DNA of 64,000 nt from Roseateles sp. XES5 (GTDB lineage Bacteria; Pseudomonadota; Alphaproteobacteria; Rhizobiales; Rhizobiaceae): contig NZ_CP084753.1 in NCBI RefSeq assembly GCF_020535545.1, forward strand, positions 744,001 through 808,000, in the 5' to 3' direction. A model generated the notes under the pieces. That model saw only the letters and a program-made list of their open reading frames with translations, was not told where the DNA came from and made no database searches. Positions 1-64,000 of this stretch are shown piece after piece; position 1 is the first letter of the stretch, and every line of letters begins with the position of its first letter. A program made the translations under genes and the position numbers.

Positions 1-255
1 CTCGCTGACGGCGCCAGTCACGGCATCGACGGCCTCCGTGGTGGCATAGCCTTGTGCGAAGGCCTGGAAATCGGCGACCGGTTTCCGCTCCCCGAAATAG
101 TCCCAGGCGCGGGCATATTCCTTGCGATCGATCGCGTTGTAGAGCGACGTCACCAGCGCCGCCGCATCGGACCGGTTGTCATAGTAGTCAGGCTCGGCCG
201 CATGGATCGGCCCGCAGGAAAGGATGAAAACGGCGGCGGCAAGATATCGGATCAT
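1..255 (-). CDS. Hypothetical secreted protein, 3' end outside window
   Basis: Partial gene entering from the left edge; 85 codons are visible and no stop is reached. It begins with a short basic residue pair and a hydrophobic stretch ending in Cys-Gly-Pro-Ile-His-Ala-Ala, which reads as a Sec signal peptide with cleavage near residue 20. The mature part starts with an acidic, aromatic segment (DYYDN) and alternating charged helices. I do not recognise the family. The ATG at 255 is the first start of the frame and sits next to the signal sequence. The gene runs in the same direction as the MFS gene upstream, 62 bases away. Confidence 0.6.
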   Translation of the reverse strand, partial: MIRYLAAAVFILSCGPIHAAEPDYYDNRSDAAALVTSLYNAIDRKEYARAWDYFGERKPVADFQAFAQGYATTEAVDAVTGAVSE

Positions 256-317
256 GGCAATGTCCTCCGCGCCCAGTGTAGGGCGGAGAATGCGGCAAGA
301 CGGTGGGCATGTGCCGT

Positions 318-1631
318 TCAAGCCAGCGACGCGTGCCGCGTTTCCGCGTCGATCAGCACGGCGGCACATGCCGCGGCGATCAACAGGGCGGCGAAGATGC
401 CGATCGCCAGGCCGAAGCTGCGCTCGACCACGAACCCCATCAGCGAGGGCGCCAGCAGCCCGCCAAGTCTTGCCATGGCGCCCGCCATGCCCATGCCGGT
501 CGCCCGCGACGCCGTGGGGTAGAGTTCCGGCGTGAAGGCATAAAGCGCACCCCAGGTGCCGAGCAGGGCGAAGCTCATGATCAGCAGGGAGGTGCCGATC
601 AGCGGTGCTGTTCCCGCCACCACGAACAGCAGGCATCCGAGTGACGACAGCAGGCAGAAGCCGATCAATGTCGGCCGGCGACCCCATTTCTCGACACCGT
701 AGGCGGCGAGCGCATAGCCGGGGATCTGGGCGAGCGCGAGGAAGACGAGGAAGCCATAGCCCCGGACGAAACCGAACCCTTCGCCCGCAAGCCGCGGCGG
801 CAGCCAGGTAAAGACGCCGTAGTAGGAGATCGAGACCAGGAACCAGATTGCCAGGATCATCAGGCTGCGCTGGCGCAGTTCCGGCGAGAAGATGCCGGAC
901 CGGGGCAGATTTGCCGCCGACGCGAGCGAGACATCCGCCGCCAGCGGCGGCTTGCCATTGACCGCGAGAATGCGGTCGAGAATGGCCTTCGCCTCCTGCA
1001 CCTTGCCGAGGCGCAGCAGATAGAGGGGCGATTCCGGCACGAGGAAACGCAAGCCGATGCCGAGCAGGGCGGGAATGGCCGTCACGGCAAAGATGTAGCG
1101 CCAGCCATCGGCAAGGCCCGCGAGGCTGACGGCCCAGGCGACGAGCGCGACGATGAGCGTGCCAAGCGCCCAGAAGCCCTCCAGCATGACCAGCCAGCGA
1201 CCCCGGTTTCGCGCCGGCAGAAACTCCGCCATCATCGCATAGTCGACGGGCAGCGTGCCGCCGACGGCGGCGCCGGTGAGGAACCGCAACACGAGGAGGA
1301 AAGCGAAATCGGGCGCGAAGACGGACAGCGTGCCGAACAGCGCATCGCAGGCGACCGTGACGATCAGCACCCGTCGTCGGCCGATGCGGTCGGCCAGCCG
1401 GCCGAAGCCCGCGGCCCCCACGAGCATGCCGAGGAAGAACAGCGTACCGGTCTGCAGGGCCTGGGGAACCGTCAGGTCGAAGGTTGCCGCAATCGAGGCA
1501 GCCGTGAAGCCGACCGCAAGCACCTGCATGGCATCGGCCGTCCAGACGAGACCGAATATCGCCAGAAGCCGCCGCTGGTAGGCGCCGGTGCCGGCGCGAT
1601 CGAGCACATCGTCCACTGTTGTCGTCGTCAT
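318..1631 (-). CDS. MFS transporter (sugar/organic-acid porter type)
   Basis: A 437-residue major facilitator with about 12 hydrophobic segments. The loop 2-3 signature is present as 'GRLADRIGRRR' and an 'RFLTGAAVGG' stretch follows in TM4, both typical of the sugar-porter and aromatic-acid:proton symporter branches. A soluble central loop separates the two six-helix halves. The frame is open further upstream, but the ATG at 1631 has a GGAGA ribosome site at the right distance, so I start there. It is divergent from the ArsR gene with 156 bases between them. The substrate cannot be told from sequence; proton-coupled uptake of a small organic acid or sugar is the likeliest role. Confidence 0.8.
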   Translation of the reverse strand: MTTTTVDDVLDRAGTGAYQRRLLAIFGLVWTADAMQVLAVGFTAASIAATFDLTVPQALQTGTLFFLGMLVGAAGFGRLADRIGRRRVLIVTVACDALFGTLSVFAPDFAFLLVLRFLTGAAVGGTLPVDYAMMAEFLPARNRGRWLVMLEGFWALGTLIVALVAWAVSLAGLADGWRYIFAVTAIPALLGIGLRFLVPESPLYLLRLGKVQEAKAILDRILAVNGKPPLAADVSLASAANLPRSGIFSPELRQRSLMILAIWFLVSISYYGVFTWLPPRLAGEGFGFVRGYGFLVFLALAQIPGYALAAYGVEKWGRRPTLIGFCLLSSLGCLLFVVAGTAPLIGTSLLIMSFALLGTWGALYAFTPELYPTASRATGMGMAGAMARLGGLLAPSLMGFVVERSFGLAIGIFAALLIAAACAAVLIDAETRHASLA

Positions 1632-1751
1632 CGGGCCGTCTCCGCTTTTTTCTCGCAAGGGCAGCGGCACCTTAACCGCCGCTCCGGCCTGGCGGAATTG
1701 GCTGCGGCAGAAAATTCACCGTCCGAAAACGGCGCGCTAAAATCAATAGCC

Positions 1752-1780
1752 TTTACTAATTGATTAGTGTCTGCTATTTA
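1752..1780 (+). promoter_or_regulatory. Promoter and operator-like dyad of the ArsR gene
   Basis: A TTTACT -35-like box (1752-1757) is 17 bases from a TATTTA -10-like box (1775-1780). Between them lies the inverted repeat ACTAAT-TG-ATTAGT (1755-1768), placed where an ArsR repressor would block polymerase. The expected transcription start falls at about 1787, next to the ATG at 1788, so the mRNA may be leaderless. The boxes and dyad are seen directly; their use is inferred. Confidence 0.5.
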
Positions 1781-1787
1781 ATTTTCC

Positions 1788-2117
1788 ATGATCGAAGCCG
1801 AAACCATCACCACCGTCATGCGCGCCCTCGCCGATCCCACGCGGCGAGCGGTGTTCGAGCGTATCGTCAACGCCAGGGAAATCACCGTGGTCGAACTGAC
1901 GCGGGGCAGCACTGTCACCCAGGGCGCCATCTCGCAGCATCTGAAATCCCTGAAACAGGCGGGCCTCGTCAGCGAACGCCCCGAGGGCCGCAACGTCTAC
2001 TACCGTGCCCAACCCGAGGGGCTGGAGCCGCTGGCCGACTGGATGAGCCATTACGGTGTCTTCTGGCGCGAGCGCTTCGCCGATCTGAGAACCCTGCTGA
2101 AGGAAATCGATCCATGA
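1788..2117 (+). CDS. ArsR/SmtB-family winged-helix regulator
   Basis: A 109-residue protein made almost wholly of an ArsR winged helix (roughly residues 5-90). It opens with 'MRALADPTRRAVFERI', and the recognition helix region reads 'TQGAISQHLKSLKQAGLV' followed by the wing 'ERPEGRNVYYRAQPEGL'. No metal-binding Cys motif is present, so this is the non-metal branch that usually partners an SRPBCC/AHSA1 protein. Its stop overlaps the next ATG (ATGA), so the two are translationally coupled. No Shine-Dalgarno precedes the ATG, in line with a leaderless transcript. Confidence 0.9.
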   Translation: MIEAETITTVMRALADPTRRAVFERIVNAREITVVELTRGSTVTQGAISQHLKSLKQAGLVSERPEGRNVYYRAQPEGLEPLADWMSHYGVFWRERFADLRTLLKEIDP

Positions 2118-2593
2118 ACCAAGCCGTGAAGCCGGATGCACAGGCCATCGTGCTCGACGACATCTTCCCCCACACGCCGGATGTGCTTTGGAAGGCCCTG
2201 ACCAGCGGCGACTTGATCGGCCGCTGGCTGATGATGCCGAAGGGCTTTGCCCCTGTCGTCGGCAACCGCTTCACCTTTCAGACCACGCCGGCCGGCGCCT
2301 GGGACGGCACCATTCACTGCGAGGTGCTGGAGGTCGTGCCGAACGAGCGGCTGTCCTATGCCTGGAAAGGCGGCCATGAGGACAATGAGGGTTACGGCTC
2401 GAAACTGGAGACCGTCGTCACCTTCACGCTCGGCAGAACTGATACGGGCACGCGCCTCAGCCTCGTCCATTCCGGCTTCCTGCTTCCGAAGAACGACACC
2501 GCCTATCGCAACATGAGCGAGGGCTGGAAGAAGGTCGTCAGGCGGTTCGAGACGGTGGCCGCGGAAACGGCGTCCGCCGAAACGTTGCAGTGA
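2114..2593 (+). CDS. SRPBCC (AHSA1-like) domain protein
   Basis: 159 residues covering one START/Bet v1-like AHSA1 fold. It starts with the strand 'IVLDDIFPHTPDVLWKALT', followed by the helix-grip 'GRWLMMPKGFAPVVGNRF', a central 'EVLEVVPNERLSYAW' strand pair, and a C-terminal long helix 'NMSEGWKKVVRRFETV'. Such proteins bind hydrophobic ligands in a cavity; no catalytic residues can be assigned. It overlaps the ArsR gene by four bases, and this pairing is very common in rhizobia and actinobacteria, where the regulator is thought to control its partner. The ligand is unknown. Confidence 0.88.
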   Translation: MNQAVKPDAQAIVLDDIFPHTPDVLWKALTSGDLIGRWLMMPKGFAPVVGNRFTFQTTPAGAWDGTIHCEVLEVVPNERLSYAWKGGHEDNEGYGSKLETVVTFTLGRTDTGTRLSLVHSGFLLPKNDTAYRNMSEGWKKVVRRFETVAAETASAETLQ

Positions 2594-2607
2594 GACAGGA
2601 GGAAAAG

Positions 2608-3021
2608 ATGAGCAGACCCTATATCGGCGGCTGTGCCTGCGGTGCGATCCGCTACGAAGTCTCGGGGGAACCGGCCGTCATGGTCGACTGCCAATGCCGG
2701 CAATGCCAGCGCGACAGCGGCACCGGACACCAGTCTCACCTGACCTTCGTCGCCGCCGCGGTCAAGGTGGAGGGCAACGCATCGTATTGGCAGTCCGTCG
2801 GCGATGGCGGCACGGTGAAGCGGCGCGCCTTCTGCCCGACCTGCGGTTCGGCCGTCTACATGACGTTCCCGGACGCCCCCGATATCTTCATCGTCACCCC
2901 GGCGAGCCTCGATGACCCGAGCCGCTACAGGCCGCAACTGGTCTCCTGGACCGCGGCCGGGCATGCCTGGGACCATCTCGATCCGGCAGTGCCGACATTC
3001 GAGAAAATGCCGCCGTCGTAA
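2608..3021 (+). CDS. GFA (glutathione-dependent formaldehyde-activating) family protein
   Basis: 137 residues with the zinc-binding GFA/CENP-V layout: 'GGCACGAIRYE' at the N-terminus, a CxxC pair in 'DCQCRQCQRDSG', and a second pair in 'FCPTCGSAVY'. All structural cysteines expected for the fold are present. The family is named after Paracoccus Gfa, but most members have no proven activity with S-hydroxymethylglutathione, so the name describes the fold only. The ATG at 2608 is preceded by AGGAGG; an in-frame GTG at 2590 is less likely. It is 14 bases after the SRPBCC gene and probably belongs to the same transcript. Confidence 0.88.
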   Translation: MSRPYIGGCACGAIRYEVSGEPAVMVDCQCRQCQRDSGTGHQSHLTFVAAAVKVEGNASYWQSVGDGGTVKRRAFCPTCGSAVYMTFPDAPDIFIVTPASLDDPSRYRPQLVSWTAAGHAWDHLDPAVPTFEKMPPS

Positions 3022-3066
3022 AACGGCCCCACGCATTTCGGCCGAAGCGGCGGCACCGGAACTGCC

Positions 3067-5274
3067 CTAGGCACGCAGGCGCAGATAGATCGCCGGCAGC
3101 AATTTATCGAGCCGCTCGATCGAGTCGATGCGGATCGCGCCGCGCGGGCCGAAGATGCGTTGCGCGTAGGAATCCGCCTGGGAATCGAGCGCGACGCAAA
3201 AGGTATCGATCCCCTCGCGCGAGAGTTCGTGCACGGCCATGCGGGCATCCTCCACGAGATAGCGCCGGTCGTCGACATCGATGTCGGAGGGCTCGCCGTC
3301 CGTGACGATGAGCAGCAGCCGGCGATAGTTCCGCTGCCGCCGGAGATCGCCGCCGGCATGGCGCACGACCGCGCCGAGCCGCGTCGAATAATCGCCCGAC
3401 AGGCCGGCAAGGCGCGCGACGGCAAAGCGGTCGAAGGGCCGGTCGAAATCCTTGACGCGCATGTAGCGCACGTCCTCCCGCCCGTCGGAACAGAAGGCGG
3501 CGATGGCGAAGGGATCGCCGACATCCGTCATCGCCCGCGCAAGCAGCGCCGTCGATAACAGCTCCATCTCCAGCACGGAGCCATCGGAACCGCGCACCCT
3601 TTCCATCGTCGAGCGTGACGCATCGATCAGGACGAGCACCGACATGTCACGCGCGCGGCGCTCGTAGCGGCCATAGACACGCGTATCGGGCACCTCCCCC
3701 GCGCGCCGCGCGATCATCGCCGCGATGCTGGCATCCATATCGAGGAATTCCCCTTCGGTCTGGCCGCGGACACGCTGCTGGCGGCTGATCCGCGACGCCT
3801 TGATCAGCGCCGAAAGCCGTTCGACGAGATCGGACCGCGCCTCGCTCAAGGCCGTCGCATGCCGGGTCGAACCGACCGGTCCCGGCATCTCCCGCACCCG
3901 GCACCAGTCGGGCCGGTACCGGCCGGTCACGTGGTCATATTCCGGATAGCGCGCGACGAGCAGGCTCTCGTCATCGCGCGCCTCGGCCAACCGGCCGCGC
4001 GCCGTCTCCCCGTCCTCGCCCTCCTCCCGGCGCCCGTCGTCGCCGGCCTGCTGCTCGATCCGCGCCCCCTCCAGCATGGCCTCGATCTCGACCGGCGCCT
4101 GGTTCTCGTCCGGGCCGAAATCCCATATGCCCATGTTGTCGTCGCGATAGGCCGGCTGGACGACGTAGGTCTTGGCGTCGAACTGCAGGCGCATCTGGCC
4201 GATATCGTTGCCGAGCAACCCGCCGATGCGGCGGCTGAGCTGCTGGTCGCCGATGTCGACGCCAATCGCCTCGGCAAACAGGCTACGACCTTTCTCCACC
4301 CAGCCATGCGGATCGGCATAGTCCGGGTCCGCCAGCGCCCGCGAAAGCCGGGCCATCAGGGCGATGGCGATGGGTGGGCCTTCCGGCCGGGCGACGTGGA
4401 AGCGCCGCCAGAGGGACGCAAGCCCGGGCATCTGCCGGGCGGCGAGCCTTTCGACGCGGGCGTCCTCGATGAGCGAAACGAGCGCGACCTGCAGCGGCTT
4501 CAGCCCGGCGGCAGGAAATTTCACCCGTGTGAAACGGTGATGCGCGCCGATATGGGCGACGGCGGCACGGTAGAGCAGCCTGGCCTCATCACCCTCGAAA
4601 CCGGCAAAGGCCGCCGGCAGGCGTATGCCGCCGCCACCGAAACCGGATCGGCGTCGCATCTGCTCGGGCGCGTCCGGCGGCGCCTCGGCAATGGGTGGCG
4701 CAATCCCCCAGAGGGCGCTCAGATAGAGACCGAGACCATGACGCCACTCTGCAAGGCCGCCATCCGCAGAGCGCCCGTCGACGAGGCGGATCGCCTCGCC
4801 GCTTTCGAGCGCGAAGAAGGCCCGGCGACGGGCCGCATCCTTGCCGCCGAGATGAAGGCCCATGCGGACGAAGGCGATGAAATCCGGCGCCTCCAGCGCA
4901 TCGACAAGCCGGCGGGTATTTTCCAGCAGAGGAAGCGTGGCCTCCGGCGCGCGGCGCGCCACATCCTCCACCGCCGCCGCCCAGGCATGCATCGCAGCGG
5001 CGTCGAAGCGGCGCGCGGCAAGAAGCGCCGCCTGCGGTACGAGGCTGGCGGCAAGTCTGCCGGCGCGGATCGCGACCATGGAGACGGCGGAGGCGAGCTC
5101 CACCGCGAAGGCGGGGTCGATACGGGCAGCAAGGGCCGGCCCGGCGCGGCGATAGGCCGTCGCGACGAGATCGCCATAACCGGCATGATCGATGCGGCCA
5201 TGCGCGGTACGCCAGCGCTCCCGCCATTCCGGCGGGAATCCATCTGACATTTCGAGGGTTGCGGCCTCCTGCAT
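3067..5274 (-). CDS. VWA-domain protein of the NorD/CbbO type
   Basis: A 735-residue protein (from the ATG at 5274; an ATG at 5250 is an alternative) with a long helical N-terminal region and a C-terminal von Willebrand A domain from about residue 545. The MIDAS metal site is intact: 'LIDASRST' supplies DxSxS and 'IVTDGEPSDID' supplies the later acidic site. An acidic linker sits in the middle (EEGEDGET region). Relatives NorD and CbbO work with a MoxR-class ATPase to activate or load metal into a target enzyme. The ATPase gene is immediately upstream, 7 bases away. No nitric-oxide reductase or Rubisco gene is in the window; this is the last gene of the amide operon, so an amide-pathway client is the simplest inference. 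Confidence 0.82.
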   Translation of the reverse strand: MQEAATLEMSDGFPPEWRERWRTAHGRIDHAGYGDLVATAYRRAGPALAARIDPAFAVELASAVSMVAIRAGRLAASLVPQAALLAARRFDAAAMHAWAAAVEDVARRAPEATLPLLENTRRLVDALEAPDFIAFVRMGLHLGGKDAARRRAFFALESGEAIRLVDGRSADGGLAEWRHGLGLYLSALWGIAPPIAEAPPDAPEQMRRRSGFGGGGIRLPAAFAGFEGDEARLLYRAAVAHIGAHHRFTRVKFPAAGLKPLQVALVSLIEDARVERLAARQMPGLASLWRRFHVARPEGPPIAIALMARLSRALADPDYADPHGWVEKGRSLFAEAIGVDIGDQQLSRRIGGLLGNDIGQMRLQFDAKTYVVQPAYRDDNMGIWDFGPDENQAPVEIEAMLEGARIEQQAGDDGRREEGEDGETARGRLAEARDDESLLVARYPEYDHVTGRYRPDWCRVREMPGPVGSTRHATALSEARSDLVERLSALIKASRISRQQRVRGQTEGEFLDMDASIAAMIARRAGEVPDTRVYGRYERRARDMSVLVLIDASRSTMERVRGSDGSVLEMELLSTALLARAMTDVGDPFAIAAFCSDGREDVRYMRVKDFDRPFDRFAVARLAGLSGDYSTRLGAVVRHAGGDLRRQRNYRRLLLIVTDGEPSDIDVDDRRYLVEDARMAVHELSREGIDTFCVALDSQADSYAQRIFGPRGAIRIDSIERLDKLLPAIYLRLRA

Positions 5275-5281
5275 GACGGCC

Positions 5282-6094
5282 TCAGAGGCAGGCGGCAATC
5301 GCGCCGGTCAGCGCGTCGCGCAGGTCCGGATCGTCGGTGATCGGCACGACCATGGCAACCTGGCAGGCTGCCTCGACAGCGATGCCGGCTGCGATCAGCA
5401 GGCCGGAATTGATCAGCATGCGGGTGGAGGCCCCTTCCTCCAGCCCCTGCCCCTTGAGATTGCGCGAGCGCTCGGCGATACGCACCAGCGTTTCCGCCGT
5501 GCGCCGGTCTATACCCGCCTCCCGGGCGACGATCTCCGCCTCGATCTCGGGCGATGGATAACCGAAGGCGATCGCGCCGAAGCGCTGCTTGGTCGATTCC
5601 TTCAGATCCTTGAGCACGCTCTGATAGCCGGGATTGTAGGAGATGACGACGTGGAAATCCGGATGCGCCCGCACCACCTCGTTCTTCTTTTCAAGCGGCA
5701 GGATGCGCCGGTCGTCGGTCAGCGAATGGATGACGACGGTGGTGTCCTGCCGCGCCTCGACGATCTCGTCGAGATAGCAGATCGCCCCTTCGCGCACGGC
5801 AAGGGTCAGCGGCCCGTCGTGCCAGACCGTGCCGTCCGTGTCGAGCAGATAGCGCCCGACGAGATCCGAGGCCGTCATGTCCTCATGGCAGGAGACGGTG
5901 ATCAGCGGCTTGCCCAGCCGCCAGGCCATGTGCTCGACGAAGCGCGTCTTGCCGCAGCCGGTCGGCCCCTTCAGCATGACGGGCATGCGGCTCTTGTGGG
6001 CGGCCTCGAACAGCGCGATCTCGCTTTCGACCGGCCGATAGAAGGGTTCGCTGGAAATGCGATAGGCATCCAGGTTCGTCACGATAGACCTCAT
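5282..6094 (-). CDS. MoxR-class AAA+ ATPase of the CbbQ/NorQ/GvpN family
   Basis: 270 residues. The Walker A motif is GPTGCGKT at residues 43-50, Walker B is ICYLDE at 105-110, and a sensor-1 Asn lies in 'VISYNPGYQ'. The C-terminal helical lid follows ('STRMLINSGLLIAAG'). This is the standard CbbQ/NorQ length and layout. These ATPases form hexamers that remodel a client through a VWA partner, which is encoded directly downstream. The start at 6094 gives the family-typical N-terminus; the longer open frame upstream has no homology. It lies 44 bases after the hydrolase gene on the same strand, so it is probably co-transcribed with the amidase operon. Confidence 0.9.
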   Translation of the reverse strand: MRSIVTNLDAYRISSEPFYRPVESEIALFEAAHKSRMPVMLKGPTGCGKTRFVEHMAWRLGKPLITVSCHEDMTASDLVGRYLLDTDGTVWHDGPLTLAVREGAICYLDEIVEARQDTTVVIHSLTDDRRILPLEKKNEVVRAHPDFHVVISYNPGYQSVLKDLKESTKQRFGAIAFGYPSPEIEAEIVAREAGIDRRTAETLVRIAERSRNLKGQGLEEGASTRMLINSGLLIAAGIAVEAACQVAMVVPITDDPDLRDALTGAIAACL

Positions 6095-6138
6095 GAAGTT
6101 GGCGCCGCGACGCTCCAGCCGTCGCGGCGCTTGGGGGA

Positions 6139-7158
6139 TCAGGACGCCAGCAGTTCTTTCAGCTTGTCGTCCAGGAACTTGACGTCGACGGGATTGGTGC
6201 CCGGCCCGCCGGCAAAGTGCCCCCAGATCGAGGGGATCGGCACATAGGTCGCGTTCGGCATGTTCGCGACCTCGTTCTGGCTGTCCTCCGGCGGGAAGTA
6301 GAGATCGGTTCCGCCGGGCATGACATAGGTCTTCGCCTTGATCGCGCCGAGCGCGGCCTTGTAGTCGCCGTTGAAGAGGTCGTTCGCCGAGATGTCGCCG
6401 TTCTGCCAGGTCCACAGCATGGTGAGCAGGTTGTTGGGGTCCTTCGGCAGGAAGAAACCCTCCCAGAAGGCGACGAGGAAATCCTCGAGCGAGGCATAGC
6501 CCAGCGTCTTCAGGTCCAGTTCCTCGCGGTAGAAGGACTGCGAGAAACCCCAGCCGGCATAGACGCGGGCGGCGGCCCGCAGGCCCTTGTGCGGCTTTGT
6601 CGTGTACCAGCCATTCTGGAAGGCATCGTCCGCCGTCAGCGCCGCCTTCACGCCCTCCAGGAAGACGAAGTTGTGGCGCGAGCATTTCGCCGAACCGCAG
6701 AAGGGCACGAGCAGGTCCATCATATCCGGGTACATGGCGCCCCAATGGAAGGTCTGCAGCGCGCCCATCGACCAGCCGGTCACCATGCGCAGGTGCGAAA
6801 TGCCGAAGTGCTCCGTCACCAGCCGGTGCTGGGCGCGGACATTGTCATAGGCCGTCACCTTCGGGAAGCGGGCGGCATTGTAGGGCTCCGGCGTGTTGCT
6901 CGGCGAGGAGGAAAGGCCGTTGCCGAACATGTTCGGAATGATGATGAAGTACCTGTCGGGATCGAGCGCCATGCCCCGGCCGACAAGCCATTCGTTGTCG
7001 TAGTGCTGGCCGGAATACCAGGTCGGATAGACGATGGCATTGTCCTTCGCGGCATTGAGCGTTCCGAAGGTCTTGTAGGCCAGTTTGGCGTCGCGCAGGA
7101 TCGCGCCGTTCTGCAGGGCGAAATCGCCGAGGCCGAAGATTTCGTAGTCGAGCGTCAT
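6139..7158 (-). CDS. Alpha/beta-fold hydrolase (MetX-like branch)
   Basis: 339 residues of an alpha/beta hydrolase related in layout to homoserine O-acetyltransferases. The N-terminal 'LAYKTFGTLNAAKDNAIVYPTWYSG' matches the conserved opening of that branch. The nucleophile elbow is 'VTGWSMGALQ', with a later Asp in 'GGTDLYFPPED' and a His in 'SIWGHFAGGPG', giving a complete Ser-Asp-His triad. It need not be an acetyltransferase: no methionine genes are near, and it lies between an NCS1 permease and a MoxR ATPase in an amide operon. Hydrolysis or transfer of an acyl group from an amide-derived compound is possible but unproven. Confidence 0.8.
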   Translation of the reverse strand: MTLDYEIFGLGDFALQNGAILRDAKLAYKTFGTLNAAKDNAIVYPTWYSGQHYDNEWLVGRGMALDPDRYFIIIPNMFGNGLSSSPSNTPEPYNAARFPKVTAYDNVRAQHRLVTEHFGISHLRMVTGWSMGALQTFHWGAMYPDMMDLLVPFCGSAKCSRHNFVFLEGVKAALTADDAFQNGWYTTKPHKGLRAAARVYAGWGFSQSFYREELDLKTLGYASLEDFLVAFWEGFFLPKDPNNLLTMLWTWQNGDISANDLFNGDYKAALGAIKAKTYVMPGGTDLYFPPEDSQNEVANMPNATYVPIPSIWGHFAGGPGTNPVDVKFLDDKLKELLAS

Positions 7159-7206
7159 TCTGTTCTTCCTTCGTTGAACATGAGCATTCGGGGCGCGCCG
7201 CCGGTT

Positions 7207-8538
7207 TCAGGCGGAAGCGCCCGCAGCGGTGCGCCGGTCCTTCAGCGAGGACAGCGCGAGATGGGCGATGCCGGCGACGAGGCCCGCGCTGATGGCCGTG
7301 GAAAACTGCGGCGCGTAGAATTCGACAACGAAGCCGACGGCCGAGCCGATCGCCCAGGAAAGAAACGGCGTCGAACGCCATTCCTTTTCCATCGCGCCCG
7401 CACTCTTGAAGATGTAGGCCTCGACCAGGAGGATCATGCCGATGGGCGGAACCACGATGCCGAGCAGCGACAGCCACTGGATGAAGAAAGCCCAGACATT
7501 GCCGGCGGCGATCACGATGCCGAGCACGCCGAGCACCACGGCGAGCAGCCGCATCTTCGAGCCGAGGATGCGCGACCAGCCGGTCGCCGCATTGTAGAGG
7601 CAGTGCGAGCAGACCGAGCCGAGATTGATGTAGAGGAACAGGAAGGCGAGCGCGCTGAGCCAGCCGATCTGCAACGTGTTCATGTAGCCGAACATGTTGT
7701 CCGCCCCGAACGGATTGGCGTTCGGCACCGCCAGCGCCGCCGTCAGGATGCCGCCGACCAGCATGGCGACGAGATTGGAGACCGGGAAGGCCGAGAAGGT
7801 CGCGATGAGCGAATGGCTGCCGGTCCTGGCCCAGCGGTTGAAGTCGGCGGTCACCGTGCCGGCATCGATGAAGAGCGCGATGACGACCGTCAGCCCGACC
7901 CCCATCGACATGGTGGCGACGCCGTTGTTGCCGGCATAGTTCCAGATCGCGTCGAAGGTGGTGGTCGAGGCCGCGTGCATCACCACGAAGAGCCCGAGCA
8001 CGAAGAACAGCGGCACCGAGACGAGGCCGATCAGGTGCAGGCCGCGCACGCCGATGAAGGTGATGGCGATATAGAGCAGGCCCGCGACGATGGTCATCGC
8101 CACATAACTCATCCCGTAGGTCGAGGCGATCAGCGCTCCGGTAATGCCTGTCTGCACGGCGAACCAGCCGAGCAGCAGCGTCGAGAGCAGGCCGGAGGCG
8201 AGCGCATAGCCCTTGGTGCCGAAGACGCCGGAGGCGATCAGTGCGAAGTTTCGCCCGCTCTTCGTCGCCGAAAGGCCGAGCGCGCCGACATAGGCGAACA
8301 TGATCAGGTTGCCGAGCACCATCGCGACGAGCGCGCGGGAAAAGCCCATGCCGAGCACGAGGATCGAGCCCGTCATGGAGCCGGTGATGATCGCCGGGAA
8401 CCCGGCCCAGACCGTCACCATGGAAAAGAGGCTGTGCCGGGCCGAAAGCGGCACGGGCGCATGTTCGTATTCTTCGCCGAGCACGTGGTCGGCATCGAGC
8501 GGCGACAGATCGCCTGGCCCTGTGGACTGTGTAGACAC
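7207..8538 (-). CDS. NCS1 / CodB-like cytosine-permease family transporter
   Basis: 443 residues with about 12 membrane segments and the NCS1 opening 'LGEEYEHAPVPLSARHSLFSMVTVWAGFPAI', followed by TM1 with unwound glycines. The family carries nucleobases, hydantoins or related N-heterocycles with sodium or protons. The GTG at 8538 has a strong GAGGGGA site six bases upstream; an ATG at 8553 is in frame but poorly spaced. It follows amiE by 69 bases in the same direction, so it may bring in an amide-like or heterocyclic substrate alongside the ABC transporter. The exact substrate is unknown. Confidence 0.85.
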   Translation of the reverse strand: MSTQSTGPGDLSPLDADHVLGEEYEHAPVPLSARHSLFSMVTVWAGFPAIITGSMTGSILVLGMGFSRALVAMVLGNLIMFAYVGALGLSATKSGRNFALIASGVFGTKGYALASGLLSTLLLGWFAVQTGITGALIASTYGMSYVAMTIVAGLLYIAITFIGVRGLHLIGLVSVPLFFVLGLFVVMHAASTTTFDAIWNYAGNNGVATMSMGVGLTVVIALFIDAGTVTADFNRWARTGSHSLIATFSAFPVSNLVAMLVGGILTAALAVPNANPFGADNMFGYMNTLQIGWLSALAFLFLYINLGSVCSHCLYNAATGWSRILGSKMRLLAVVLGVLGIVIAAGNVWAFFIQWLSLLGIVVPPIGMILLVEAYIFKSAGAMEKEWRSTPFLSWAIGSAVGFVVEFYAPQFSTAISAGLVAGIAHLALSSLKDRRTAAGASA

Positions 8539-8607
8539 GTTCGTTCCCCTCATGTCTCTTTTGTTGAAGGGACCACCCGGCGCGACGGCCGGATGGTCCG
8601 GCTTGCG

Positions 8608-9642
8608 TCAGCGATGGGCGTTGGCGTTGGGAATGCCCTCGATCGGGCATTCATCCGTGCCGACCGAGCCGCGGGTCATGGCCTCGACCATTTCGCGCGT
8701 CCCGTCCGGGTCGTTCACCCATTTGGCGTAGAAGTTGTACGGGCAGGAGGCGACGCCGCGGTCGCCTTCGCCGGAATTGATCATGCCGGTATAGCCACGG
8801 TGCAGCAGCTTGAAGAGATGGTTCTGCGACTGGCCGTTGCGACGGGCATCGCGGATGGCCGAGACGGAGAGCTGCGCATACTGGATGCCGTTCTCCTCCG
8901 TGCCGCATTCGCCCAACGTGCGCCCGTCGAAGCCGACGATCGCGGAATGGCCGAAATAGGAGTAGACCCCGTCGAAGCCGGCGGCATTGGCGACCGCCAC
9001 ATAGACGTTGTTCGCCCAGGCCATGGACTTGGAGATCTGCACCTGCTGCTCCTTGGCCGGATACATGTAGCCCTGGCAGCGGATGATAAGCTCGGCGCCC
9101 CGCATGGCGCAGTCGCGCCAGATCTCCGGGTAGTTGCCGTCGTCGCAGATGATGAGGCTGATCTTCAGGCCCTTCGGGCCCTCGGACACATAGGTGCAGT
9201 CACCCGGATACCAGCCCTCGATCGGCACCCAGGGCATGATCTTGCGGTACTTCTGGACGATTTCGCCCTTGTTGTTCATGAGGATGAGCGTGTTGTAGGG
9301 CGCCTTGTGCGGGTGCTCCTCGTGGCGCTCGCCGGTCAGCGAGAAGACGCCCCAGACATTGGCCTTGCGGCAGGCCTCGGCGAAGATCGCCGTTTCTTCG
9401 CCCGGGATCTGCGAGGCGGTCTCGTACATCTCCTTGGAATCGTACATGATCCCGTGGGTCGAATATTCCGGGAAGATGACCAGATCCATGCCCGGCAGGC
9501 CAACCTTCATGCCCTCCACCATCGCGGCGATCTTGCGGGCATTTTCCAGCACTTCGGCCTTGGTGTGCAGCCGCGGCATCTTGTAGTTCACGACAGCAAC
9601 GCCAACGGTGTCTTTGCTGCTGCTGATGTCACCATGATACAT
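8608..9642 (-). CDS. amiE: Aliphatic amidase (acylamide amidohydrolase)
   Basis: 344 residues, closely matching Pseudomonas AmiE in length and in long stretches such as '[17 protein letters not shown]' and '[17 protein letters not shown]'. The nitrilase-superfamily triad falls at the same numbers as in AmiE: Glu59 (FPEYS), Lys134 (KYRKIMPW) and Cys166 ([10 protein letters not shown]). It hydrolyses short aliphatic amides such as acetamide and propionamide to the acid and ammonia in the cytoplasm. The sequence differs clearly from formamidase AmiF. It is the sixth gene after the amiC-amiR regulators, directly after the ABC transporter ATPases, which is strong support for an amide-utilisation role. 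Confidence 0.95.
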
Positions 9643-9653
9643 TTCAAGTCTCC

Positions 9654-10349
9654 TTAGACGACGAGGTGGCTCTGGATGAGGTCATCGCCGAGCGCGCCGA
9701 TGTCGTCCGACACCGCCACGCTTCCGCGATTGAGGATCGCGAAGCGGTGCGAGGCCCGCCGCGCGAATTTGATGTTCTGTTCGACGAGGATCACGGCGAG
9801 GCCGTGCTTGCGGTTGAGGTCGATCAGCACGTCCTCGATCTGCTCGACGATGTTGGGCTGGATGCCCTCCGTCGGCTCGTCGAGAAGCAGGATCTTCGGC
9901 TCCGACAGCAGGGCCCGCGCGATGGCGAGCTGCTGCTGCTGGCCGCCGGAGAGATTGCCCCCGCGACGGCCGAGGAATTCCTTCAGGATCGGGAACAGGT
10001 CGAAGATGTGATCGGGGATCGTGCGCGCCGGCTTTTCCGCGGCGAAGGTGCCGAGCAGCAGGTTCTCGCGCACGGTGAAGTTCGGCAGGATGCCCCGCCC
10101 CTGCGGGACGTAGCCGAGCCCGGCACGCGCCCGCATATGGGTCGGCAGGCTGTTGATCTCCGCCCCGTCGAGCCGGATCGAGCCGGCGCAGCGCGACATG
10201 AGGCCGAGGATGGTGCGCAGCAGCGTCGTCTTGCCGACGCCGTTGCGCCCGAGCACCGTCAGGAACTCGCCTTCCCGCACCGAGAGCGAGACCGACTGAA
10301 GGGCGCGGCTGCGGCCGTAGAAGCCGTCGACATCGGAAAGCTCAAGCAT
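9654..10349 (-). CDS. urtE: Amide/urea ABC transporter ATP-binding protein (UrtE-like)
   Basis: 231 residues of a branched-chain-type (LivF/UrtE) ATPase. Walker A is GRNGVGKTT, the signature is [15 protein letters not shown], Walker B is [14 protein letters not shown], and the switch His is replaced by Gln in '[10 protein letters not shown]', which is normal for LivF and UrtE. The 'EGIQPNIV' stretch is typical of UrtE. The ATG at 10349 overlaps the end of the urtD-like gene by eight bases, so translation is coupled. It pairs with UrtD to power uptake through the UrtB/C permeases. amiE begins 11 bases downstream. Confidence 0.9.
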
Positions 10350-11106
10350 GGCCGATGCCTCCCGAACCGAGATAGGCCTCACGGACCTTCGCATCCTGCG
10401 AAACCGCATCGGCGGTGCCCTGCGCGAGCAGCTTGCCCTGATGCATCACCGAAACCGTCTCGGCGATGTCGCGCACGAAGCCCATGTCATGCTCGACGAC
10501 GATCAGCGTGTGTTTGCCGCGCAGCCGGTTGAAGAGCTCGGCGGTCATGTTGGTCTCATGCGCCGTCATGCCGGCGGTCGGCTCGTCCATGAGGATGAGC
10601 GCCGGGTCCTGGGCGAGGATCAGCGCGATCTCCAGCCATTGCGTCTGGCCGTGCGAGAGCTGCGCGGCCTGGGTTTCGAGCTGGTCTTCCAGCCCGACCA
10701 GCACGGCGAGGCGCTCCAGCCGCTCGGTGTCCGCCCCACCCGAGAAGCGGAAGAGATTGCGCCAGACGCCCGGATCGCGCGAGCAGCCGATCTCCAGGTT
10801 TTCCCGCACGGTCAGTTCGCGGAAGACGCTCGGCACCTGGAACTTGCGGCCGATGCCGGTGCGGGCGATGCGGAACTCCCTCAGGGCGTGGATGGGCGCG
10901 CCGCGGAAGACGATTTCGCCCGAGGTGATGCGGGACTTGCCGCAGATGAGGTCGAGCGTCGTCGATTTGCCGGCACCGTTCGGGCCGATCAGGCAGCGCA
11001 GCTCGCCCGCCGCCACCTCGAAGTCGAGCCGGTCGACCGCGATGAAACCCGAAAAGGCGACGGTCACCTGGTTGAGCGCGAGCAATTGCGCGCGGGCGGA
11101 CGTCAT
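10342..11106 (-). CDS. urtD: Amide/urea ABC transporter ATP-binding protein (UrtD-like)
   Basis: 254 residues of a LivG/UrtD ATPase. Walker A is GPNGAGKST, followed by 'TTLDLICGKSRITSGEI'. The signature is the UrtD-type QLSHGQTQWLEIA rather than LSGGQ, with Walker B 'ALILMDEPTAGMT' and switch His in 'VVEHDMGFV'. It forms the second nucleotide-binding subunit. Its ATG overlaps the preceding permease stop by four bases (ATGA) and its own end overlaps urtE by eight, showing a tightly coupled operon. The UrtD-specific signature supports urea or short amides rather than branched-chain amino acids. Confidence 0.9.
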   Translation of the reverse strand: MTSARAQLLALNQVTVAFSGFIAVDRLDFEVAAGELRCLIGPNGAGKSTTLDLICGKSRITSGEIVFRGAPIHALREFRIARTGIGRKFQVPSVFRELTVRENLEIGCSRDPGVWRNLFRFSGGADTERLERLAVLVGLEDQLETQAAQLSHGQTQWLEIALILAQDPALILMDEPTAGMTAHETNMTAELFNRLRGKHTLIVVEHDMGFVRDIAETVSVMHQGKLLAQGTADAVSQDAKVREAYLGSGGIGHA

Positions 11107-12233
11107 AGCGCACCTCCGAGATGGGGTTGGGATTTGGATGGGGAATGCTCGGTGGCATGGCGGGCGCCGCCCTCGCGCTCTGCCTTAGGGAAGCGGCGCA
11201 CGAGGGCTTCGAAGGCGCCCGCCAGCCCCTTCGGCATGAACAGCACGATGAGGACAAACAGGCCGCCCATGACGAGGGTCCAGGTTTCGAGGAAGGCTTC
11301 GGATTCCGAGAGCGCCCCTTGCACGCCGGTGACGAGGATCGCCCCCAGCATGGCGCCGACGAGGCTCTGCCGGCCGCCGACGGCGACCCAGATCACGATG
11401 GAAAGGCTGAGCGGCACGCCGAGGAAGGTCGGCGAGGCGAATTCCATGACGATCGTGTAGAGCATGCCCGCAAGGCCCGCGATGGCAGCGGAAAGGGCGA
11501 AGACGACGGTCTTGTAGAGCGCGACATCGTAGCCGAAGAAGCGTACCCGCTCCTCCTGGTCACGCACCGCCTGCAGGATGAGGCCGGTCTTGCTGCGCGA
11601 GACGGCGAGCGCGAAGAACAGCGTGACGGTGAGGCAGGCCGCCACGAGATAATAGGTTGAGGCGGAATAGGCATCGAAGGTCAGACCGGCAATGTCGAAC
11701 TGCGCAAGGTCGGTGATGCCGTTGAAGCCGCCGGTATAGCTCTGCTGGTCGACGATGATGAGGTTGACCACCACCATGGCGGCGAGCGTGATGATCGCCG
11801 CATAGACCCCGGCGATGCGCCCGCCGAACATGAACCAGCCGAGAAGCGCGGCGAACAGCGCCGGGACAAGGATGCCTGCGAGAAGCGCGATGGGCATGGA
11901 ATAGAAGGGCGACCAGATCCAGGGCAGTTCGGTGACGTTGTTCCAGACCATGAAGTCGGGAAGGCCGTCGCTGCCGGTATGGATCGGTACCGTCTTCAGC
12001 TTCAGGAACATGGCCATGCAATAGGAGCCGAGACCGAAGGTCGTGGCCTGGCCGAGATTGAGGATGCCGGCATAGCCCCAGGACAGGCTGAGCGCGATCG
12101 CCAGCATGCCGAAGATCAGGTAACGGGCATATTTGTTGAGCAGGAAGGCGTCGTCGACCAGCAGGGGCACGGCGAGGATCGCCAGACAGACGACGCCGGA
12201 GAGAAGGATTTGGCGGGAGACTTTTCCAGACAA
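11103..12233 (-). CDS. urtC: Amide/urea ABC transporter permease (UrtC-like)
   Basis: 376 residues with eight to ten membrane helices, and the LivM/UrtC landmark 'LSWGYAGILNLGQATTFGLGSYC' near residue 55. A cytoplasmic 'AVRDQEERVRFFGYDVALYK' EAA-like loop contacts the ATPases. The only sensible start is a TTG at 12233, seven bases after GAGAGG; no ATG or GTG gives a full first helix. The weak start codon may lower output relative to the binding protein. It lies 27 bases after the UrtB-like gene and overlaps urtD by four bases. Confidence 0.88.
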   Translation of the reverse strand: MSGKVSRQILLSGVVCLAILAVPLLVDDAFLLNKYARYLIFGMLAIALSLSWGYAGILNLGQATTFGLGSYCMAMFLKLKTVPIHTGSDGLPDFMVWNNVTELPWIWSPFYSMPIALLAGILVPALFAALLGWFMFGGRIAGVYAAIITLAAMVVVNLIIVDQQSYTGGFNGITDLAQFDIAGLTFDAYSASTYYLVAACLTVTLFFALAVSRSKTGLILQAVRDQEERVRFFGYDVALYKTVVFALSAAIAGLAGMLYTIVMEFASPTFLGVPLSLSIVIWVAVGGRQSLVGAMLGAILVTGVQGALSESEAFLETWTLVMGGLFVLIVLFMPKGLAGAFEALVRRFPKAEREGGARHATEHSPSKSQPHLGGAL

Positions 12234-12260
12234 GGCGGAACCTCTCGTTGACGCGGGCGG

Positions 12261-13130
12261 TCAGGCGCGCACACGCGGGGCGAACAAGCCCTGCGGCCGG
12301 AACCGGATGATGATGACGATGGCGATGAGGACGAGCGCCTTGGCGATCGTGTCGTTGCTGTAATAGGCAAGAAGGCCGGAGGCTTCGCCGAGCACGGTGG
12401 AGCTTGCGAGCGTGCCGACGAGGCTCTGCACGCCGCCGAGCACGACCACCATGAAGGCGTCGACGACATAGGTCGTGCCCATTTCCGGCGACACGCTCTT
12501 CAGGGGCGAGATCAGCGCGCCGGCAAGTCCGGCGATACCGGCCCCATAGGCGAAGGTCAGCCGGTAGGCGCGGGCGGAATTGATGCCGAAGCTCGATGCG
12601 ATGGCGCGGTTCTGGGTGATCGCCCGAAGCTTCAGGCCGAAGGACGTGTAGCGGTAGATGCACCAGGTCAGCACGAAGAGGCCGAGCGCGACGGCGAGCA
12701 CGAAGAGGCGGTAGGCCGAGTCGGTCGCGCCGAGGATATCGACGCTGCCGGAGAGCGACGGTGGCATCTGCACGTAGCGCAGCTCGCCGCCGGCCGTCAG
12801 ACGCACGATCTGCTGCGTCATGACGCCAAGGCCCCAGGTCGCGAGGATCGTGTCCAGCGGCCGGTCATAGAGATGGCGGATGACCGCGACCTCGATCAGC
12901 CAGCCGAGCGCAGCGATCAGGAGGAAGATGACGGCAAGGCTTGCCAGAAGGCTCCAGCCGAACTGGCTTTGCAGCAGCCAGGCACAGTAGGCGCCGAGCA
13001 TCACGAATTCGCCATGGGCGAGATTGATGACCCCGGTCACCCCGTAGATGATCGCAAGCCCGAGGGCCACGAGAAGCAGGATCGAGGACAGGCTGAGGCC
13101 TGTCAGAATTTGCGAAACGACGAAGTCCAT
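12261..13130 (-). CDS. urtB: Amide/urea ABC transporter permease (UrtB-like)
   Basis: 289 residues with about eight membrane segments. The LivH/UrtB motif 'AIIYGVTGVINLAHGEFVMLGAY' is at the N-terminus, and the coupling loop 'RAITQNRAIASSFGINSARAYRL' is in the middle. A short 289-residue form without the long periplasmic domain is usual for amide/urea importers. The ATG at 13130 starts the first helix directly. It is separated from the binding protein gene by 65 bases that hold a strong hairpin (13155-13183), which may set different expression levels. Confidence 0.88.
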   Translation of the reverse strand: MDFVVSQILTGLSLSSILLLVALGLAIIYGVTGVINLAHGEFVMLGAYCAWLLQSQFGWSLLASLAVIFLLIAALGWLIEVAVIRHLYDRPLDTILATWGLGVMTQQIVRLTAGGELRYVQMPPSLSGSVDILGATDSAYRLFVLAVALGLFVLTWCIYRYTSFGLKLRAITQNRAIASSFGINSARAYRLTFAYGAGIAGLAGALISPLKSVSPEMGTTYVVDAFMVVVLGGVQSLVGTLASSTVLGEASGLLAYYSNDTIAKALVLIAIVIIIRFRPQGLFAPRVRA

Positions 13131-13154
13131 CGGCACCTTCTCCAGGAGGTTGGA

Positions 13155-13183
13155 CCGGCGGCCGCCCGGAAGACGGCCGCCGG
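13155..13183 (-). other. Intercistronic hairpin after the binding-protein gene
   Basis: A perfect 10-bp GC stem (CCGGCGGCCG / CGGCCGCCGG) with a nine-base loop lies between the binding protein and first permease genes. There is no following U-tract, so it is more likely an mRNA 3'-end stabiliser or partial attenuator than a full terminator. Confidence 0.6.
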
Positions 13184-13195
13184 CTGCTCGGGGGA

Positions 13196-14443
13196 TCAGA
13201 CCTCCTTGAGGCCTTCGGCGGTGCACTTCTGGTTGGGATAGGCGCTGTAGGGATTGGGCTCGAGCCAGTCGGCCGATTGCGTCAGGATCTCGAACTGCCC
13301 GTCCGCCTTGCATTGCCCGATCTTCGGGCGCAGCCAGCAGTGCAGGTTCTCCGGCTCCACCTTCACGAGGCCCTGCGGCGCCTTGTACTGCTCGTTCTTC
13401 ACCGCCTCGCGGATGGCGAGCGGACCGATGTCGCTCGCCGCGAGCTTGGCGACCGCCTGCTTGAAGAGGTGGACCTGGAAGTAGGAGGATTCCGAGACGA
13501 AATGCGTGACCTTGTCGCCGCCCCAGCGGGAGCGGTAGGCCTCGACGAAGCGCTGGTTCTCCGGGGAATCGAAGACCATGAAGTAGGGCGCGGAGGTGAA
13601 ATGGCCGGCGGCGGCATCACCGCCCATGGCCGCGACCTCGTTCTCGGAGGTGGTGAGGCTCGCCATCGGCATGGTGGCCGGGTCAAGGCCGGCCGCACGA
13701 TACTGCCGGTGCAGCGCCACCACGGAATCGCCGACCACCGTCGAGAAGATGACGTTGGGCTTTTCCGAGCGGAACTTGTTGATGACGGAGGAGAACTCCG
13801 AATGACCGAGCGGCACGTATTCCTCGGCGATGACCTCCGCGCCGAGCCCTTCGAGCAGCTTTTTGCAGTAGTTGTTCTCTTCCTTCGGATAGATGTAGTT
13901 CGAGCCGATCAGGTACCAGCGCTTGCCGAACTTCTCGACCAGCCAGGGAATGAAGTCGTCCTGCTGCTGGTTCGGCACCGCGCCCGTATAGATGACGTTC
14001 TTGGAGCATTCGCGGCCCTCGTAGAGCGTCGGATACCAGAAGAGGTTCTCCTGCTTCTCGAAGACCGGCAGCACGGCCTTGCGGCTCGCCGAGGTATAGG
14101 AGCCGAAGACGGAAACGCAACGGTCGCTGAGCACCAGCTTGCGGGCCTTTTCGGCGAAGGTCGCCGGATCCGAGGCCGGGTCTTCCACCACCGGCGTGAT
14201 CTTCAGCCCGTTGATGCCGCCACTGGCATTGATCTCCTCGATCGCCATCAGCGTCGCCTTGTTCAGCGACTCCTCGATGATCGCCGTCGTGCCGGTCAGC
14301 GAGAAGAGCACGCCCACCTTGATCTCACCGTCCTGCGCAAAGGCCAGCGAGGAATTCTTCGACCAGATATGAGGGAAGCCCACCAGCGATACCGCGCCGG
14401 CTGCCGCCCCGATTTTCAGAAATTCGCGCCTGTTCTTGTTCAC
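13196..14443 (-). CDS. urtA: Amide/urea ABC transporter substrate-binding protein (UrtA/FmdD-like)
   Basis: 415 residues. A Tat signal is visible (NRREFLK followed by a hydrophobic run, cleavage near 'AFAQDG'). The mature part is a type I periplasmic fold of the urea/short-chain amide class: 'KVGVLFSLTGTTAIIEESLNKAT', 'SRKAVLPVFE', 'YPTLYEGREC' and 'NVIYTGAVPNQQ'. The same landmarks appear in cytoplasmic AmiC upstream, so transporter and sensor are homologous. The GTG at 14443 follows GGAG by seven bases and sits only 15 bases after a terminator-like hairpin (14458-14510), so expression should depend on read-through past it. Confidence 0.92.
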   Translation of the reverse strand: MNKNRREFLKIGAAAGAVSLVGFPHIWSKNSSLAFAQDGEIKVGVLFSLTGTTAIIEESLNKATLMAIEEINASGGINGLKITPVVEDPASDPATFAEKARKLVLSDRCVSVFGSYTSASRKAVLPVFEKQENLFWYPTLYEGRECSKNVIYTGAVPNQQQDDFIPWLVEKFGKRWYLIGSNYIYPKEENNYCKKLLEGLGAEVIAEEYVPLGHSEFSSVINKFRSEKPNVIFSTVVGDSVVALHRQYRAAGLDPATMPMASLTTSENEVAAMGGDAAAGHFTSAPYFMVFDSPENQRFVEAYRSRWGGDKVTHFVSESSYFQVHLFKQAVAKLAASDIGPLAIREAVKNEQYKAPQGLVKVEPENLHCWLRPKIGQCKADGQFEILTQSADWLEPNPYSAYPNQKCTAEGLKEV

Positions 14444-14457
14444 CCTCTGTCTCCATC

Positions 14458-14547
14458 AAAAAACAAAGGCCCCGAAGCGCTCCGCCGGACTGGCGGATCG
14501 TTTCGGGGCCTCTTCGCCTCTGGATTTGTTTGCGGCGTCCTCGCCGC
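14458..14547 (-). promoter_or_regulatory. Candidate ANTAR leader C with intrinsic terminator before urtA
   Basis: Reading on the minus strand: a stem GCGGC-GAGGAC-GCCGC (14532-14547), an 11-base linker, then GGC-GAAGAG-GCC (14507-14518) whose 3' arm is also the 5' arm of a strong terminator hairpin (14468-14510) followed by TTTGTTTTTT. Both loops have G4 but G rather than A at position 1, so this is the least canonical of the three leaders. Forming the second small hairpin would prevent the terminator. Confidence 0.5.
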
Positions 14548-14622
14548 GGGGAATGCGCTTGTCTGGCAGGTCCGGCTGCGACGCATCGCGTGCTTTGGCC
14601 GGATCGACTTCAGGTCATGTAG

Positions 14623-14700
14623 AAAAACAAAAAACCCCACGCTCCGCTCTCGCGGACCCGTGGGGTATCGTCACCCTTATTTGCGCAGCGCCTTTGCCGC
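14623..14700 (-). promoter_or_regulatory. Candidate ANTAR leader B with intrinsic terminator after amiR
   Basis: On the minus strand, hairpin P1 GCGGC-AAAGGC-GCTGC (14685-14700) has a hexaloop with A1 and G4. After eight bases, P2 GGGT-GACGAT-ACCC (14663-14676) follows; its 3' arm overlaps ACCCCACG, the 5' arm of a terminator (14634-14666, about 8 bp outer stem plus an inner TCCGC/GCGGA stem) with a TTTTTTGTTTTT tail. This is the expected geometry for AmiR-dependent antitermination, although P2 has G instead of A at loop position 1. Confidence 0.65.
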
Positions 14701-14715
14701 GACAATATGAAAACG

Positions 14716-15420
14716 CTAACTGAGAAGTTCGTGCGAGTCAATCACCGCCGCGGCGACGGCGCCGATCGTCACGCGCTTCTCCATCGCCTGCTTGCGCAGG
14801 AAGTTGTAGGCCTCCTCTTCGCTGAGGTTTTTCAAGCGGATGAGCAGCGCCTTCGCCCGCTCGACGAGGCGCATGGTGCGCAGGTTCTCGTCGAGCTTGT
14901 CGATCCGCCCGCGAAGGCGCCGCTCATACTGGAAATGCTCGCGCGCCATCATCAGCACCGCCTGGATCATCCGGGCCGTCGCCGGATAATGCAGCATGCC
15001 ATGCGCCGCGCAGTTGTGGACGAGCTTGAGGTTGAGCGGCGCCTTGCCGTCATCCACGAGGATCAGCGCGGAGGACGGCTCCCCCGGCACCCAGGGAATG
15101 CGCTGCGGCAGGTCGTCCGAAAGCAGGCAGAAGATCGCGTCGTATTGCAGCGGGATCTGCGCCGGCTTCGGCCAGATGTGCCGCACGGCGACGCGCTGGC
15201 GCTGCAACTCCCGGATCAGGAACTCGCCATGGTCATCGCGCTCGACGATGACGGCGACGGTGAATTCGGCCGGAAGGCCCGCCTGACGCGGACGCTCCTC
15301 CGCGGCAGGCCGGTTCTCCGGCTTTTGCCCACCGATCCAGCGGTCGTGACCGTAGTCCGCCCTCGACATTTCCGGCATGCGCTCCTCCCGCGGGGGACGG
15401 CGTGTTCCCGTTTCCTGCAT
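14716..15420 (-). CDS. amiR: AmiR-like ANTAR transcription antiterminator
   Basis: 234 residues. The N-terminal two thirds is a pseudo-receiver ('VAVIVERDDHGEFLIRELQRQRV') without a clear phospho-acceptor set, followed by a coiled coil (around residues 150-185) and a C-terminal ANTAR three-helix domain ('MRLVERAKALLIRLKNLSEEEAYNFLRKQAM'). ANTAR proteins bind paired hexaloop hairpins in nascent RNA and stop terminators forming. In Pseudomonas, AmiR is held inactive by AmiC until an amide binds. The ATG follows the amiC stop with no gap, which supports co-production in a complex. It is about 38 residues longer than Pseudomonas AmiR, mostly at the N-terminus. Confidence 0.9.
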   Translation of the reverse strand: MQETGTRRPPREERMPEMSRADYGHDRWIGGQKPENRPAAEERPRQAGLPAEFTVAVIVERDDHGEFLIRELQRQRVAVRHIWPKPAQIPLQYDAIFCLLSDDLPQRIPWVPGEPSSALILVDDGKAPLNLKLVHNCAAHGMLHYPATARMIQAVLMMAREHFQYERRLRGRIDKLDENLRTMRLVERAKALLIRLKNLSEEEAYNFLRKQAMEKRVTIGAVAAAVIDSHELLS

Positions 15421-16572
15421 TCAGCAATTCTCCAGACAACGGCCGTAGCCGATGAGATAGGGATCGGCCTTCACGCTCGCCTGCGACTGGAATACGATGT
15501 CGAACTGGCCCTGCCGGTTCGCCCGGCCGATGCGCGTCCAGACATCCGCATGGCCCCAGACGGGGTTGATCGACACACTCCCCTGCGGCGCCTCGAATTC
15601 CGCCCCCATGACGAAGGTGCGCAATTGCTTGGTGTCGAGGGAATTGGTCTCCTCCAGCGTGCGAGCGAAGAGATTGACCTGAAAATACGAGGCTTCGAGG
15701 CACATGTTGGTCGGCTCGTCGCCGCCATAGCGCTTCTGGTAGTGGCTGACGAAGCTGTTGTTGCGCGCCGTCTCCACGCCCTGGAAATAGGACGCCGCCG
15801 TATAGTGCCCCTCCCCGACATCGTAGCCCATGGCGCGGATTTCCGCCTCGGTCGTGGTGAGGCTGGCAATGGGCACGGTCTTCGGATTGAGACCGAGATC
15901 GTGATAGGCCTGATAGAGGAAGGTGGTGGATTCGCCGACGACGGTGGAGAAGATCACGTCCGGCTGCGCCTGCTTGATCTCGCGCACCAGCGGCATGAAC
16001 TCGCTGCGGTCGGCCTCGAGGCGCAGATACCGTTCCCCGACGATGGTCCCGCCATTGTTGCGCACCAGTTCCCGCATCACCCGGTTGGATTCGCGCGGAT
16101 AGACGTAGTCCGAGCCGACGAAGAAGAAGCGGTTGCCGAACTGGCTCATCAGCGCCCGGCAGAGCTGCACGGAATTCTGGTTCGGCGTCGCGCCGGTATA
16201 GATGACGTTCGGCGAGAACTCGAAGCCCTCGTAGAGCGTCGGATACCAGAGCAGGCCATCCAGCCGCTCGACGACCGGCAGGACCGCCTTGCGGCTGGAG
16301 GAGGTGTAGCAGCCGAAGATCGTGCTGACGCCGTCCTCGACCATCAGGCGCTTGGCATATTGCCCGTAGGAGCGGATTTCCGAGCCCGGATCGTAGACGA
16401 TCGGCTCGATGGGGCGCCCGTTGACGCCGCCCCGGTCATTGATCTCGTCGATGGCGATCAGCGTGCCACGCAACTGCGTTTCCTCGATGACCGACATGAA
16501 TCCGGTCTTCGAGAAGAGAACCCCGACGCGCCATGGCGCGGAGGTCCGCTGATTTCGGTTGAGAGTTCCCAT
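15421..16572 (-). CDS. amiC: AmiC-like cytoplasmic amide sensor and negative regulator
   Basis: 383 residues of a type I periplasmic-binding-protein fold with no signal peptide, so it should be cytoplasmic. AmiC landmarks are clear: 'VGVLFSKTGFMSVIEETQLRGTLIAIDEIN', 'SRKAVLPVVERLDGLLWYPTLYEGFEFSPN', 'IYTGATPNQNS', 'FVGSDYVYPRESNRVMRE' and 'SLTTTEAEI'. In Pseudomonas, AmiC binds acetamide and releases AmiR. It is the first gene of the operon, with its own promoter and a terminator-bearing leader upstream, so the AmiC-AmiR pair likely controls its own expression as well as that of the downstream transporter and amidase. Confidence 0.92.
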   Translation of the reverse strand: MGTLNRNQRTSAPWRVGVLFSKTGFMSVIEETQLRGTLIAIDEINDRGGVNGRPIEPIVYDPGSEIRSYGQYAKRLMVEDGVSTIFGCYTSSSRKAVLPVVERLDGLLWYPTLYEGFEFSPNVIYTGATPNQNSVQLCRALMSQFGNRFFFVGSDYVYPRESNRVMRELVRNNGGTIVGERYLRLEADRSEFMPLVREIKQAQPDVIFSTVVGESTTFLYQAYHDLGLNPKTVPIASLTTTEAEIRAMGYDVGEGHYTAASYFQGVETARNNSFVSHYQKRYGGDEPTNMCLEASYFQVNLFARTLEETNSLDTKQLRTFVMGAEFEAPQGSVSINPVWGHADVWTRIGRANRQGQFDIVFQSQASVKADPYLIGYGRCLENC

Positions 16573-16715
16573 TGTTTCGGTTCATCCCTTAATTTGATCC
16601 CCTTTTTTTGATCGGCCACCGCTGGTGAGGTCTTGCGCCCCATCGCTTCCGCTTGCCGAGATGCCGCCTGTCCGGTCCGCTGGGCGCGCCTGTTTTCTTT
16701 CTCCCGCCAGAAAAC

Positions 16716-16795
16716 AAAAAACCTCCCAGCCTCGGAACGATGCGAGGCACAGGAGGCGACATTGCGCTCAGAAGTATGGCGGCACCCTTGCCGCC
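16716..16795 (-). promoter_or_regulatory. ANTAR-type antitermination leader A with terminator before amiC
   Basis: On the minus strand, P1 is GGCGGC-AAGGGT-GCCGCC (16778-16795). After eight bases comes P2, GAGCGC-AATGTC-GCCTC with one bulged C (16753-16769). Both six-base loops have A1 and G4, the ANTAR-RNA signature. The 3' arm of P2 contains the CCTC used by the terminator stem CCTCC/GGAGG (16722-16756, inner stem GCCTCG/CGAGGC, then TTTTTTGTTTTC). P2 and the terminator are therefore mutually exclusive. amiC begins 143 bases further on. Confidence 0.78.
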
Positions 16796-16818
16796 CGTCA
16801 CCAGATTGACGTTCCGTT

Positions 16819-16848
16819 ACGATAGGATCGAGAAATGCGGAATGTCAA
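16819..16848 (-). promoter_or_regulatory. Sigma-70-type promoter of the amide operon
   Basis: A consensus TTGACA -35 box (16843-16848) is separated by 18 bases from a TATCGT -10-like box (16819-16824) on the minus strand. The predicted start, near 16812, lies just before hairpin P1 of leader A, giving a leader of about 240 bases ahead of amiC. Confidence 0.65.
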
Positions 16849-17172
16849 CATGCGGTTCTTCGAGCCCTGATGCCGCCGCCCTATTGCCTGCCTGCCCGCT
16901 GCACCCCGTCGAAAACCGCCGCGGCCGAGGCCCGCCCCCCTTCCCCGCGATCTGCCGACCACGCCCCTGTCCGGGGTCGCAGGAAAGAAATTACACCACA
17001 TTCACATTCAAGTCACTTGAACAGAAGTGCGATTGTGTTTACAAAAAGGCATGGGAGCAAGCGGAACCAAAGAAATCCGCCTTCCAGGAGGGGCATCCAT
17101 TTCATCGACAGTTTCCGGCTGATGGCCGGCGCCCCTTTGCGTGCCTTTTCGCCAACCAGAGGGAACCTAACC
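16849..17172. other. Divergent intergenic region with a palindrome ahead of the peptide transporter
   Basis: No gene is seen here. It contains the inverted repeat TTCAAG-TCA-CTTGAA (17007-17021) in an A/T-rich stretch, about 150 bases before the binding protein start. This could be the operator of the peptide-transporter operon, for example for the XRE-cupin regulator encoded at its end (inference). A GAGGGAA ribosome site precedes the GTG at 17173. Confidence 0.4.
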
Positions 17173-18726
17173 GTGACGATCAACCGACGTGAATTCATGA
17201 AGGCGAGCGCCCTCGGCGTCGCCGCGCTTTCGCTACCGAGCCTTGCCAGCCGGGCTCTGGCCGCCTCCGGTCCGCTCATCTTCGCAGCCGCCGGCACCGT
17301 GACCAGCAGCTGGGACCCGACCTCGCACACCGTCGCCCCGCAGATCACCGCCGAGGGCTTTCTCTTCGGCCATCTCACCAAATGCCCGATGAGCGAGGCC
17401 AATCCGGGCGAAATCCTGCCGGACCTTGCGACCGAATGGTCCGTGATCGACGAGCACACGCTGGAATACAAGCTGCGCCAGGGCGTCACCTTCCATGACG
17501 GCAAGCCCTTCACCGCGGCCGACGTGAAGGCGACCTACGAATATGCCTCCAACCCCGACCGCCCGGCCTCGGCCTGGTATCCGGGCCGCGTCGATGTCGA
17601 GGTCGTCGACGACTTCACGGTGCGGCTGAGCACCAAGCGGTACGGCTATCCGGCGCTGAACTTCTGGTACGTCTCGAGCTTCCTGCCGATCCTCTCGGCC
17701 GCCGACGTCGCCAATCCGGAGACGCTGAAGCAGCGCCCGAACGGCACCGGCCCGTTCAAATATGTCGAGACCACCGGCGACCAGATCAAGTTCGCCGCCT
17801 TCGACAAATTCCATGAGGGCAAGCCTTCCATCGAGGAGATCGTCTGGGCCTATGTTCCGGATGCGAACACGCGCGTGCTCGGGCTTCTCAACGGTCAGTA
17901 CCACCTCACCGAACGTCTGGAGCCGGAGCAGTATCTCTCCCTTCAGAAGGAAGCGAACCTCAAGACGGACCGGTCGCTGTCCAGCGAGAACAAGTACCTG
18001 CACTTCCGCTGCAACAAGCCGCCCTTCGACGATCCACGCATCCGGCTGGCGGTCTGCCATGCCATCGACCGCTCGCAGGTCCTTGCCGTGGTCGGCGAGG
18101 CCGGACAGGCCTCGAACTGCCATGTCTCCCCGGTAAAGTTCGGCTTCACCGACGTGAAGGGTTATCCGGAATACAACCCGGAAAAGACGCAGGCCCTGCT
18201 TGCCGAGGCCGGCTTCCCCAATGGCCAGGGCCTGCCGGAAATCGAATACATCACCTCGGTCGGCTTCTATCCGAAGACGCGCGAATATGGCGAACTCATC
18301 ACCGCCATGCTGCAGGAACAGGGTTTCCCGGTAAAGCTCACCACTCTCGAGCCCGCCGCCTGGGAAGAGCAGCTCTATCGCCGCGCCGACGGCCAGGGTC
18401 CCGGCCATATCATCGATGTCGGCTGGATCACCGGCTCGCCCGAACCCGACCTCGTGCTGCGGCCGAACTACCATTCCAAGTTCGCGCTCATCAACGGCGT
18501 CAGCGATGCCGATATCGACGCCTCCCTCGACAAGGAGCGCGGCGCCACTTCCACGGAGGAACGCCTGAAGATCCTGCAGGAAGAGACCCTGCCGCTCATC
18601 GCCGGGAAGGCGCCGAGCATCTCGCTCTTCTCCTCGGTCTTCCTGCGCGCCATGAGCGCCAAGCTCGACGGCGTCAAGTTCTATCCGAACGGCCCCATCG
18701 ATCTGTCCAAGGCGACGCTGTCCTGA
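17173..18726 (+). CDS. Peptide-type ABC transporter substrate-binding protein (SBP family 5)
   Basis: 517 residues with a Tat signal (NRREFMK, hydrophobic core, cleavage after 'SRALAAS'). The mature protein has the family-5 layout: 'LATEWSVIDEHTLEYKLRQGVTFHDGKPFTAADV', and later 'NGTGPFKYVETTGDQIKF' and 'DDPRIRLAVCHAIDR'. The GTG start has GAGGGAA seven bases upstream; the open frame extends further 5' without homology. Members bind peptides, glutathione or other polar compounds. The downstream M20 amidohydrolase suggests an N-acyl or peptide-like ligand is hydrolysed after uptake (inference). Confidence 0.88.
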   Translation: MTINRREFMKASALGVAALSLPSLASRALAASGPLIFAAAGTVTSSWDPTSHTVAPQITAEGFLFGHLTKCPMSEANPGEILPDLATEWSVIDEHTLEYKLRQGVTFHDGKPFTAADVKATYEYASNPDRPASAWYPGRVDVEVVDDFTVRLSTKRYGYPALNFWYVSSFLPILSAADVANPETLKQRPNGTGPFKYVETTGDQIKFAAFDKFHEGKPSIEEIVWAYVPDANTRVLGLLNGQYHLTERLEPEQYLSLQKEANLKTDRSLSSENKYLHFRCNKPPFDDPRIRLAVCHAIDRSQVLAVVGEAGQASNCHVSPVKFGFTDVKGYPEYNPEKTQALLAEAGFPNGQGLPEIEYITSVGFYPKTREYGELITAMLQEQGFPVKLTTLEPAAWEEQLYRRADGQGPGHIIDVGWITGSPEPDLVLRPNYHSKFALINGVSDADIDASLDKERGATSTEERLKILQEETLPLIAGKAPSISLFSSVFLRAMSAKLDGVKFYPNGPIDLSKATLS

Positions 18727-18731
18727 CCGCC

Positions 18732-18764
18732 AGCGGGCGATGCGCCGGCACCGTATCGCCCGCT
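18732..18764 (+). other. Intercistronic hairpin after the binding-protein gene
   Basis: A perfect 10-bp stem AGCGGGCGAT / ATCGCCCGCT with a 13-base loop sits between the binding protein and permease genes, followed by the pyrimidine run CTTCTTTCC rather than a full U-tract. It could protect the binding-protein mRNA or partly terminate transcription. Confidence 0.55.
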
Positions 18765-18793
18765 CTTCTTTCCGTATCGCCGGATGATCCATT

Positions 18794-19783
18794 ATGGCTT
18801 TTGCCCTGGAATTCTTCTTGCGGCGCATCAGTCAGGGCGTTCTCATCGTCCTGGCTGTCGCCTTCGTCATCTTCACGCTGCTGCGCATTGCGCCGGGCGA
18901 CCCGATCCGCATCATCCTCGGCCCGATGGCAACGCCGAGCGCCATGGAGGAAACGGCCGAGCGCCTCGGGCTGCGCGACCCCATCCCCGTGCAGTTCCTG
19001 CGCTATCTCGGCGATATCGCCAAGGGCGACTTCGGCAATTCCTTCATCCGCGGCAAGCAGGGCGGCACCACGGGCGGCTCCCAGGATGCCGCCGGCTCGC
19101 CGCCGGTCGAGCGCGCCGCCGTGATCGAACTGATCGGCAAGGCGCTGCCCTATACGCTGCTGCTCGCCGCCTGCGGCTTCCTGCTCGCCTGTCTCGTCTC
19201 GATCCCGCTCGGCATCCTGGCCGGTGTGCGGAACAGGGGCTGGCCGCAGAAGGTTGCGCTCTACCTTTCCTCCTTCCTCGTCTCGCTGCCCAATGTCTGG
19301 GTCGGCATCGTGCTGATCTACCTGCTGTCGGCCCGCACCGGCTGGCTGCCCGCCATCGGCTACCAGCACATCGGCTATGTCATCATCCCCGCCATCGTCG
19401 TCGCGGTGGAGCTTGCGCCGGTGATGATCCGCTCGATCTCGGTCGCCGTCGCGACGAACGTGCAGGACCCGTTCTACGAGATCAGCCAGGTGCGTGGCCT
19501 CAGCGCGCGGGCCATGCTGTTCCGCCATGTGCTGCGCAATGCGGCCGTGCCGCTGCTCAACAGCTTCGGCGCGCAGATGATCGGCATGCTGCTCGGCGGG
19601 CTCTTCGTCGTCGAATACATCTTCAGCTTCCCCGGCATCGGGCTTCTGACGATCAACGCGGTCTTCCAGCGCGATTTCCCGATCATCCAGACGGTCGCGA
19701 TCTTCGCCAGCACCGTGCTCGTCTTCATCAACATCGCCGTCGACTTCGCCTCGACGACGATCGACCGACGCCTGAAGTTCTGA
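18794..19783 (+). CDS. Peptide-type ABC transporter permease (DppB-like)
   Basis: 329 residues, six membrane helices. The DppB-type N-terminus 'FFLRRISQGVLIVLAVAFVIFTLLRIAPGDP' is followed by a periplasmic loop with a GQD/S-rich insert (residues about 90-110), and then the EAA-type coupling loop 'QVRGLSARAMLFRHVLRNAAVPLLNSFG'. This subunit pairs with the DppC-like permease downstream to form the channel. The ATG at 18794 starts the first helix. It lies 67 bases after the binding protein, across a hairpin. Confidence 0.9.
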   Translation: MAFALEFFLRRISQGVLIVLAVAFVIFTLLRIAPGDPIRIILGPMATPSAMEETAERLGLRDPIPVQFLRYLGDIAKGDFGNSFIRGKQGGTTGGSQDAAGSPPVERAAVIELIGKALPYTLLLAACGFLLACLVSIPLGILAGVRNRGWPQKVALYLSSFLVSLPNVWVGIVLIYLLSARTGWLPAIGYQHIGYVIIPAIVVAVELAPVMIRSISVAVATNVQDPFYEISQVRGLSARAMLFRHVLRNAAVPLLNSFGAQMIGMLLGGLFVVEYIFSFPGIGLLTINAVFQRDFPIIQTVAIFASTVLVFINIAVDFASTTIDRRLKF

Positions 19784-19791
19784 GGGGTACC

Positions 19792-20706
19792 ATGGCCATC
19801 GCATCCTCCACCCCACAGTCTTCCCACACGCCCGCCCGTGGCCAGAGCGTCAATGCCCGCATCCTGCGGCTTGCCTGGCGCTCGCCCGAAATGAAGGTGG
19901 CAAGCGCCGTCTTCCTCGCGCTCTGCCTGCTGACGCTGTTCGGCCCCTTCATCATCGACGCCTCGGCGACGAAGATCACGGTCGCCGACAAGTTCCTGCC
20001 GCCTGTGTTCATGGAGGGCGGCAAGCTTCCCTATTTCCTCGGCACGGACCAGCTCGGCCGCGACCTCCTGCTGCGCTCGCTAATCGGCCTGCGCAACGCC
20101 TTCCTGATCGGCGTCGTCAGCGTCGTGCTGATGTTCGTGCTCGGCTGCGCCATCGGCATCTTTTCCGGCTATCGCGGCGGCTGGACGGATGTCGTCCTGA
20201 TGCGCATCACCGACATCCAGATGTCCATTCCGGTCATCATCCTCGCCATCACCATTCTCGGCATGTCGCGCCCGAACCCCTTCACCATCGTCGCGGTACT
20301 CGTGCTCTCCGGCTGGCCGATCTATGCCCGCGTTGCGCGCAGCGTGACACTCGCCGAGCGTCAGAAGGAATATGTGCGCGCCGCCCGCATCATCGGCGCC
20401 TCGGACCTGCGCATCATGGTCCGGCATATCGCGCCCTCCATCCTGCCGCCCATCGCCTTCGTCGCGGTGCTCGATGTCGCGCGCATGATGATCTTCGAGG
20501 CGATCTTCGGCTTCATCGGTATCGGCATCCAGCCACCGACGCCGACCTTCGGCACGATCATCTCGGGCGGCACGCAGTATCTCCTGAACGCCTGGTGGAT
20601 CACCATCGTACCCGGCTGCCTGCTGGCGCTTTCGCTCGGCAGCCTCAACCTCATCGGCGGCGTTCTGGAAAGAAGCCGGAACCTCATTCTGCAGGGAGCG
20701 GCATGA
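19792..20706 (+). CDS. Peptide-type ABC transporter permease (DppC-like)
   Basis: 304 residues with a cytoplasmic Ser/Thr-rich start and the DppC-type first helix, then 'YFLGTDQLGRDLLLRSLIGLRNAFLIG', diagnostic of the DppC branch. The coupling loop is 'YVRAARIIGASDLRIMVRHIAPSILPPI', and 'EAIFGFIGIGIQPPTPTFGTIIS' closes the family pattern. It begins eight bases after the DppB-like stop and overlaps the ATPase gene by four bases. Confidence 0.9.
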   Translation: MAIASSTPQSSHTPARGQSVNARILRLAWRSPEMKVASAVFLALCLLTLFGPFIIDASATKITVADKFLPPVFMEGGKLPYFLGTDQLGRDLLLRSLIGLRNAFLIGVVSVVLMFVLGCAIGIFSGYRGGWTDVVLMRITDIQMSIPVIILAITILGMSRPNPFTIVAVLVLSGWPIYARVARSVTLAERQKEYVRAARIIGASDLRIMVRHIAPSILPPIAFVAVLDVARMMIFEAIFGFIGIGIQPPTPTFGTIISGGTQYLLNAWWITIVPGCLLALSLGSLNLIGGVLERSRNLILQGAA

Positions 20707-22568
20707 TGGCGGCGGAACCTCTTCTCAACGTCGAAGGCCTCAGCATTTCCCTTGGCTCGGGCGCGCGAAAACTGCTTTGCGACGTCAGCTTCAAGGTCGA
20801 GCCGAAATCCGTGCTCGGCATCATCGGCGAAAGCGGCTCGGGCAAGACGCTGCTCTCCCGTGCGCTGGTCAACTGGGTGCGCCCGCCGCTTCAGGTCACC
20901 TCCGGCACGGTGACCTATCAGGGGCGAAACCTTCTTGCCCTGCCGGAAGCTGAGATGGCGCGCCTGCGCGGCCGCGAGATCGCCTATATCGGCGCCAATC
21001 CGACCACGGCGCTCGATCCGACCGTGCCGGTGGGCCATCAGATCGAGGAGAAACTGCGCACCATCGAGCCCGGCCTTTCCCGCCAGGAAACGCGCAAGCG
21101 CGTCGTCGACCTGCTCGATGCCGTGCGCATTCCCTCGGCCCGTTCGCGCTTCGACGAATATCCCTTCCAGTTCTCCGGCGGCATGATGCAGCGGGCGATG
21201 ATCGTCGATGCGCTCATCTCCAATCCGAAACTGCTGGTCGCCGACAACATCACCCAGCCGCTGGACGTGACCGTCGCCGCTCAGATCCTACGCCTGCTGC
21301 GCGACCTGCAACGCGACTTCGGCACGTCCATCGTCTTCGTCTCCTCCTCCTTCGGCACTATCGTCGACATTGCCGACGCGGTCGTCGTTCTCGACAAGGG
21401 AGTGATCGTGGAGGCGCAGGATACCGGCCGCATCCAGAAAAACCCAGTTCATCCCTATACGAAGGAGCTGCTCGCCAAGGTGCCGCGTCTCTGGCACGAC
21501 GTCGGCGCCGTGCCGAAGGTCAATGCCGAGCCCGTCGTCCTCAGCGTGCGCGACGTCGCCAAGACCTATGAGGTGAAGGACCGCGCGTCGCTGTTCCGGA
21601 AGAACCGCGTGCAGGCCGTCCGGGGCGTTTCCTTCGAAGTTCGCCGCGGCGAGAGCCTCGGCCTGATCGGCGAATCCGGCTGCGGCAAATCCACCCTGTC
21701 GCGCCTGCTCTCCTCGCTCGAACCGCCGGATCACGGGGCGATCGAGGTGAACGGCGTCGATGTCGCGACCCTGCGCGGCGAAGCGCTGCTTGCCATGCGC
21801 CGCCGCTTCCAGCTCCTGCTGCAGGATCCTTACAATTCCATCCCCTCGCATGTCTCGATCGGCGCCACCATCGCCGAGCCCCTCAGCATCCACGGGCTCG
21901 CATCCGGGCGCGGCCTGCGGGAAAAGGTCTCCGCCGTGATGCAGGAGGTCGGCCTGTCGCCTGACCTCTACGACGCCCTGCCCGTCGGTCTCAGCGCCGG
22001 CCAGCGTCAGCGCGTCAACATCGCCCGCGCGATGGTTCTCGAACCGAGCGTGCTGATCCTCGACGAGACGCTGTCCGCGCTCGACCAGGTCGAGCAGGCC
22101 AAGCTGCTCGACCTCTTTGACAGCCTGCAGCGCAGGCACGGCATCACCTATCTCTACATTTCCCACGATCTTGCCATGGTGCGGCGGGCCTGCGCGCGCA
22201 TCGCGGTCATGTATCTCGGCAAGATCGTCGAGATCGGCGACAACGAGACGATCTTCGACACGCCCGCCCACCCCTACACGCGCACGCTGCTGAGCTCGGT
22301 GAGCACGGTGGAAGCGAAACCCTTCCGGCCGCGGGATTATCTGCTCGAAGGCGAGCCGCCGGACCCGATCCACATTCCCGAGGGTTGCTCCTTCCGCAGC
22401 CGCTGCCCCTTCGTCGTCGACGCCTGCCGGAGCAGCGAACCGGCGCTCTCCGGCAAGGGCGGCGGAAGCGCGGCCGCCTGTCATCTCGGCCTCGACCGCC
22501 TGCCGCCGCCCTCGGTCCTGACGGCGGCTGGGGCCGGGTCCGACCTGAAACGAATGGACAGCCTATGA
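20703..22568 (+). CDS. Fused dual-domain peptide ABC transporter ATPase (DppD-DppF type), first half degenerate
   Basis: 621 residues with two nucleotide-binding domains. Domain 1 (about 5-270) has Walker A GESGSGKT and signature FSGGMMQRAMI, but the Walker B region reads LLVADNITQPLD, so the catalytic Glu is Asn, and the switch region VFVSSSFG lacks the usual His. Domain 2 (about 280-600) is intact: GESGCGKS, signature LSAGQRQR, Walker B LILDETLSALD and switch His in YISHDLAMV. The C-terminus has the oligopeptide-transporter Cys cluster (CSFRSRCPFVVDAC). It overlaps its neighbours by four bases on both sides. The fused asymmetric enzyme would hydrolyse ATP mainly at one site. Confidence 0.9.
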   Translation: MMAAEPLLNVEGLSISLGSGARKLLCDVSFKVEPKSVLGIIGESGSGKTLLSRALVNWVRPPLQVTSGTVTYQGRNLLALPEAEMARLRGREIAYIGANPTTALDPTVPVGHQIEEKLRTIEPGLSRQETRKRVVDLLDAVRIPSARSRFDEYPFQFSGGMMQRAMIVDALISNPKLLVADNITQPLDVTVAAQILRLLRDLQRDFGTSIVFVSSSFGTIVDIADAVVVLDKGVIVEAQDTGRIQKNPVHPYTKELLAKVPRLWHDVGAVPKVNAEPVVLSVRDVAKTYEVKDRASLFRKNRVQAVRGVSFEVRRGESLGLIGESGCGKSTLSRLLSSLEPPDHGAIEVNGVDVATLRGEALLAMRRRFQLLLQDPYNSIPSHVSIGATIAEPLSIHGLASGRGLREKVSAVMQEVGLSPDLYDALPVGLSAGQRQRVNIARAMVLEPSVLILDETLSALDQVEQAKLLDLFDSLQRRHGITYLYISHDLAMVRRACARIAVMYLGKIVEIGDNETIFDTPAHPYTRTLLSSVSTVEAKPFRPRDYLLEGEPPDPIHIPEGCSFRSRCPFVVDACRSSEPALSGKGGGSAAACHLGLDRLPPPSVLTAAGAGSDLKRMDSL

Positions 22569-23743
22569 CATTCTCCCTCAAGCAGGCGTCGGACTTCTTC
22601 GATGAACGCGCCTCGACCTATCGCGCCTGGCGGCATCACCTGCACCAGAACCCGGAAATCGCCTTCGAGGAGCGCGACACGGCCGCCTTTCTCGCGGCCC
22701 GTCTCGGCGAGATGGGACTTAAGGTTCGTCAAGGCCTTGCCGGGACAGGACTGGTCGCAAGCCTCGAAGGAAAGCAGGCCGGACCGCGCATCGGCTTTCG
22801 CGCCGACATGGACGCTCTGCCGCTTGCCGAGCAATCGTCCCTGCCCTATCGCTCCGCCCGGCCCGGCGCGACCCATGCCTGCGGGCATGACGGACACATG
22901 ACCATGCTGCTGGCGGCTGCCGACTACCTCTCGCGACAGAAGGATGTCCCCGGCACCCTGCACTTCATCTTTCAGCCCGCCGAGGAGGCGGCCGGCGGCG
23001 GCCGGGTCATGGTCGAGGACGGTCTGTTCGACCATGCGCCCTGCGACCTCGTCTTCGGCCTGCATAACTGGCCCTCCCTCGAAACCGGCCGGATCGCGGT
23101 GCGGCCGGGGCCGATGATGGCGGCCATGGATCTCTTCCGCATCACGGTGAGCGGCGACGGGGTGCACGCCGCCCTGCCGCATCTCGGCACCGACACGATC
23201 GTGGCCGCGGGTGCGCTGACGCAGGCGCTGCAAGCCATCGTCAGCCGCGCCATCGATCCGCACCAGCAGCTCGTGCTCTCGATCACCCAGATTCACGGCG
23301 GCCATTCCCTGAATGCCCTGCCCGACAGCGTGGAGCTGCGCGGAACCCTGCGCTACTTCGATGGGGGCGTCGCATCCACAGCGCACCGGCGCATGCACGA
23401 GATGGCGGAGGGCGTCGCGCGCACCCACGCGGTCACGATCGACCTCGACATCCAGTCGCAATATCCGGTGACGACGAACGACCCCGATGCCGCCGGCATC
23501 ATGCTGCGCGCCGCCGAGCTTTCGCCGACCGGCGGGGCAGCGATCACGCAGTTCACCCCGAGCATGGCGTCGGAAGATTTCGCCTTCATGCTTGCCGCGT
23601 GCAAGGGCGCCTATGCCTGGATCGGCAACGGCCGCCCGACGGCGCTGCACAGCCCGGAATTCGACTTCAACGACGAGATCCTGCCGCTCGGCGCGCACTA
23701 TTGGGTCGCACTTGCGCAGGCCTGCCAATCCCGAACCGTATAA
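22565..23743 (+). CDS. M20-family amidohydrolase (hippurate hydrolase/HipO-like)
   Basis: 392 residues of the M20D aminoacylase/amidohydrolase class. The dinuclear metal ligands are visible: 'RADMDALPL', 'HACGHDGH', 'FQPAEEAAGG' with the catalytic Glu pair, and a late His in 'ALHSPEFDFND'. The dimerisation domain is in the middle (about 185-295). These enzymes cleave N-acyl or N-carbamoyl amino acids and small peptides in the cytoplasm. The start overlaps the ATPase stop (ATGA), so a compound carried by the transporter is its likely substrate. Confidence 0.88.
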   Translation: MTFSLKQASDFFDERASTYRAWRHHLHQNPEIAFEERDTAAFLAARLGEMGLKVRQGLAGTGLVASLEGKQAGPRIGFRADMDALPLAEQSSLPYRSARPGATHACGHDGHMTMLLAAADYLSRQKDVPGTLHFIFQPAEEAAGGGRVMVEDGLFDHAPCDLVFGLHNWPSLETGRIAVRPGPMMAAMDLFRITVSGDGVHAALPHLGTDTIVAAGALTQALQAIVSRAIDPHQQLVLSITQIHGGHSLNALPDSVELRGTLRYFDGGVASTAHRRMHEMAEGVARTHAVTIDLDIQSQYPVTTNDPDAAGIMLRAAELSPTGGAAITQFTPSMASEDFAFMLAACKGAYAWIGNGRPTALHSPEFDFNDEILPLGAHYWVALAQACQSRTV

Positions 23744-23766
23744 CGAACTGACCAGAGGAGAGTGAC

Positions 23767-24525
23767 ATGAGACTTGCGGGCAAGAAGGCCTTGATGATCG
23801 GCGCGGCCACCGGCATCGGCAGAGCCGCCGCCATCCAGTTCGCCGACAACGGAGCGGACCTCGTCATCGCCGATATCAACCTGCCGGCCGCCGAAGAAAC
23901 GGCCGCAAACCTTGCCAGGACCGGCCGCCACGCGTCGGCCATCGCCTGCGACGTCTGCCAGGAGGCGAGCGTGCGCGATGCCGTCGCCGCCGCGGAAAGC
24001 CGGATGGGCGGGATCGATACGCTCGTCTTCTTCGCCGGGCTGCAGAGGCTCGGCCATGCCGAACAGTTCTCCGGCGACGACTGGGACGCCGTCTTCGACG
24101 TCAATGCCCGCGGCACCTTCTTCGCGACGAAACATGCCGCGCCCGTCATCCGCAAGGCCGGCGGCGGCAGCATCATCACCACGTCCTCGCTGGCGGGCCT
24201 TCGCGGCGCGCCGGGCATGACGGGCTATGCCGCCGCCAAGGGCGCGGTCATCGCCTATACCGTCGCGCTCGCCCAGGAGCTTGCGCCCGACAATATCCGC
24301 GTGAACTCCGTCCTGCCCGGCTGGATCGATACGCCCTTCAACAACCCGGCCATCGCCCTCATGGGCGGCGCCACGGCGCATGGCGAGGTCGTCAAGCGCA
24401 TCGTGCCGCTCGGCCGGCAGGGCACGCCGGACGAAGTGGCGCCGATTTATGTCTTTCTGGCCTCGGAGGAATCCCGCTATATCACTGCAAAGCAGATGAT
24501 GGTCGATGGCGGCATGGCCCATTGA
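23767..24525 (+). CDS. Short-chain dehydrogenase/reductase (SDR)
   Basis: 252 residues of a classical SDR. The NAD(P)-binding motif is 'GAATGIGRAAA', the acidic 'ADIN' after beta-2 favours NAD, the 'NARGTFF' stretch is present, the catalytic Ser lies in 'IITTSSLAG' and the Tyr-Lys pair is in 'GYAAAKGA'. The C-terminal 'GGMAH' end is typical of the FabG-like subgroup. It is 23 bases after the amidohydrolase with a GAGGAG ribosome site and may oxidise the alcohol or hydroxy acid released by that enzyme (inference). Confidence 0.88.
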   Translation: MRLAGKKALMIGAATGIGRAAAIQFADNGADLVIADINLPAAEETAANLARTGRHASAIACDVCQEASVRDAVAAAESRMGGIDTLVFFAGLQRLGHAEQFSGDDWDAVFDVNARGTFFATKHAAPVIRKAGGGSIITTSSLAGLRGAPGMTGYAAAKGAVIAYTVALAQELAPDNIRVNSVLPGWIDTPFNNPAIALMGGATAHGEVVKRIVPLGRQGTPDEVAPIYVFLASEESRYITAKQMMVDGGMAH

Positions 24526-24568
24526 ATTTCGACGACAAGCAGCCCGGCACGATCAAGAAGGAACCGGA

Positions 24569-25180
24569 ATGAAGCGGGAGAAGCGTCAGGACGCCGAGCG
24601 AGACAGCCTCAGCGACACCAAGAAGAGCCTCGGCGTCCGGTTGCGACTCGCGCGGCAAATGAAGGGGCTGACGCTGAAGGAGCTTGCCGAAAGCAGCGGC
24701 TGCTCGGAAAGCCTCCTGTCGAAGGTGGAAAACGGCAAGGTTCTGCCCTCGCTTCCGATGATCCATCGCGTCGTGCAGGTGCTGGAAACCAATATCAGCT
24801 GGCTCTTCGACGAGCCGGCTGATGACGAATCCGTCATTTTCCGCAAGGGCACGCGCCCCTTCATCACCCTCGACAAGCACAAGGGAACCTCGCGCGGCCT
24901 GATGCTCGAACGGATCATCCCCTACAAGGACGGTCATCTGCTCCAGTGCAACATCCACCATCTGGAGCTTGGCGGGCAGAGCGGCGAGACCATCACGCAC
25001 GAGGGCGAGGAGGTCGGCTACATCCTCACCGGAACCGTGGAACTGACGCTCAACGGCGATGCCTTCCGCCTCGAAACCGGCGACGGCTTCTGCTTCCGCT
25101 CCAATATCCCGCACTCCTATCGCAATGTCGGCGATGACGCGGCCAGCATCCTCTGGGTCTGCACGCCGCCCACGTTCTGA
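24569..25180 (+). CDS. XRE-family regulator with C-terminal cupin
   Basis: 203 residues. An N-terminal helix-turn-helix of the Cro/CI type (about 20-75; 'LRLARQMKGLTLKELAESSGCSESLLSKVENGKVLPSL') is joined to a cupin_2 barrel (about 115-200; 'EEVGYILTGTVELTLNGDAFRLETGDGFCFRSNIPHSYRN'). This architecture (PuuR/SutR-like) controls catabolic operons and senses a small ligand in the cupin. The ATG at 24569 follows AAGGAA. It is the last gene of the peptide-uptake operon, so it probably regulates that operon, perhaps through the palindrome at 17007. Confidence 0.88.
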   Translation: MKREKRQDAERDSLSDTKKSLGVRLRLARQMKGLTLKELAESSGCSESLLSKVENGKVLPSLPMIHRVVQVLETNISWLFDEPADDESVIFRKGTRPFITLDKHKGTSRGLMLERIIPYKDGHLLQCNIHHLELGGQSGETITHEGEEVGYILTGTVELTLNGDAFRLETGDGFCFRSNIPHSYRNVGDDAASILWVCTPPTF

Positions 25181-25313
25181 GCCGGGCGCCGTCCCGGCGC
25201 GGCTTTACGGCCGGCCATCATTCCGGGCCGTTGAGAAGACGCGGCGCGTTTGCCCGCGCCTTGGCCACGGCCCTGTGCTATCAGCGGGCTCGACGATTCT
25301 GAGTGTGGACGCC

Positions 25314-26192
25314 ATGAGCCCCAAGACCCGCGGTTATCTCTTCGCCTTCCTGGCCATCTGCATTTTTGCCGGCCAGGATGCGATCACCAAATATCTCGGC
25401 GATCGTTATCCGGCGCTGTTCATAACGATGATCCGCTTCTGGGCCTTCGCGCTTTTCGTCTGCGGCTTTGCCGCGTCGTCGCCGGGTGGCATGCGCCAGG
25501 CCGTGCGCACGGGGCGCCCATGGCTGCAGATCGCGAGAGGCCTGCTGCTCGTCGCGGAAATCGTGCTCATCGTGTTTTCCTATGTGCATGCCGGTCTTGC
25601 CATGAGCCAGTCGATCTTTCAGGCAACGCCGCTGATCATCACGATCCTCTCGATCCCGCTGCTCGGCGAAGCCGTCGGATGGCGGCGCGGAACCGCCGTG
25701 CTGGTGGGCCTGCTCGGCGTTCTCGTGATCATCAATCCCGTGGATGTGCATTTCGATCTGTCGCTGCTTCTCCCCCTCGGGGCGTCGGTGCTCTTTGCGC
25801 TTTACAGCATCGCCACGCGCGCCGTGAGCCGCGAGGATTCGGCCGTGACCAGCCTCTTCTACGCCGGCATGGCCGGGGCCGTGGCGATCTCGCTGATCGG
25901 TCCGTTCTACTGGACGGCGGTCGAACCGTCCGACTGGTTCGCCCTTGCCGCGCTCTGCGTCTGCGGCACCCTCAGCCACTATTTCCTGATCCGCGCCTAT
26001 GGTCTGCTGCCGGCGGCCGAAGTTCAGCCCGTCACCTATTTTCAGCTCGTTCTCAACGTCATCCTCGCCGTCTGGCTGTTCGGCGAGATCATCACGCTCA
26101 ACATGATCGTCGGCGCCGTCATCGTCGTTGGCGCCGGTCTCTTCACCATCTGGCGCGAGCATCAGCTGACGAAGCGGTCGTCCTCCGCCTGA
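25314..26192 (+). CDS. DMT-superfamily (EamA) transporter
   Basis: 292 residues, ten membrane segments in two EamA repeats. The first repeat starts at 'GYLFAFLAICIFAGQDAITKYLG', and the second shows 'HYFLIRAYGLLPAAEVQPVTYFQLVLNVILAVWLFGE', a conserved drug/metabolite exporter stretch. EamA proteins usually export amino acids or related metabolites. It is separated from the XRE-cupin gene by 133 bases, so it may be independent. The substrate is not recognisable. Confidence 0.85.
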   Translation: MSPKTRGYLFAFLAICIFAGQDAITKYLGDRYPALFITMIRFWAFALFVCGFAASSPGGMRQAVRTGRPWLQIARGLLLVAEIVLIVFSYVHAGLAMSQSIFQATPLIITILSIPLLGEAVGWRRGTAVLVGLLGVLVIINPVDVHFDLSLLLPLGASVLFALYSIATRAVSREDSAVTSLFYAGMAGAVAISLIGPFYWTAVEPSDWFALAALCVCGTLSHYFLIRAYGLLPAAEVQPVTYFQLVLNVILAVWLFGEIITLNMIVGAVIVVGAGLFTIWREHQLTKRSSSA

Positions 26193-26318
26193 CGGCGCGG
26201 GCACGGCACGAGCCTAAAAAAATTTCTCGCCAGCGGGATTATTGGCGGCCGCGCGGTGTTCTTCAGGGTTACGGACGGGCGACCGGCCGTTCACACCAGC
26301 AACGAAGAGGATTTCAGC

Positions 26319-26705
26319 ATGCGCTCTCTCCTACTGGCCGCCGCCGTGATGGCGGTTACCGTGCCCCTCGCCCATGCGGACGACTATGCCGGCGGCGCCA
26401 TCAAGTCCATGGATACGGCCAAGGGCGAGGTTCTCACCGACGCCAAGGGCATGACGCTTTACATCTTCGACAAGGATGCGAAGGACACGTCCAACTGCTA
26501 CGATGCCTGCGCCCAGAAGTGGCCGCCCCTGATGGCGGCGGCGGATGCTGCCGCGGACGGCAAATATACGCTGGTCGCCCGCAAGGATGGCAGCAAGCAG
26601 TGGGCCTATGACGGCAAGCCGCTCTATCTGTGGCAGAACGACAAGAAATCCGGCGATGTCACCGGGGACGGGATGGGCGGTGTCTGGCACGTCGCCAAAG
26701 AGTAG
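26319..26705 (+). CDS. Secreted-repeat protein (Lipoprotein_15 / COG4315 family)
   Basis: 128 residues: a signal peptide (about 1-20, cleaved after 'AHA') followed by two copies of the family repeat. Copy one ends 'DAKGMTLYIFDKDAKDTSNCYDACAQKWPPL', copy two 'KDGSKQWAYDGKPLYLWQNDKKSGDVTGDGMGGVWH'. The pattern G-x-LY-x-F/W with a CxxxC Cys pair is diagnostic. Biochemical function is unknown; the family is often near redox or stress genes. The start has GAAGAGG upstream. It is followed after three bases by an ECF sigma factor gene, suggesting a small stress regulon. Confidence 0.88.
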   Translation: MRSLLLAAAVMAVTVPLAHADDYAGGAIKSMDTAKGEVLTDAKGMTLYIFDKDAKDTSNCYDACAQKWPPLMAAADAAADGKYTLVARKDGSKQWAYDGKPLYLWQNDKKSGDVTGDGMGGVWHVAKE

Positions 26706-26708
26706 CCG

Positions 26709-27218
26709 ATGTCGCAGCTCATGGACGAGATCGAGGAATGCGTGCCGGCGTTGCGGCGCTACGCCCGCGCGTTGACGCACGACCCTGACAAGGCCGACGA
26801 TCTCGTCCAGGACTGCCTGGAACGGGCGATCCGCAAGCGCGGCCTCTGGCGCCCTTCGGGTTCCGTCCGCTCCTGGGTGTTCCGCATCCTGCTCAATGTC
26901 TATCGCAACGATCTTCGCCAGTTGCGCCGCTCGCCGGCGCCCGTTTCGCTCGAAACCCTGCCGGGTAGCGACCCGGCCGGTCCCGATGTGCAGCCGGGCC
27001 GGCTGGCGCTCGCCGAAACGGCACGGGCGATGCAGGCGCTGCCGCTCGAGCAGCGCGAGGTCCTGCTGCTCGTCGCCGTCGAGGAGATGAGCTATGCCGA
27101 GGCGGCAACCGTGCTTTCCATTCCCGTCGGTACCCTCATGTCGCGACTGGCCCGCGCCCGCGCCACGCTGCGGGAAGCGATGCAGGCGGGCGCGCCGAAA
27201 CTGAGATCTGTGAAATGA
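26709..27218 (+). CDS. ECF-type RNA polymerase sigma factor
   Basis: 169 residues. Region 2 is 'LRRYARALTHDPDKADDLVQDCLERAI' with the adjacent '-10' helix 'SVRSWVFRILLNVYRND'. Region 4 is 'LPLEQREVLLLVAVEEMSYAEAATVLSIPVGTLMSRLARAR'. A short acidic and Pro/Gly linker joins them. It directs polymerase to a small stress regulon and is probably held by the anti-sigma factor encoded next, whose start overlaps its stop by four bases. Type-specific promoter motifs could not be assigned from one locus. Confidence 0.93.
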   Translation: MSQLMDEIEECVPALRRYARALTHDPDKADDLVQDCLERAIRKRGLWRPSGSVRSWVFRILLNVYRNDLRQLRRSPAPVSLETLPGSDPAGPDVQPGRLALAETARAMQALPLEQREVLLLVAVEEMSYAEAATVLSIPVGTLMSRLARARATLREAMQAGAPKLRSVK

Positions 27219-28000
27219 GCCCCGATCAACGCAAGACCATCGAGTCCGATCTTCACGCCTATGCCGACGGCATGCTCGACGGGCCGGCGCGCGCGGCGGT
27301 CGAAGCCTATCTCGCCGACAATCCGGCCATCGCCGAAGAGGTGGAAGGCTGGAAGCGGCAGAGCGAAACGTTGCGGGCGCTCTATGGCCCCGCCGCGAGC
27401 GAGCCGGTGCCCTCCCGTCTCGACATCCGCCGTATCGAACGGGAGAGCCGGAGCCCGATGCTCCACTGGGGCCGGATGGCGGCGGCGGCCGTTCTCCTGC
27501 TTGCTGTCGGCGGCGCCGCTGGCTGGTACGGGCGCGGCACGTTCGCACCGGCAGAACCGATCCAGATCGCCCTTGCCGACGAGGCGATGAAGGCCCATCA
27601 GGTCTATTCCGGCGAAGTCCTGCATCCGGTGGAAGTCTGGGCCGGGGAGAAGGACCACCTCAAGACCTGGCTTTCCAAGCGTCTCGCACGCTCGCTCACC
27701 ATTCCCGATCTCACCACCAGCGGACTGACGCTCATCGGCGGGCGGCTGCTGCCGGCGGCGAACGGCCCGGCGGCGCAGGTCATGTACGAGGACGAGACCG
27801 GTCGCCGCGTGACGCTCTACATCACGCCGGTGAAAGACGGCCGCGAAACCTCCTTCCGCTATGCCACGCTCGATCCGCTCGAAGCCTTCGTCTGGGGCGA
27901 CGAGGTGATCAGTTGCGCGCTCGTGGGGGACCTGCCGCGGGAACGGCTGCTGGAGATCGCGACCCTTGCCTACAAGCAGCTTGAAGGGGGCGAAGCCTGA
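27215..28000 (+). CDS. Membrane anti-sigma factor
   Basis: 261 residues. The N-terminal cytoplasmic domain (1-85) starts 'DLHAYADGMLDGPARAAVEAYLADNPA', the usual anti-sigma opening, but has no HxxxCxxC zinc motif. A single membrane helix follows at about 87-107 (AAAAVLLLAVGGAAGW), and the remaining 150 residues form a periplasmic domain with several beta-type segments. The ATGA overlap with the sigma gene supports stoichiometric production. The periplasmic part presumably senses the signal that frees the sigma factor; what that signal is cannot be told. Confidence 0.88.
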   Translation: MSPDQRKTIESDLHAYADGMLDGPARAAVEAYLADNPAIAEEVEGWKRQSETLRALYGPAASEPVPSRLDIRRIERESRSPMLHWGRMAAAAVLLLAVGGAAGWYGRGTFAPAEPIQIALADEAMKAHQVYSGEVLHPVEVWAGEKDHLKTWLSKRLARSLTIPDLTTSGLTLIGGRLLPAANGPAAQVMYEDETGRRVTLYITPVKDGRETSFRYATLDPLEAFVWGDEVISCALVGDLPRERLLEIATLAYKQLEGGEA

Positions 28001-28014
28001 AAAGGCGCGCCTTG

Positions 28015-28054
28015 TCCGACGCCGAAGCGATGCCGCGTCGACGGGAATGCTCTA
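28015..28054. repeat. Partial intergenic repeat (third copy, tail segment)
   Basis: About 40 bases (CCGACGCCGAAGCGAT ... AATGCTCTA) match the tail of the larger repeat copy at 33811-33850 with a few changes. Its last CTA is the complement of the TAG stop of the downstream minus-strand transporter gene. Confidence 0.6.
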
Positions 28055-28966
28055 TGCCTTGTAGGCCTCTGGCGTGGCCCTGCGCGCCGGCCGCGTCATG
28101 GCGATGACGCCGGCGACAACGAAGATCAGCCCGATCCAGGCCATCGGCGGCAGTTTCTCGCCGAGGAACACGACGCCAATACCCACGCCGATCGGGACGC
28201 GGATATAGGCCTGTGCCGTCGTGCCCACCGAGCCCAGCGTCTGGATGAGCCTGAAATAGATGACGAAGGCGAGCGCCGTGGAGAAGACGGACAGGGCAAG
28301 CAGGGCGGCGACGGATTCGCGGCTCGGGGCCAGCGTCCAGGGCCGGTCGACGACAAGACTGACGGGGATGAGAATGATCGCCCCGCAGATCATGGACCCG
28401 GCCGCCGGCAGCATCGGATCCATGCCTTTGAAGTTCTTGCCGAAAATCGCAGCACCCGCATAGCTTATCGTGGCAGCGACGATCACCATCTGCGCGAAGG
28501 CCTCATGTCCGAGGCCGCCCAGCGCTTCGAAGCCGACGATGAGGCAGACGCCGACAAGGCCTGCGCAAACTCCGAACAGCTTCTGCCCCGTGACCGCCTC
28601 GTGCCGGGCGACGAGCACCGTCAGCAGGAAGGTGAAGATCGGCGAGGTCGAGTTGAGAATGGTCGCAAGACCGGCATCGGTCGTCTGCTCCGCCCAGGCG
28701 ATCAGCGTGAACGGAATAACGCTGTTGAGACAGGCCTGGAAGAGAAAGCGGCCCCAGGTGACGCGGTCCCGCGGCAACGAAAGGCCGCGCGCCGTCACCA
28801 GCATCAGCAGCAGGCTTCCCGCGATGAGCGTTCGCGCTGCGATGAAAGTCACCGGCGGGATCGTCTCGACGCCGATCTTGATGAAGGCATAGGACGACGC
28901 CCAGAGGGTCGAAAGCAGGAGCAGCAAGACGAGATCCGTCGTCCGGTTGGTGCTTTCGGATGTCAT
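28052..28966 (-). CDS. DMT-superfamily (EamA) transporter
   Basis: 304 residues with ten predicted membrane helices in two EamA domains ('LLLLSTLWASSYAFIKIGVETIPPVTFIAARTLIAGSLL' and 'SVFSTALAFVIYFRLIQTLGSVGTTAQAYIRVPIGVGIG'). An ATG at 28966 has GAGGGA six bases upstream; one at 28972 is too close to that site. Its substrate is unknown; relatives export amino acids or metabolites. Its stop codon lies inside an intergenic repeat, so the C-terminal end (RRATPEAYKA) may have been altered by repeat insertion. Confidence 0.85.
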   Translation of the reverse strand: MTSESTNRTTDLVLLLLLSTLWASSYAFIKIGVETIPPVTFIAARTLIAGSLLLMLVTARGLSLPRDRVTWGRFLFQACLNSVIPFTLIAWAEQTTDAGLATILNSTSPIFTFLLTVLVARHEAVTGQKLFGVCAGLVGVCLIVGFEALGGLGHEAFAQMVIVAATISYAGAAIFGKNFKGMDPMLPAAGSMICGAIILIPVSLVVDRPWTLAPSRESVAALLALSVFSTALAFVIYFRLIQTLGSVGTTAQAYIRVPIGVGIGVVFLGEKLPPMAWIGLIFVVAGVIAMTRPARRATPEAYKA

Positions 28967-29074
28967 TGCCATTCCCTCTTCAATCCCGTTTTCCGACCCT
29001 ACACGAAACACATGGAAAACAGTTCGGTGTCGACCGAAGCATGTCCTGCACCATGCAGCGAACATGCAAGAGGC

Positions 29075-29971
29075 TCAGCCCTCTACCCCAAGACTTTCCA
29101 GCGCGGCCTTCACCCGCAGGATATCCGCGGGGCTCAAAGGCAGGATGGGTCGCGGCGGCACGAGATGGCAAAGATCGAGGAGAGCCGCAATGGCATACAT
29201 CACCCGGAAGCTACCGAACGCCTTGAACAGCGTCCAGAGCGGCTCGAATGCCTGGCCGAGACGTTCGGCCTCTGCCCTGTCGCCGGCCATCGCCGCGCGG
29301 GTCAGCGCCAGGGCCTCCGCCGGCAGCAGGCCGGCGACGACGCTGTACCACGCATCGCCGCCTGAAAGCAGCGATTGCGCCGCCCCCCAGTCGCCGCTGT
29401 AGCCGATGGAAAAGCCTGGGGGCGTCAGCGCGCGCAGGCGGGAGAGTTCGCCGCGAATGTCGCCATCGGCCGGCAACGGCATCTTGATGGCGACGACATC
29501 AGGCACTTTGGCCAGCCGCGCGATCAGGTCGTCGCTGAAGACGAAATGGGTGGTGCCGGGATTGTTGTAGACGCAGAGCGGCAGGCCGCCCGCCGACGCG
29601 ACCGAGACCATGTGCTGGAAGACCTCGTCCTGCGTCAGCGGCGTATAGGACATGGGCGCAAGCAGCAGGCCGTCGGCACCGGCTGCCTTCGCATCGCGGG
29701 CGAGCGCCTCGGCCTCGTCCGTGCGCAGCGCGCCGACACCGACGATGACGGGGATCTTGCCGCCGACACTCGCCATCGCGGCGTCGACGGCGCGCCGGCG
29801 TTCCTCCCGCGAGAGAAAAGCGTAACCGCCCGTGCTGCCGAGAAGTCCGATGGAGTCGGCGCCCGCGCTCACGATGCGGTCGAGCAGGCGGGCAAGCAGG
29901 GCCGTATCGACACGTCCGGCCGCGTCGGTCGGCGTGATCGAAAAGGCCGAAAGGCCGTTGAAAATCGTCAT
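29075..29971 (-). CDS. Dihydrodipicolinate synthase/N-acetylneuraminate lyase-family aldolase
   Basis: 298 residues of the DapA/NAL class I aldolase barrel. The Schiff-base Lys is K163 in 'VVAIKMPLPADG', and the catalytic Tyr is Y135 in 'CVYNNPGTT'; the 'GSTGGYAFLSREERRR' phosphate-loop equivalent is 'GxTGE'-like with Gly-Gly-Tyr instead of Gly-Glu. True DapA is usually encoded elsewhere, so this is likely a catabolic paralogue acting on a 2-keto acid. The ATG at 29971 is preferred because AAGGAG is seven bases ahead. It follows the LysE-type gene by 20 bases on the same strand. Confidence 0.85.
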   Translation of the reverse strand: MTIFNGLSAFSITPTDAAGRVDTALLARLLDRIVSAGADSIGLLGSTGGYAFLSREERRRAVDAAMASVGGKIPVIVGVGALRTDEAEALARDAKAAGADGLLLAPMSYTPLTQDEVFQHMVSVASAGGLPLCVYNNPGTTHFVFSDDLIARLAKVPDVVAIKMPLPADGDIRGELSRLRALTPPGFSIGYSGDWGAAQSLLSGGDAWYSVVAGLLPAEALALTRAAMAGDRAEAERLGQAFEPLWTLFKAFGSFRVMYAIAALLDLCHLVPPRPILPLSPADILRVKAALESLGVEG

Positions 29972-29991
29972 CGTCATTCTCCTTGCTCCGA

Positions 29992-30600
29992 TCATAGACC
30001 GCCCAGCAGCTTGAAGGCGATCAACCACATTGTCACCGCGACAAGTCCCTCCAGCGCGCGCCAGGCGGCAGGATTGGCAAAGACCGGCCGCAGCTTCGTC
30101 GCCCCGAAGCCAAGCGAGAAGAAGAACAGGAACGAGGCCGTCACCGCCCCCGCCGCAAAAGAGGCCTCCAACCCGGGAAAGCGTGTGGAGATCGTGCCGA
30201 GCAGGACGACGGTGTCGAGATAGACATGCGGATTGAGCCATGTCAGCGCCAGACAGGTCAGCAAGGCGCGGCGCAGGGTGATCGCGCTACCCTCCCCGGC
30301 GGCCAAGGCGCTGGAGGAACGGACGGCGGAATAGAGGCTTTTTGCCCCATACCAAAGGAGAAAGGCCGCGCCACCGTAACGCATGACGGGATCGAGCCAG
30401 GGCAGCACGGTCGCAATCTGGCGAAAACTGGTGATGCCGACGAGGATCAGCAGCGCATCGGAGAGCGCGCAGGTGAGGCAGATGGCAAAGACATGCTCGT
30501 TGCGCAGTCCCTGTCGCAGCACGAAGGCGTTTTGCGCGCCGATCGCCACGATCAGGCTGAGGCCCATAGTGAGGCCTGTGACATAGACGGAAAAGCTCAT
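29992..30600 (-). CDS. LysE/ArgO-type basic amino-acid exporter
   Basis: 202 residues with five to six membrane helices. The LysE landmark 'LIVAIGAQNAFVLRQGLRNEHVF' is at the N-terminus, and 'CLALTWLNPHVYLDTVVLLGTI' contains the Asn-Pro pair conserved in ArgO/LysE. It pumps lysine or arginine out of the cell. It is divergent from a LysG/ArgP-type regulator across 93 bases that contain a perfect inverted repeat, the same arrangement as lysE-lysG of Corynebacterium. Confidence 0.92.
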   Translation of the reverse strand: MSFSVYVTGLTMGLSLIVAIGAQNAFVLRQGLRNEHVFAICLTCALSDALLILVGITSFRQIATVLPWLDPVMRYGGAAFLLWYGAKSLYSAVRSSSALAAGEGSAITLRRALLTCLALTWLNPHVYLDTVVLLGTISTRFPGLEASFAAGAVTASFLFFFSLGFGATKLRPVFANPAAWRALEGLVAVTMWLIAFKLLGGL

Positions 30601-30646
30601 GGCGACGATCTCCTGCTTCGCCGGCTTTCCCTAGCGCAGAGAAATC

Positions 30647-30672
30647 GGTTAGAATATTTAATGCTTCTAACC
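30647..30672. promoter_or_regulatory. Inverted-repeat operator between the exporter and its LysR regulator
   Basis: GGTTAGAA-N10-TTCTAACC is a perfect 8-bp dyad in an A/T-rich stretch, 47 bases before the exporter start and 22 before the regulator start. It is the obvious site for the LysG/ArgP protein. Confidence 0.65.
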
Positions 30673-30693
30673 CTGATTAAGAGATACTAATCC

Positions 30694-31593
30694 GTGCTCG
30701 ATTACGCTGCCCTTCGCGCCGTTGCCGCCGTGGTGCAGTCCGGCAGCTTCGAAAGAGCCGCCGGCCTTCTGGGCGTCACGCCTTCCGCCATCTCGCAGCG
30801 CGTCAAGCAGTTGGAGGAGCGTCTCGGCGCCGTGCTGGTCGTGCGCAGCGCTCCCTGCACGGCAACCGAAACCGGCGCTTGGCTCTGCCGCCATATGGAA
30901 AATGTCGGCATGCTGGAAGGCGAACTGCTGCAACACCTGCCTGGCCTTGCCGCGCCCGACGCATCACGCCCGCGGGTGACGCTGCATGTCGCAACCAATG
31001 CCGACAGCCTCGCCACATGGTTCCTGACGGCGGTCGCGGCTTTTTCAAAGCGCACCCCGCATCTCCTGAACATCGCAATCGACGACGAAGATCATACAGC
31101 CGACTGGCTGCAGCGCGGGCGAGTGCTCGCAGCCGTCACCAGCCTCGAAAAGCCGGTCCAGGGCTGCCGCCGCCTTTCGCTTGGCCGGCTGCGCTACCAT
31201 GCCACGGCAAGCCCTGATTTCATGGCGCGGCACTTTCCGGACGGCGTCACGGCGCAAACCCTGATGCAGGCGCCCTCCCTCGTCTTCAATCAGAAGGACC
31301 GGCTGCAAGCACGCTGGGCGCTCCAGGCACTGGCGGTGGATCTCGTTTCCCCGTCGCATTGGCTGCCATCGACACAAAGCTTCATCGACGCCAGCCTGGC
31401 CGGCATGGGCTGGGGCATGAATCCTGAACCTTTGGTCCGTGCACATCTGGAGGCAGGCCGGCTCGTCGAACTGCTTCCGCAAACGCCGCTCGACATCCCG
31501 CTCTACTGGCAGATCAACCGCCTCGCCGCAGACCGGCTGGCCGATCTCACCCGCGAGGTGGCAACCACCGCACGGCAATTCCTGATGCAGTGA
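30694..31593 (+). CDS. LysR-family regulator of the LysG/ArgP type
   Basis: 299 residues starting with GTG. The winged helix is 'YAALRAVAAVVQSGSFERAAGLLGVTPSAISQRVKQLEERLG' (5-60), followed by the effector domain (95-299). The motif 'VVRSAPCTATETG' after the DNA-binding domain is specific to ArgP/LysG. The protein would activate the exporter gene when lysine, arginine or histidine accumulates. It is divergent from that gene with a shared operator. Confidence 0.92.
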   Translation: MLDYAALRAVAAVVQSGSFERAAGLLGVTPSAISQRVKQLEERLGAVLVVRSAPCTATETGAWLCRHMENVGMLEGELLQHLPGLAAPDASRPRVTLHVATNADSLATWFLTAVAAFSKRTPHLLNIAIDDEDHTADWLQRGRVLAAVTSLEKPVQGCRRLSLGRLRYHATASPDFMARHFPDGVTAQTLMQAPSLVFNQKDRLQARWALQALAVDLVSPSHWLPSTQSFIDASLAGMGWGMNPEPLVRAHLEAGRLVELLPQTPLDIPLYWQINRLAADRLADLTREVATTARQFLMQ

Positions 31594-31606
31594 TGGCCGA
31601 GTTCGC

Positions 31607-31711
31607 CTAGAGTTTGTCAGGGAAAAGTGGGAACCGGTTTTCCCGAAAAGACAAACGAAAACAAAAGAATTTAGAGCATGTCTGGTTCAAGCTGAACCTG
31701 ACATGCTCTAG
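31607..31711. repeat. Palindromic intergenic repeat, copy 1 (RIME-like)
   Basis: A mosaic of two palindromes: the outer arms GTTTGTC/GACAAAC (31612-31618, 31650-31656) enclose GGGAAAA/TTTTCCC; the second, TAGAGCATGTC / GACATGCTCTA (31672-31710), is separated by an A-rich linker. About 75 bases match copy 2 at 33681 with two changes. It resembles the multicopy mosaic elements of rhizobial genomes. Its final CTA provides the stop of the AraC-type gene. Confidence 0.8.
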
Positions 31712-32565
31712 CGCCGGAACGAGGCGCGGTAAGCGCGCGGGGTCAGGCCGCGAAGGCGCAGGAACTGGCGGTTGAAATTGGCGAGCGAGGCATAGCCGAC
31801 CTCGTTGGCGATATGCTGGATCGGCTGGGTGGTTGCCGAGAGGCGGGCGCAGGCTTCGCCGATGCGCAGGCCGATGAGATAATCGGAAATACTGACCTCT
31901 GTATGCCGCTTGAACAGCCGGTGCAGGCCGGATTCGCTGAGCGCCGCAAGACGGGCGAGTTCCTCCATGGACAGCGGCCGCTGATAGTGCGCGTGGAGAT
32001 GCAGAAGGACGCGGTCGATCCGCGTCCGATCCTCGCCGATCTGCTGCGGCACGACGGAAGACAGGGGCTGGCTGCTTCTGTCTTCGGCAAGCCGGCCGAG
32101 CACGGCAAGCAGGCCGATGAGGCGCTGCGCCGGCGGACGGGAAAACATCGCCTCGAACTCCTCCGCCAGCGCGAGGCCGAGCGCCGGATCGAAGGCGAGG
32201 CCACTTGCCGCGCGGGCGATCATCTGGCGGATCGGCGCCAGTTCCACGGAACTGCCGGCAAGGCTTTCCATCCACTCCCGACGGAACCAGAAGACGAGCG
32301 CCACATGCGGCTCCCCCGATACGATCTTCTCCCGCGATGCCCAGCTATGCGGCAGGTTCGGGCCGATCAGGACGAGGTCGCCATGATCGTAATTGGCCAC
32401 ATGGTTTCCGATGAAACGCTGGCCGCGCGAATTGAGCGTGAGGGTCAGTTCGAATTCGGGATGATGATGCCATTCGAAGGGAATGGCCTCCTCGAGCCGC
32501 CGGTTGAGCATGCTCCAGGATGCGTCCGATGTGATCGTCAGATGTTCGCGATGTGGCCTCATCAT
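31708..32565 (-). CDS. AraC-family regulator with N-terminal cupin
   Basis: 285 residues. The N-terminal part has a cupin fold ('IPFEWHHHPEFELTLTLNSRGQRFIGNHVANYDHGDLVLIGPNLPHSW', about 28-80) likely to sense a small ligand. The C-terminal AraC/XylS double helix-turn-helix (185-283) reads 'LARLAALSESGLHRLFKRHTEVSISDYLIGLRIGEACARL' and 'IQHIANEVGYASLANFNRQFLRLRGLTPRAYRASF'. It is divergent from the PhyH-type oxygenase, which it probably regulates. The stop codon is part of the adjacent repeat, so the last residues (FRR) may be recently altered. Confidence 0.9.
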   Translation of the reverse strand: MMRPHREHLTITSDASWSMLNRRLEEAIPFEWHHHPEFELTLTLNSRGQRFIGNHVANYDHGDLVLIGPNLPHSWASREKIVSGEPHVALVFWFRREWMESLAGSSVELAPIRQMIARAASGLAFDPALGLALAEEFEAMFSRPPAQRLIGLLAVLGRLAEDRSSQPLSSVVPQQIGEDRTRIDRVLLHLHAHYQRPLSMEELARLAALSESGLHRLFKRHTEVSISDYLIGLRIGEACARLSATTQPIQHIANEVGYASLANFNRQFLRLRGLTPRAYRASFRR

Positions 32566-32657
32566 GCGCCAAGGGAGAACAGAACGCCAGAATAGTATCA
32601 GAAATTGCCATCAGAAGACAACACGGCCGGCATGGCCCGTATAGGCTCATCCCATCA

Positions 32658-32669
32658 CCTGACGTCAGG
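32658..32669. promoter_or_regulatory. 12-bp palindrome upstream of the PhyH gene
   Basis: CCTGACGTCAGG is a perfect 12-bp palindrome in the 126-base divergent region, 23 bases before the PhyH ATG. It is a candidate operator, although AraC proteins more often use direct repeats. Confidence 0.35.
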
Positions 32670-32691
32670 ACGATCACGATGGGAGCAGACC

Positions 32692-33630
32692 ATGGACCAT
32701 ACCGAAGCCACCAAACGCGACAGCCACCCGACCACGACCGCAACGACCCAGCTCAAGGATGTCAGGAAGACATTGCCGCTGCGCGTTTTGTCGAAGGCCG
32801 ACTGGGAGCACTGGACGACGAAGGGCTATGTCATTGTCCGGCAGGCGGTGCCTGCGGCCAATGTGGAGCGGCTTGTCGACCTGCTCTGGCGTTTTGACGA
32901 AAAGGATCCGCGCGATCCCGCCACCTGGTACGCGCCGCAGCGGCGCGAGCACAAGATGAAGGAACTGAACAATACCGGCATGCTGGAGATCTACAATCAC
33001 CAGTATCTCTGGGACAATCGCATGGAACAGCGGGTCTACGACGCCTTCGTCGACATCTGGGACCGGGAAGACCTGTGGGTGACCATCGACCGGGCCAACC
33101 TCAACCCGCCGAAGAAGATCAAGGGCAACCCGAACGGTTTCATCCACTGGGATGTCGATACCTCGATCCGGCCGCTGCCGATCGGCGTTCAGGGTGTGCT
33201 GAGCCTTCAGAAGCAGGATGGCGATGTCGGCGGCTTCCAGTGCGTGCCGGGGCTGTTCGAGCATTTCGAGCAATGGGTGAAGACCCAGCCGGAAGACCGC
33301 GACCCGATGCATCCGGACATGACCGGTCAATCCGTCGTCAACATCGACATGGAGCCGGGCGACCTGATGATCTTCAACTCGCTGCTCGCCCACGGCGTCC
33401 GCCCGAACCATTCGGACGGCCGGGTGCGCATGGCCCAGTACATCTCCATGCATCCCGCCGCCTACGACGACACGGCCGAGCGGGAAGAACGCATCCGGCT
33501 CTGGCGCGATCTCGACCATCCCCAGCGCGATGCCTTTCCCGGCGATCCGCGCGCGTGGGAAAAACAGCATGCAAAGACCGCAACGCTTTCCCCGCTCGGC
33601 GAAAGGCTGCTCGGCCTGAGCCGCTGGTAA
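32692..33630 (+). CDS. Phytanoyl-CoA dioxygenase (PhyH) family oxygenase
   Basis: 312 residues of a non-haem iron/2-oxoglutarate oxygenase. The iron facial triad is His152-X-Asp154 in 'GFIHWDVDTS' and His234 in 'LLAHGVRPN', followed by Arg in 'DGRVRMAQYI' for 2-oxoglutarate. The N-terminus has 'WTTKGYVIVRQAVPAANVERLVDLLWRF', the family opening. The ATG at 32692 has GGGAG seven bases ahead. These enzymes hydroxylate lipids, alkaloids, ectoine or natural products; the substrate is not identifiable. It is divergent from an AraC-cupin regulator, suggesting induction by its substrate. Confidence 0.85.
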   Translation: MDHTEATKRDSHPTTTATTQLKDVRKTLPLRVLSKADWEHWTTKGYVIVRQAVPAANVERLVDLLWRFDEKDPRDPATWYAPQRREHKMKELNNTGMLEIYNHQYLWDNRMEQRVYDAFVDIWDREDLWVTIDRANLNPPKKIKGNPNGFIHWDVDTSIRPLPIGVQGVLSLQKQDGDVGGFQCVPGLFEHFEQWVKTQPEDRDPMHPDMTGQSVVNIDMEPGDLMIFNSLLAHGVRPNHSDGRVRMAQYISMHPAAYDDTAEREERIRLWRDLDHPQRDAFPGDPRAWEKQHAKTATLSPLGERLLGLSRW

Positions 33631-33680
33631 CGGATGATCCCATGGCCCGCTCGACCGCGGGCCATGGGGCGCACCGACCG

Positions 33681-33850
33681 CTAGAGTTTGTCAGGGAAAA
33701 GTGGGAACCGATTTTCCCGAAGAGACAAACGAAAACAAAAGAATTTAGAGCATTTCCGGTGAAATCCGGTTCGCCGGAAATGCTCTGGCTTTTTGTTTTT
33801 ACCGCATTATCCGACGCCGAAGCGATCCCGCTTCGGCTGGAAATGCTCTA
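33681..33850. repeat. Palindromic intergenic repeat, copy 2, extended
   Basis: The first 75 bases repeat copy 1; then a 13-bp perfect stem AGAGCATTTCCGG / CCGGAAATGCTCT (33747-33786) followed by GGCTTTTTGTTTTT, which looks like a terminator for the PhyH gene. A last segment (33811-33850) matches the copy at 28015 and ends in the CTA that forms the stop of the DUF1275 gene. Confidence 0.8.
33747..33800 (+). terminator. Repeat-derived intrinsic terminator after the PhyH gene
   Basis: A 13-bp stem with a 14-base loop, followed by a T-rich tail (CTTTTTGTTTTT, 33789-33800), 117 bases after the PhyH stop. The hairpin belongs to repeat copy 2. Confidence 0.55.
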
Positions 33851-34582
33851 GCGGAGATAGCGCATGCTCAAGGCCGCGAGCGGTGCGGCAAGGGCGCAGA
33901 ACGTGCCGCCGCCGAGGTTTTCATAACCGAGAACACCAAGCACGCCGCCCAGGGCGAAAGCGGCGATGGTCGCAAGATGAAGTTTCAGGCGCCGGAGGGT
34001 CGCCGGCCTTTCGCCACCGGTATTGCTGCCGAGAAGCATGGCGAACCCGACCCCGATATCCGTCGCTATGCCCGAAACATGGGTGGTTCTCACGCGGCTT
34101 CCCGATATCCGGGTCGATGCCGCATTCTGTATGCCCATCGTCAGGCTCAGGATCCCCACCATCAGGATGCCGTTCGGCGGCTTGGTGCTGACGGCAACGA
34201 TGAGGCCGACCAGCAGCAGCAGACCGGCCTCCACCGCCAATGTCAGCGCATAGATGTTGTTGCGCCTCTGCCGCTTGCCGATGTCGATCAGCAGGGACGC
34301 AAGGAAGGCACCGAGAATGAACATCACCACGACCGACAGGAAACCCAGCGCCATGTCGAGCCGGGAAATCGACAGCAGTTCCGACGCCATCGAAACATTG
34401 CCGGTCATGTTCGCGGAGAAATACTGGAAGGCCATGTAGCCGGCGCTGTTCACGCCGCCGGCGACGAAGGCCAGGATGGAAGCCAGCATCAGGTCTACGG
34501 CCGGGGTTCTCGTATCGCCTTCATGAATCAGCATTGCGAATATGGGGGGCCGCTTGGCCAAAGGAGGGCGCAGAATCGTCAT
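33848..34582 (-). CDS. DUF1275 (YoaK-like) membrane protein
   Basis: 244 residues with six membrane helices. The family motif 'AFVAGGVNSAGYMAFQYFSANMTGNVSMASELL' occurs early and 'GILSLTMGIQNAASTRISGSRVRTTHVSGIATDIG' in the middle; both are diagnostic of DUF1275. The function is unknown, possibly a transporter. The start is uncertain: ATG 34582 and ATG 34534 are both in frame with weak ribosome sites, and the frame remains open to a GTG at 34720. The stop codon comes from the adjacent repeat. Confidence 0.78.
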   Translation of the reverse strand: MTILRPPLAKRPPIFAMLIHEGDTRTPAVDLMLASILAFVAGGVNSAGYMAFQYFSANMTGNVSMASELLSISRLDMALGFLSVVVMFILGAFLASLLIDIGKRQRRNNIYALTLAVEAGLLLLVGLIVAVSTKPPNGILMVGILSLTMGIQNAASTRISGSRVRTTHVSGIATDIGVGFAMLLGSNTGGERPATLRRLKLHLATIAAFALGGVLGVLGYENLGGGTFCALAAPLAALSMRYLR

Positions 34583-35048
34583 CGGTGCTGCGAATGACAC
34601 TTCATAGCCCGCGGAAGCCGGTCGCGTAAATTGACAGCAGCTGATTTGGAACCGGGGAATTCTCCCAAATTTCAAAATATGTCTAGACATAATAAATATT
34701 ATGACTATACATAATAGCACGTCGGCTGGGAGGACGCGTCATATGGAGGCATTCCGCATCACTGCGTCCGCAACCGGGATCCGGACATCCGGCACCCGGG
34801 CAAACGCCGTCCGGCCGGCCGCAGCGTCGGGACGACGCGATGGAAAGCATCGATACCGGCATCCCACAGGCACCCGCTCCCGATCGTTCTTGCCTGCCGA
34901 CCGCGAATGCAGCAGCCTCTGACAGTGTGAAATCGCAGTAAAACCCGTGGGATTCGACGGTGTTGAAGGCGCAGATCCGGCCTTAGAGTTGTTTCGGCCG
35001 GCAGCACCGCGCTTGCGCCGAAGCTTGAAGCAGGGGGGAACAACGACA
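34583..35048. other. Divergent intergenic region with two A/T-rich palindromes
   Basis: 466 bases without a convincing gene. The left part is strongly A/T-rich and holds the perfect palindrome TATGTCTAGACATA (34678-34691) and the dyad TATTATG-ACTATA-CATAATA (34697-34716). The first resembles GntR/FadR operators. The right part is GC-rich and could be a long 5' leader of the decarboxylase gene; an open frame there (34701-34922) has no family resemblance. Confidence 0.5.
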
Positions 35049-37829
35049 ATGGACGCAATGATGACCGACGTCACGGAAATATCGATCGACAGCTGCCGCA
35101 GCATCTGGGAGATGCGCTCCGACAGCTGGATATTGCTGGTCGACGATCTCGGCCGGCTCTCGGCCATCGCCCATGATCATCCCGACTTCGCCGTAACGCT
35201 CAAGCGGGTGACGCGCACGATCAAGGCGCTTTCCCCCATCGAGACCTACTGGGCCTTTCCCGGCGAGCGGGTCTTTTCGGAACTGAAGGGAATGGTCGAG
35301 CGGCGCGAGCTGGTCCGCGCCCATCTCGTTGCGCGGCGCATCCACCGCATGCTGGCCGGTCAGACCTATCGCCATGAAAGCGTCTCGCTGGAAAACGAGG
35401 CGGACCTGCCCTCGCAGATCGAAACCGACGAGGAGCGGCAGGCCCAGCTTTCCCGTCCGTATTTCGAGGTGCTGATCGTCGACGAGATGTCGCCCTCCGA
35501 GCAGGACGCATTGCGCCGCCGCGTGCAGCGCAAGCGCAGCGCCGATGACGACTTCGTCTTCGACATCGTCATCGTGCCGAGCTTCGAGGACGCGCTCATC
35601 GCGACGCTCGTCAACTTCAATCTCCAGGCCGTGGTCATCCGCTACGGCTTCCCGTTCCGCTCGCAGAACCATCATCTGACGGCGCTGCGCCGCCTGCTCG
35701 ACGGTCTGGACGCCGGCATCGAGGCGCTGCCCGAATCCGAGCGCGGCCCGCTGCTCGGCCGGCAGATCGCGCAGCTTCGCCCCGAGCTCGACCTCTACCT
35801 CGTCACCGACGTCAATGTGGAGGACATCGCCGCGCGCATGGGCGAAACCTTCCGGCGCGTCTTCTTCCGCGAGGAGGACCACGCCGAACTCTACCGCTCG
35901 ATCATGCGCGGTGTCGCCGTGCGCCACCGCACGCCGTTCTTCAACGCATTGCGCGACTATGCCAAGCAGCCGACGGGCGTCTTCCACGCCTTGCCGCTTG
36001 CCCGCGGCAAGTCCATCCAGAATTCGAACTGGATCGGCGACCTCGCCCAGTTCTACGGCATGAACCTCTTCATGGCCGAGACATCAGCCACGTCGGGCGG
36101 CCTCGATTCCCTGCTCGACCCCGTCGGCCCCCTGAAGCTCGCGCAGGAATACGCCGCGCGCGCCTTCGGCGCCAAGCGCACCTTCTTCGCCACCAACGGC
36201 ACGTCGACGGCCAACAAGGTCGTCGTGCAGGCGCTGGTGCGGCCCGGCGACGTCGTGCTGGTCGACCGCAACTGTCACAAGTCGCATCACTACGGGCTGG
36301 TGCTGGCCGGGGCGCAGGTCGGCTATCTCGATTCCTATCCGCTCAACGACTATTCGATGTACGGCGCCGTGCCCCTGCGGCAACTGAAACAGACGCTGCT
36401 CGCCTACAAGCATGCGGGCATGCTCGATCGCGTGCGGCTGCTGCTGCTCACCAACTGCACCTTCGACGGCATCGTCTATGACGTCGAGCGTGTGATGATG
36501 GAGTGCCTGGCGATTGCCCCGCACCTCGTCTTCCTGTGGGACGAAGCCTGGTTCGCCTTCGCCTATTGCCACCCGATCTACCGCCAGCGCACCGCCATGG
36601 GCAGCGCCGCCAAGATCTCGGCAATGCTGCAGGACCCCGACTATGCCGAGCGTTACGAGGCCTTCCGCGCCGAATTCGACGAGGAAGCCTGGGACGACGA
36701 CGAGAGGGTGCTGAACACGCGGCTTCTGCCGGACCCCGCGAAGGCGCGGGTGCGCGTCTATGCGACCCATTCGACGCACAAGACGCTGACGGCGCTGCGG
36801 CAGGGCTCGATGATCCACATCTGGGACCAGGACTTCAAGGACAAGACCGAGGAGGCTTTCCACGAAGCCTACATGACGCACACCTCGACCTCGCCGAACT
36901 ACCAGATCCTCGCCTCGCTGGACGTCGGCCGCCGGCAGGTGGAACTGGAGGGCTACGAGCTCGTCCAGCGCCAGCTCGAACTCGCCATGAGCCTGCGCGA
37001 GCAGGTGTTCCGCCATCCGCTGCTCAAGAAGTACTTCCGCTTCCTCGGCGTCGGCGATCTCGTCCCGCCGGAATACCGTGAATCGAAGGCTGAATCCTAT
37101 TTCGACGAGAAGACCGGCTGGAGCAATTTCGAAACCGCCTGGCGGACGGACGAATTCGCGCTCGACCCGACGCGTGCCACGCTGGAAATCGGCGCGACGG
37201 GCCTCGACGGCGATACGTTCAAGAACAAGCACCTGATGGATAAATACAATATCCAGATCAACAAGACCTCGCGCAACACCGTGCTGTTCATGACGAATAT
37301 CGGCAGCACGCGCTCCGGCGTCGCCCATCTCATCGAGGTGCTGGTGAAGATCGCGCGCGACATCGACGAACGGGTGAAGGATCTGTCGATGGTCGAGCGG
37401 CGCATCCATGACAAGCGGGTGCGCTCCCTGACGCTCGAACAGCCGCCGCTGCCCGACTTCTCCGCGTTCCATCCGGCCTTCTGCCAGACGGCGCCGACGA
37501 GCAACATGGCGACCCGCGACGGCGACATGCGCACCGCCTTCTTCATGTCCTATGACGATACGAGCTGCGAATATATCGGCCTCACCGAAGCCGAGCGGGC
37601 GATTGCGGGCGGGCGCGAACTTGTCTCGGCGCTGTTCGTGATCCCCTACCCGCCCGGGTTCCCCATCCTCGTCCCCGGCCAGATCATCAGCGCCGCGATC
37701 CTCGAATATCTGCACGCGCTCGATGTGCGGGAAATCCATGGCTTCCGGCCCGAGCTCGGCTTCCGGGTGTTCACGGAGAAAGCCCTGGAGTCCTATCGCG
37801 GCGCGCAGGACCGACAGGCAACGACATAG
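35049..37829 (+). CDS. Orn/Lys/Arg-family PLP decarboxylase, long form
   Basis: 926 residues of the fold-type I ornithine/lysine/arginine decarboxylase family. The PLP Lys is K578 in 'THSTHKTLTALRQGSMIHI'; the cofactor pocket also shows 'TSATSGGLDSLLDPVGPLK', 'FATNGTSTANKV' and 'FLWDEAWFAFAY'. An N-terminal receiver-like (wing) domain includes 'YFEVLIVDEM' and 'FVFDIVIVPSFEDALIATLVNFNLQAVVIRYG'. It is markedly longer than E. coli family members (about 710-755), mainly through extra N-terminal sequence. The family removes CO2 from a basic amino acid to make agmatine, putrescine or cadaverine; which one is not clear. The arginase/cyclodeaminase genes nearby point to arginine or ornithine. Confidence 0.9.
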   Translation: MDAMMTDVTEISIDSCRSIWEMRSDSWILLVDDLGRLSAIAHDHPDFAVTLKRVTRTIKALSPIETYWAFPGERVFSELKGMVERRELVRAHLVARRIHRMLAGQTYRHESVSLENEADLPSQIETDEERQAQLSRPYFEVLIVDEMSPSEQDALRRRVQRKRSADDDFVFDIVIVPSFEDALIATLVNFNLQAVVIRYGFPFRSQNHHLTALRRLLDGLDAGIEALPESERGPLLGRQIAQLRPELDLYLVTDVNVEDIAARMGETFRRVFFREEDHAELYRSIMRGVAVRHRTPFFNALRDYAKQPTGVFHALPLARGKSIQNSNWIGDLAQFYGMNLFMAETSATSGGLDSLLDPVGPLKLAQEYAARAFGAKRTFFATNGTSTANKVVVQALVRPGDVVLVDRNCHKSHHYGLVLAGAQVGYLDSYPLNDYSMYGAVPLRQLKQTLLAYKHAGMLDRVRLLLLTNCTFDGIVYDVERVMMECLAIAPHLVFLWDEAWFAFAYCHPIYRQRTAMGSAAKISAMLQDPDYAERYEAFRAEFDEEAWDDDERVLNTRLLPDPAKARVRVYATHSTHKTLTALRQGSMIHIWDQDFKDKTEEAFHEAYMTHTSTSPNYQILASLDVGRRQVELEGYELVQRQLELAMSLREQVFRHPLLKKYFRFLGVGDLVPPEYRESKAESYFDEKTGWSNFETAWRTDEFALDPTRATLEIGATGLDGDTFKNKHLMDKYNIQINKTSRNTVLFMTNIGSTRSGVAHLIEVLVKIARDIDERVKDLSMVERRIHDKRVRSLTLEQPPLPDFSAFHPAFCQTAPTSNMATRDGDMRTAFFMSYDDTSCEYIGLTEAERAIAGGRELVSALFVIPYPPGFPILVPGQIISAAILEYLHALDVREIHGFRPELGFRVFTEKALESYRGAQDRQATT

Positions 37830-37870
37830 GGATGTCTATGTGAGACAAATACCAGTGAGGAACCGATGTT

Positions 37871-37881
37871 CCATATACAAC
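37871..37881. promoter_or_regulatory. CCATATACAAC motif at the 3' edge of the HutC-type gene
   Basis: The 11-mer CCATATACAAC occurs here and again at 38716-38726, flanking the HutC-type regulator gene. HutC-like proteins use TGTATA-type half-sites, and the reverse complement GTTGTATATGG contains one. It may be an operator; this copy sits at the end of the gene, where a role is less obvious. Confidence 0.35.
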
Positions 37882-38669
37882 TAGGCGACTGGTATGGTCC
37901 CACTGCGGCTTTCCAGCCGGTAGCGCTGGCCCGGATAGATGATCCGTGCCGTCGAGACGATTCCGCGATCCGACCAGGTGCGGCGCCGGATCATCAGGCA
38001 CGGCTCGGTCTTCAGGATCATCAGCAGCTTGCATTCCCAGGGCTGCGGGATGGTGGCTTCGACGACATGCTCGGAGCCGCTCAGGGGCGCGATGGCCGAG
38101 AGATAGGCATTGGGTGTGATGACGGAAAAATCCTGACCGAGATAATCGGGCGCGATACCGGGATGGACGTATCGATCCTCGATCTGGACCGGCACGCCCT
38201 CCTCGCTGTGGACGATGAGCGAATGGAAGACGGGCGCGCCGATCTCGAGGCCGAGCGCATCCGCAACATCCGGCGGCGCCGAGGCTTTTGCCAGCGCAAC
38301 CACCTTGGCTTCGTGGACATGGCCGCGCTCGGCGATCTCCTCGGCGATGTTGCGAACCTCGAACAGGGCGGACACGCCCTTGCGTTCGGCGACGAAGGAA
38401 CCGACCCCCTGGATGCGAACGAGTTCGCCCTCGTTCGCCAGTTCCCGCAGGGCGCGGTTGGCGGTCATCTTGCTGACGCCGAGCTCCATCACCAGCTCGT
38501 TTTCCGAGGGGACGCGGTATTTCGGCGGCCACTCGCCGCTGTGGATCCGGTCGAGAATGATCTGCTTGACGCCGGCGTAAAGGGGGTCGCGTCGTTCGCC
38601 GCCAGCTCTTTGCGCATTTCGCCGCCACGCTTCATCGTCACAATCCTCAGCACCACGATCAATCGTCAA
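37881..38669 (-). CDS. HutC-family (GntR superfamily) regulator
   Basis: 262 residues. The GntR winged helix starts at 'PLYAGVKQIILDRIHSGEWPPKYRVPSENELVMELGVSKMTANRALRELANEGELVRIQGVGSFVA', followed by the UTRA ligand domain ending 'ATIPQPWECKLLMILKTEPCLMIRRRTWSDRGIVSTARIIYPGQRYRLESR', the HutC subgroup pattern. The start is problematic: the frame has no ATG or GTG near, only a TTG at 38667-38669 behind AAGGAAG. An ATG in another frame (38635) with a good ribosome site would join if one base were added in the G5 run at 38582-38586. It is divergent from the ABC transporter it probably controls. Confidence 0.82.
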   Translation of the reverse strand: MTIDRGAEDCDDEAWRRNAQRAGGERRDPLYAGVKQIILDRIHSGEWPPKYRVPSENELVMELGVSKMTANRALRELANEGELVRIQGVGSFVAERKGVSALFEVRNIAEEIAERGHVHEAKVVALAKASAPPDVADALGLEIGAPVFHSLIVHSEEGVPVQIEDRYVHPGIAPDYLGQDFSVITPNAYLSAIAPLSGSEHVVEATIPQPWECKLLMILKTEPCLMIRRRTWSDRGIVSTARIIYPGQRYRLESRSGTIPVA

Positions 38670-38708
38670 AAACCTAAACTTCCTTCTTGCATAACACAAA
38701 TTTTTTCT

Positions 38709-38726
38709 TATGGTACCATATACAAC
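38709..38726. promoter_or_regulatory. Candidate HutC operator before the amino-acid ABC transporter
   Basis: The perfect 12-bp palindrome TATGGTACCATA (38709-38720) overlaps the motif CCATATACAAC (38716-38726) in the 139 bases between the HutC-type gene and the binding protein gene. It is a good candidate for the regulator's binding site. Confidence 0.5.
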
Positions 38727-38808
38727 TTCCCCGGAGCGCAAGCGATGGCGGCAAGCCGGCGAAAGATCGGCAGGCAATGACGACCAACAACCTGAGAGGA
38801 GCAATCAC

Positions 38809-39651
38809 ATGAAACTGCGGAATGTCATTCTTGCAGGCGCGGCCGCTCTGGCCACGCTTACGGCGCCGGCCCTTGCCAAGGACTGGAAGACGGCGACGAT
38901 CACGCTCGAAGGCGCCTATGCGCCGTGGAACCTCACCAATGCCGACGGCACGCTCGGCGGTTTCGAGCCCGAACTGGCGAAGGTGCTCTGCGAGCGCGCG
39001 AAGATCGAATGCACGCTGGTCGCCTCCGACTGGGACGGCATGATCCCGGCGCTGAATGCCGGCAAGTTCGACGTGATCATGGACGCGCTGTCGATCACCG
39101 AAGAGCGCAAGCAGATCATCGACTTCACCATTCCCTATGCCGCCACCCCGGCAGCCTTCGCGACGGCGGCCGACAGCCCGCTCGCCAACGCGACCGGAAC
39201 GGGTGCGATCGTCAAGATGACGCCCGGCCAGACCGGCGTGAAGGAAGTCGACGCCCTGAAGGAAGCCTTCGCCGGCAAGACGATCGGCATCCAGGCGGCG
39301 ACCGTCTATGCCAAGTTCATCTACGACAATTTCGGCGCGACCTCTGAAATCCGCGAATACAAGACCGGCGCCGAGCGCGATCTGGACCTCCAAAACGGCC
39401 GCATCGACCTCGGCTTCGACGACGCCGTCTACTTCGGCAATGCTTTTGCCGCAGCGAACGGCGCGCTTGCCTTCACCGGCCCGGAAATCGTCGGCCCGAT
39501 CTGGGGCGAAGGCGAAGGCCTCGGCATCCGCAAGGCGGATACGGATCTGCGCGACAAGTTCAACGAGGCCATCAAGTCGGCGCTGGCCGACGGCACCGTG
39601 AAAGACCTGTCGATGAAGTGGTTCAAGGTGGACGTCAGCCCGCAGGAATAA
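38809..39651 (+). CDS. Polar amino-acid ABC transporter substrate-binding protein
   Basis: 280 residues with a signal peptide (1-23, 'LAGAAALATLTAPALA'). The mature part is a family-3 binding protein: 'TLEGAYAPWNLTNADGTLGGFEPELAKVLCERAKIECTLV' and 'DFTIPYAATPAAFAT', close to HisJ/ArgT/LAO proteins; the aromatic and Arg contacts for the alpha-amino acid are suggested by this pattern. The ATG at 38809 follows GAGAGGAG. It leads an operon with two permeases and an ATPase, then the ammonia-lyase homologue, so its ligand is probably the substrate of those enzymes. Confidence 0.9.
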   Translation: MKLRNVILAGAAALATLTAPALAKDWKTATITLEGAYAPWNLTNADGTLGGFEPELAKVLCERAKIECTLVASDWDGMIPALNAGKFDVIMDALSITEERKQIIDFTIPYAATPAAFATAADSPLANATGTGAIVKMTPGQTGVKEVDALKEAFAGKTIGIQAATVYAKFIYDNFGATSEIREYKTGAERDLDLQNGRIDLGFDDAVYFGNAFAAANGALAFTGPEIVGPIWGEGEGLGIRKADTDLRDKFNEAIKSALADGTVKDLSMKWFKVDVSPQE

Positions 39652-39674
39652 GGCGGGATACGTCGTCGCGATTT

Positions 39675-39701
39675 GGGTTTCCGGCAGATCGCCGGAGACC
39701 C
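39675..39701 (+). other. Intercistronic hairpin after the binding-protein gene
   Basis: GGGTTTCCGGC-AGATC-GCCGGAGACCC forms a 9-bp stem (GGGT and CCGGC arms around a 2-base mismatch) between the binding protein and permease genes, without a U-tract. Confidence 0.5.
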
Positions 39702-39743
39702 GGAACGCATTTGTCTTGATGCCGCAATCGACGGGACACGGAC

Positions 39744-40469
39744 ATGACAACCTTGGGACTCCTGGGCTTCGGCCAGAATGGGTGGGGCGCGCTGCTTCTG
39801 GTCGCCACGCTGATGACGCTCGCGGTGACGGCGACGGCGCTTTTCATCGGGGCCGTGCTCGGCACCCTGGTGGCGATCGCCAAACTGTCGGGCAACCTGC
39901 TGCTGGTCAGCCTCGGCAATATCTACACGACCGTGTTTCGCGGCGTGCCGGAACTCCTCATCATCTATCTCATCTATTTCGGCGGTTCGTCGGCTGTCAC
40001 GGCGGTCGGCCAGTGGATGGGCTATGAAGGGTTCCTCGGATTGCCATCCTTCGCCGCAGGCGCGCTCGCCGTCGGCATCATCTCCGGCTCCTATCAGGCC
40101 GAAGTCTATCGCGGCGCCTATCTCGCCATCGCCAAGGGCGAACTCGAGGCAGCCTCGGCGATCGGCATGAACCGCATGCTGCGCCTGCGCCGTGTCGTCA
40201 TGCCCCAGGTCCTGCGCTTCGCCATACCCGGCCTCGGCAATGTCTGGCAGCTGACGCTCAAGGATTCGGCGCTGATCTCGGTCACCGGCCTTGCCGAACT
40301 GATGCGCACCAGCCAGGTGGCCGCTGGCTCGACCCGGCAATATTTCCTCTTCTACATCGTCGGCGGCATTCTCTACCTCGTGCTGACCAGCCTTTCGGAC
40401 CGGGTGTTCAACGGTGCCGAACGGCGCGCGAACCGCAGCATGCCGACCGCAGCCATGGGGCAGGCCTGA
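39744..40469 (+). CDS. Amino-acid ABC transporter permease (HisQ-like)
   Basis: 241 residues with five membrane segments. The HEQRo-type pattern is clear: '[45 protein letters not shown]', with the EAA loop '[35 protein letters not shown]'. It pairs with the next permease. It begins 92 bases after the binding protein gene, across a hairpin, and overlaps the second permease by one base (TGATG). Confidence 0.9.
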
Positions 40470-41176
40470 TGGATATCACCTTCCTCGCCTCCGCCATGGG
40501 TACGCTGCTCGCGGCCGTGCCCACGACGCTTCTGCTGTTCTCGCTCTCGGTGTTCTTCGGTTGCCTTCTGGCGCTGGTGATCGTCACCATGCGCGTCAGC
40601 AGCAACAAGCTGCTGTCCGGCTTCGCCAAGGGCTACATCTTCATCTTCCGCGGCTCGCCGCTGCTGATCCAGATGTTCCTCGTCTTCTACGGGCTCGGCC
40701 AGTTCGGCGTCATTCGCTATTCCTTCCTCTGGCCGTTCCTGCGCGAACCGGTCGTCTGCGCCGTGCTGTCGCTGGCGCTCTGCACGGCGGGTTACTCGGC
40801 GGAAATCTTCCGCAGCGGCATCCGTGCCGTCTCGCCGAAGGAAATCGAGGCGGCCCGTGCCATCGGAATGTCGGGCTTCCTTCTCGTTCGCCGCATCATC
40901 GCACCCATCGCCTTCCGCCACGCCCTTCCGGCCTATTCGACGGAAATCGTGCTGATGATGAAGTCGACCGCGCTCGCCAGCCTCGTCACCGTCTGGGAGG
41001 TCACCGGCGTCGCACAGCGCCTGATCTCGCAGACCTACCGGACGATGGAGGTCTTCCTCTGCGCCGCGCTCATCTATCTCATCCTGAACTTCCTGATCCT
41101 GCAGGCCATGGCGCTGCTGGAACGTTCGCTCTCCAAACATCGCCGCGCGGCTCCGCCGGCGGCAGTCAAAGCCTGA
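40469..41176 (+). CDS. Amino-acid ABC transporter permease (HisM-like)
   Basis: 235 residues, five membrane segments. The motif '[30 protein letters not shown]' and the EAA loop '[36 protein letters not shown]' identify the HisM half of the channel. It starts within the upstream stop codon and is followed after 14 bases by the ATPase gene. Confidence 0.9.
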
Positions 41177-41190
41177 GGGAGGCTCGACCG

Positions 41191-41967
41191 ATGCCTGGTG
41201 TGACCCGCCTTTCCGTCCGCAACATCCGCAAGAGCTTCGGCAACCACGAGGTCCTGCGCGGCATTTCGCTCGATGCGCAGGATGGCGACGTGATTTCGCT
41301 GCTCGGCGCCTCCGGCTCCGGCAAATCGACGTTCCTGCGCTGTATCAACCTTCTGGAGACGGCCACCGACGGCGAGATCTTCGTCGACGGCGAACAGATC
41401 CGCATGGTGCACAAGAACGGGCAAAGCCGCCCCGCAAGCCAGAAGCAGGTGGACCATATCCGCTCCGAACTCGGCATGGTGTTCCAGAGCTTCAATCTCT
41501 GGTCCCACATGACCATCCTGCAGAACGTCATCGAAGGCCCGGTGCACGTGCTGAAGCGCCCCAAGGCCGAATGCATCGCCGAAGCCGAAGCGCTGCTCGA
41601 AAAGGTCGGCATCGCCGACAAGCGCCATGCCTATCCGGCCCATCTGTCGGGCGGCCAGCAGCAGCGCGCGGCCATCGCCCGGGCGCTCGCCATGAAGCCC
41701 AAGGTCATGCTGTTCGACGAGCCGACCTCGGCACTCGACCCCGAACTCGTCGGCGAAGTGCTGCGCGTCATGCGCGCGCTGGCCGAAGAAGGCATGACCA
41801 TGCTGGTCGTCACCCACGAAATGAGCTTCGCGCGCAACGTCTCCAACCGCGTCGTCTTCATGCGCCAGGGCCTGGTCGACAGCAGCGGCGCACCGGACGA
41901 CATGTTCGGCAGCGGCGCGTCGCCGGCCTTCCGGCAGTTCATCGGCCATTTCGGAAACGGCCAATGA
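41191..41967 (+). CDS. Amino-acid ABC transporter ATP-binding protein (HisP-like)
   Basis: 258 residues. All motifs of a working ATPase are present: Walker [11 protein letters not shown]-loop '[23 protein letters not shown]', signature [15 protein letters not shown], Walker [14 protein letters not shown] and switch His in VVTHEMSFA. The 'VLKRPKAE' stretch is typical of HisP/ArgT-type ATPases. Its stop overlaps the ammonia-lyase homologue start by four bases, linking uptake to catabolism. Confidence 0.93.
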
Positions 41968-43451
41968 GCGTTCTTCTCGACGGCGGACTTTCCTGGCGGG
42001 AAGTCGCGCGGATCGGTGACGGCGAAACGCTCGTCCTTTCCGACCGCGCAACCGCCCGGCTCGCGCGGGCAAGAGACATCGTCGATGCCATCGTGGCGGC
42101 CGGCATTCGCGCCTATGGCGTCAATACGGGCGTCGGCGCGCTTTCCGATACCGTCGTCGACATCGCGTCGCAGAGCCGGCTGTCGCGCAACATCGTGCTG
42201 AGCCATGCCTGCGGCGTCGGCCCGCTGCTGGCGCCGCGCGAGGTTCGCGCGATCATCGCCGCGCAGATCGCAAATTTCTGCCACGGTCATTCGGGCGTGC
42301 GCCCGGCGGTCGTCAACCATCTCGCGGCCTTCCTCGCGCAGGACTGCATTCCCGACGTTCCCGCGAAAGGCTCGGCGGGCTACCTCACCCACAATGCGCA
42401 TACCGCCCTCGTCCTGATCGGCGAAGGCCATGCGCGCGTGCGCGGCGAGCACAGGACCGGGCGGGAAGCGCTTGCGGCCATCGGCCTTGCGCCGCTGGTG
42501 CTCGAGGCCAAGGAAGGCCTCAGCCTGGTGAACGGCACGGCCTGCGCCACCGGCCTCACGGCGCTTGCCCTGTCCCGCGCCGAACGCCTGCTCGACTGGG
42601 CCGACGCCATAGCCGCGCTCACGCTCGAAGCCGCCGGATGCCAGATGGCGGCCTTTGACGAAGCCGTCCTTGCGCTTCGCCCTTCCGCGGGCATTGCCAA
42701 GGTCGGCGCGAGGCTGCGTACGCGGCTTGCCGGCAGCGGCCTGATCGCGGCGGCCGTCGGCAAGCGGACGCAGGATGCGCTCAGCCTCCGCTCCGTGCCG
42801 CATGCGCATGGCGCGGCCTGGGACGTGTTCGATCAGAGCGGTGCCGTCGTCGACCGCGAGCTTGCCTCGGTCACCGACAATCCCGCCGTCTCCGGCACAC
42901 CGGATAATCCGGTCGTCTCCTCGCAGGCTCACGCCGTCGCCCCTGCCCTCGGCCAGGCGGCCGACAGTCTGGCGATTGCAATCGCGCAGATCGCGGCGAT
43001 GAGCGAGCGGCGCATGGACCGCCTGGTCAATCCGCTGGTCAGCGGCCTGCCACCGTTCCTCGCCAGCGATGCCGGCAGCCATTCGGGCTTCATGATCGCG
43101 CAATACACTGCAACGGCGCTCAGCAATGACAACCGGCGCCTCGCCGCCCCGGCCGCCACCGATGGCGGCATCACCTCCGGCCTGCAGGAGGATTTCCTCG
43201 CGCATCCGACGGCCGCGGCAAACAAGCTGCTGGCGATCCTCGACAATGCGGAGCATATCCTGGCGATCGAATTGATGGCCGCCGCGCAGGCGCATGATTT
43301 CCTCACCGGCAAGGGCAAGCGTGCCGCCGGCACGGAAATCCTGCATTCGATGGCCCGCGCCAGGGTAGCCCACTACGAGGACGACCGGCCGCTCGGCGCC
43401 GATATCGCGGCGCTGAGGGCCTTGATCGCCGGGGAAACGCCGGCCGCATAA
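41964..43451 (+). CDS. hutH: HAL/PAL-family ammonia-lyase homologue lacking the Ala-Ser-Gly MIO motif
   Basis: 495 residues, full length for histidine ammonia-lyase. Conserved positions include the catalytic Tyr loop '[12 protein letters not shown]', '[16 protein letters not shown]', 'SVTDNPAV' and '[17 protein letters not shown]'. However, the place of the autocatalytic Ala-Ser-Gly that forms the MIO cofactor reads KGSAGYLTH (135-143), about three residues shorter, with no Ala-Ser-Gly. Known HAL/PAL enzymes need MIO, so this protein may use other chemistry, another substrate, or be a lyase of a separate clade. Its place between an amino-acid transporter and a flavin oxidase supports an enzymatic role. 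The gene symbol marks the family only. Confidence 0.78.
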
Positions 43452-43466
43452 CCGGAAAGGCAAACA

Positions 43467-44612
43467 ATGCCCGCAGAGTTCGACGTCGCCGTCATCGGTC
43501 TTGGTGCCATGGGAAGCGCCGCGGCGTCCTTCGCCGCCGCGCGCGGCGCGCGCGTCCTGGGGCTGGAAGCGCATTTCCCCGCGCATGCCCTCAGCTCCTC
43601 GCACGGCGACAGCCGGCTGATCCGGCTCGGTTACTTCGAGGATCCGTCCTATGTGCCCCTTCTCAAGCGCGCCTATGAAAACTGGCGCGGGCTTGAGGCG
43701 CGGCTGCGCGCGGACATCCTCACCGTCACCGGCGTGCTGCAGATCGGCCGTCCCGACAGCAAGATCGTCAGCGGCACCAAGGCGTCCTGCGACCTGCACG
43801 GCCTGACCCACGAAATCCTCGACAGGGCAGAAATGGCGCGCCGCTACCCGGCCTTTGCGCTCGAGGACGGCGAGATCGGATTGCTCGATCCGCAGGGCGG
43901 CTATATCCGGCCCGAAGCTGCGATCATGGGCTACCTCAAGCTTGCGGCCGAGGACGGCGCGGAACTGCATTTCGGCGAGAAGGTCGTGGCCATCGAGCCG
44001 GACGAGCACGGCGTCGATATCCGGACCACGACGGGCGCATACCGCGCGCGCAAGGTCGTCGTGGCGACCGGCGCCTGGATTGCCGAACTCGTTCCGGAAC
44101 TTCGCGCCCATGCCGTGCCGATCCGGCAGGTCGTCGCCTGGTATCAGCCGGAAGACGGTTTCGTCGCCGCGCCGGGCCGCATGCCCTGCTTCCTGCGCGA
44201 CGAGGGCGAGAACGGCTCCTATTTCGGCTTTCCGGCCATCGGCATCGACGGCGTCAAGATCGGTCGCCATGCCCATTTCCGCGAGCCGATCGATCCTACC
44301 GCCGCCAATCCGCCGGTCAACGAGGCCGATACCGCCCTGCTGGATACCTTTGCGCGCAAGCGCCTTCCCAGGGCGGCATCGGTGCGCCTGCGCGCCACGA
44401 CCTGCCGCTACACCATGCTGCCGAGCGAAGATTTCCTGCTCGATTTCAGCCCGTCGCACCGCAATGTCGTCGTATCCTCCGCCTGCTCCGGCCACGGCTT
44501 CAAGTTCACCAGCGTGGTCGGCGAAATCCTGTCCGATCTCGCGCTCGACGGCGGCTCCCGCCTGCCGACATCCCTGTTCTCGTTCGAACGGCATTTCGGC
44601 GCGAAGGCCTGA
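43467..44612 (+). CDS. FAD-dependent amino-acid oxidase (SolA/sarcosine oxidase-like)
   Basis: 381 residues of the monomeric sarcosine oxidase/N-methyl-L-tryptophan oxidase group. The dinucleotide motif is 'VAVIGLGAMGSAAASFAAARGARVLGLEA', the flavin loop 'SSHGDSRLIR' is present, and the Cys for covalent FAD attachment is C340 in 'SACSGHGFKF'. Substrates are N-methyl or secondary amines, oxidised with O2 to give an aldehyde or imine and H2O2. It starts 15 bases after the ammonia-lyase homologue, so both may act on one imported compound. Confidence 0.88.
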   Translation: MPAEFDVAVIGLGAMGSAAASFAAARGARVLGLEAHFPAHALSSSHGDSRLIRLGYFEDPSYVPLLKRAYENWRGLEARLRADILTVTGVLQIGRPDSKIVSGTKASCDLHGLTHEILDRAEMARRYPAFALEDGEIGLLDPQGGYIRPEAAIMGYLKLAAEDGAELHFGEKVVAIEPDEHGVDIRTTTGAYRARKVVVATGAWIAELVPELRAHAVPIRQVVAWYQPEDGFVAAPGRMPCFLRDEGENGSYFGFPAIGIDGVKIGRHAHFREPIDPTAANPPVNEADTALLDTFARKRLPRAASVRLRATTCRYTMLPSEDFLLDFSPSHRNVVVSSACSGHGFKFTSVVGEILSDLALDGGSRLPTSLFSFERHFGAKA

Positions 44613-44656
44613 GGCAGACGCCTGCGACCGCAGCGCGGGTCGATGCGGCACAGCCG

Positions 44657-45094
44657 TCAGAGCTTCGCCTTCGTCGACCGCGGCGTCGACAGGAGCAGGC
44701 TCGTTTCGCTGCCGGTAATACCGGGAACGAGACGAATCTTGCGCAGGACGGCATCGAACTCGGCAAGGCTCGAGGCGCTGAGTTCCACCAGGAGATCCCA
44801 CCGGCCGTTCGTCGTATGAATTTGCGAAATCTCCGGGAAGCCGCCGAGCGTGCGGATGACGCGATCCGTCACATGACCCTCGATCTCGATCATCATGACG
44901 CCGCGGATGACGTCCTCGAGCGCATCGGCGCGCAGCATCACGGTATAGCCGAGGATGGTGCCGTCCTGCTCCATGCGCTCGATGCGCGCCCGGACCGTTG
45001 CCCGCGATGCGCCGGTTTCGAGGGCGAGGTCCGAAACGCTGCGGCGCCCGTTGCCGCGCAGCAGCGTCACGATCTTCTGGTCGAGGTCATCCAT
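44657..45094 (-). CDS. Lrp/AsnC-family regulator
   Basis: 145 residues. The N-terminal helix-turn-helix is 'DDLDQKIVTLLRGNGRRSVSDLALETGASRATVRARIERMEQDG' and the C-terminal RAM ligand domain is 'VIRGVMMIEIEGHVTDRVIRTLGGFPEISQIHTTNGRWDLLVELSASSLAEFDAVL'. The ATG at 45094 gives the usual short arm before the first helix; upstream ATGs are in frame but less typical. It is divergent from the arginase gene across 119 bases and probably activates arginase and cyclodeaminase in response to an amino acid. Confidence 0.9.
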   Translation of the reverse strand: MDDLDQKIVTLLRGNGRRSVSDLALETGASRATVRARIERMEQDGTILGYTVMLRADALEDVIRGVMMIEIEGHVTDRVIRTLGGFPEISQIHTTNGRWDLLVELSASSLAEFDAVLRKIRLVPGITGSETSLLLSTPRSTKAKL

Positions 45095-45118
45095 GCCAAA
45101 TTGATCCCCAGGCTTGTC

Positions 45119-45153
45119 ATTTTGGTCATTATGCCCTTCCGACATGCCAAAAT
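45119..45153. promoter_or_regulatory. Inverted repeat between the Lrp and arginase genes
   Basis: ATTTTGG-N21-CCAAAAT: the arms are two helical turns apart, in the 119-base divergent region. It is a plausible site for an Lrp dimer or octamer. Confidence 0.45.
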
Positions 45154-45213
45154 TCAATATTCAATCTGCCACTGGAGGCCTCTAAAGTCGGGGAAACCAA
45201 TCGGGAGTACACC

Positions 45214-46134
45214 ATGGACTGCACGCTGATCGGCGCCCCCTTGCAAATCGGTGCGGGGCAGCTTGGCTGCGAAATGGGGCCGAGCGCCCTTCGCATCGCC
45301 GGCCTTCGCGCGGCGCTGGAAGAACTGGGCCACACGGTCAAGGACACCGGCAATCTCACCCCCCGTCCCTTCGACGAGATGCCGCACCCGAACAAGGCCG
45401 TCCATCATCTCGGCGAAACGGTCGCCTGGGTCGAGGCGCTGTCGGCAGCAGCCTATGAGCACAGCAAGACCGGCATGCCCATCTTCCTCGGCGGCGACCA
45501 TGCCATCTCGGCCGGCACCGTCGCAGGCCTGTCGCGCCGGGCGGCCGAAAGCGGCCGGCCGCTCTTCGTGCTCTGGCTCGATGCCCATACCGACTTCCAT
45601 ACACTCGAAACGACCGTCAGCGGCAACCTGCACGGCACGCCGGTCGCCTACTATACCGGCCAGGCCGGCTTTGACGGCTATTTCCCGGCGCTCGCCCATC
45701 CCGTCGCCACGGAAAACGTCTGCATGATCGGCATTCGCAGCGTCGACACCGCCGAACAGGCCGCCATCCGCAAGACCGGCATCACCGTGCATGACATGCG
45801 CGTGATCGACGAACACGGCGTTGCCGTCCTCGTACGCACCTTCATCGAGCGGGTTCGCGCTGCAAACGGCCTCCTGCATGTCAGCTTCGACGTCGACTTC
45901 CTCGAGCCGGACATCGCACCGGCCGTCGGCACCACGGTGCCGGGCGGCGCGACCTTCCGCGAAGCGCATCTGATCATGGAAATGCTGCATGACAGCAATC
46001 TGGTCACCAGCCTCGACATCGTCGAGCTGAACCCGTTCCTCGACGAGCGCGGCAAGACCGCGAAGCTTCTCGTCGATCTCGTTTCCAGCCTCATGGGCAA
46101 GCGGGTGATGGATCGCCCGACCGTTGCAGGCTGA
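45214..46134 (+). CDS. rocF: Arginase
   Basis: 306 residues of the ureohydrolase family. The manganese ligands are in 'LGGDHAISAG', 'LWLDAHTDFHT' and 'SFDVDFLEPDIAPAVGT', and the substrate loop is 'SGNLHGTPVAYY'. The arginase type is suggested by length and by 'MDCTLIGAPLQIGAGQLGCEMGPSALR' at the start, rather than agmatinase. It converts arginine to ornithine and urea. The cyclodeaminase gene follows after 22 bases, so the pair forms the arginine-to-proline route. Confidence 0.93.
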   Translation: MDCTLIGAPLQIGAGQLGCEMGPSALRIAGLRAALEELGHTVKDTGNLTPRPFDEMPHPNKAVHHLGETVAWVEALSAAAYEHSKTGMPIFLGGDHAISAGTVAGLSRRAAESGRPLFVLWLDAHTDFHTLETTVSGNLHGTPVAYYTGQAGFDGYFPALAHPVATENVCMIGIRSVDTAEQAAIRKTGITVHDMRVIDEHGVAVLVRTFIERVRAANGLLHVSFDVDFLEPDIAPAVGTTVPGGATFREAHLIMEMLHDSNLVTSLDIVELNPFLDERGKTAKLLVDLVSSLMGKRVMDRPTVAG

Positions 46135-46156
46135 TTGGCTACTTGTGGAGGAAAGC

Positions 46157-47218
46157 ATGAACACTGATGCGAAATTGAACGTCGTCCCGTTCGTCAGCGT
46201 CGATCACATGATGAAGCTGGTCCTGAAGGTCGGCATCGACCGGTTTCTGACGGAACTGGCGGCAACCATCGAAGAAGACTTCCGCCGCTGGCCGGTCTTC
46301 GACAAGAGCGCCCGCGTGGCCAGCCATTCGCCGGTGGGCGTGATCGAGCTGATGCCCGTGGCCGACGCCCAGCGCTATGCCTTCAAGTACGTCAACGGCC
46401 ACCCCATCAACACCAGCCGCGGCCTCTACACCGTGATGGCTTTCGGCGTGCTGGCCGAGGTGTCCACCGGCTACCCGCTGCTGCTCTCCGAGCTGACTCT
46501 CAGCACAGCCCTGCGCACGGCGGCCACCTCGGCCATGGCGGCCAAGGCCCTGGCCCGCCCGAACTCCCGCCGCATGGCCCTGATCGGCAACGGCGCGCAG
46601 AGCGAATTCCAGGCTCTGGCCTTCAAGTCGCTGCTCGGCGTCGACACGCTGCGCCTCTACGACATCGACGCATCGGCGACCGGCAAATGCGCCCGCAACC
46701 TCGCCGGCCTCGGCTTCACCATCGTGGAATGTTCCTCCGTCGAGGAAGCGGTGGAAGGCGCCGATATCGTCACCACCGTGACGGCCGACAAGCAGTATGC
46801 GACGATCCTTTCGGACAACCATGTCGGTCCGGGCGTGCATATCAACGCGGTCGGCGGCGACTGCCCGGGCAAGACCGAACTCAGCAAGGACATCCTGCTG
46901 CGCTCGGACATCTTCGTCGAATATCCGCCGCAAACGCGCATCGAAGGCGAGATCCAGCAATTGCCGGCCGAACATCCCGTCATCGAGCTCTGGCAGGTCA
47001 TGACCGGTGAGGTCGAAGGCCGCCGGAGCGCGGATCAGATCACGCTCTTCGACAGCGTGGGCTTCGCCATCGAGGACTTCTCCGCCCTTCGCTACGTGCG
47101 CGACAAGATCTCGGAATTCGGCATGTTCGCCGAACTCGATCTCCTCGCCGATCCCGACGAGCCGCGCGACCTCTACGGCATGCTGCTGCGCTGCGAAGAG
47201 AAGCTCAACGCGGCCTGA
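46157..47218 (+). CDS. ocd: Ornithine cyclodeaminase
   Basis: 353 residues of the OCD/mu-crystallin family. The NAD-binding motif is 'MALIGNGAQSEFQALAF' and the substrate region 'KYVNGHPINTSRGLYTVMAFGVLAEVSTGYPLLLSELTLSTALRTAATSAM' carries the OCD Lys and Arg. It turns ornithine directly into proline and ammonia, completing the arginine pathway with the arginase. The 5' half uses GTG, CTG and GCC codons more than its neighbours, which may mean partial foreign origin. The start is supported by GGAGGAAAG. Confidence 0.92.
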   Translation: MNTDAKLNVVPFVSVDHMMKLVLKVGIDRFLTELAATIEEDFRRWPVFDKSARVASHSPVGVIELMPVADAQRYAFKYVNGHPINTSRGLYTVMAFGVLAEVSTGYPLLLSELTLSTALRTAATSAMAAKALARPNSRRMALIGNGAQSEFQALAFKSLLGVDTLRLYDIDASATGKCARNLAGLGFTIVECSSVEEAVEGADIVTTVTADKQYATILSDNHVGPGVHINAVGGDCPGKTELSKDILLRSDIFVEYPPQTRIEGEIQQLPAEHPVIELWQVMTGEVEGRRSADQITLFDSVGFAIEDFSALRYVRDKISEFGMFAELDLLADPDEPRDLYGMLLRCEEKLNAA

Positions 47219-47234
47219 TATCCGCATAAATTGC

Positions 47235-47275
47235 CACCGCCCGGTTTGCCGACAGGCAGCTCGGGCGGTGTTTTT
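47235..47275 (+). terminator. Intrinsic terminator after ornithine cyclodeaminase
   Basis: A 9-bp stem CACCGCCCG / CGGGCGGTG with an 18-base loop, then TTTTT. It is 16 bases after the ocd stop and ends the arginase operon. Confidence 0.8.
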
Positions 47276-47285
47276 ACACCGACCG

Positions 47286-48716
47286 TCAGCGCTTGCCGGA
47301 CGACCGCAGCGTGAAGGCGGCCGCAAGGTCCGCCAGCCTGCCGAATGGCGCGCGCAGGAGGCTCGGCAGGTTCCAGCGCCCCTGCACGAAGACCCCCTTG
47401 GCGTGGCTCATCGCCCGGAACCCCTCGATACCGTGATAGGCGCCCATGCCGCTCTGGCCGATGCCGCCGAAGGGCAGATCGTCCTGCGCGACATGGATCA
47501 TCGTGTTGTTGATGCCGACATTGCCGGACGTGGTGCGCGCGAGAAGACGGGCGCAATCGGCGTCCCTGTCGCCGAAATAATAAAGAGCGAGCGGCCGCGG
47601 ACGACCGTTCACGTAGTCGGCCACCTCATCGATCGCGCGATAGGTGCGCACGGGCAGGATAGGGCCGAAGATCTCCTCCTGCATAAGGGCAGCGTCGTCG
47701 CCGGCGCCGAGAACGAGCGTCGGCGCCAGCGTACGTGGCCGGTTCGCCGCCGCCTCGGGATGCGCCCCGACGTCGACGACCCGCGCACCGCGCCGCCGGG
47801 CGTCGTCCAGCAGTCCCGTCAGTCGCTCATAGTGCCTGTCGCTGACGATGGCGGTGTAGTCCTGCCCCGCCGGGCCCTGCGGATAGGTACGGGCGACCGC
47901 CGCGCCATAACCCGTGACGAAGGCCTCCAGATCGTCCTCATGCACGAACGCATAATCCGGTGCGACGCAGGTCTGGCCGGCATTGGAGAGCTTGCCGAAA
48001 ACAATGGCCCCGAGCGTGCGGTCGTTCGTGTGGCCGCGCGCGACGACGACAGGGCTCTTGCCGCCGAGTTCCAGCGTCAGCGGCACCAGATTGTCGCTCG
48101 CCGCCTTCATCACTTTCCGACCGACACCGGTGCTGCCGGTGAACAACAGGTGGTCGAAGGGCAGCCCGCAGAACATCGCGCCGACCTCCGGTCCGCCGAG
48201 CACGACGGAAACCTCTTCCGGGGTGAAGATCTCCGCCAGCATATCCCTGATCATCGCGCTAGTGCGCGGTGTCAATTCCGAGGGCTTCAGCATCACCCGG
48301 TTGCCGGCGGCGAGCGCGGTCGCAAGGGGAATGAGCGAGAGCGAAACGGGATAGTTCCAAGGCGCCATCACGCCGATCACGCCCTTCGGCTGGTATTCGA
48401 CGAAGGCGCGACCCGAACGGTAGAAGAGGCCGACATGCCGGCGCTCCGGCCGCATGAAACGGGAGAGGTTCCGGCGAAGGTAGTCGATCGTCTGGACCAC
48501 GCCGAGCAACTCCATCAGGTCGGTCTCGTGGCGCGAGCGGTGGCCGAAATCCGTGCTGACCGCCTCCTGAAACGCGCGGCGGCGGACAAGGACTGAAGCG
48601 CGCAGCTGCGCAAGCTGCGCCTTGCGTCGATGGATATCCGGCGGCCCATCCGTCAGGAAGGCCTGGCGCTGGCGTTCCAGCAGGACGTGAAGGTCGGGTT
48701 CCATCGTCGGCGTCAT
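47286..48716 (-). CDS. Coniferyl-aldehyde-dehydrogenase-type aldehyde dehydrogenase
   Basis: 476 residues of the class-3-like ALDH branch (shorter than the usual 490-500, with truncated N-terminus). The catalytic Cys is in 'NAGQTCVAPDY', the general base Glu in 'LELGGKSP', and NAD contacts in 'LFTGSTGVGRKV'. Together with 'GVIGVMAPWNYPVSLSLIPLATALAAGNRVMLKPSE' this matches coniferyl or long-chain fatty aldehyde dehydrogenases. It is the last gene of a three-gene operon, seven bases after the acetoacetate-decarboxylase-like gene. An ATG at 48704 is an alternative start. Confidence 0.88.
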   Translation of the reverse strand: MTPTMEPDLHVLLERQRQAFLTDGPPDIHRRKAQLAQLRASVLVRRRAFQEAVSTDFGHRSRHETDLMELLGVVQTIDYLRRNLSRFMRPERRHVGLFYRSGRAFVEYQPKGVIGVMAPWNYPVSLSLIPLATALAAGNRVMLKPSELTPRTSAMIRDMLAEIFTPEEVSVVLGGPEVGAMFCGLPFDHLLFTGSTGVGRKVMKAASDNLVPLTLELGGKSPVVVARGHTNDRTLGAIVFGKLSNAGQTCVAPDYAFVHEDDLEAFVTGYGAAVARTYPQGPAGQDYTAIVSDRHYERLTGLLDDARRRGARVVDVGAHPEAAANRPRTLAPTLVLGAGDDAALMQEEIFGPILPVRTYRAIDEVADYVNGRPRPLALYYFGDRDADCARLLARTTSGNVGINNTMIHVAQDDLPFGGIGQSGMGAYHGIEGFRAMSHAKGVFVQGRWNLPSLLRAPFGRLADLAAAFTLRSSGKR

Positions 48717-48723
48717 CCTTTCC

Positions 48724-49629
48724 TCATGCCCTGTCGAGCGCATGCAACGGCCGCGGCATATTGAGAACCAGCTGTGCATCCCGGACCACATCCATCCGCA
48801 GGAGCGTGCGCGTACCGAGCCCGTCGAGCAACTGGCTCAACGGCCCGCCATGGCGCGTCAGTTGCACGCCCTTCGGGAACAGCGTTTGTGCAAACGAGAG
48901 CATATTCCATTGAACCAGCGTCTGGTGCCATTGCCCGTCGATCAGGTTGACTGCGATATTGCTCGCCATATGGGATTGCGGCGCGACGTCGCGCAAGGCC
49001 GGAAGCGGTGCCTTGAGGACAAGGTCCGGCACGCCCTCAAGGGACGAGACCCCGGCTTTCACCGTTTCACCGATTTCGAGATCGATGTCCGCACGCCATT
49101 TGGGCAGCTGGTAGCCATGAACCCCACGCACCCGGGCGATTTCGGTCGTGACGGGCAGGGCCAGCACATGCGCATGGAAATGCCGCCGCCGCATGGAACG
49201 CAACAGTTCCAGCCCCTGCGACCCGCGTGCGCCCGGCTGGCGCAGGATCACGGCAACGGAGGCTTCGTTGTAGGGATCATTGTCGCAAACCGTGTAGGCA
49301 TAGAGGGTGAGCGCCACGAGCCCGTATCCGGGCACGGCCCGCAGCGGCTCCAGCGGCATGGGCAGCATCGGCCGCAGGCGCGAGAGCGGCGCAAGGAAGA
49401 GAAGCTGAACATTGCTGCTGCGATAATAGAAGTTCGGCGCCCAGACGGGGCCGACCCGCGACGGCACCATCTGCTTGGGAATGCGGCGGAAGAAATCGAC
49501 GTTCCCCGCCGCCGGATCGCGCGCCACCACGTCGAGATCCGGGTTCATCCGGAACCGGTCGTAGTAACCGCCGGCGGGAACCCCGATCGTCTGCCCGCCG
49601 AATTCCACGTCGACAATCTGTTCGTCCAT
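48724..49629 (-). CDS. Acetoacetate decarboxylase-like protein
   Basis: 301 residues. The segment 'LEPLRAVPGYGLVALTLYAYTVCDNDPYNEASVAVILRQPG' and the later 'VRGVHGYQLPKWRADIDLEI' match the ADC family, including a Lys where the Schiff-base Lys is expected (in LPKWRAD). Many such paralogues have no decarboxylase activity and act as hydratases or aldolases instead, so the name is a family call. A strong GGGGGAGG site precedes the ATG. The neighbours, an old yellow enzyme and an aldehyde dehydrogenase, suggest oxidation of an unsaturated ketone or aldehyde (inference). Confidence 0.8.
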   Translation of the reverse strand: MDEQIVDVEFGGQTIGVPAGGYYDRFRMNPDLDVVARDPAAGNVDFFRRIPKQMVPSRVGPVWAPNFYYRSSNVQLLFLAPLSRLRPMLPMPLEPLRAVPGYGLVALTLYAYTVCDNDPYNEASVAVILRQPGARGSQGLELLRSMRRRHFHAHVLALPVTTEIARVRGVHGYQLPKWRADIDLEIGETVKAGVSSLEGVPDLVLKAPLPALRDVAPQSHMASNIAVNLIDGQWHQTLVQWNMLSFAQTLFPKGVQLTRHGGPLSQLLDGLGTRTLLRMDVVRDAQLVLNMPRPLHALDRA

Positions 49630-49646
49630 GACCGCCTCCCCCACGC

Positions 49647-50885
49647 TCACGCCGCCGCCATGCGGCGTTCCATCCAGCGACGATAGCGCCGGGCACGGCA
49701 GCGGGTGGCCGCCTGCGAGAGGGCCAGCGCCCAGGCCGGCGAGACGCCGGGCGCCGTGCGACGGCGGCGGGCAAGACGGACCAGCTGATACTTGACGGCC
49801 GCCATATGCGCGGTCGAGGCGAGCTGCTTGTTCTTCCAGGCGATGGGCCGCAGGACCGGCACATCCGCGCGGCCGCTGCGCCAGTTGCGGGGAAGGTCGG
49901 GCTCGATTGCCAGGGCCGTTGCGATCCCGACCATCGCGACGCCGCTGGCGATGACGGTCTCGGCAACCTCCCGCCGGCGAATGCCGCCCGTCACCATCAG
50001 CGGCATGGTCGCGACCCTCGCGATCTCGCGGGCGAAATCGAGGAAGTAGGCCTCGCGGGCCAGGGTCCGCTCGTCCCGCGCCGAGCCCATCATCGCCGGC
50101 GCCTCGTAGCTGCCGCCCGAGAGCTCGACGAGATCGACGCCGAGGGCGCCGAGCATCGTCACCACCGCCTGCGCATCCTCCGGCGAGAAGCCGCCACGCT
50201 GGAAATCGGCGGAGTTGAGCTTGACCGCCACCGCAAAACCGGGACCGACCGCGGCCCTGACGGCGCGCACGATATCGATCAACAGGCGTGCACGGTTCTC
50301 GAGGCTGCCGCCCCAGCGGTCCTGCCGGCGGTTGGCCAGCGGCGAGAGGAACTGGCTGAGGAGATAACCATGCGCCGCATGCACCTCGACGCCGGTAAAC
50401 CCGGCCCGCTCGGCCAGCAGGGCCGTCGCCACGAAGCGACGCTCGATGTCGGCTATATCGTCCGCCGTCATCTCGCGCGGCACCGGGAACTGTTTCGACA
50501 GCGCGCCGATATCCATCGCCACCGCCGAAGGCGCCAGCGTCGGCTGCCCGAGCGCGGCCGGCATCTGCCGGCCGGGGTGATTGATCTGCATCCACATCTG
50601 CGCGCCGCGCGAACGCCCCGCCCTGGCCCAGGCCTCGAAGCGGTCGAGGTGCCGGTCATCCTCCAGCACCACACCTCCGGGGCCGGTCATGGCGCGGGCA
50701 TCGACCATCACGTTGCCGGTGATGATCAGGCCCGCCTCCCCCTCCGCCCAGGCCTGGTAGAGGCGCAGCAGTTCGTGGGATGGCGCATGGTCGCCATCGG
50801 CCATGTTCTCTTCCATGGCGGCCTTGGCGATGCGGTTGGGAACAAGGGCTCCGTTGGGCAGAACGAGCGGGGAAAAGAGCGACAT
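49647..50885 (-). CDS. NADH:flavin oxidoreductase (old yellow enzyme family)
   Basis: 412 residues of an FMN-binding TIM barrel. Landmarks are 'NGALVPNRIAKAAMEENMAD', 'MWMQINHPGRQMP', 'GVEVHAAHGYLLSQFLSPLANRRQDRWGGSLENRARL' and 'PLMVTGGIRRREVAE'. The His-Ala-Ala-His motif is the substrate pair. It reduces activated C=C bonds or related compounds with NAD(P)H. The C-terminus carries an extra basic tail of about 50 residues. The ATG at 50885 follows GGAG. The gene is divergent from MerR with a MerR-type promoter directly upstream. Confidence 0.9.
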   Translation of the reverse strand: MSLFSPLVLPNGALVPNRIAKAAMEENMADGDHAPSHELLRLYQAWAEGEAGLIITGNVMVDARAMTGPGGVVLEDDRHLDRFEAWARAGRSRGAQMWMQINHPGRQMPAALGQPTLAPSAVAMDIGALSKQFPVPREMTADDIADIERRFVATALLAERAGFTGVEVHAAHGYLLSQFLSPLANRRQDRWGGSLENRARLLIDIVRAVRAAVGPGFAVAVKLNSADFQRGGFSPEDAQAVVTMLGALGVDLVELSGGSYEAPAMMGSARDERTLAREAYFLDFAREIARVATMPLMVTGGIRRREVAETVIASGVAMVGIATALAIEPDLPRNWRSGRADVPVLRPIAWKNKQLASTAHMAAVKYQLVRLARRRRTAPGVSPAWALALSQAATRCRARRYRRWMERRMAAA

Positions 50886-50914
50886 GAGCAGTCTCCAAAG
50901 TTTGATTTGGACAC

Positions 50915-50945
50915 AGCATAACCTTTGAGTTAAGTTTAAGGTCAA
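50915..50945 (-). promoter_or_regulatory. MerR-type promoter with 19-bp spacer
   Basis: TTGACC (50940-50945) and TATGCT (50915-50920) are separated by 19 bases, longer than the usual 17. The spacer contains the dyad ACCTT ... AAGGT (50921-50942), centred between the boxes as MerR-family proteins require. It would drive the old-yellow-enzyme operon on the minus strand. Confidence 0.75.
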
Positions 50946-50973
50946 TCCCTTTCCTGCTGGAGAATTGTCGCCC

Positions 50974-51459
50974 ATGAATATCGGGGAACTGGCCAAACGC
51001 ACCGGCCTCAGCAGCTCGCGCATCCGCTTCTACGAGCGGGCCGGCCTGCTGACGGCGGTGGATCGCCGGCCCAACGGTTATCGCACATACCCACCACAGG
51101 CCGCGCTGGTGCTTACCCTGATCGCGACCGCCCAGAATGCCGGTTTCAGCCTGGAGGAAATCCGCAAGCTCCTGCCCTCCGACCTGGAGCGCTGGCACCA
51201 CGATGCACTACTGGAGGCGCTTCGCGGCAAGGTGGCGGATATCGAGGCGCTGGAGGCAAGGCTTGCCGAGAACAAGGCGCAGCTCGTATCGCTCATCGCG
51301 GATATCGAGGCCAAGCCCGACGACATCGACTGCGCCGCCAACGCGCGGCGGGTCCTCTCCCGCATGGTGGGCGCAGAGGCGGAGAGCCAGATCAAAGCCA
51401 CGGACAACGTGACGTCCATGGGCAAGGCAAAGCCCCGGCGGCAACCGAGGGCCGGTTAG
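50974..51459 (+). CDS. MerR-family regulator
   Basis: 161 residues. The N-terminal winged helix is 'MNIGELAKRTGLSSSRIRFYERAGLLTAVDRRPNGYRTYPPQAALVLTLIATAQNAGFSLEEIRKLL', the MerR consensus. A coiled-coil helix follows (80-125), and the tail is short, with one Cys in 'DIDCAANARR', so a redox or electrophile sensor rather than a metal trap is likely. The ATG at 50974 is favoured over an in-frame TTG at 50965. It should bind the adjacent 19-bp-spacer promoter. Confidence 0.9.
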   Translation: MNIGELAKRTGLSSSRIRFYERAGLLTAVDRRPNGYRTYPPQAALVLTLIATAQNAGFSLEEIRKLLPSDLERWHHDALLEALRGKVADIEALEARLAENKAQLVSLIADIEAKPDDIDCAANARRVLSRMVGAEAESQIKATDNVTSMGKAKPRRQPRAG

Positions 51460-51488
51460 GCAAGGCAGGCAGGCGAACGATCCGTCAG

Positions 51489-51522
51489 AGCCTCCGGCGA
51501 CGGCACCCGAGCGCCAGAGGCT
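51489..51522. terminator. Imperfect hairpin between convergent genes
   Basis: AGCCTCCGGCG / CGCCAGAGGCT forms a stem with one mismatch between the MerR gene end and the GarR-type gene end. U-tracts are short on both sides, so this is a weak bidirectional terminator candidate. Confidence 0.35.
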
Positions 51523-51538
51523 TTGCTGTCCGGCAAGC

Positions 51539-52423
51539 TCAATCCGGCGTGACGGGGTGGGCCGCCATCAGCTCAAGCGCGCGCACGATGCCGGAATGGT
51601 CCCAATCGGCCCCGCCATTCGCGACGCAGGTGTTGAACAGCTGCTGGGCCGTGGCCGTGCTGGGCAGTGCGACGCCGACGGCCTTGGCGCTCGCCAGCGC
51701 GAGGTTCAGGTCCTTCTGGTGCAGCGCGATGCGGAAGCCCGGGTCGAAGGTGCGCTTGATCATACGCTCGCCGTGGACCTCCAGGATGCGCGAGGTGGCG
51801 AGCCCGCCCATGAGCGCCTGGCGCACCTTGGCGGGATCGGCGCCCGACTTGGAGGCGAAGACGAGGCCTTCGGCAACGGCCTCGATGGTCAGCGCCACGA
51901 TGATCTGGTTGGCGACCTTCGCGGTCTGGCCGGCACCGTTCGGCCCGACGAGCGTGATGTTCTTGCCGATCAGTTCGAAGATCGGCCGCACCCGCTCGAA
52001 GATCGCCTCGTCCCCGCCGACCATGATGGAGAGGCTGGCCGCCTTGGCGCCCACCTCGCCGCCGGAGACGGGCGCGTCGAGATAATGCGCGCCGAGAGCA
52101 TCGATCCTTTCGGCGAACTGCTTGGTCTCCACGGGCGAGATCGAGCTCATGTCGACGACGACCTTGCCGGCCGAAAGGCCCGAGGCGACGCCGTCGGGGC
52201 CGAACAGCACCTTTTCGACATCGGGCGTATCCGGCACCATCAGGAGGATGATATCGGCCGCTTCCGCCACTGCCGCTGGACTGGCGTAGGCGGTGCCGCC
52301 GGCGGCGACAAGCTCGGCCGGCACGTCGCGCCGCGTGTTGAGGAAGAGCGTATGTCCACCCTTCAGGAGATGTCCCGCCATGGGCGTGCCCATGATGCCG
52401 AGGCCGATGAATCCGATCTTCAT
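51539..52423 (-). CDS. garR: 2-hydroxy-3-oxopropionate reductase-type 3-hydroxyacid dehydrogenase
   Basis: 294 residues of the beta-hydroxyacid dehydrogenase family. The NAD(P) motif is 'MKIGFIGLGIMGTPMAGHLLKGGH', the substrate loop 'DAPVSGGEVGAKAASLSIMVGG' and the catalytic Lys is in 'GQTAKVANQIIVA'. Sequence landmarks favour tartronate semialdehyde reductase (GarR/GlxR), which turns tartronate semialdehyde into glycerate in glyoxylate or glucarate catabolism. It stands alone, with a terminator before it and a weak hairpin after, and no glyoxylate carboligase gene in view. Confidence 0.85.
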   Translation of the reverse strand: MKIGFIGLGIMGTPMAGHLLKGGHTLFLNTRRDVPAELVAAGGTAYASPAAVAEAADIILLMVPDTPDVEKVLFGPDGVASGLSAGKVVVDMSSISPVETKQFAERIDALGAHYLDAPVSGGEVGAKAASLSIMVGGDEAIFERVRPIFELIGKNITLVGPNGAGQTAKVANQIIVALTIEAVAEGLVFASKSGADPAKVRQALMGGLATSRILEVHGERMIKRTFDPGFRIALHQKDLNLALASAKAVGVALPSTATAQQLFNTCVANGGADWDHSGIVRALELMAAHPVTPD

Positions 52424-52479
52424 GCTTTTCGCTCCTCTTGCGTTCGCAGGTTGCAGGATAGGACATCGTTCAGCCGGCG

Positions 52480-52522
52480 AACAACAAACAAAAGCGCGGC
52501 CGGTCATGCCGGCCACGCTTTT
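52480..52522 (-). terminator. Intrinsic terminator after the MHS-type transporter
   Basis: AAAAGCG-TGGCCGG ... CCGGCCG-CGCTTTT forms a long stem around CATGA, followed on the minus strand by GTTTGTTGTT. It separates the transporter gene (ends 52558) from the garR-type gene. Confidence 0.7.
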
Positions 52523-52557
52523 CTCTCTTCCGTTTCCGGTCGGCGCTGCGCCCCGGC

Positions 52558-53835
52558 CTACGATGCCCTGTCGCGGTGACGCCCAAGCAATGAAACGCAG
52601 ACCAGCGAGATGGCGGCGAGGATGCTGGCGAAGACGGCGAGCGGCCACCATTGTCCCTTGAACGTTTCCGCAAGGACGGTGCCGAGCACCGGCGTCAGGC
52701 CGCCGGCAAGGGCGCCGCAGAACTGGTAGGCGATGGAGATCGCGCTGTAGCGCACCCGCGCCGGGAAGACCTGCGAGATATAGCCGGCGATGACGGCGTA
52801 GGAGAAGGCGCCGAAGACGATGTTGACGATGAGGCCGATCTGGATCAGCGCATAGTTGCCGGTTTCCACGACCATGAACACCGGATAGGGCGTCAGCATC
52901 GCGATCGCGAGGCAGACCTGCAGGAACAGCCGCTCATTGCCCATCTTCTCGGCGATGCGCGCGCCGACCGGCTGGCAGAGGAACTGCGCGACAGCCGTCC
53001 AGAACAGGGCGTCGAGAATGGTCGGACGGGCGATCCCGGCATATTGCGTCGCATAGGCGACGAGGAAGGTGTTGTAGAAATAGACCGCTGCGATGCCGAA
53101 GGTGTTGGCGCCCATGGCGAGGAAGATCGCGCCGCGCCAGTCACGGAAGACCTCCACCGCCGGCATGGCCGACTGCTGGGCGCTCTTCCTGACCTTCTCG
53201 AATTCCGGCGTTTCCTCGATGTTGAGGCGAATGACGAGGCCGACGCCGAGCAAGGCAATGCTGACGAGGAACGGCACGCGCCATCCCCAGTCGAGGAACA
53301 CCTCCTGATCGACGAGGCCGGCGATACGGAATGCCAGCAGCGCCAGGATGAGGCCGGCCGGGCTGCCGAGCTGTGCGAAGGAGGCGAAGAAGGTCTGGCG
53401 CCCCTTCGGCGCGTGTTCTGCGGCCAGCAGCACCGCGCCGCCCCATTCGCCGCCGACGGCAATGCCCTGGAAGACGCGCAGGACGACGAGGAGGATTGGC
53501 GCCCAGATGCCGATCTGCGCATGGGTCGGCAGGAGGCCGATCAGCGCCGTGGCGCAGCCCATCATGATCAGCGTGACCACGAGAATGTTCTTGCGTCCCA
53601 TGCGGTCGCCGAGATGACCGAAGATCAATCCGCCGAGCGGCCGGGCGAAGAAGCCGACCGCGAAGGTGCCGAAGGCCGAGAGCGTCGCGATATAGGGCGA
53701 GGATCCCGTGAAGAAAAGCGGCCCGAAGACCAGCGCGGCCGCAAAGCCGTAGATGTAGAAGTCATACCATTCGATGGTGGTGCCGACGAAGGAGCCGAGA
53801 GCGGCGCGGGTCGACTGCGATTTCCTGTCTGCCAT
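52558..53835 (-). CDS. MFS transporter of the metabolite:H+ symporter (MHS) type
   Basis: 425 residues, 12 membrane helices. The MHS opening 'RAALGSFVGTTIEWYDFYIYGFAAALVFGPLFF' and loop 2-3 'LIFGHLGDRMGRKN' are characteristic of ProP/ShiA/KgtP relatives that carry carboxylates, betaines or shikimate with protons. The central loop motif 'RLNIEETPEFEKVRK' is also typical. It is 16 bases after the M20 deacylase gene on the same strand, so it may import that enzyme's substrate. Confidence 0.9.
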   Translation of the reverse strand: MADRKSQSTRAALGSFVGTTIEWYDFYIYGFAAALVFGPLFFTGSSPYIATLSAFGTFAVGFFARPLGGLIFGHLGDRMGRKNILVVTLIMMGCATALIGLLPTHAQIGIWAPILLVVLRVFQGIAVGGEWGGAVLLAAEHAPKGRQTFFASFAQLGSPAGLILALLAFRIAGLVDQEVFLDWGWRVPFLVSIALLGVGLVIRLNIEETPEFEKVRKSAQQSAMPAVEVFRDWRGAIFLAMGANTFGIAAVYFYNTFLVAYATQYAGIARPTILDALFWTAVAQFLCQPVGARIAEKMGNERLFLQVCLAIAMLTPYPVFMVVETGNYALIQIGLIVNIVFGAFSYAVIAGYISQVFPARVRYSAISIAYQFCGALAGGLTPVLGTVLAETFKGQWWPLAVFASILAAISLVCVSLLGRHRDRAS

Positions 53836-53851
53836 GTTTCCCCTCCCCCTC

Positions 53852-55126
53852 TCAGATGGCCCGCAGGCCGCACCAGCGCTGGATGAAATCGGCGATGACG
53901 CGGGTCGTCTGCTTCACGCTGTCGAGTTCGACATATTCATCGAAACCGTGCATGCGCTGACCGGACGGGCCGTAGCAGAGGCTGGGAATATCGTAGTAGC
54001 GGCCGTAGAAACGGCTGTCGGTCACGCCGGTGAACAACCAGTCCTTCGCTTCATTGCCGGTCGCCGCCTGGTGCGCCGCGCGCACGGCCGCCTCGAAGGC
54101 GCTGCCCGGTTCCAGCACGTAGTCGTCGGCCTGGAAGCCGTTCCAGATCACTTCCGGCGGGTTCGGCGCGAGGAAGGGATCGGCGGCGGCGGCCGTCATC
54201 ACGACATCGAGGATTTCCTGCCGGAAGGCGTCCAGCGGTGTGCCCGGCAGGACGGCAATGCGGCAATCGAGCTCGCACCAGGCCGGCGTGGAGCTGGCCC
54301 AGTCGCCGCCGCGGATCTTTCCAGGGTTGAACTTGATCGGCGAGGCGAGGCCCGAATACCACGGATGCGACTTGACGCGCTCGTTGAGGTCGCGCGTGAA
54401 CTGCTGCAAGGCCTCGATCAGCCGGTAGGTGGACAGGATCGCATTGGTGCCCTGCTCGCTTTCGGCGACATGGGCCGGCATGCCCTTCACCGACAGGCGG
54501 AACCACATGACGCCGATCTGGCCGCGACCGATATGCAGGCCCGTCGGCTCGGGAATGAAGCAGGCATCTGCGCGGTAGCCGCGCGCCAGCGTCGAAAGCG
54601 CGCCGTTGCCGGTGGATTCCTCCTCCGTCACGGTCTGCACATAGACATCGCTGCCGGGCAAATATCCGGCCGTGCGCAGCGCATCGAGCGCAAAGACCAT
54701 GGCCGAAACACCGGATTTCATGTCGCAGGCGCCGCGTCCGAACAGCTTGCCGCCGACGATCTCGCCGCCATAGGGCTGCTGCGACCACATGTCGGGCGGC
54801 CCGACCGGCACGACATCGACATGGCCCTGAAGGATCAGGCTGCGGCCGACCGGCTGGGGCGCGCGGATCGAGGCGACGACCTGCACGGCCTTGTCGTAAT
54901 CGGTATCGGCAACCGGCGAGTAACCCGGCAGATGCGCCATCGCCACGTCCGAAAGCACGTAGCGGTCGACGCTCCAGCCGCGCTCGCGGAAGGAACCGGC
55001 GATCCAATCCTGGCAGGGGCCTTCGAGGCCGCGCTGGCTGGGAAATCCGGTCAGGGTCTTCAGCCATTCGACCTGGCGGTCCCAGTTCGCCGCGATGGCG
55101 TGGTCCAGTTGTGCTGCGGTGAGCAT
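53852..55126 (-). CDS. M20-family deacylase (ArgE/DapE-like)
   Basis: 424 residues. The metal ligands are 'LQGHVDVVPVG', 'GRGACDMKSG', 'TVTEEESTGNGAL' with the catalytic Glu pair, and a final His in 'RMHGFDEYVE'. The dimerisation domain (about 190-310) includes 'KGMPAHVAESEQGTNAI'. Members remove acyl groups from amino acids such as N-acetylornithine or N-formyl compounds. It is the first gene of the operon, divergent from the LysR gene, and likely acts on the transported solute. Confidence 0.88.
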   Translation of the reverse strand: MLTAAQLDHAIAANWDRQVEWLKTLTGFPSQRGLEGPCQDWIAGSFRERGWSVDRYVLSDVAMAHLPGYSPVADTDYDKAVQVVASIRAPQPVGRSLILQGHVDVVPVGPPDMWSQQPYGGEIVGGKLFGRGACDMKSGVSAMVFALDALRTAGYLPGSDVYVQTVTEEESTGNGALSTLARGYRADACFIPEPTGLHIGRGQIGVMWFRLSVKGMPAHVAESEQGTNAILSTYRLIEALQQFTRDLNERVKSHPWYSGLASPIKFNPGKIRGGDWASSTPAWCELDCRIAVLPGTPLDAFRQEILDVVMTAAAADPFLAPNPPEVIWNGFQADDYVLEPGSAFEAAVRAAHQAATGNEAKDWLFTGVTDSRFYGRYYDIPSLCYGPSGQRMHGFDEYVELDSVKQTTRVIADFIQRWCGLRAI

Positions 55127-55224
55127 ATGTTTCCTCCTCCACGGGCGTCATCGCCCAAGATCCTCCCGAGCCCGCTTTCGGCAGGTTCGGCCCAGCCGGA
55201 GACATAGGCCACTCGCAATGATCT

Positions 55225-55255
55225 GAAAAATATATAATCATGCGCCATATTTTTC
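55225..55255. promoter_or_regulatory. LysR-type operator dyad
   Basis: GAAAAATAT-N13-ATATTTTTC is a perfect 9-bp dyad in the 145-base divergent region, 17 bases before the LysR start. It fits an A/T-rich LysR box. Confidence 0.6.
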
Positions 55256-55271
55256 ATTTTATGGAACATTG

Positions 55272-56231
55272 ATGCGCTCGACCCTGACCCTTCGGCAGTT
55301 GCGCTATGTCTGCGAAGTCGCCCGGCTGCAGAATGTGCTCGCCGCCTCCAAGGCCCTGATGATCTCGACGTCCTCCATTCTCGCCGCCATCGATGCCGCG
55401 GAGGCGGAGGCGGGAACGCGCATCTTCAACCGCTTCCCCGCCAAGGGCATCCGCATCACGCCGGCCGGCGCCCGCTTCGTCGCGGCCGCGACGCGGCTGC
55501 TGGCGGCGGAGCACGAATTTTCGCGCGCCACCGGCGACATTTCCGCCCGCTTCCCCAAACCCCTTCGTGTCGGCTGTTTCGAACCCTTCGGAACCCTGCT
55601 GCTGCCGAACCTGCTACGGCGTTTCACCGTCGGCGAAGAGGCGCCGGAAATCATCCTCAGGGAAGGCGACCAGAACGACCTGCGGGACTGGCTTGCCGGC
55701 GGGGAGATCGAATTTGCCGTGCTCTATGACGGCGAGACCATCGCCCCCTTTTCGCCGACGCCCATCTGTCTCATCCCGCCCCATGTCGCCATGCATGCCG
55801 ATGATGCGCTGGCCAACGCGCCGGCGGTCCGCATCGAGGATATCGCCCGCCGCCCCTTCGTTCTTTTGGATCAGCCCGAGACCGCGCCGCAGCTTCTGGC
55901 GATCTTCCGCATCCTGGCGGAAATGCCGCGCATCAGTTTCCGCGCCCGGACCTATGGCGCGGCGCTTGCGGCCGTCGGCGAGGGCTTCGGCATGTCCATC
56001 CTCAACCTGAAGCCCATGACGCGGCTCGACACCGACCGCGGCACCATCGTGCGCAAGCCCATCGCCGACGACCTGCCGCCGGCAAAGCTCGTGGTCGCCG
56101 ACCTCTATGGTGCGGAGAAGCCCGCGTTCCTGCGGGACTTCATCGGGGTTTTCAAGGCGTATATGCGGGAGATCGGCCCTGCGGGTTTTTCCGTCACCAC
56201 GCCGGAACGGCAGCACGACCTTCTGCTGTAG
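55272..56231 (+). CDS. LysR-family regulator
   Basis: 319 residues. The winged helix is 'LTLRQLRYVCEVARLQNVLAASKALMISTSSILAAIDAAEAEAGTRIFNRFPAKGIRITPAG' (5-65), and the effector domain begins 'PLRVGCFEPFGTLLLPNLLRRF' near residue 96. The recognition helix is slightly atypical (MISTSSILAAI), which some atypical LysR proteins share. It starts at ATG 55272 with a TTG one codon earlier. It is divergent from the M20/MHS operon, which it probably controls. Confidence 0.88.
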   Translation: MRSTLTLRQLRYVCEVARLQNVLAASKALMISTSSILAAIDAAEAEAGTRIFNRFPAKGIRITPAGARFVAAATRLLAAEHEFSRATGDISARFPKPLRVGCFEPFGTLLLPNLLRRFTVGEEAPEIILREGDQNDLRDWLAGGEIEFAVLYDGETIAPFSPTPICLIPPHVAMHADDALANAPAVRIEDIARRPFVLLDQPETAPQLLAIFRILAEMPRISFRARTYGAALAAVGEGFGMSILNLKPMTRLDTDRGTIVRKPIADDLPPAKLVVADLYGAEKPAFLRDFIGVFKAYMREIGPAGFSVTTPERQHDLLL

Positions 56232-56247
56232 GGCCCTGCAATGCCGC

Positions 56248-57342
56248 TCAGGCCCGGCGTCGCCCCTTTGCCGCCCGCGCGGCAAGCCGACGACCGATCC
56301 AGGAAAGGTAGGAGCAGGACAGCAGGAACCAGACGCCGACGAAGATATAGGCTTCCAGCGCCTGATTGCCCCAGGCGACGTCGCTGAAGGCCATGCGGGC
56401 GGTGGCGCTCAAGTCATGCAGTCCGAGGATCACGACGAGGGACGTGTCCTTGTAGGCGCCGATGGTGCTGTTGACGAGAGCGGGCATCGCCCGCTCGATC
56501 GCCTGCGGCAGGAGAATGAGGCGGGCGGTCTGCCAGAAGCCGAGGCCGAGCGAAGCGGCGGCCTCATGCTGGCCGGCGGGCAGCGCCATCAGGCCGCTGC
56601 GCACGTCCTCGGCAAAATAGGCCGCATGGAAGAAGACAAGTGCGACGAGGACCGCGACGATCGGATCGATGGCCATGCCTTTCGGCAAGGTCAGCGGCAG
56701 CACGAAGACGCCGACGAAGAGCAGCGTCACCATCGGCACGCCGCGCATGATCTCGACATAGGCGCCCGCGGCCCTGTGCAGCAGCCGGTGGCGCGTCTGG
56801 TAGCGGGCGAGCGCCAGCAGCACCCCGACCGGCAGGGCGAGGGCAAGCGCGATGGTGGAGAGGATGAGAAGGATCGGCAGGCCGTTCCATCGCGTGGCAT
56901 CGACCGGCGCAAGGCCGAGAACGCCGCCGCCCATCAGGACGAAGGACGCAACCATGCCCGCCGCCCACAATCCGGCGAAAAGGCGCATATCCGGCCAGCG
57001 CCCGCTGACGGCCATCTGGCCGGTCGCGACGGAAAGGTCGAGCAGCAGGAGCGAAACCAACATCGGCCGCCACTGCGCCTCGAACGGATAGGTGCCGAAA
57101 AGGATGAAGCGCGATTTCTCCACCCAGAAAGGCCAGCAGGCGCCTGCGGCCTCGGCGCAGGCGGCGGGGTCGGCAAAGGGCGATACGGCCGACAGGACGA
57201 GCCAATCCACGATGACCCAGAGGATGGCAAGAACGAGGCCGCCGCTGATCAGCGACAGGAGGCTCGCACCCGGCCGGGAGAGGTGTTTCCGCAGCCAGGC
57301 GGCAAGGCCGCCGGATACGATGGGTTGCGCCATTTCGCTCAT
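56248..57342 (-). CDS. Amino-acid ABC transporter permease (AapM-like)
   Basis: 364 residues with eight membrane segments, the long form typical of the general amino-acid permease (Aap/Bzt). Landmarks are 'AYVEIMRGVPMVTLLFVGVFVLPLTLPKG' and the EAA loop 'LPAGQHEAAASLGLGFWQTARLILLPQAIERAMPALVNSTIGAYKDTSLVVILGLHDL'. It forms a channel with the AapQ-like subunit, whose stop it overlaps by four bases. No ATPase gene follows; the next gene is the convergent LysR gene. The transporter must borrow an ATPase from elsewhere or lack one. Confidence 0.9.
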   Translation of the reverse strand: MSEMAQPIVSGGLAAWLRKHLSRPGASLLSLISGGLVLAILWVIVDWLVLSAVSPFADPAACAEAAGACWPFWVEKSRFILFGTYPFEAQWRPMLVSLLLLDLSVATGQMAVSGRWPDMRLFAGLWAAGMVASFVLMGGGVLGLAPVDATRWNGLPILLILSTIALALALPVGVLLALARYQTRHRLLHRAAGAYVEIMRGVPMVTLLFVGVFVLPLTLPKGMAIDPIVAVLVALVFFHAAYFAEDVRSGLMALPAGQHEAAASLGLGFWQTARLILLPQAIERAMPALVNSTIGAYKDTSLVVILGLHDLSATARMAFSDVAWGNQALEAYIFVGVWFLLSCSYLSWIGRRLAARAAKGRRRA

Positions 57343-58532
57343 CGCGCACCTCTTCCTTCCCGGGCGCGAATGCGTGCGCTCCAGTGGTTCAGCGCGCCGG
57401 TGAGCACAAGGCAGAGCAGCAGATAGATCGACATGGTGATCAGCATGGTTTCAAGCGGCCGGAAGGTCTGGTTGATCGCGGTGCCGGCGACCGACATGAG
57501 GTCGGAGTAACCGACGGCGATCGAGATGGAGGTGTTCTTCAGGAGATTGGCGAACTGGTTGTTGAGCGGCGGCACGACGGTGCGCAGCACCTGCGGCACG
57601 ACGACGAGCCGGGTCGTCTGACCGCCCTTGAGGCCCAACGCCGCGGCGGCCTCGACCTGCCCCTTCGGCACGGCCTCGATGCCGCCGCGCAGCACCTCGG
57701 CGATCTGCGCGCCATGATAGAGGCCGAGCGCAACCGCGACCGTGCAGAACTGGATGGAAAGAGCGATGCCGCCCTCGACGGAAAATCCTTCCAGCACCGG
57801 CCAGGAAAGCCCGAGCGGCGCGCCGATGACGAAGGCGAGCGCCACCGGCACGGCAACACAAAGCCCGAGGGCGACCGGCATCAGCGGCACGCGCCGGCCG
57901 GAAAGGGCCTGCCGGCGTGCGGCGCGGCGTGCCCATAGCCAGATGACGGCGGGAACGAGGACCAGGCAGGCGGCGAGCCAGAGCGTGTTGCGCGGGTCCT
58001 CCGACAGCCAGGGCAGATAGATGGCCCGGTTGGAGATCGTGAAGGGGCCGAGTTGCAGTGCCTGCCGGATGGCGGGCAGACCGTTTACCGCGGCGACGAA
58101 AATGACCAGCAGCACGAGGATTTTCGGCAGGTTGCGGAAGAGTTCGACATAGGCGAGCGCGAAGAGCCGCGCGACCGGCGAAGCACTGACGCTCAGGAGG
58201 CCGAGCAGCAGACCGGCGAGTGCGGCAAGAACGAGGCTCGCCGCGGCGACGGCGATGGTGTTGGCGAGGCCGGCGAGGATGGCGCGCAGATAGCTGTCGT
58301 TCGCGCCATAGGGAATGAGCGTCTCGCTGAGGTCGAAACCGGCCTGCTGGCCGAGGAAGGCGAAGCCCGGCTGGATGCCGGCCGCCGTCATGTTCGAATG
58401 GACGTTGAAGGCGACGAATGCCAGAGCCGCGAGGATCGCAAGGCCGACACCGATATCGGCAAGGGACACGGACGGCCCTGCCTTGGGCGGACCGTCCTGC
58501 ACGGGTTGGGGAACTTGCAGCTTCCGGTCCAT
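57339..58532 (-). CDS. Amino-acid ABC transporter permease (AapQ-like)
   Basis: 397 residues, eight membrane segments. The AapQ pattern is 'LAYVELFRNLPKILVLLVIFVAAVNGLPAIRQALQLGPFTISNRAIYLPW' and 'GGIEAVPKGQVEAAAALGLKGGQTTRLVVVPQVLRTVVPPLNNQFANLLKNTSISIAVGYSDLM'. A cytoplasmic N-terminus of about 35 residues precedes helix one. It starts nine bases after a Cys-X5-Arg phosphatase gene, an unusual neighbour for an Aap system. Confidence 0.9.
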   Translation of the reverse strand: MDRKLQVPQPVQDGPPKAGPSVSLADIGVGLAILAALAFVAFNVHSNMTAAGIQPGFAFLGQQAGFDLSETLIPYGANDSYLRAILAGLANTIAVAAASLVLAALAGLLLGLLSVSASPVARLFALAYVELFRNLPKILVLLVIFVAAVNGLPAIRQALQLGPFTISNRAIYLPWLSEDPRNTLWLAACLVLVPAVIWLWARRAARRQALSGRRVPLMPVALGLCVAVPVALAFVIGAPLGLSWPVLEGFSVEGGIALSIQFCTVAVALGLYHGAQIAEVLRGGIEAVPKGQVEAAAALGLKGGQTTRLVVVPQVLRTVVPPLNNQFANLLKNTSISIAVGYSDLMSVAGTAINQTFRPLETMLITMSIYLLLCLVLTGALNHWSARIRAREGRGAR

Positions 58533-58541
58533 GGGGCGCCC

Positions 58542-59051
58542 TCAGGGGTTGGTTTCGACAGGCGCGGCAAAGCGCGCGACGAGCGCCTTCTGTGCCTCGG
58601 TTTCCGGCCCGGAGCCGGCGGCGGCGACGCGCGCGGTGGCCTCCACCGCATCGAGACCGAGCGCTCGCAGGATGCAGATCGCGAAGGTGCCCGTGCGGCC
58701 GATGCCGGCCGCGCAATGCACGAAGACCCGGCCACCGGCGGAAAGCGCCTGCGCGATCTCCCCGGCAAGGGCGAAGAGACCTGCCTCGTCCTCCGGGACA
58801 CCGAAGTCCATGATCGGGAAGCGGGAGACGGCGATCTCGATCCCATCGGCGAGCGCCGCCGCATAAAGCGGCGACTTCCCTTCGATTTCCGCAAGCGACG
58901 TGAGGCTGACGATGCGCGTGATCTGTTGGCCCCGCAAAGCCTCCATATCCTCGTCGAACGGGCGCAGGCGGCCCGGCATCGGGCCGAGCCAGAGCGTGCC
59001 GGCAATGCCGGATGGCAGCCGGAGGGGACGCAGGAAGGGTGTTTCGGTCAT
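58542..59051 (-). CDS. Protein-tyrosine/dual-specificity phosphatase-like protein 2
   Basis: 169 residues of a Cys-based phosphatase. The P-loop is HCAAGIGRT with nucleophile Cys113 and Arg119; the general acid may be Asp82 in 'PIMDFGVPED'. The N-terminal 'LPSGIAGTLWLGPMPGR' and 'RIVSLTSLAEIEG' follow the cyclin-dependent-kinase-inhibitor-3/dual-specificity pattern. It could hydrolyse a phosphoprotein, phosphoinositide or phosphorylated metabolite. It overlaps the GntR gene by four bases and is followed by AapQ, so it is encoded inside the transporter operon. Confidence 0.82.
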   Translation of the reverse strand: MTETPFLRPLRLPSGIAGTLWLGPMPGRLRPFDEDMEALRGQQITRIVSLTSLAEIEGKSPLYAAALADGIEIAVSRFPIMDFGVPEDEAGLFALAGEIAQALSAGGRVFVHCAAGIGRTGTFAICILRALGLDAVEATARVAAAGSGPETEAQKALVARFAAPVETNP

Positions 59052-59668
59052 GCGGCTTCCAGCGCAAGCGCGGTAAAAAGGGCGGCCGGCGTCTGCGCGG
59101 ACGCAACCGCCGCGACGGTTGGGCGCAACGCCAAAAAGGCGGCATGGACATCCGCATGCGCAGCCTGCATGCGCCAGCGGATCACCCGCCAGTGCAGGGC
59201 CGCATGGGCTTCGGCGGCGATGGGATCCTGGACGAGACCGGAGACCAGATCGAGGAACAGCGCACGGATGGTGAAATAGCTCTCGACGGGCGTCTCGCCG
59301 GGATTGGCCGTGAGTTCGGCAATCGTGGCAAGCTGGATGCGGGACGGCATCGCGAAGGCCGGCGCGCAGCAACGCGTGCAAAGCCGCAGCATGTCCGACA
59401 GCATCGAGAAATGCAGGTCGCGCTGGGCGGGATCGAGCGTGCTCACCACCGTGCCGACACCGGATCGCGTTTCGAGCAGGTGCTCGAAGGAGAGCCGTTG
59501 CAGGACCTGGCGGATCGGCGTGCGGCTGACGCCGAACTCCTGCGCCAGCTTGCCCTCATGCAGCATCATCGGCGTATCGGGATGGGTCGTGCAGATGCGG
59601 AAGCGCAGTTCCTGCAGCATATCCTCCGAACGGGGCGGACCGGATCTCGATGTTTGCGGCAAGCTCAC
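59048..59668 (-). CDS. GntR-family regulator
   Basis: 206 residues. The winged helix is 'LRFRICTTHPDTPMMLHEGKLAQEFGVSRTPIRQVLQRLSFEHLLETRSGVGTVVSTLD' (about 20-75), with a helical C-terminal domain that resembles the FCD class but is short. The start is a GTG at 59668, after AAGGGAAAAGC, and overlaps the upstream phosphatase stop by four bases. It lies inside the operon and is likely the repressor of the promoter at 61369-61397, where a GntR-like palindrome is present. Confidence 0.85.
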   Translation of the reverse strand: MSLPQTSRSGPPRSEDMLQELRFRICTTHPDTPMMLHEGKLAQEFGVSRTPIRQVLQRLSFEHLLETRSGVGTVVSTLDPAQRDLHFSMLSDMLRLCTRCCAPAFAMPSRIQLATIAELTANPGETPVESYFTIRALFLDLVSGLVQDPIAAEAHAALHWRVIRWRMQAAHADVHAAFLALRPTVAAVASAQTPAALFTALALEAA

Positions 59669-60246
59669 GCTTTTCCCTTTCCATTGCTTCGGCGCGCCTG
59701 TGCGCAGCCTTTGTCCTGAAGATGCAGCCAGGCCTCCTGAAGCGGGCTTTCGACCGATTCCGGAAAGGCTTGGCGCACCGCCGACAGGGCCTCTTCCACC
59801 GGAAGGCCCTGCCCGTTGAGAATGTGGGCGGCGACCATGCCGCTCCGCCCCGCGCCGTAGCTGCAGCAAAGAGCGATGGCCCGGCCGCCGGCAAGCAGTG
59901 CGGAAATCCGCCCCTCCAGCCGCCGCCACGCCCGCATCCACGCCGCGCCGGGCGCGGAAAAATCGTCGATCGGCAGGGCGGCGAAGACGATCCCGGCCTG
60001 TCTGACCCGTTGCCGCAGCATGGGCCGGAAACCGGGCGGGCAATCGCCGTCGCGCGCCAGGAAGAGGAAGAGAGCGGTCCCGCCAGCGACAAGCGCCTGA
60101 AGCGTCTCGTCGACACCATCGGGATCGACCCAGGCTTCGCCGCGATGATCGATCGTCACGCCGGGCGCGCCGAGGGTCACAAGACGCCCTCCGCCGGGAC
60201 AATCGACGGTGGCGCGGATGGATATGGTCTCCTCGATATCCGCCAC
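59665..60246 (-). CDS. Cys-X5-Arg phosphatase-like protein 1
   Basis: 193 residues. The P-loop is C128-SYGAG-R134 in 'CCSYGAGRSG', with a second Cys at 127, and Asp94/95 ('LPIDDFSAPG') could be the general acid. The N-terminal part has 'TLGAPGVTIDHRGEAWVDPDGV'. It is only distantly like the second phosphatase, so the two are not a recent duplication. The GTG at 60246 has AAGGAGGAGGAG seven bases upstream; a GTG at 60279 is also in frame. It lies 29 bases after the binding protein gene. The substrate is unknown; a phosphorylated compound imported by the transporter is one idea. Confidence 0.78.
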   Translation of the reverse strand: MADIEETISIRATVDCPGGGRLVTLGAPGVTIDHRGEAWVDPDGVDETLQALVAGGTALFLFLARDGDCPPGFRPMLRQRVRQAGIVFAALPIDDFSAPGAAWMRAWRRLEGRISALLAGGRAIALCCSYGAGRSGMVAAHILNGQGLPVEEALSAVRQAFPESVESPLQEAWLHLQDKGCAQARRSNGKGKA

Positions 60247-60275
60247 GCCGCCGCTCCTCCTCCTTGCCGTTCGCC

Positions 60276-61319
60276 TCACCGTATCGGATAGGCGTACATC
60301 AGGCCACCTTTGCTGGCGGGCGCGTTCTGACTGCCCTCGCGCTTCAGGTTGAAGGGTGTCGCGGGGCCGAGATGGCGGTCGAACACTTCGCCGTAGGAGC
60401 CGACCTGCTTGACCACCTGATAGGCCCAGTCGGCGGGCAGTTTCATCTTCGCGGCCATGTCCGCGGTCGCGCCATCCTTGGCGAAGAGGCGCTGCACGGC
60501 CTTTGGCTGCTTGTCGAGATCGGCGACGGCGGCATCGACATTGGTCGAGTTAATGCCGAGTTCGTCGGCATTCAGCATGACCTGGAAGGCCCAGCGAACC
60601 GCCTTTTCCAGCGTTTCGTCCGGCTGCGTCACCAGTGTCAGCGGCTCGGCCGAGATGACATCCGGCAGCAGTTCGTAGTCGTCGGGAGTCTTGGCGAGGC
60701 GACGGTCGGCGGCAAGCGCCGTCATGTCGGAGGCATAGGCGTCGCATTTGCCGGCGAAGAAGGCCTGCAGGCGTGCCGTCTTGTCGGCGATGTTCTCGAC
60801 CTTGTAATCGAGGCCTTCGGCAGCGAACCAGTCGGCGATATTGAGCAGCGTCGTCGAGCCGTCCTCGGCGCAGATCGTCGCGCCCTTCAGTTCCTTGGCG
60901 GATTTCACGCCCAGCGCCTTCGGCACCATGAAGCCCTGTCCGTCATAGAAGGTCGTCGCAACGAAGGCGAGGCCCGGATCGGCCGAGCGCGTGCCGGTTT
61001 CGGTGACGGAACGGGACGCCATATGCGCCTGGCGGGAAACGAGGCTCTTCAGCGAGTCGGAAAAGCCGATGCCGCGGATATCCGCCTTGTTGGCATCGCC
61101 AAGGATGGCGGCCGCCGCCATACGGCAGAAATCGGCATTGAAGCCCTGGAAGACACCTGCGCTGTCGGGCACCGAGAAACCCGGCGCGCTGGGGCTGACC
61201 AGGCAGACGAGCTTGCCGCCCGAGATCACTTCGTCGAAGACCGGGCCGGCCTGAGCATGGGACGTGACTGTGAGGGCGGCGGCGCAGGCAAGCGCTGCCG
61301 CGAAATAGGACCGAAGCAT
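60276..61319 (-). CDS. Amino-acid ABC transporter substrate-binding protein (AapJ-like)
   Basis: 347 residues with a signal peptide (1-24, 'ALACAAALTVTSHAQA'). The mature part fits AapJ/BztA: 'VISGGKLVCLVSPSAPGFSVPDSAGVFQGFNADFCRMAAAAILGD', 'ADPGLAFVATTFYDGQGFMVPKALG', and 'NLKREGSQNAPASKGGLMYAYPIR' at the end. Three Cys (in 'KLVCLV', 'DFCRMA', 'TICAED') match conserved AapJ positions. It is the first gene of the operon, with a sigma-70 promoter and palindrome about 50 bases upstream. Length and landmarks support a broad amino-acid specificity, not proven here. Confidence 0.9.
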   Translation of the reverse strand: MLRSYFAAALACAAALTVTSHAQAGPVFDEVISGGKLVCLVSPSAPGFSVPDSAGVFQGFNADFCRMAAAAILGDANKADIRGIGFSDSLKSLVSRQAHMASRSVTETGTRSADPGLAFVATTFYDGQGFMVPKALGVKSAKELKGATICAEDGSTTLLNIADWFAAEGLDYKVENIADKTARLQAFFAGKCDAYASDMTALAADRRLAKTPDDYELLPDVISAEPLTLVTQPDETLEKAVRWAFQVMLNADELGINSTNVDAAVADLDKQPKAVQRLFAKDGATADMAAKMKLPADWAYQVVKQVGSYGEVFDRHLGPATPFNLKREGSQNAPASKGGLMYAYPIR

Positions 61320-61344
61320 GAAATTCCTCCCTGAACAGGTAAAG

Positions 61345-61368
61345 ACACCTATACCTGTATACAGGTGT
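61345..61368. promoter_or_regulatory. GntR-type operator before aapJ-like gene
   Basis: The perfect 14-bp palindrome ACCTGTATACAGGT (61353-61366) lies within overlapping ACACCT/AGGTGT arms (61345-61350 and 61363-61368). It is immediately downstream of the -10 box, where repressor binding would block transcription. Confidence 0.65.
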
Positions 61369-61397
61369 ACCATATGAGTGGTTTTTATCGCTGTCAA
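61369..61397 (-). promoter_or_regulatory. Sigma-70 promoter of the aapJ-phosphatase operon
   Basis: A perfect TTGACA -35 box (61392-61397) is 17 bases from a TATGGT -10 box (61369-61374) on the minus strand, with the operator just downstream. Confidence 0.7.
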
Positions 61398-61582
61398 CGT
61401 GACGGCGGCAAAAACCACGCCGCTCCCGCAAGCGCGAAGGTTGGACGGATCGACCCGCAGGAGACGCAAGCCCTGTGAACTTCCGTTGCAGCCGATTGCT
61501 GCCATCCTGAAATTCACATACATTGACCAAACGGTAAAAAAGACGCCTTTCAAAAACGCGCAATCAACCAGAGGGGAAGTAA

Positions 61583-62602
61583 ATGCACAGCAATTCCTGC
61601 AGTTTCGGCATTTCCAGACGAACCCTGATCAAGGCCGCCGGCGCCTCCGCCCTGGTTGCCGCGACGGGCCTGCCCGGCCGGCTCCTTGCGGCCGAGCCGA
61701 TCAAGGTGGCCGGCATCTACACCGTGCCGGTGGAGCAGCAGTGGGTGAGCCGCATCAACAAGGCCCTGAAGGCGGCCGAGGCGCGCGGCGAGATCGAGTA
61801 CGCCTTCTCCGAGAACGTCAGCAACGCCGACTACGAGCGCGTGATGCGCCAGTACGCCGAGCGCGGCTACGGCCTGGTGGTGGGCGAGGCCTTCGCCGTG
61901 GAGGCCGCGGCCCGCAAGGTGGCCAAGGACTATCCCAAGACCGCCTTTCTGATGGGCAGCAGCGGCAAGCCCGCGGCGCCCAATTTCTCGGTCTTCGACA
62001 ACTACATCCAGGAGCCCGCCTACCTGACCGGCATGATCGCCGGCGGCATGAGCAAGAGCGGCAAGATCGGCCTGGTGGGCGGCTTCCCCATCCCCGAGGT
62101 CAACCGCCTGATGAACGCCTTCATGGCCGGCGCCAAGGAGATCAACCCCAAGGCCGAGTTCACCGTCAGCTTCATCAACAGCTGGTTTGATCCGCCCAAG
62201 GCCAAGGAAGCCGCCTTCGCCATGATCGACAAGGGTGCGGACGTGATGTACGCCGAGCGCTTCGGCGTGAGCGACGCGGCCAAGGAGCGCAAGGTGCTGG
62301 CCATCGGTAATGTGATCGACACCCAGGCCCAGTACCCCGACACCGTGGTGGCCTCGGCCCTGTGGCATATGGAGCCCAGCATCGACGCCGCCATCAAGGC
62401 CGTGAAGGCCAATGCCTTCAAGGCCGAGGACTACGGCCCCTACTCGATGATGAAGCACAAGGGCGGTTCGCTGGCCCCGCTGGGCAGCTTCGAGAAGAAG
62501 GTGCCGGCCGAGATCAAGGCCAAGATCGCCGAGAAGGAAAAGGCGATCAAGGACGGTTCGTTCACCGTCGCCGTCGACGACACCGAACCGAAGTCGAGCT
62601 AA
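61583..62602 (+). CDS. BMP-family ABC transporter substrate-binding protein
   Basis: 339 residues with a Tat signal (SRRTLIK, hydrophobic core, cleavage after 'RLLAAE'). The mature part has 'IKVAGIYTVPVEQQWVSRINKALKAAEARGEIEYAFSENV' and 'YLTGMIAGGMSKSGKIGLVGGFPIPEVNRLMNAFMAGAKE', the PnrA/BMP pattern for nucleoside or purine-like ligands. The codons are strongly biased to GTG, CTG, GAG and GCC, unlike the flanking genes, which suggests transfer from another lineage. The ATG at 61583 follows GGGGAAGTAA. The ATPase gene follows, in a typical BMP transporter layout. Confidence 0.88.
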   Translation: MHSNSCSFGISRRTLIKAAGASALVAATGLPGRLLAAEPIKVAGIYTVPVEQQWVSRINKALKAAEARGEIEYAFSENVSNADYERVMRQYAERGYGLVVGEAFAVEAAARKVAKDYPKTAFLMGSSGKPAAPNFSVFDNYIQEPAYLTGMIAGGMSKSGKIGLVGGFPIPEVNRLMNAFMAGAKEINPKAEFTVSFINSWFDPPKAKEAAFAMIDKGADVMYAERFGVSDAAKERKVLAIGNVIDTQAQYPDTVVASALWHMEPSIDAAIKAVKANAFKAEDYGPYSMMKHKGGSLAPLGSFEKKVPAEIKAKIAEKEKAIKDGSFTVAVDDTEPKSS

Positions 62603-62611
62603 GCGCCTTTC

Positions 62612-62650
62612 GCCGCGGGGAGAGCGGGCGTTCGCCTCTCTCCCCGCGGC
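62612..62650 (+). other. Intercistronic hairpin after the BMP binding-protein gene
   Basis: A perfect 13-bp stem GCCGCGGGGAGAG / CTCTCCCCGCGGC with a 13-base loop. There is no U-tract, so it probably stabilises or attenuates the message between binding protein and ATPase genes. Confidence 0.6.
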
Positions 62651-62694
62651 ATCGCCGACATTCGCCCTCACCGTCCCTCCCGGTCCGTATCGCC

Positions 62695-64000
62695 GTGTCC
62701 AGCAATCCTGTCCTTCGCCTTTCCGGCATCAGCAAGCGTTTCGGCCCGCTCCGGGCCAATGACGGCATCACCTTCGAATTGAAGCGCGGCGAGGTCATCG
62801 CCCTGCTCGGCGAAAACGGCGCCGGCAAGACGACGCTGATGAACATTCTCTTCGGCCACTATGTCGCGGACGAGGGGACCGTCGAGGCCTTCGGCAAGCT
62901 GCTCCCGCCGGGCGATCCGCGCGCAGCGCTCGATGCCGGCATCGGCATGGTGCATCAGCATTTCACGCTTGCCGACAACATGACGGTGCAGGAGAATATC
63001 GCGCTCGGCACGCAAAGCCTCTGGCGCCCGCGGCTCGACAGGGCGACGGCGCGCCGGCGCATCGCGCAGCTTGCGGCCGACTTCGGCCTCGCCGTCGATC
63101 CCGCAGCCACCGTTTCGACCCTGTCCGTCGGCGAACGCCAGCGGGTCGAAATCCTGAAGGCGCTTTACCGCGATGCCCGCATCCTGATCCTCGACGAGCC
63201 GACGGCCGTCCTGACGCCCGTCGAAACCGACGCCCTGTTCCGGACGCTGAAGCTTCTCGTCGCCAATGGCCTGTCGATCATCTTCATCTCCCACAAGCTG
63301 CATGAGGTGATGGCGGTCAGCGATCGCGTGCTCGTGCTGCGCGCCGGGCGACTTGCCGGCGAGCGCGAAACGAAGACGACCGACCGCAAGGAACTGGCCG
63401 CCCTGATGGTCGGGCAGGAGGTCAAGCCGGCGGAGGTGAGCCCGCTCAAGCTCGGCGCGCCGCTGCTCGCGCTCGACCGGGTCTCCACCGCGCCGTACAA
63501 CGGAGCCGGTCTCGACGCGATCTCCCTCACGCTGACGGCCGGCGAGATCACCGGCATTGCCGGCGTCTCCGGCAACGGTCAGGCCGCCCTTGCGGCGCTG
63601 CTCGCCGGCACCCGCCGTCCGACAGGCGGGCGCATCTCGATTGCAGGGCGCGACGTTTCCGACTGGTCGCCGCGGGCGGCGCTTGCCAACGGCATCGCGC
63701 GCATCCCGGAAGACCGCCACGCGGTCGGCACCATCGGCGACATGAGCGTTACGGAGAATGTCATTGCCGAGCGCTACGCCAGCCCGCGCTTCAGCCACAT
63801 GGGCTTCCTGAACTGGAAAGCCGCCCGGCAGTTCGCCGAAGAGATCATCGCCGACTACGACGTCAAATGTCCCGCGCCGGAAGCGCGCATCCGCCTGCTT
63901 TCGGGCGGCAACATGCAGAAGCTCATTCTCGGCCGCGCGCTCGATCCCGATCCGGCGGTCATTCTCGCCAGCCAGCCGACCCGCGGCCTCGATGTCGGCG
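62695..64000 (+). CDS. BMP-type ABC transporter ATP-binding protein, 3' end outside window
   Basis: 435 codons are visible of a two-domain ATPase of the sugar/nucleoside class (about 500 residues when complete). Domain 1 has Walker A GENGAGKTT, Q-loop 'GMVHQHFTLADNMTVQENIALG', signature LSVGERQRVEILKAL and Walker B ILILDEPTAVLTP. Domain 2 shows 'GVSGNGQAALAALLAG', 'RIPEDRHAVGTIGDMSVTENVI' and the signature LLSGGNMQKLILGRAL before the edge. The GTG at 62695 is the only start near the family N-terminus and has no clear ribosome site. It continues past 64000; permease genes are expected next. Confidence 0.9.
   Translation, partial: MSSNPVLRLSGISKRFGPLRANDGITFELKRGEVIALLGENGAGKTTLMNILFGHYVADEGTVEAFGKLLPPGDPRAALDAGIGMVHQHFTLADNMTVQENIALGTQSLWRPRLDRATARRRIAQLAADFGLAVDPAATVSTLSVGERQRVEILKALYRDARILILDEPTAVLTPVETDALFRTLKLLVANGLSIIFISHKLHEVMAVSDRVLVLRAGRLAGERETKTTDRKELAALMVGQEVKPAEVSPLKLGAPLLALDRVSTAPYNGAGLDAISLTLTAGEITGIAGVSGNGQAALAALLAGTRRPTGGRISIAGRDVSDWSPRAALANGIARIPEDRHAVGTIGDMSVTENVIAERYASPRFSHMGFLNWKAARQFAEEIIADYDVKCPAPEARIRLLSGGNMQKLILGRALDPDPAVILASQPTRGLDVG

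Follow-up and report, generated by a model that had tools for sequence, protein, structure and literature searches.

Organization of the amiC-amiR-urt-amidase operon

The minus strand of the window, the 64-kb stretch of DNA from the soil bacterium Roseateles sp. XES5 analysed here, carries in order a leader element (unit A), amiC, amiR, a 272-nt gap containing two further elements (units B and C), urtA, urtBCDE and an amidase gene. The amiC gene (15421..16572) encodes an AmiC-type amide sensor with a Pfam Peripla_BP_5 domain and a match to AmiC of P. aeruginosa (PDB 1pea, E 4.5e-86). It is followed by the gene for an AmiR-type antiterminator (14716..15420), which combines the Pfam domains AmiR_N and ANTAR and matches the P. 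aeruginosa chain PDB 1qo0_D at E 2e-12. The first gene behind units B and C (13196..14443) encodes a UrtA-type substrate-binding protein, whose TIGR03407 score of 418 bits is below the cut-off of 492.75 and whose possible TAT signal scored slightly below the Pfam cut-off. All four of the urtB, urtC, urtD and urtE-type ABC transporter genes (9654..13133) exceed their NCBIfam cut-offs, and the aliphatic amidase AmiE (8608..9642) matches NF009802 with 720 bits. AmiC, AmiR with AmiR_N and ANTAR, and an aliphatic amidase are hence found in one cluster, as in the P. aeruginosa gene set.

The genome encodes three ANTAR proteins, of which AmiR adjoins units B and C. A second AmiC-like and ANTAR gene pair, followed by genes judged by eye to be dipeptide-type ABC permeases, lies elsewhere in the genome (L003, C3:261076-264228), and no strict unit was found in that stretch. 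A cytosine-permease-like gene is located 3' of amiE in the window (7207-8553).

Anatomy of the three units

The original prediction placed two terminator-bearing units between amiR and urtA, and both are present there on the minus strand, with exactly the four loop sequences that it had given. In unit B, hairpin P1 (14684..14701) has the loop AAAGGC with A1 and G4, and hairpin P2 (14663..14676) has the loop GACGAT with G1 and G4. In unit C, P1 (14532..14547) and P2 (14507..14518) have the loops GAGGAC and GAAGAG, both with G1 and G4; all four hairpins were located by pattern scan and alignment. The P1 and P2 stems comprise 6 and 4 bp in unit B and 5 and 3 bp in unit C, and each unit thereby shows two hexaloop hairpins of at least 3 bp joined by a linker. 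The predicted intrinsic terminator of unit B (14623..14666) is composed of a hairpin at 14666-14634 and a U tract at 14633-14623, and that of unit C (14458..14510) of a hairpin at 14510-14468 and a U tract at 14467-14458, shortly before the urtA start at 14443. In both units, the 5' arm of the predicted terminator includes the 3' arm of P2, a sharing of bases that had also been claimed, so that P2 and the terminator are mutually exclusive.

The third unit expected near 16716 was recovered as unit A (16721..16795, minus strand), 5' of amiC. Its P1 (16795-16778) has the loop AAGGGT, its P2 (about 16769-16753) has the loop AATGTC and one bulged C, and its terminator hairpin (16757-16721) is followed by a U-rich tract. 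RNAfold predicted the terminator form as the minimum-energy state of all three units. It closed G1 with C6 in loop 1 of unit C, leaving an AGGA tetraloop, and drew loop 1 of unit A likewise.

Detection and chance expectation

A pattern scanner requiring two G4 hexaloops, an overlapping terminator and a U tract, which was designed after the units had been seen, reported units B and C and nothing else on both strands of the window. Unit A is missed by this scanner because of the bulged base in its P2. Eight dinucleotide shuffles of one 64-kb strand yielded 0, 1, 1, 2, 1, 0, 1 and 0 units, and among 300 shuffles of the gap at least one unit appeared in three and two units in none. A generic terminator scan with another definition left terminators A, B and C all unreported and called three elsewhere, against 4.4 expected, and Rfam at its gathering thresholds gave no match in the whole window.

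Two covariance models were built, R1 from unit B sequences only and R2 from unit C sequences only. When the window was searched directly, unit A scored 35.4 bits with R1 (match at 16712-16796) and 27.3 bits with R2, and neither model reported a unit between urtE and amiE. In the 5.8-Mb genome, 150 candidates were scored out of 5962 for R1 and 8655 for R2. Among these, unit C ranked second with R1 (35.3 bits; next, 21.4) and unit B ranked second with R2 (39.8 bits; next other place 24.9, with the reverse strand of C excluded). Since unit A was unreported among the 150 scored candidates of either search, these ranks hold only within the scored candidates. The two units nevertheless detect each other, the B-only model recognising C and the C-only model recognising B. 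A weak R1 match (19.5 bits, E 0.031) was also noted on the plus strand of the window at 47208-47278. Of the weak matches in the genome searches, three (L079, L088 and L089) were inspected and discarded, two lying in apparently coding DNA and one being a plain terminator hairpin.

Conservation of the tandem pair in related bacteria

AmiR relatives were collected from 394 family genomes with the own genome included (75 at E<=1e-10) and, beyond the family, from 397 order genomes (12 at E<=1e-25) and 385 class genomes (4 at E<=1e-25). Ten loci came from named genomes of Shinella, Metarhizobium, Gellertiella, Mesorhizobium, a Boseaceae bacterium and metagenome-assembled genomes (MAGs). The window itself (L002, L004) was dropped before counting, as were L005-L007, L009 and L010, duplicates of L034, L038, L039, L040 and L043. 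Wider stretches replaced some loci, namely L057-L066 for L008 and L011-L019, and L067-L076 for L044-L050, L052, L054 and L055. After the removal of duplicates, AmiR reached at least 58% in 19 relatives, and urtA is adjacent in 18 of them. The remaining one, L064 (G377), stands outside the 18 because urtA is not adjacent, and was kept in the tree and in the unit A alignment.

The persistence of B and C in relatives had been named in advance as a test of the prediction, and two terminator units occupy the amiR-urtA gap in all 18 relatives with adjacent urtA. R1, trained on B, detected C at E<=0.0011 in 17 of the 18, L062 being the exception with E 0.33, and R2, trained on C, detected B in every one at E<=0.0028. 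The strict scanner alone missed unit C in six (L034, L039, L059, L060, L062 and L063) owing to a five-base loop, the terminator tail or the loss of G4 in P2; in L041, L042 and L061, the P2 that it chose for unit C differs from the one used in the alignment. An equivalent of unit A was aligned in 20 of 20 sequences (the window, the 18 and G377). In L058-L061 and L063, this unit precedes a cytosine-permease-like gene that is itself 5' of amiC.

With stricter filters, R1 at E<=1e-4 gave a match in 16 of 388 family genomes. Fourteen of these have an AmiR of at least 58%, and the others are G251, with an AmiR-like protein at E 6.5e-19, and G252 (L107), in which the contig breaks inside amiR. G252 was a later find that belongs neither to the 18 nor to any model. 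Kept in this way across related bacteria, the tandem pair looks like a deliberate double lock.

Covariation was measured for the stems of both units; because the sequences are related, the shuffle counts should not be read as probabilities. In unit B, 98.8% of the P1 and P2 cells are paired, and four of nine pairs show double-sided changes against 1.5 in shuffles, a count reached by 4 of 500 shuffles and falling to 0-1 when the partners were slid. For P1 plus the terminator of unit B, 96.0% of cells are paired, which 2 of 500 shuffles equalled; the covariation score was reached by 1 of 500 and the four double-change pairs by 63 of 500. P1 and P2 of unit C are 99.3% paired and almost invariant, and they show a single double-change pair (reached by 25 of 500 shuffles) because the stems hardly vary. 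In P1 plus the terminator of unit C, ten of 22 pairs carry double changes; nine of the ten belong to the terminator, and none of 500 shuffles was as high.

Promoter and the spacer between units B and C

A sigma-70-like promoter match (TTGACA, 18 nt, TATCGT) was found by promoter scan on the minus strand at 16819..16848, before unit A. It is the only match in 12500-18500, where 0.9 would be expected by chance. TTGAC precedes the upstream unit in 12 of 12 regions compared (the window, L034-L043 and L008; L058-L063 and L075 not included).

Alternatively, the amiC-amiR transcript might end at unit B, and a promoter between units B and C might start a urt transcript of its own with unit C as its leader. 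With its start set 8 nt beyond hairpin B and its end at P1 of unit C, the spacer measures 78-83 nt in the window and in L034-L038, the five relatives closest to it, which would leave room for a promoter. It shrinks, however, to 22-23 nt in five of 19 sequences, a length that argues against a promoter in this interval, and to 29 nt in two more. The spacer also lacks evident conservation beyond close relatives, and a scan for the strict sigma-70 consensus found no promoter-like match in that of the window. A second transcript beginning between the units thus appears very improbable.

Loop codes and the AmiR reader

G occupies position 4 in all four loops of units B and C in the window, and A occupies position 1 in only one of them, loop 1 of unit B. 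The published definition of the ANTAR dual hairpin (Ramesh et al. 2012, PMC3369931) includes A1 in each loop; because A1 is absent from three of the four loops, the tandem pair was filed as an ANTAR-like variant rather than a strict member. The same paper reports that mutation of A1 or G4 lowered induction in E. faecalis. In the EutV-RNA structure (PMC8934654), A1 receives no specific contact, Tyr164 stacks on G4 and Met172 plugs the loop, and the authors suggest that the Met plug excludes tetraloops. This would count against AmiR binding at loop 1 of unit C in the form predicted by RNAfold, although loop 1 of unit A was drawn likewise. Tyr205 and Met213 of AmiR align with EutV Tyr164 and Met172 in the 6wsh alignment, given an inferred 2-residue chain offset.

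Over 19 sequences, loop 1 of unit B has A1 and G4 in all 19, and its loop 2 has A1 in nine and G4 in 19. Loop 1 of unit C has A1 in none and G4 in 18, and its loop 2 has A1 in seven and G4 in 15. For unit A, all 20 sequences show G4 in loop 1 and 19 of them also A1, L040 and L043 having one additional base in this loop; in loop 2, A4 occurs in seven of 20, all within the L058-L064 lineage. Unit C therefore differs consistently from units A and B at position 1 of loop 1, whereas the A4 of loop 2 goes with a lineage and is common to units A and C. Without A1 in loop 1, unit C may act as a weaker gate, or AmiR may control it only in part.

Taken further, the same loops could mean that only unit B, together with unit A, is controlled by AmiR, and that unit C acts as a terminator, partly decayed or kept as a backup, which lowers urtA expression by a fixed factor or provides insulation. 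Such a role would suit the counts of A1 (0/19 in loop 1) and G4 (15/19 in loop 2), as well as the state of unit C in individual relatives: a five-base loop in L034, an atypical 4-bp first hairpin in L062 and no first hairpin fitting the model in G252, the C terminator being kept in L062 and both terminators being present in G252. Partial decay may indeed have occurred in some lineages. Yet G4 of loop 1 is retained in 18 of 19 rows (with the pentaloop of L034 counted; L062, read by hand, has it as well) and across about ten differing loop 1 sequences, the P1/P2 geometry is mostly preserved, and R1, the unit B model, picks up unit C. Nor does A4 in loop 2 reflect decay of C alone, since it is also present in unit A of that lineage (7/20). 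In addition, the single unit of outgroups adjoins urtA, as unit C does, so that C is not obviously the spare copy. Unit C as a mere terminator is thus considered unlikely.

The distinct loop 1 could alternatively mark unit C as the target of another regulator, an ANTAR protein such as NasT, which would create an AND gate for amide and a second nitrogen signal. The three ANTAR proteins of the own genome and the systematic difference of C loop 1 from loop 1 of A and B would both accord with this. On the other side, five of the 19 tandem-carrying genomes (G188, G118, G218, G131 and G1153) keep B and C with AmiR as their only ANTAR protein, which makes another ANTAR reader of unit C unlikely. This count includes G118 (L043, a MAG), whose amiR has one in-frame TAG, G1153, a MAG of unstated completeness, and G131 (L062), with its atypical C hairpin. 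A second regulator at unit C is the least probable of the readings weighed here. The in-frame TAG in the L043 amiR may be an assembly error or indicate a broken gene.

Evolution of the tandem arrangement

An AmiC tree of 35 rows was calculated, from which the distant AmiR relatives L021-L024, L026, L027, L029, L031-L033, L051, L053 and L056 were left out. The 20 tandem carriers (the window, the 18 and G377) all fall on one side of a single branch with support 99/97, and the tandem trait requires one change on the tree against a shuffled mean of 11.6. A single origin of the tandem is compatible with this tree, which fits such a history and does not prove it.

A single unit precedes urtA in the amiC-amiR-urtA arrangement of six outgroup loci (L065, L066, L067, L068, L070 and L076). 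R1 and R2, which were not trained on such units, detected no upstream unit in these six, of which L070 and L076 offer no more than about 0.4 and 1.4 kb of upstream sequence. The number of gates seems to have risen from one to three. Read by hand, loop position 4 in the single units of L065, L066, L068 and L070 is mostly A instead of G. The conserved G4-stacking Tyr is replaced by Phe and Ile in the AmiR proteins of L065 and L066 and kept in those of L068 and L070. It is possible that loop position 4 and this AmiR residue co-evolved in the outgroups.

In G377, the B-C pair lies immediately 5' of amiE and apart from amiR; a divergent unit stands at a distance of 142 nt, and the 19.9-kb stretch showed no close urt genes. 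The pair thus need not adjoin amiR in order to stand before a structural gene. The promoter scan called no promoter on the strand of the G377 pair. TTGACT with TAGTCT 17 nt further precedes the pair, uncalled by that scan, and TTGACT/TATCCT was rejected as a promoter since its hexamers are merely 12 nt apart. The same genome carries six ANTAR-type units within about 10 kb (L094, 4673-15092), including the B-C pair and the divergent unit. In G118, a unit-B-like leader and a second dual hairpin lie on the minus strand (L093, 7276-7458) before a cytosine-permease-like gene (cytP), about 12 kb from amiR; with no terminator seen after the second dual hairpin, they were not accepted as a further tandem.

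Proposed mechanism

Units B and C are probably two complete ANTAR-type gates in series, relieved by AmiR, within a three-gate operon. The observed basis of this reading is the anatomy of the units, their covariation and conservation, the grouping of the carriers on the tree and the co-occurrence with AmiR; from these we infer AmiR binding, antitermination, multiplicative tightness and weaker affinity at unit C. The core of the original prediction, a series of ANTAR-type leaders in an operon of amiC, amiR, urt and amidase genes, is supported by anatomy and conservation. The steep, amide-dependent switch proposed with it would be a putative consequence of such a series.

A single transcript would start 5' of unit A. 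In the absence of amide, AmiC would hold AmiR and RNA polymerase would tend to halt at unit A; any polymerase passing amiC-amiR would then meet unit B and next unit C before reaching urtABCDE-amiE. In the presence of amide, AmiR would be freed and would bind the emerging hexaloop hairpins, with G4 placed against the ANTAR Tyr and Met acting as the plug. By favouring P1 and P2 over the terminator at each unit, AmiR would let polymerase pass A, B and C in turn. The regulators would consequently lie behind one gate, and the transporter and amidase behind three. Provided that read-through multiplies from gate to gate, the leakage of the costly genes would shrink with each gate, and the sensor would remain at hand. 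Unit C, with no A1 in loop 1, is probably the weaker AmiR site and would be the gate needing most free AmiR.

A more specific version is put forward tentatively, as a possibility with less than even chances. It holds that a back-to-back gate of single origin, with different loop codes, reads the release of AmiR at two thresholds, which would give a supralinear switch for the transporter and amidase and leave the regulators behind one gate.

Comparison with known systems and significance

The ami operon of P. aeruginosa has a single antitermination leader directly before amiE. The operon described here shares with it the amide sensor AmiC, AmiR and the aliphatic amidase, and departs from it in having three units, in placing amiC-amiR first and in including a Urt-type transporter; a single leader directly before amiE is not what is found.

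The original prediction named only a single such leader, in the Pseudomonas ami system. Operons with several ANTAR terminators in series are already known, however: the E. faecalis eut operon has four, before eutP, eutG, eutS and eutA (PMC3369931). The present units resemble that EutV system in their two small hexaloop hairpins, in the overlap of P2 with an intrinsic terminator and in the serial terminators within an operon. The eut terminators, however, are interspersed before different genes, whereas two stand back to back in one gap here; the regulators are AmiC and AmiR instead of a two-component system, and both loops of unit C in the window lack A1. The same paper reports at least 13 ANTAR attenuators in six transcription units of Desulfotomaculum acetoxidans (PMC3369931), a regulon that likewise has more attenuators than transcription units when the counts in its Figure 9 legend are compared.

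In the enterobacterial bglGFB operon (PMC2646131), the antiterminator gene is located between a leader terminator and one before the structural genes, and the same protein relieves both. The layout with terminators before and after the antiterminator gene is shared, but the BglG protein and its RNA site are unrelated to those proposed here, and bgl has two terminators in all, of which one, not two, separates regulator and structural genes. Pfam shows only AmiR_N and ANTAR in AmiR, so the resemblance to BglG/SacY-type systems is one of layout and not of family.

Among open-licence papers, searched by titles and abstract openings, no description of back-to-back ANTAR terminators or analogues was found. 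What is new is that a single gap contains two complete gates back to back, stably kept in one clade, and that loop 1 of unit C consistently lacks A1. Because A1 is absent in one gate but not in its neighbour, and both are presumably read by the same AmiR, the pair would separate the role of A1 from that of G4, a question that the EutV-RNA structure (PMC8934654) does not answer. More broadly, the operon is a naturally occurring and evolutionarily stable case in which to test why RNA gates would be stacked in a catabolic operon, with one gate before the regulators and three before the structural genes; since more distant relatives show one gate, the effect of the added gates would be measurable by comparison.
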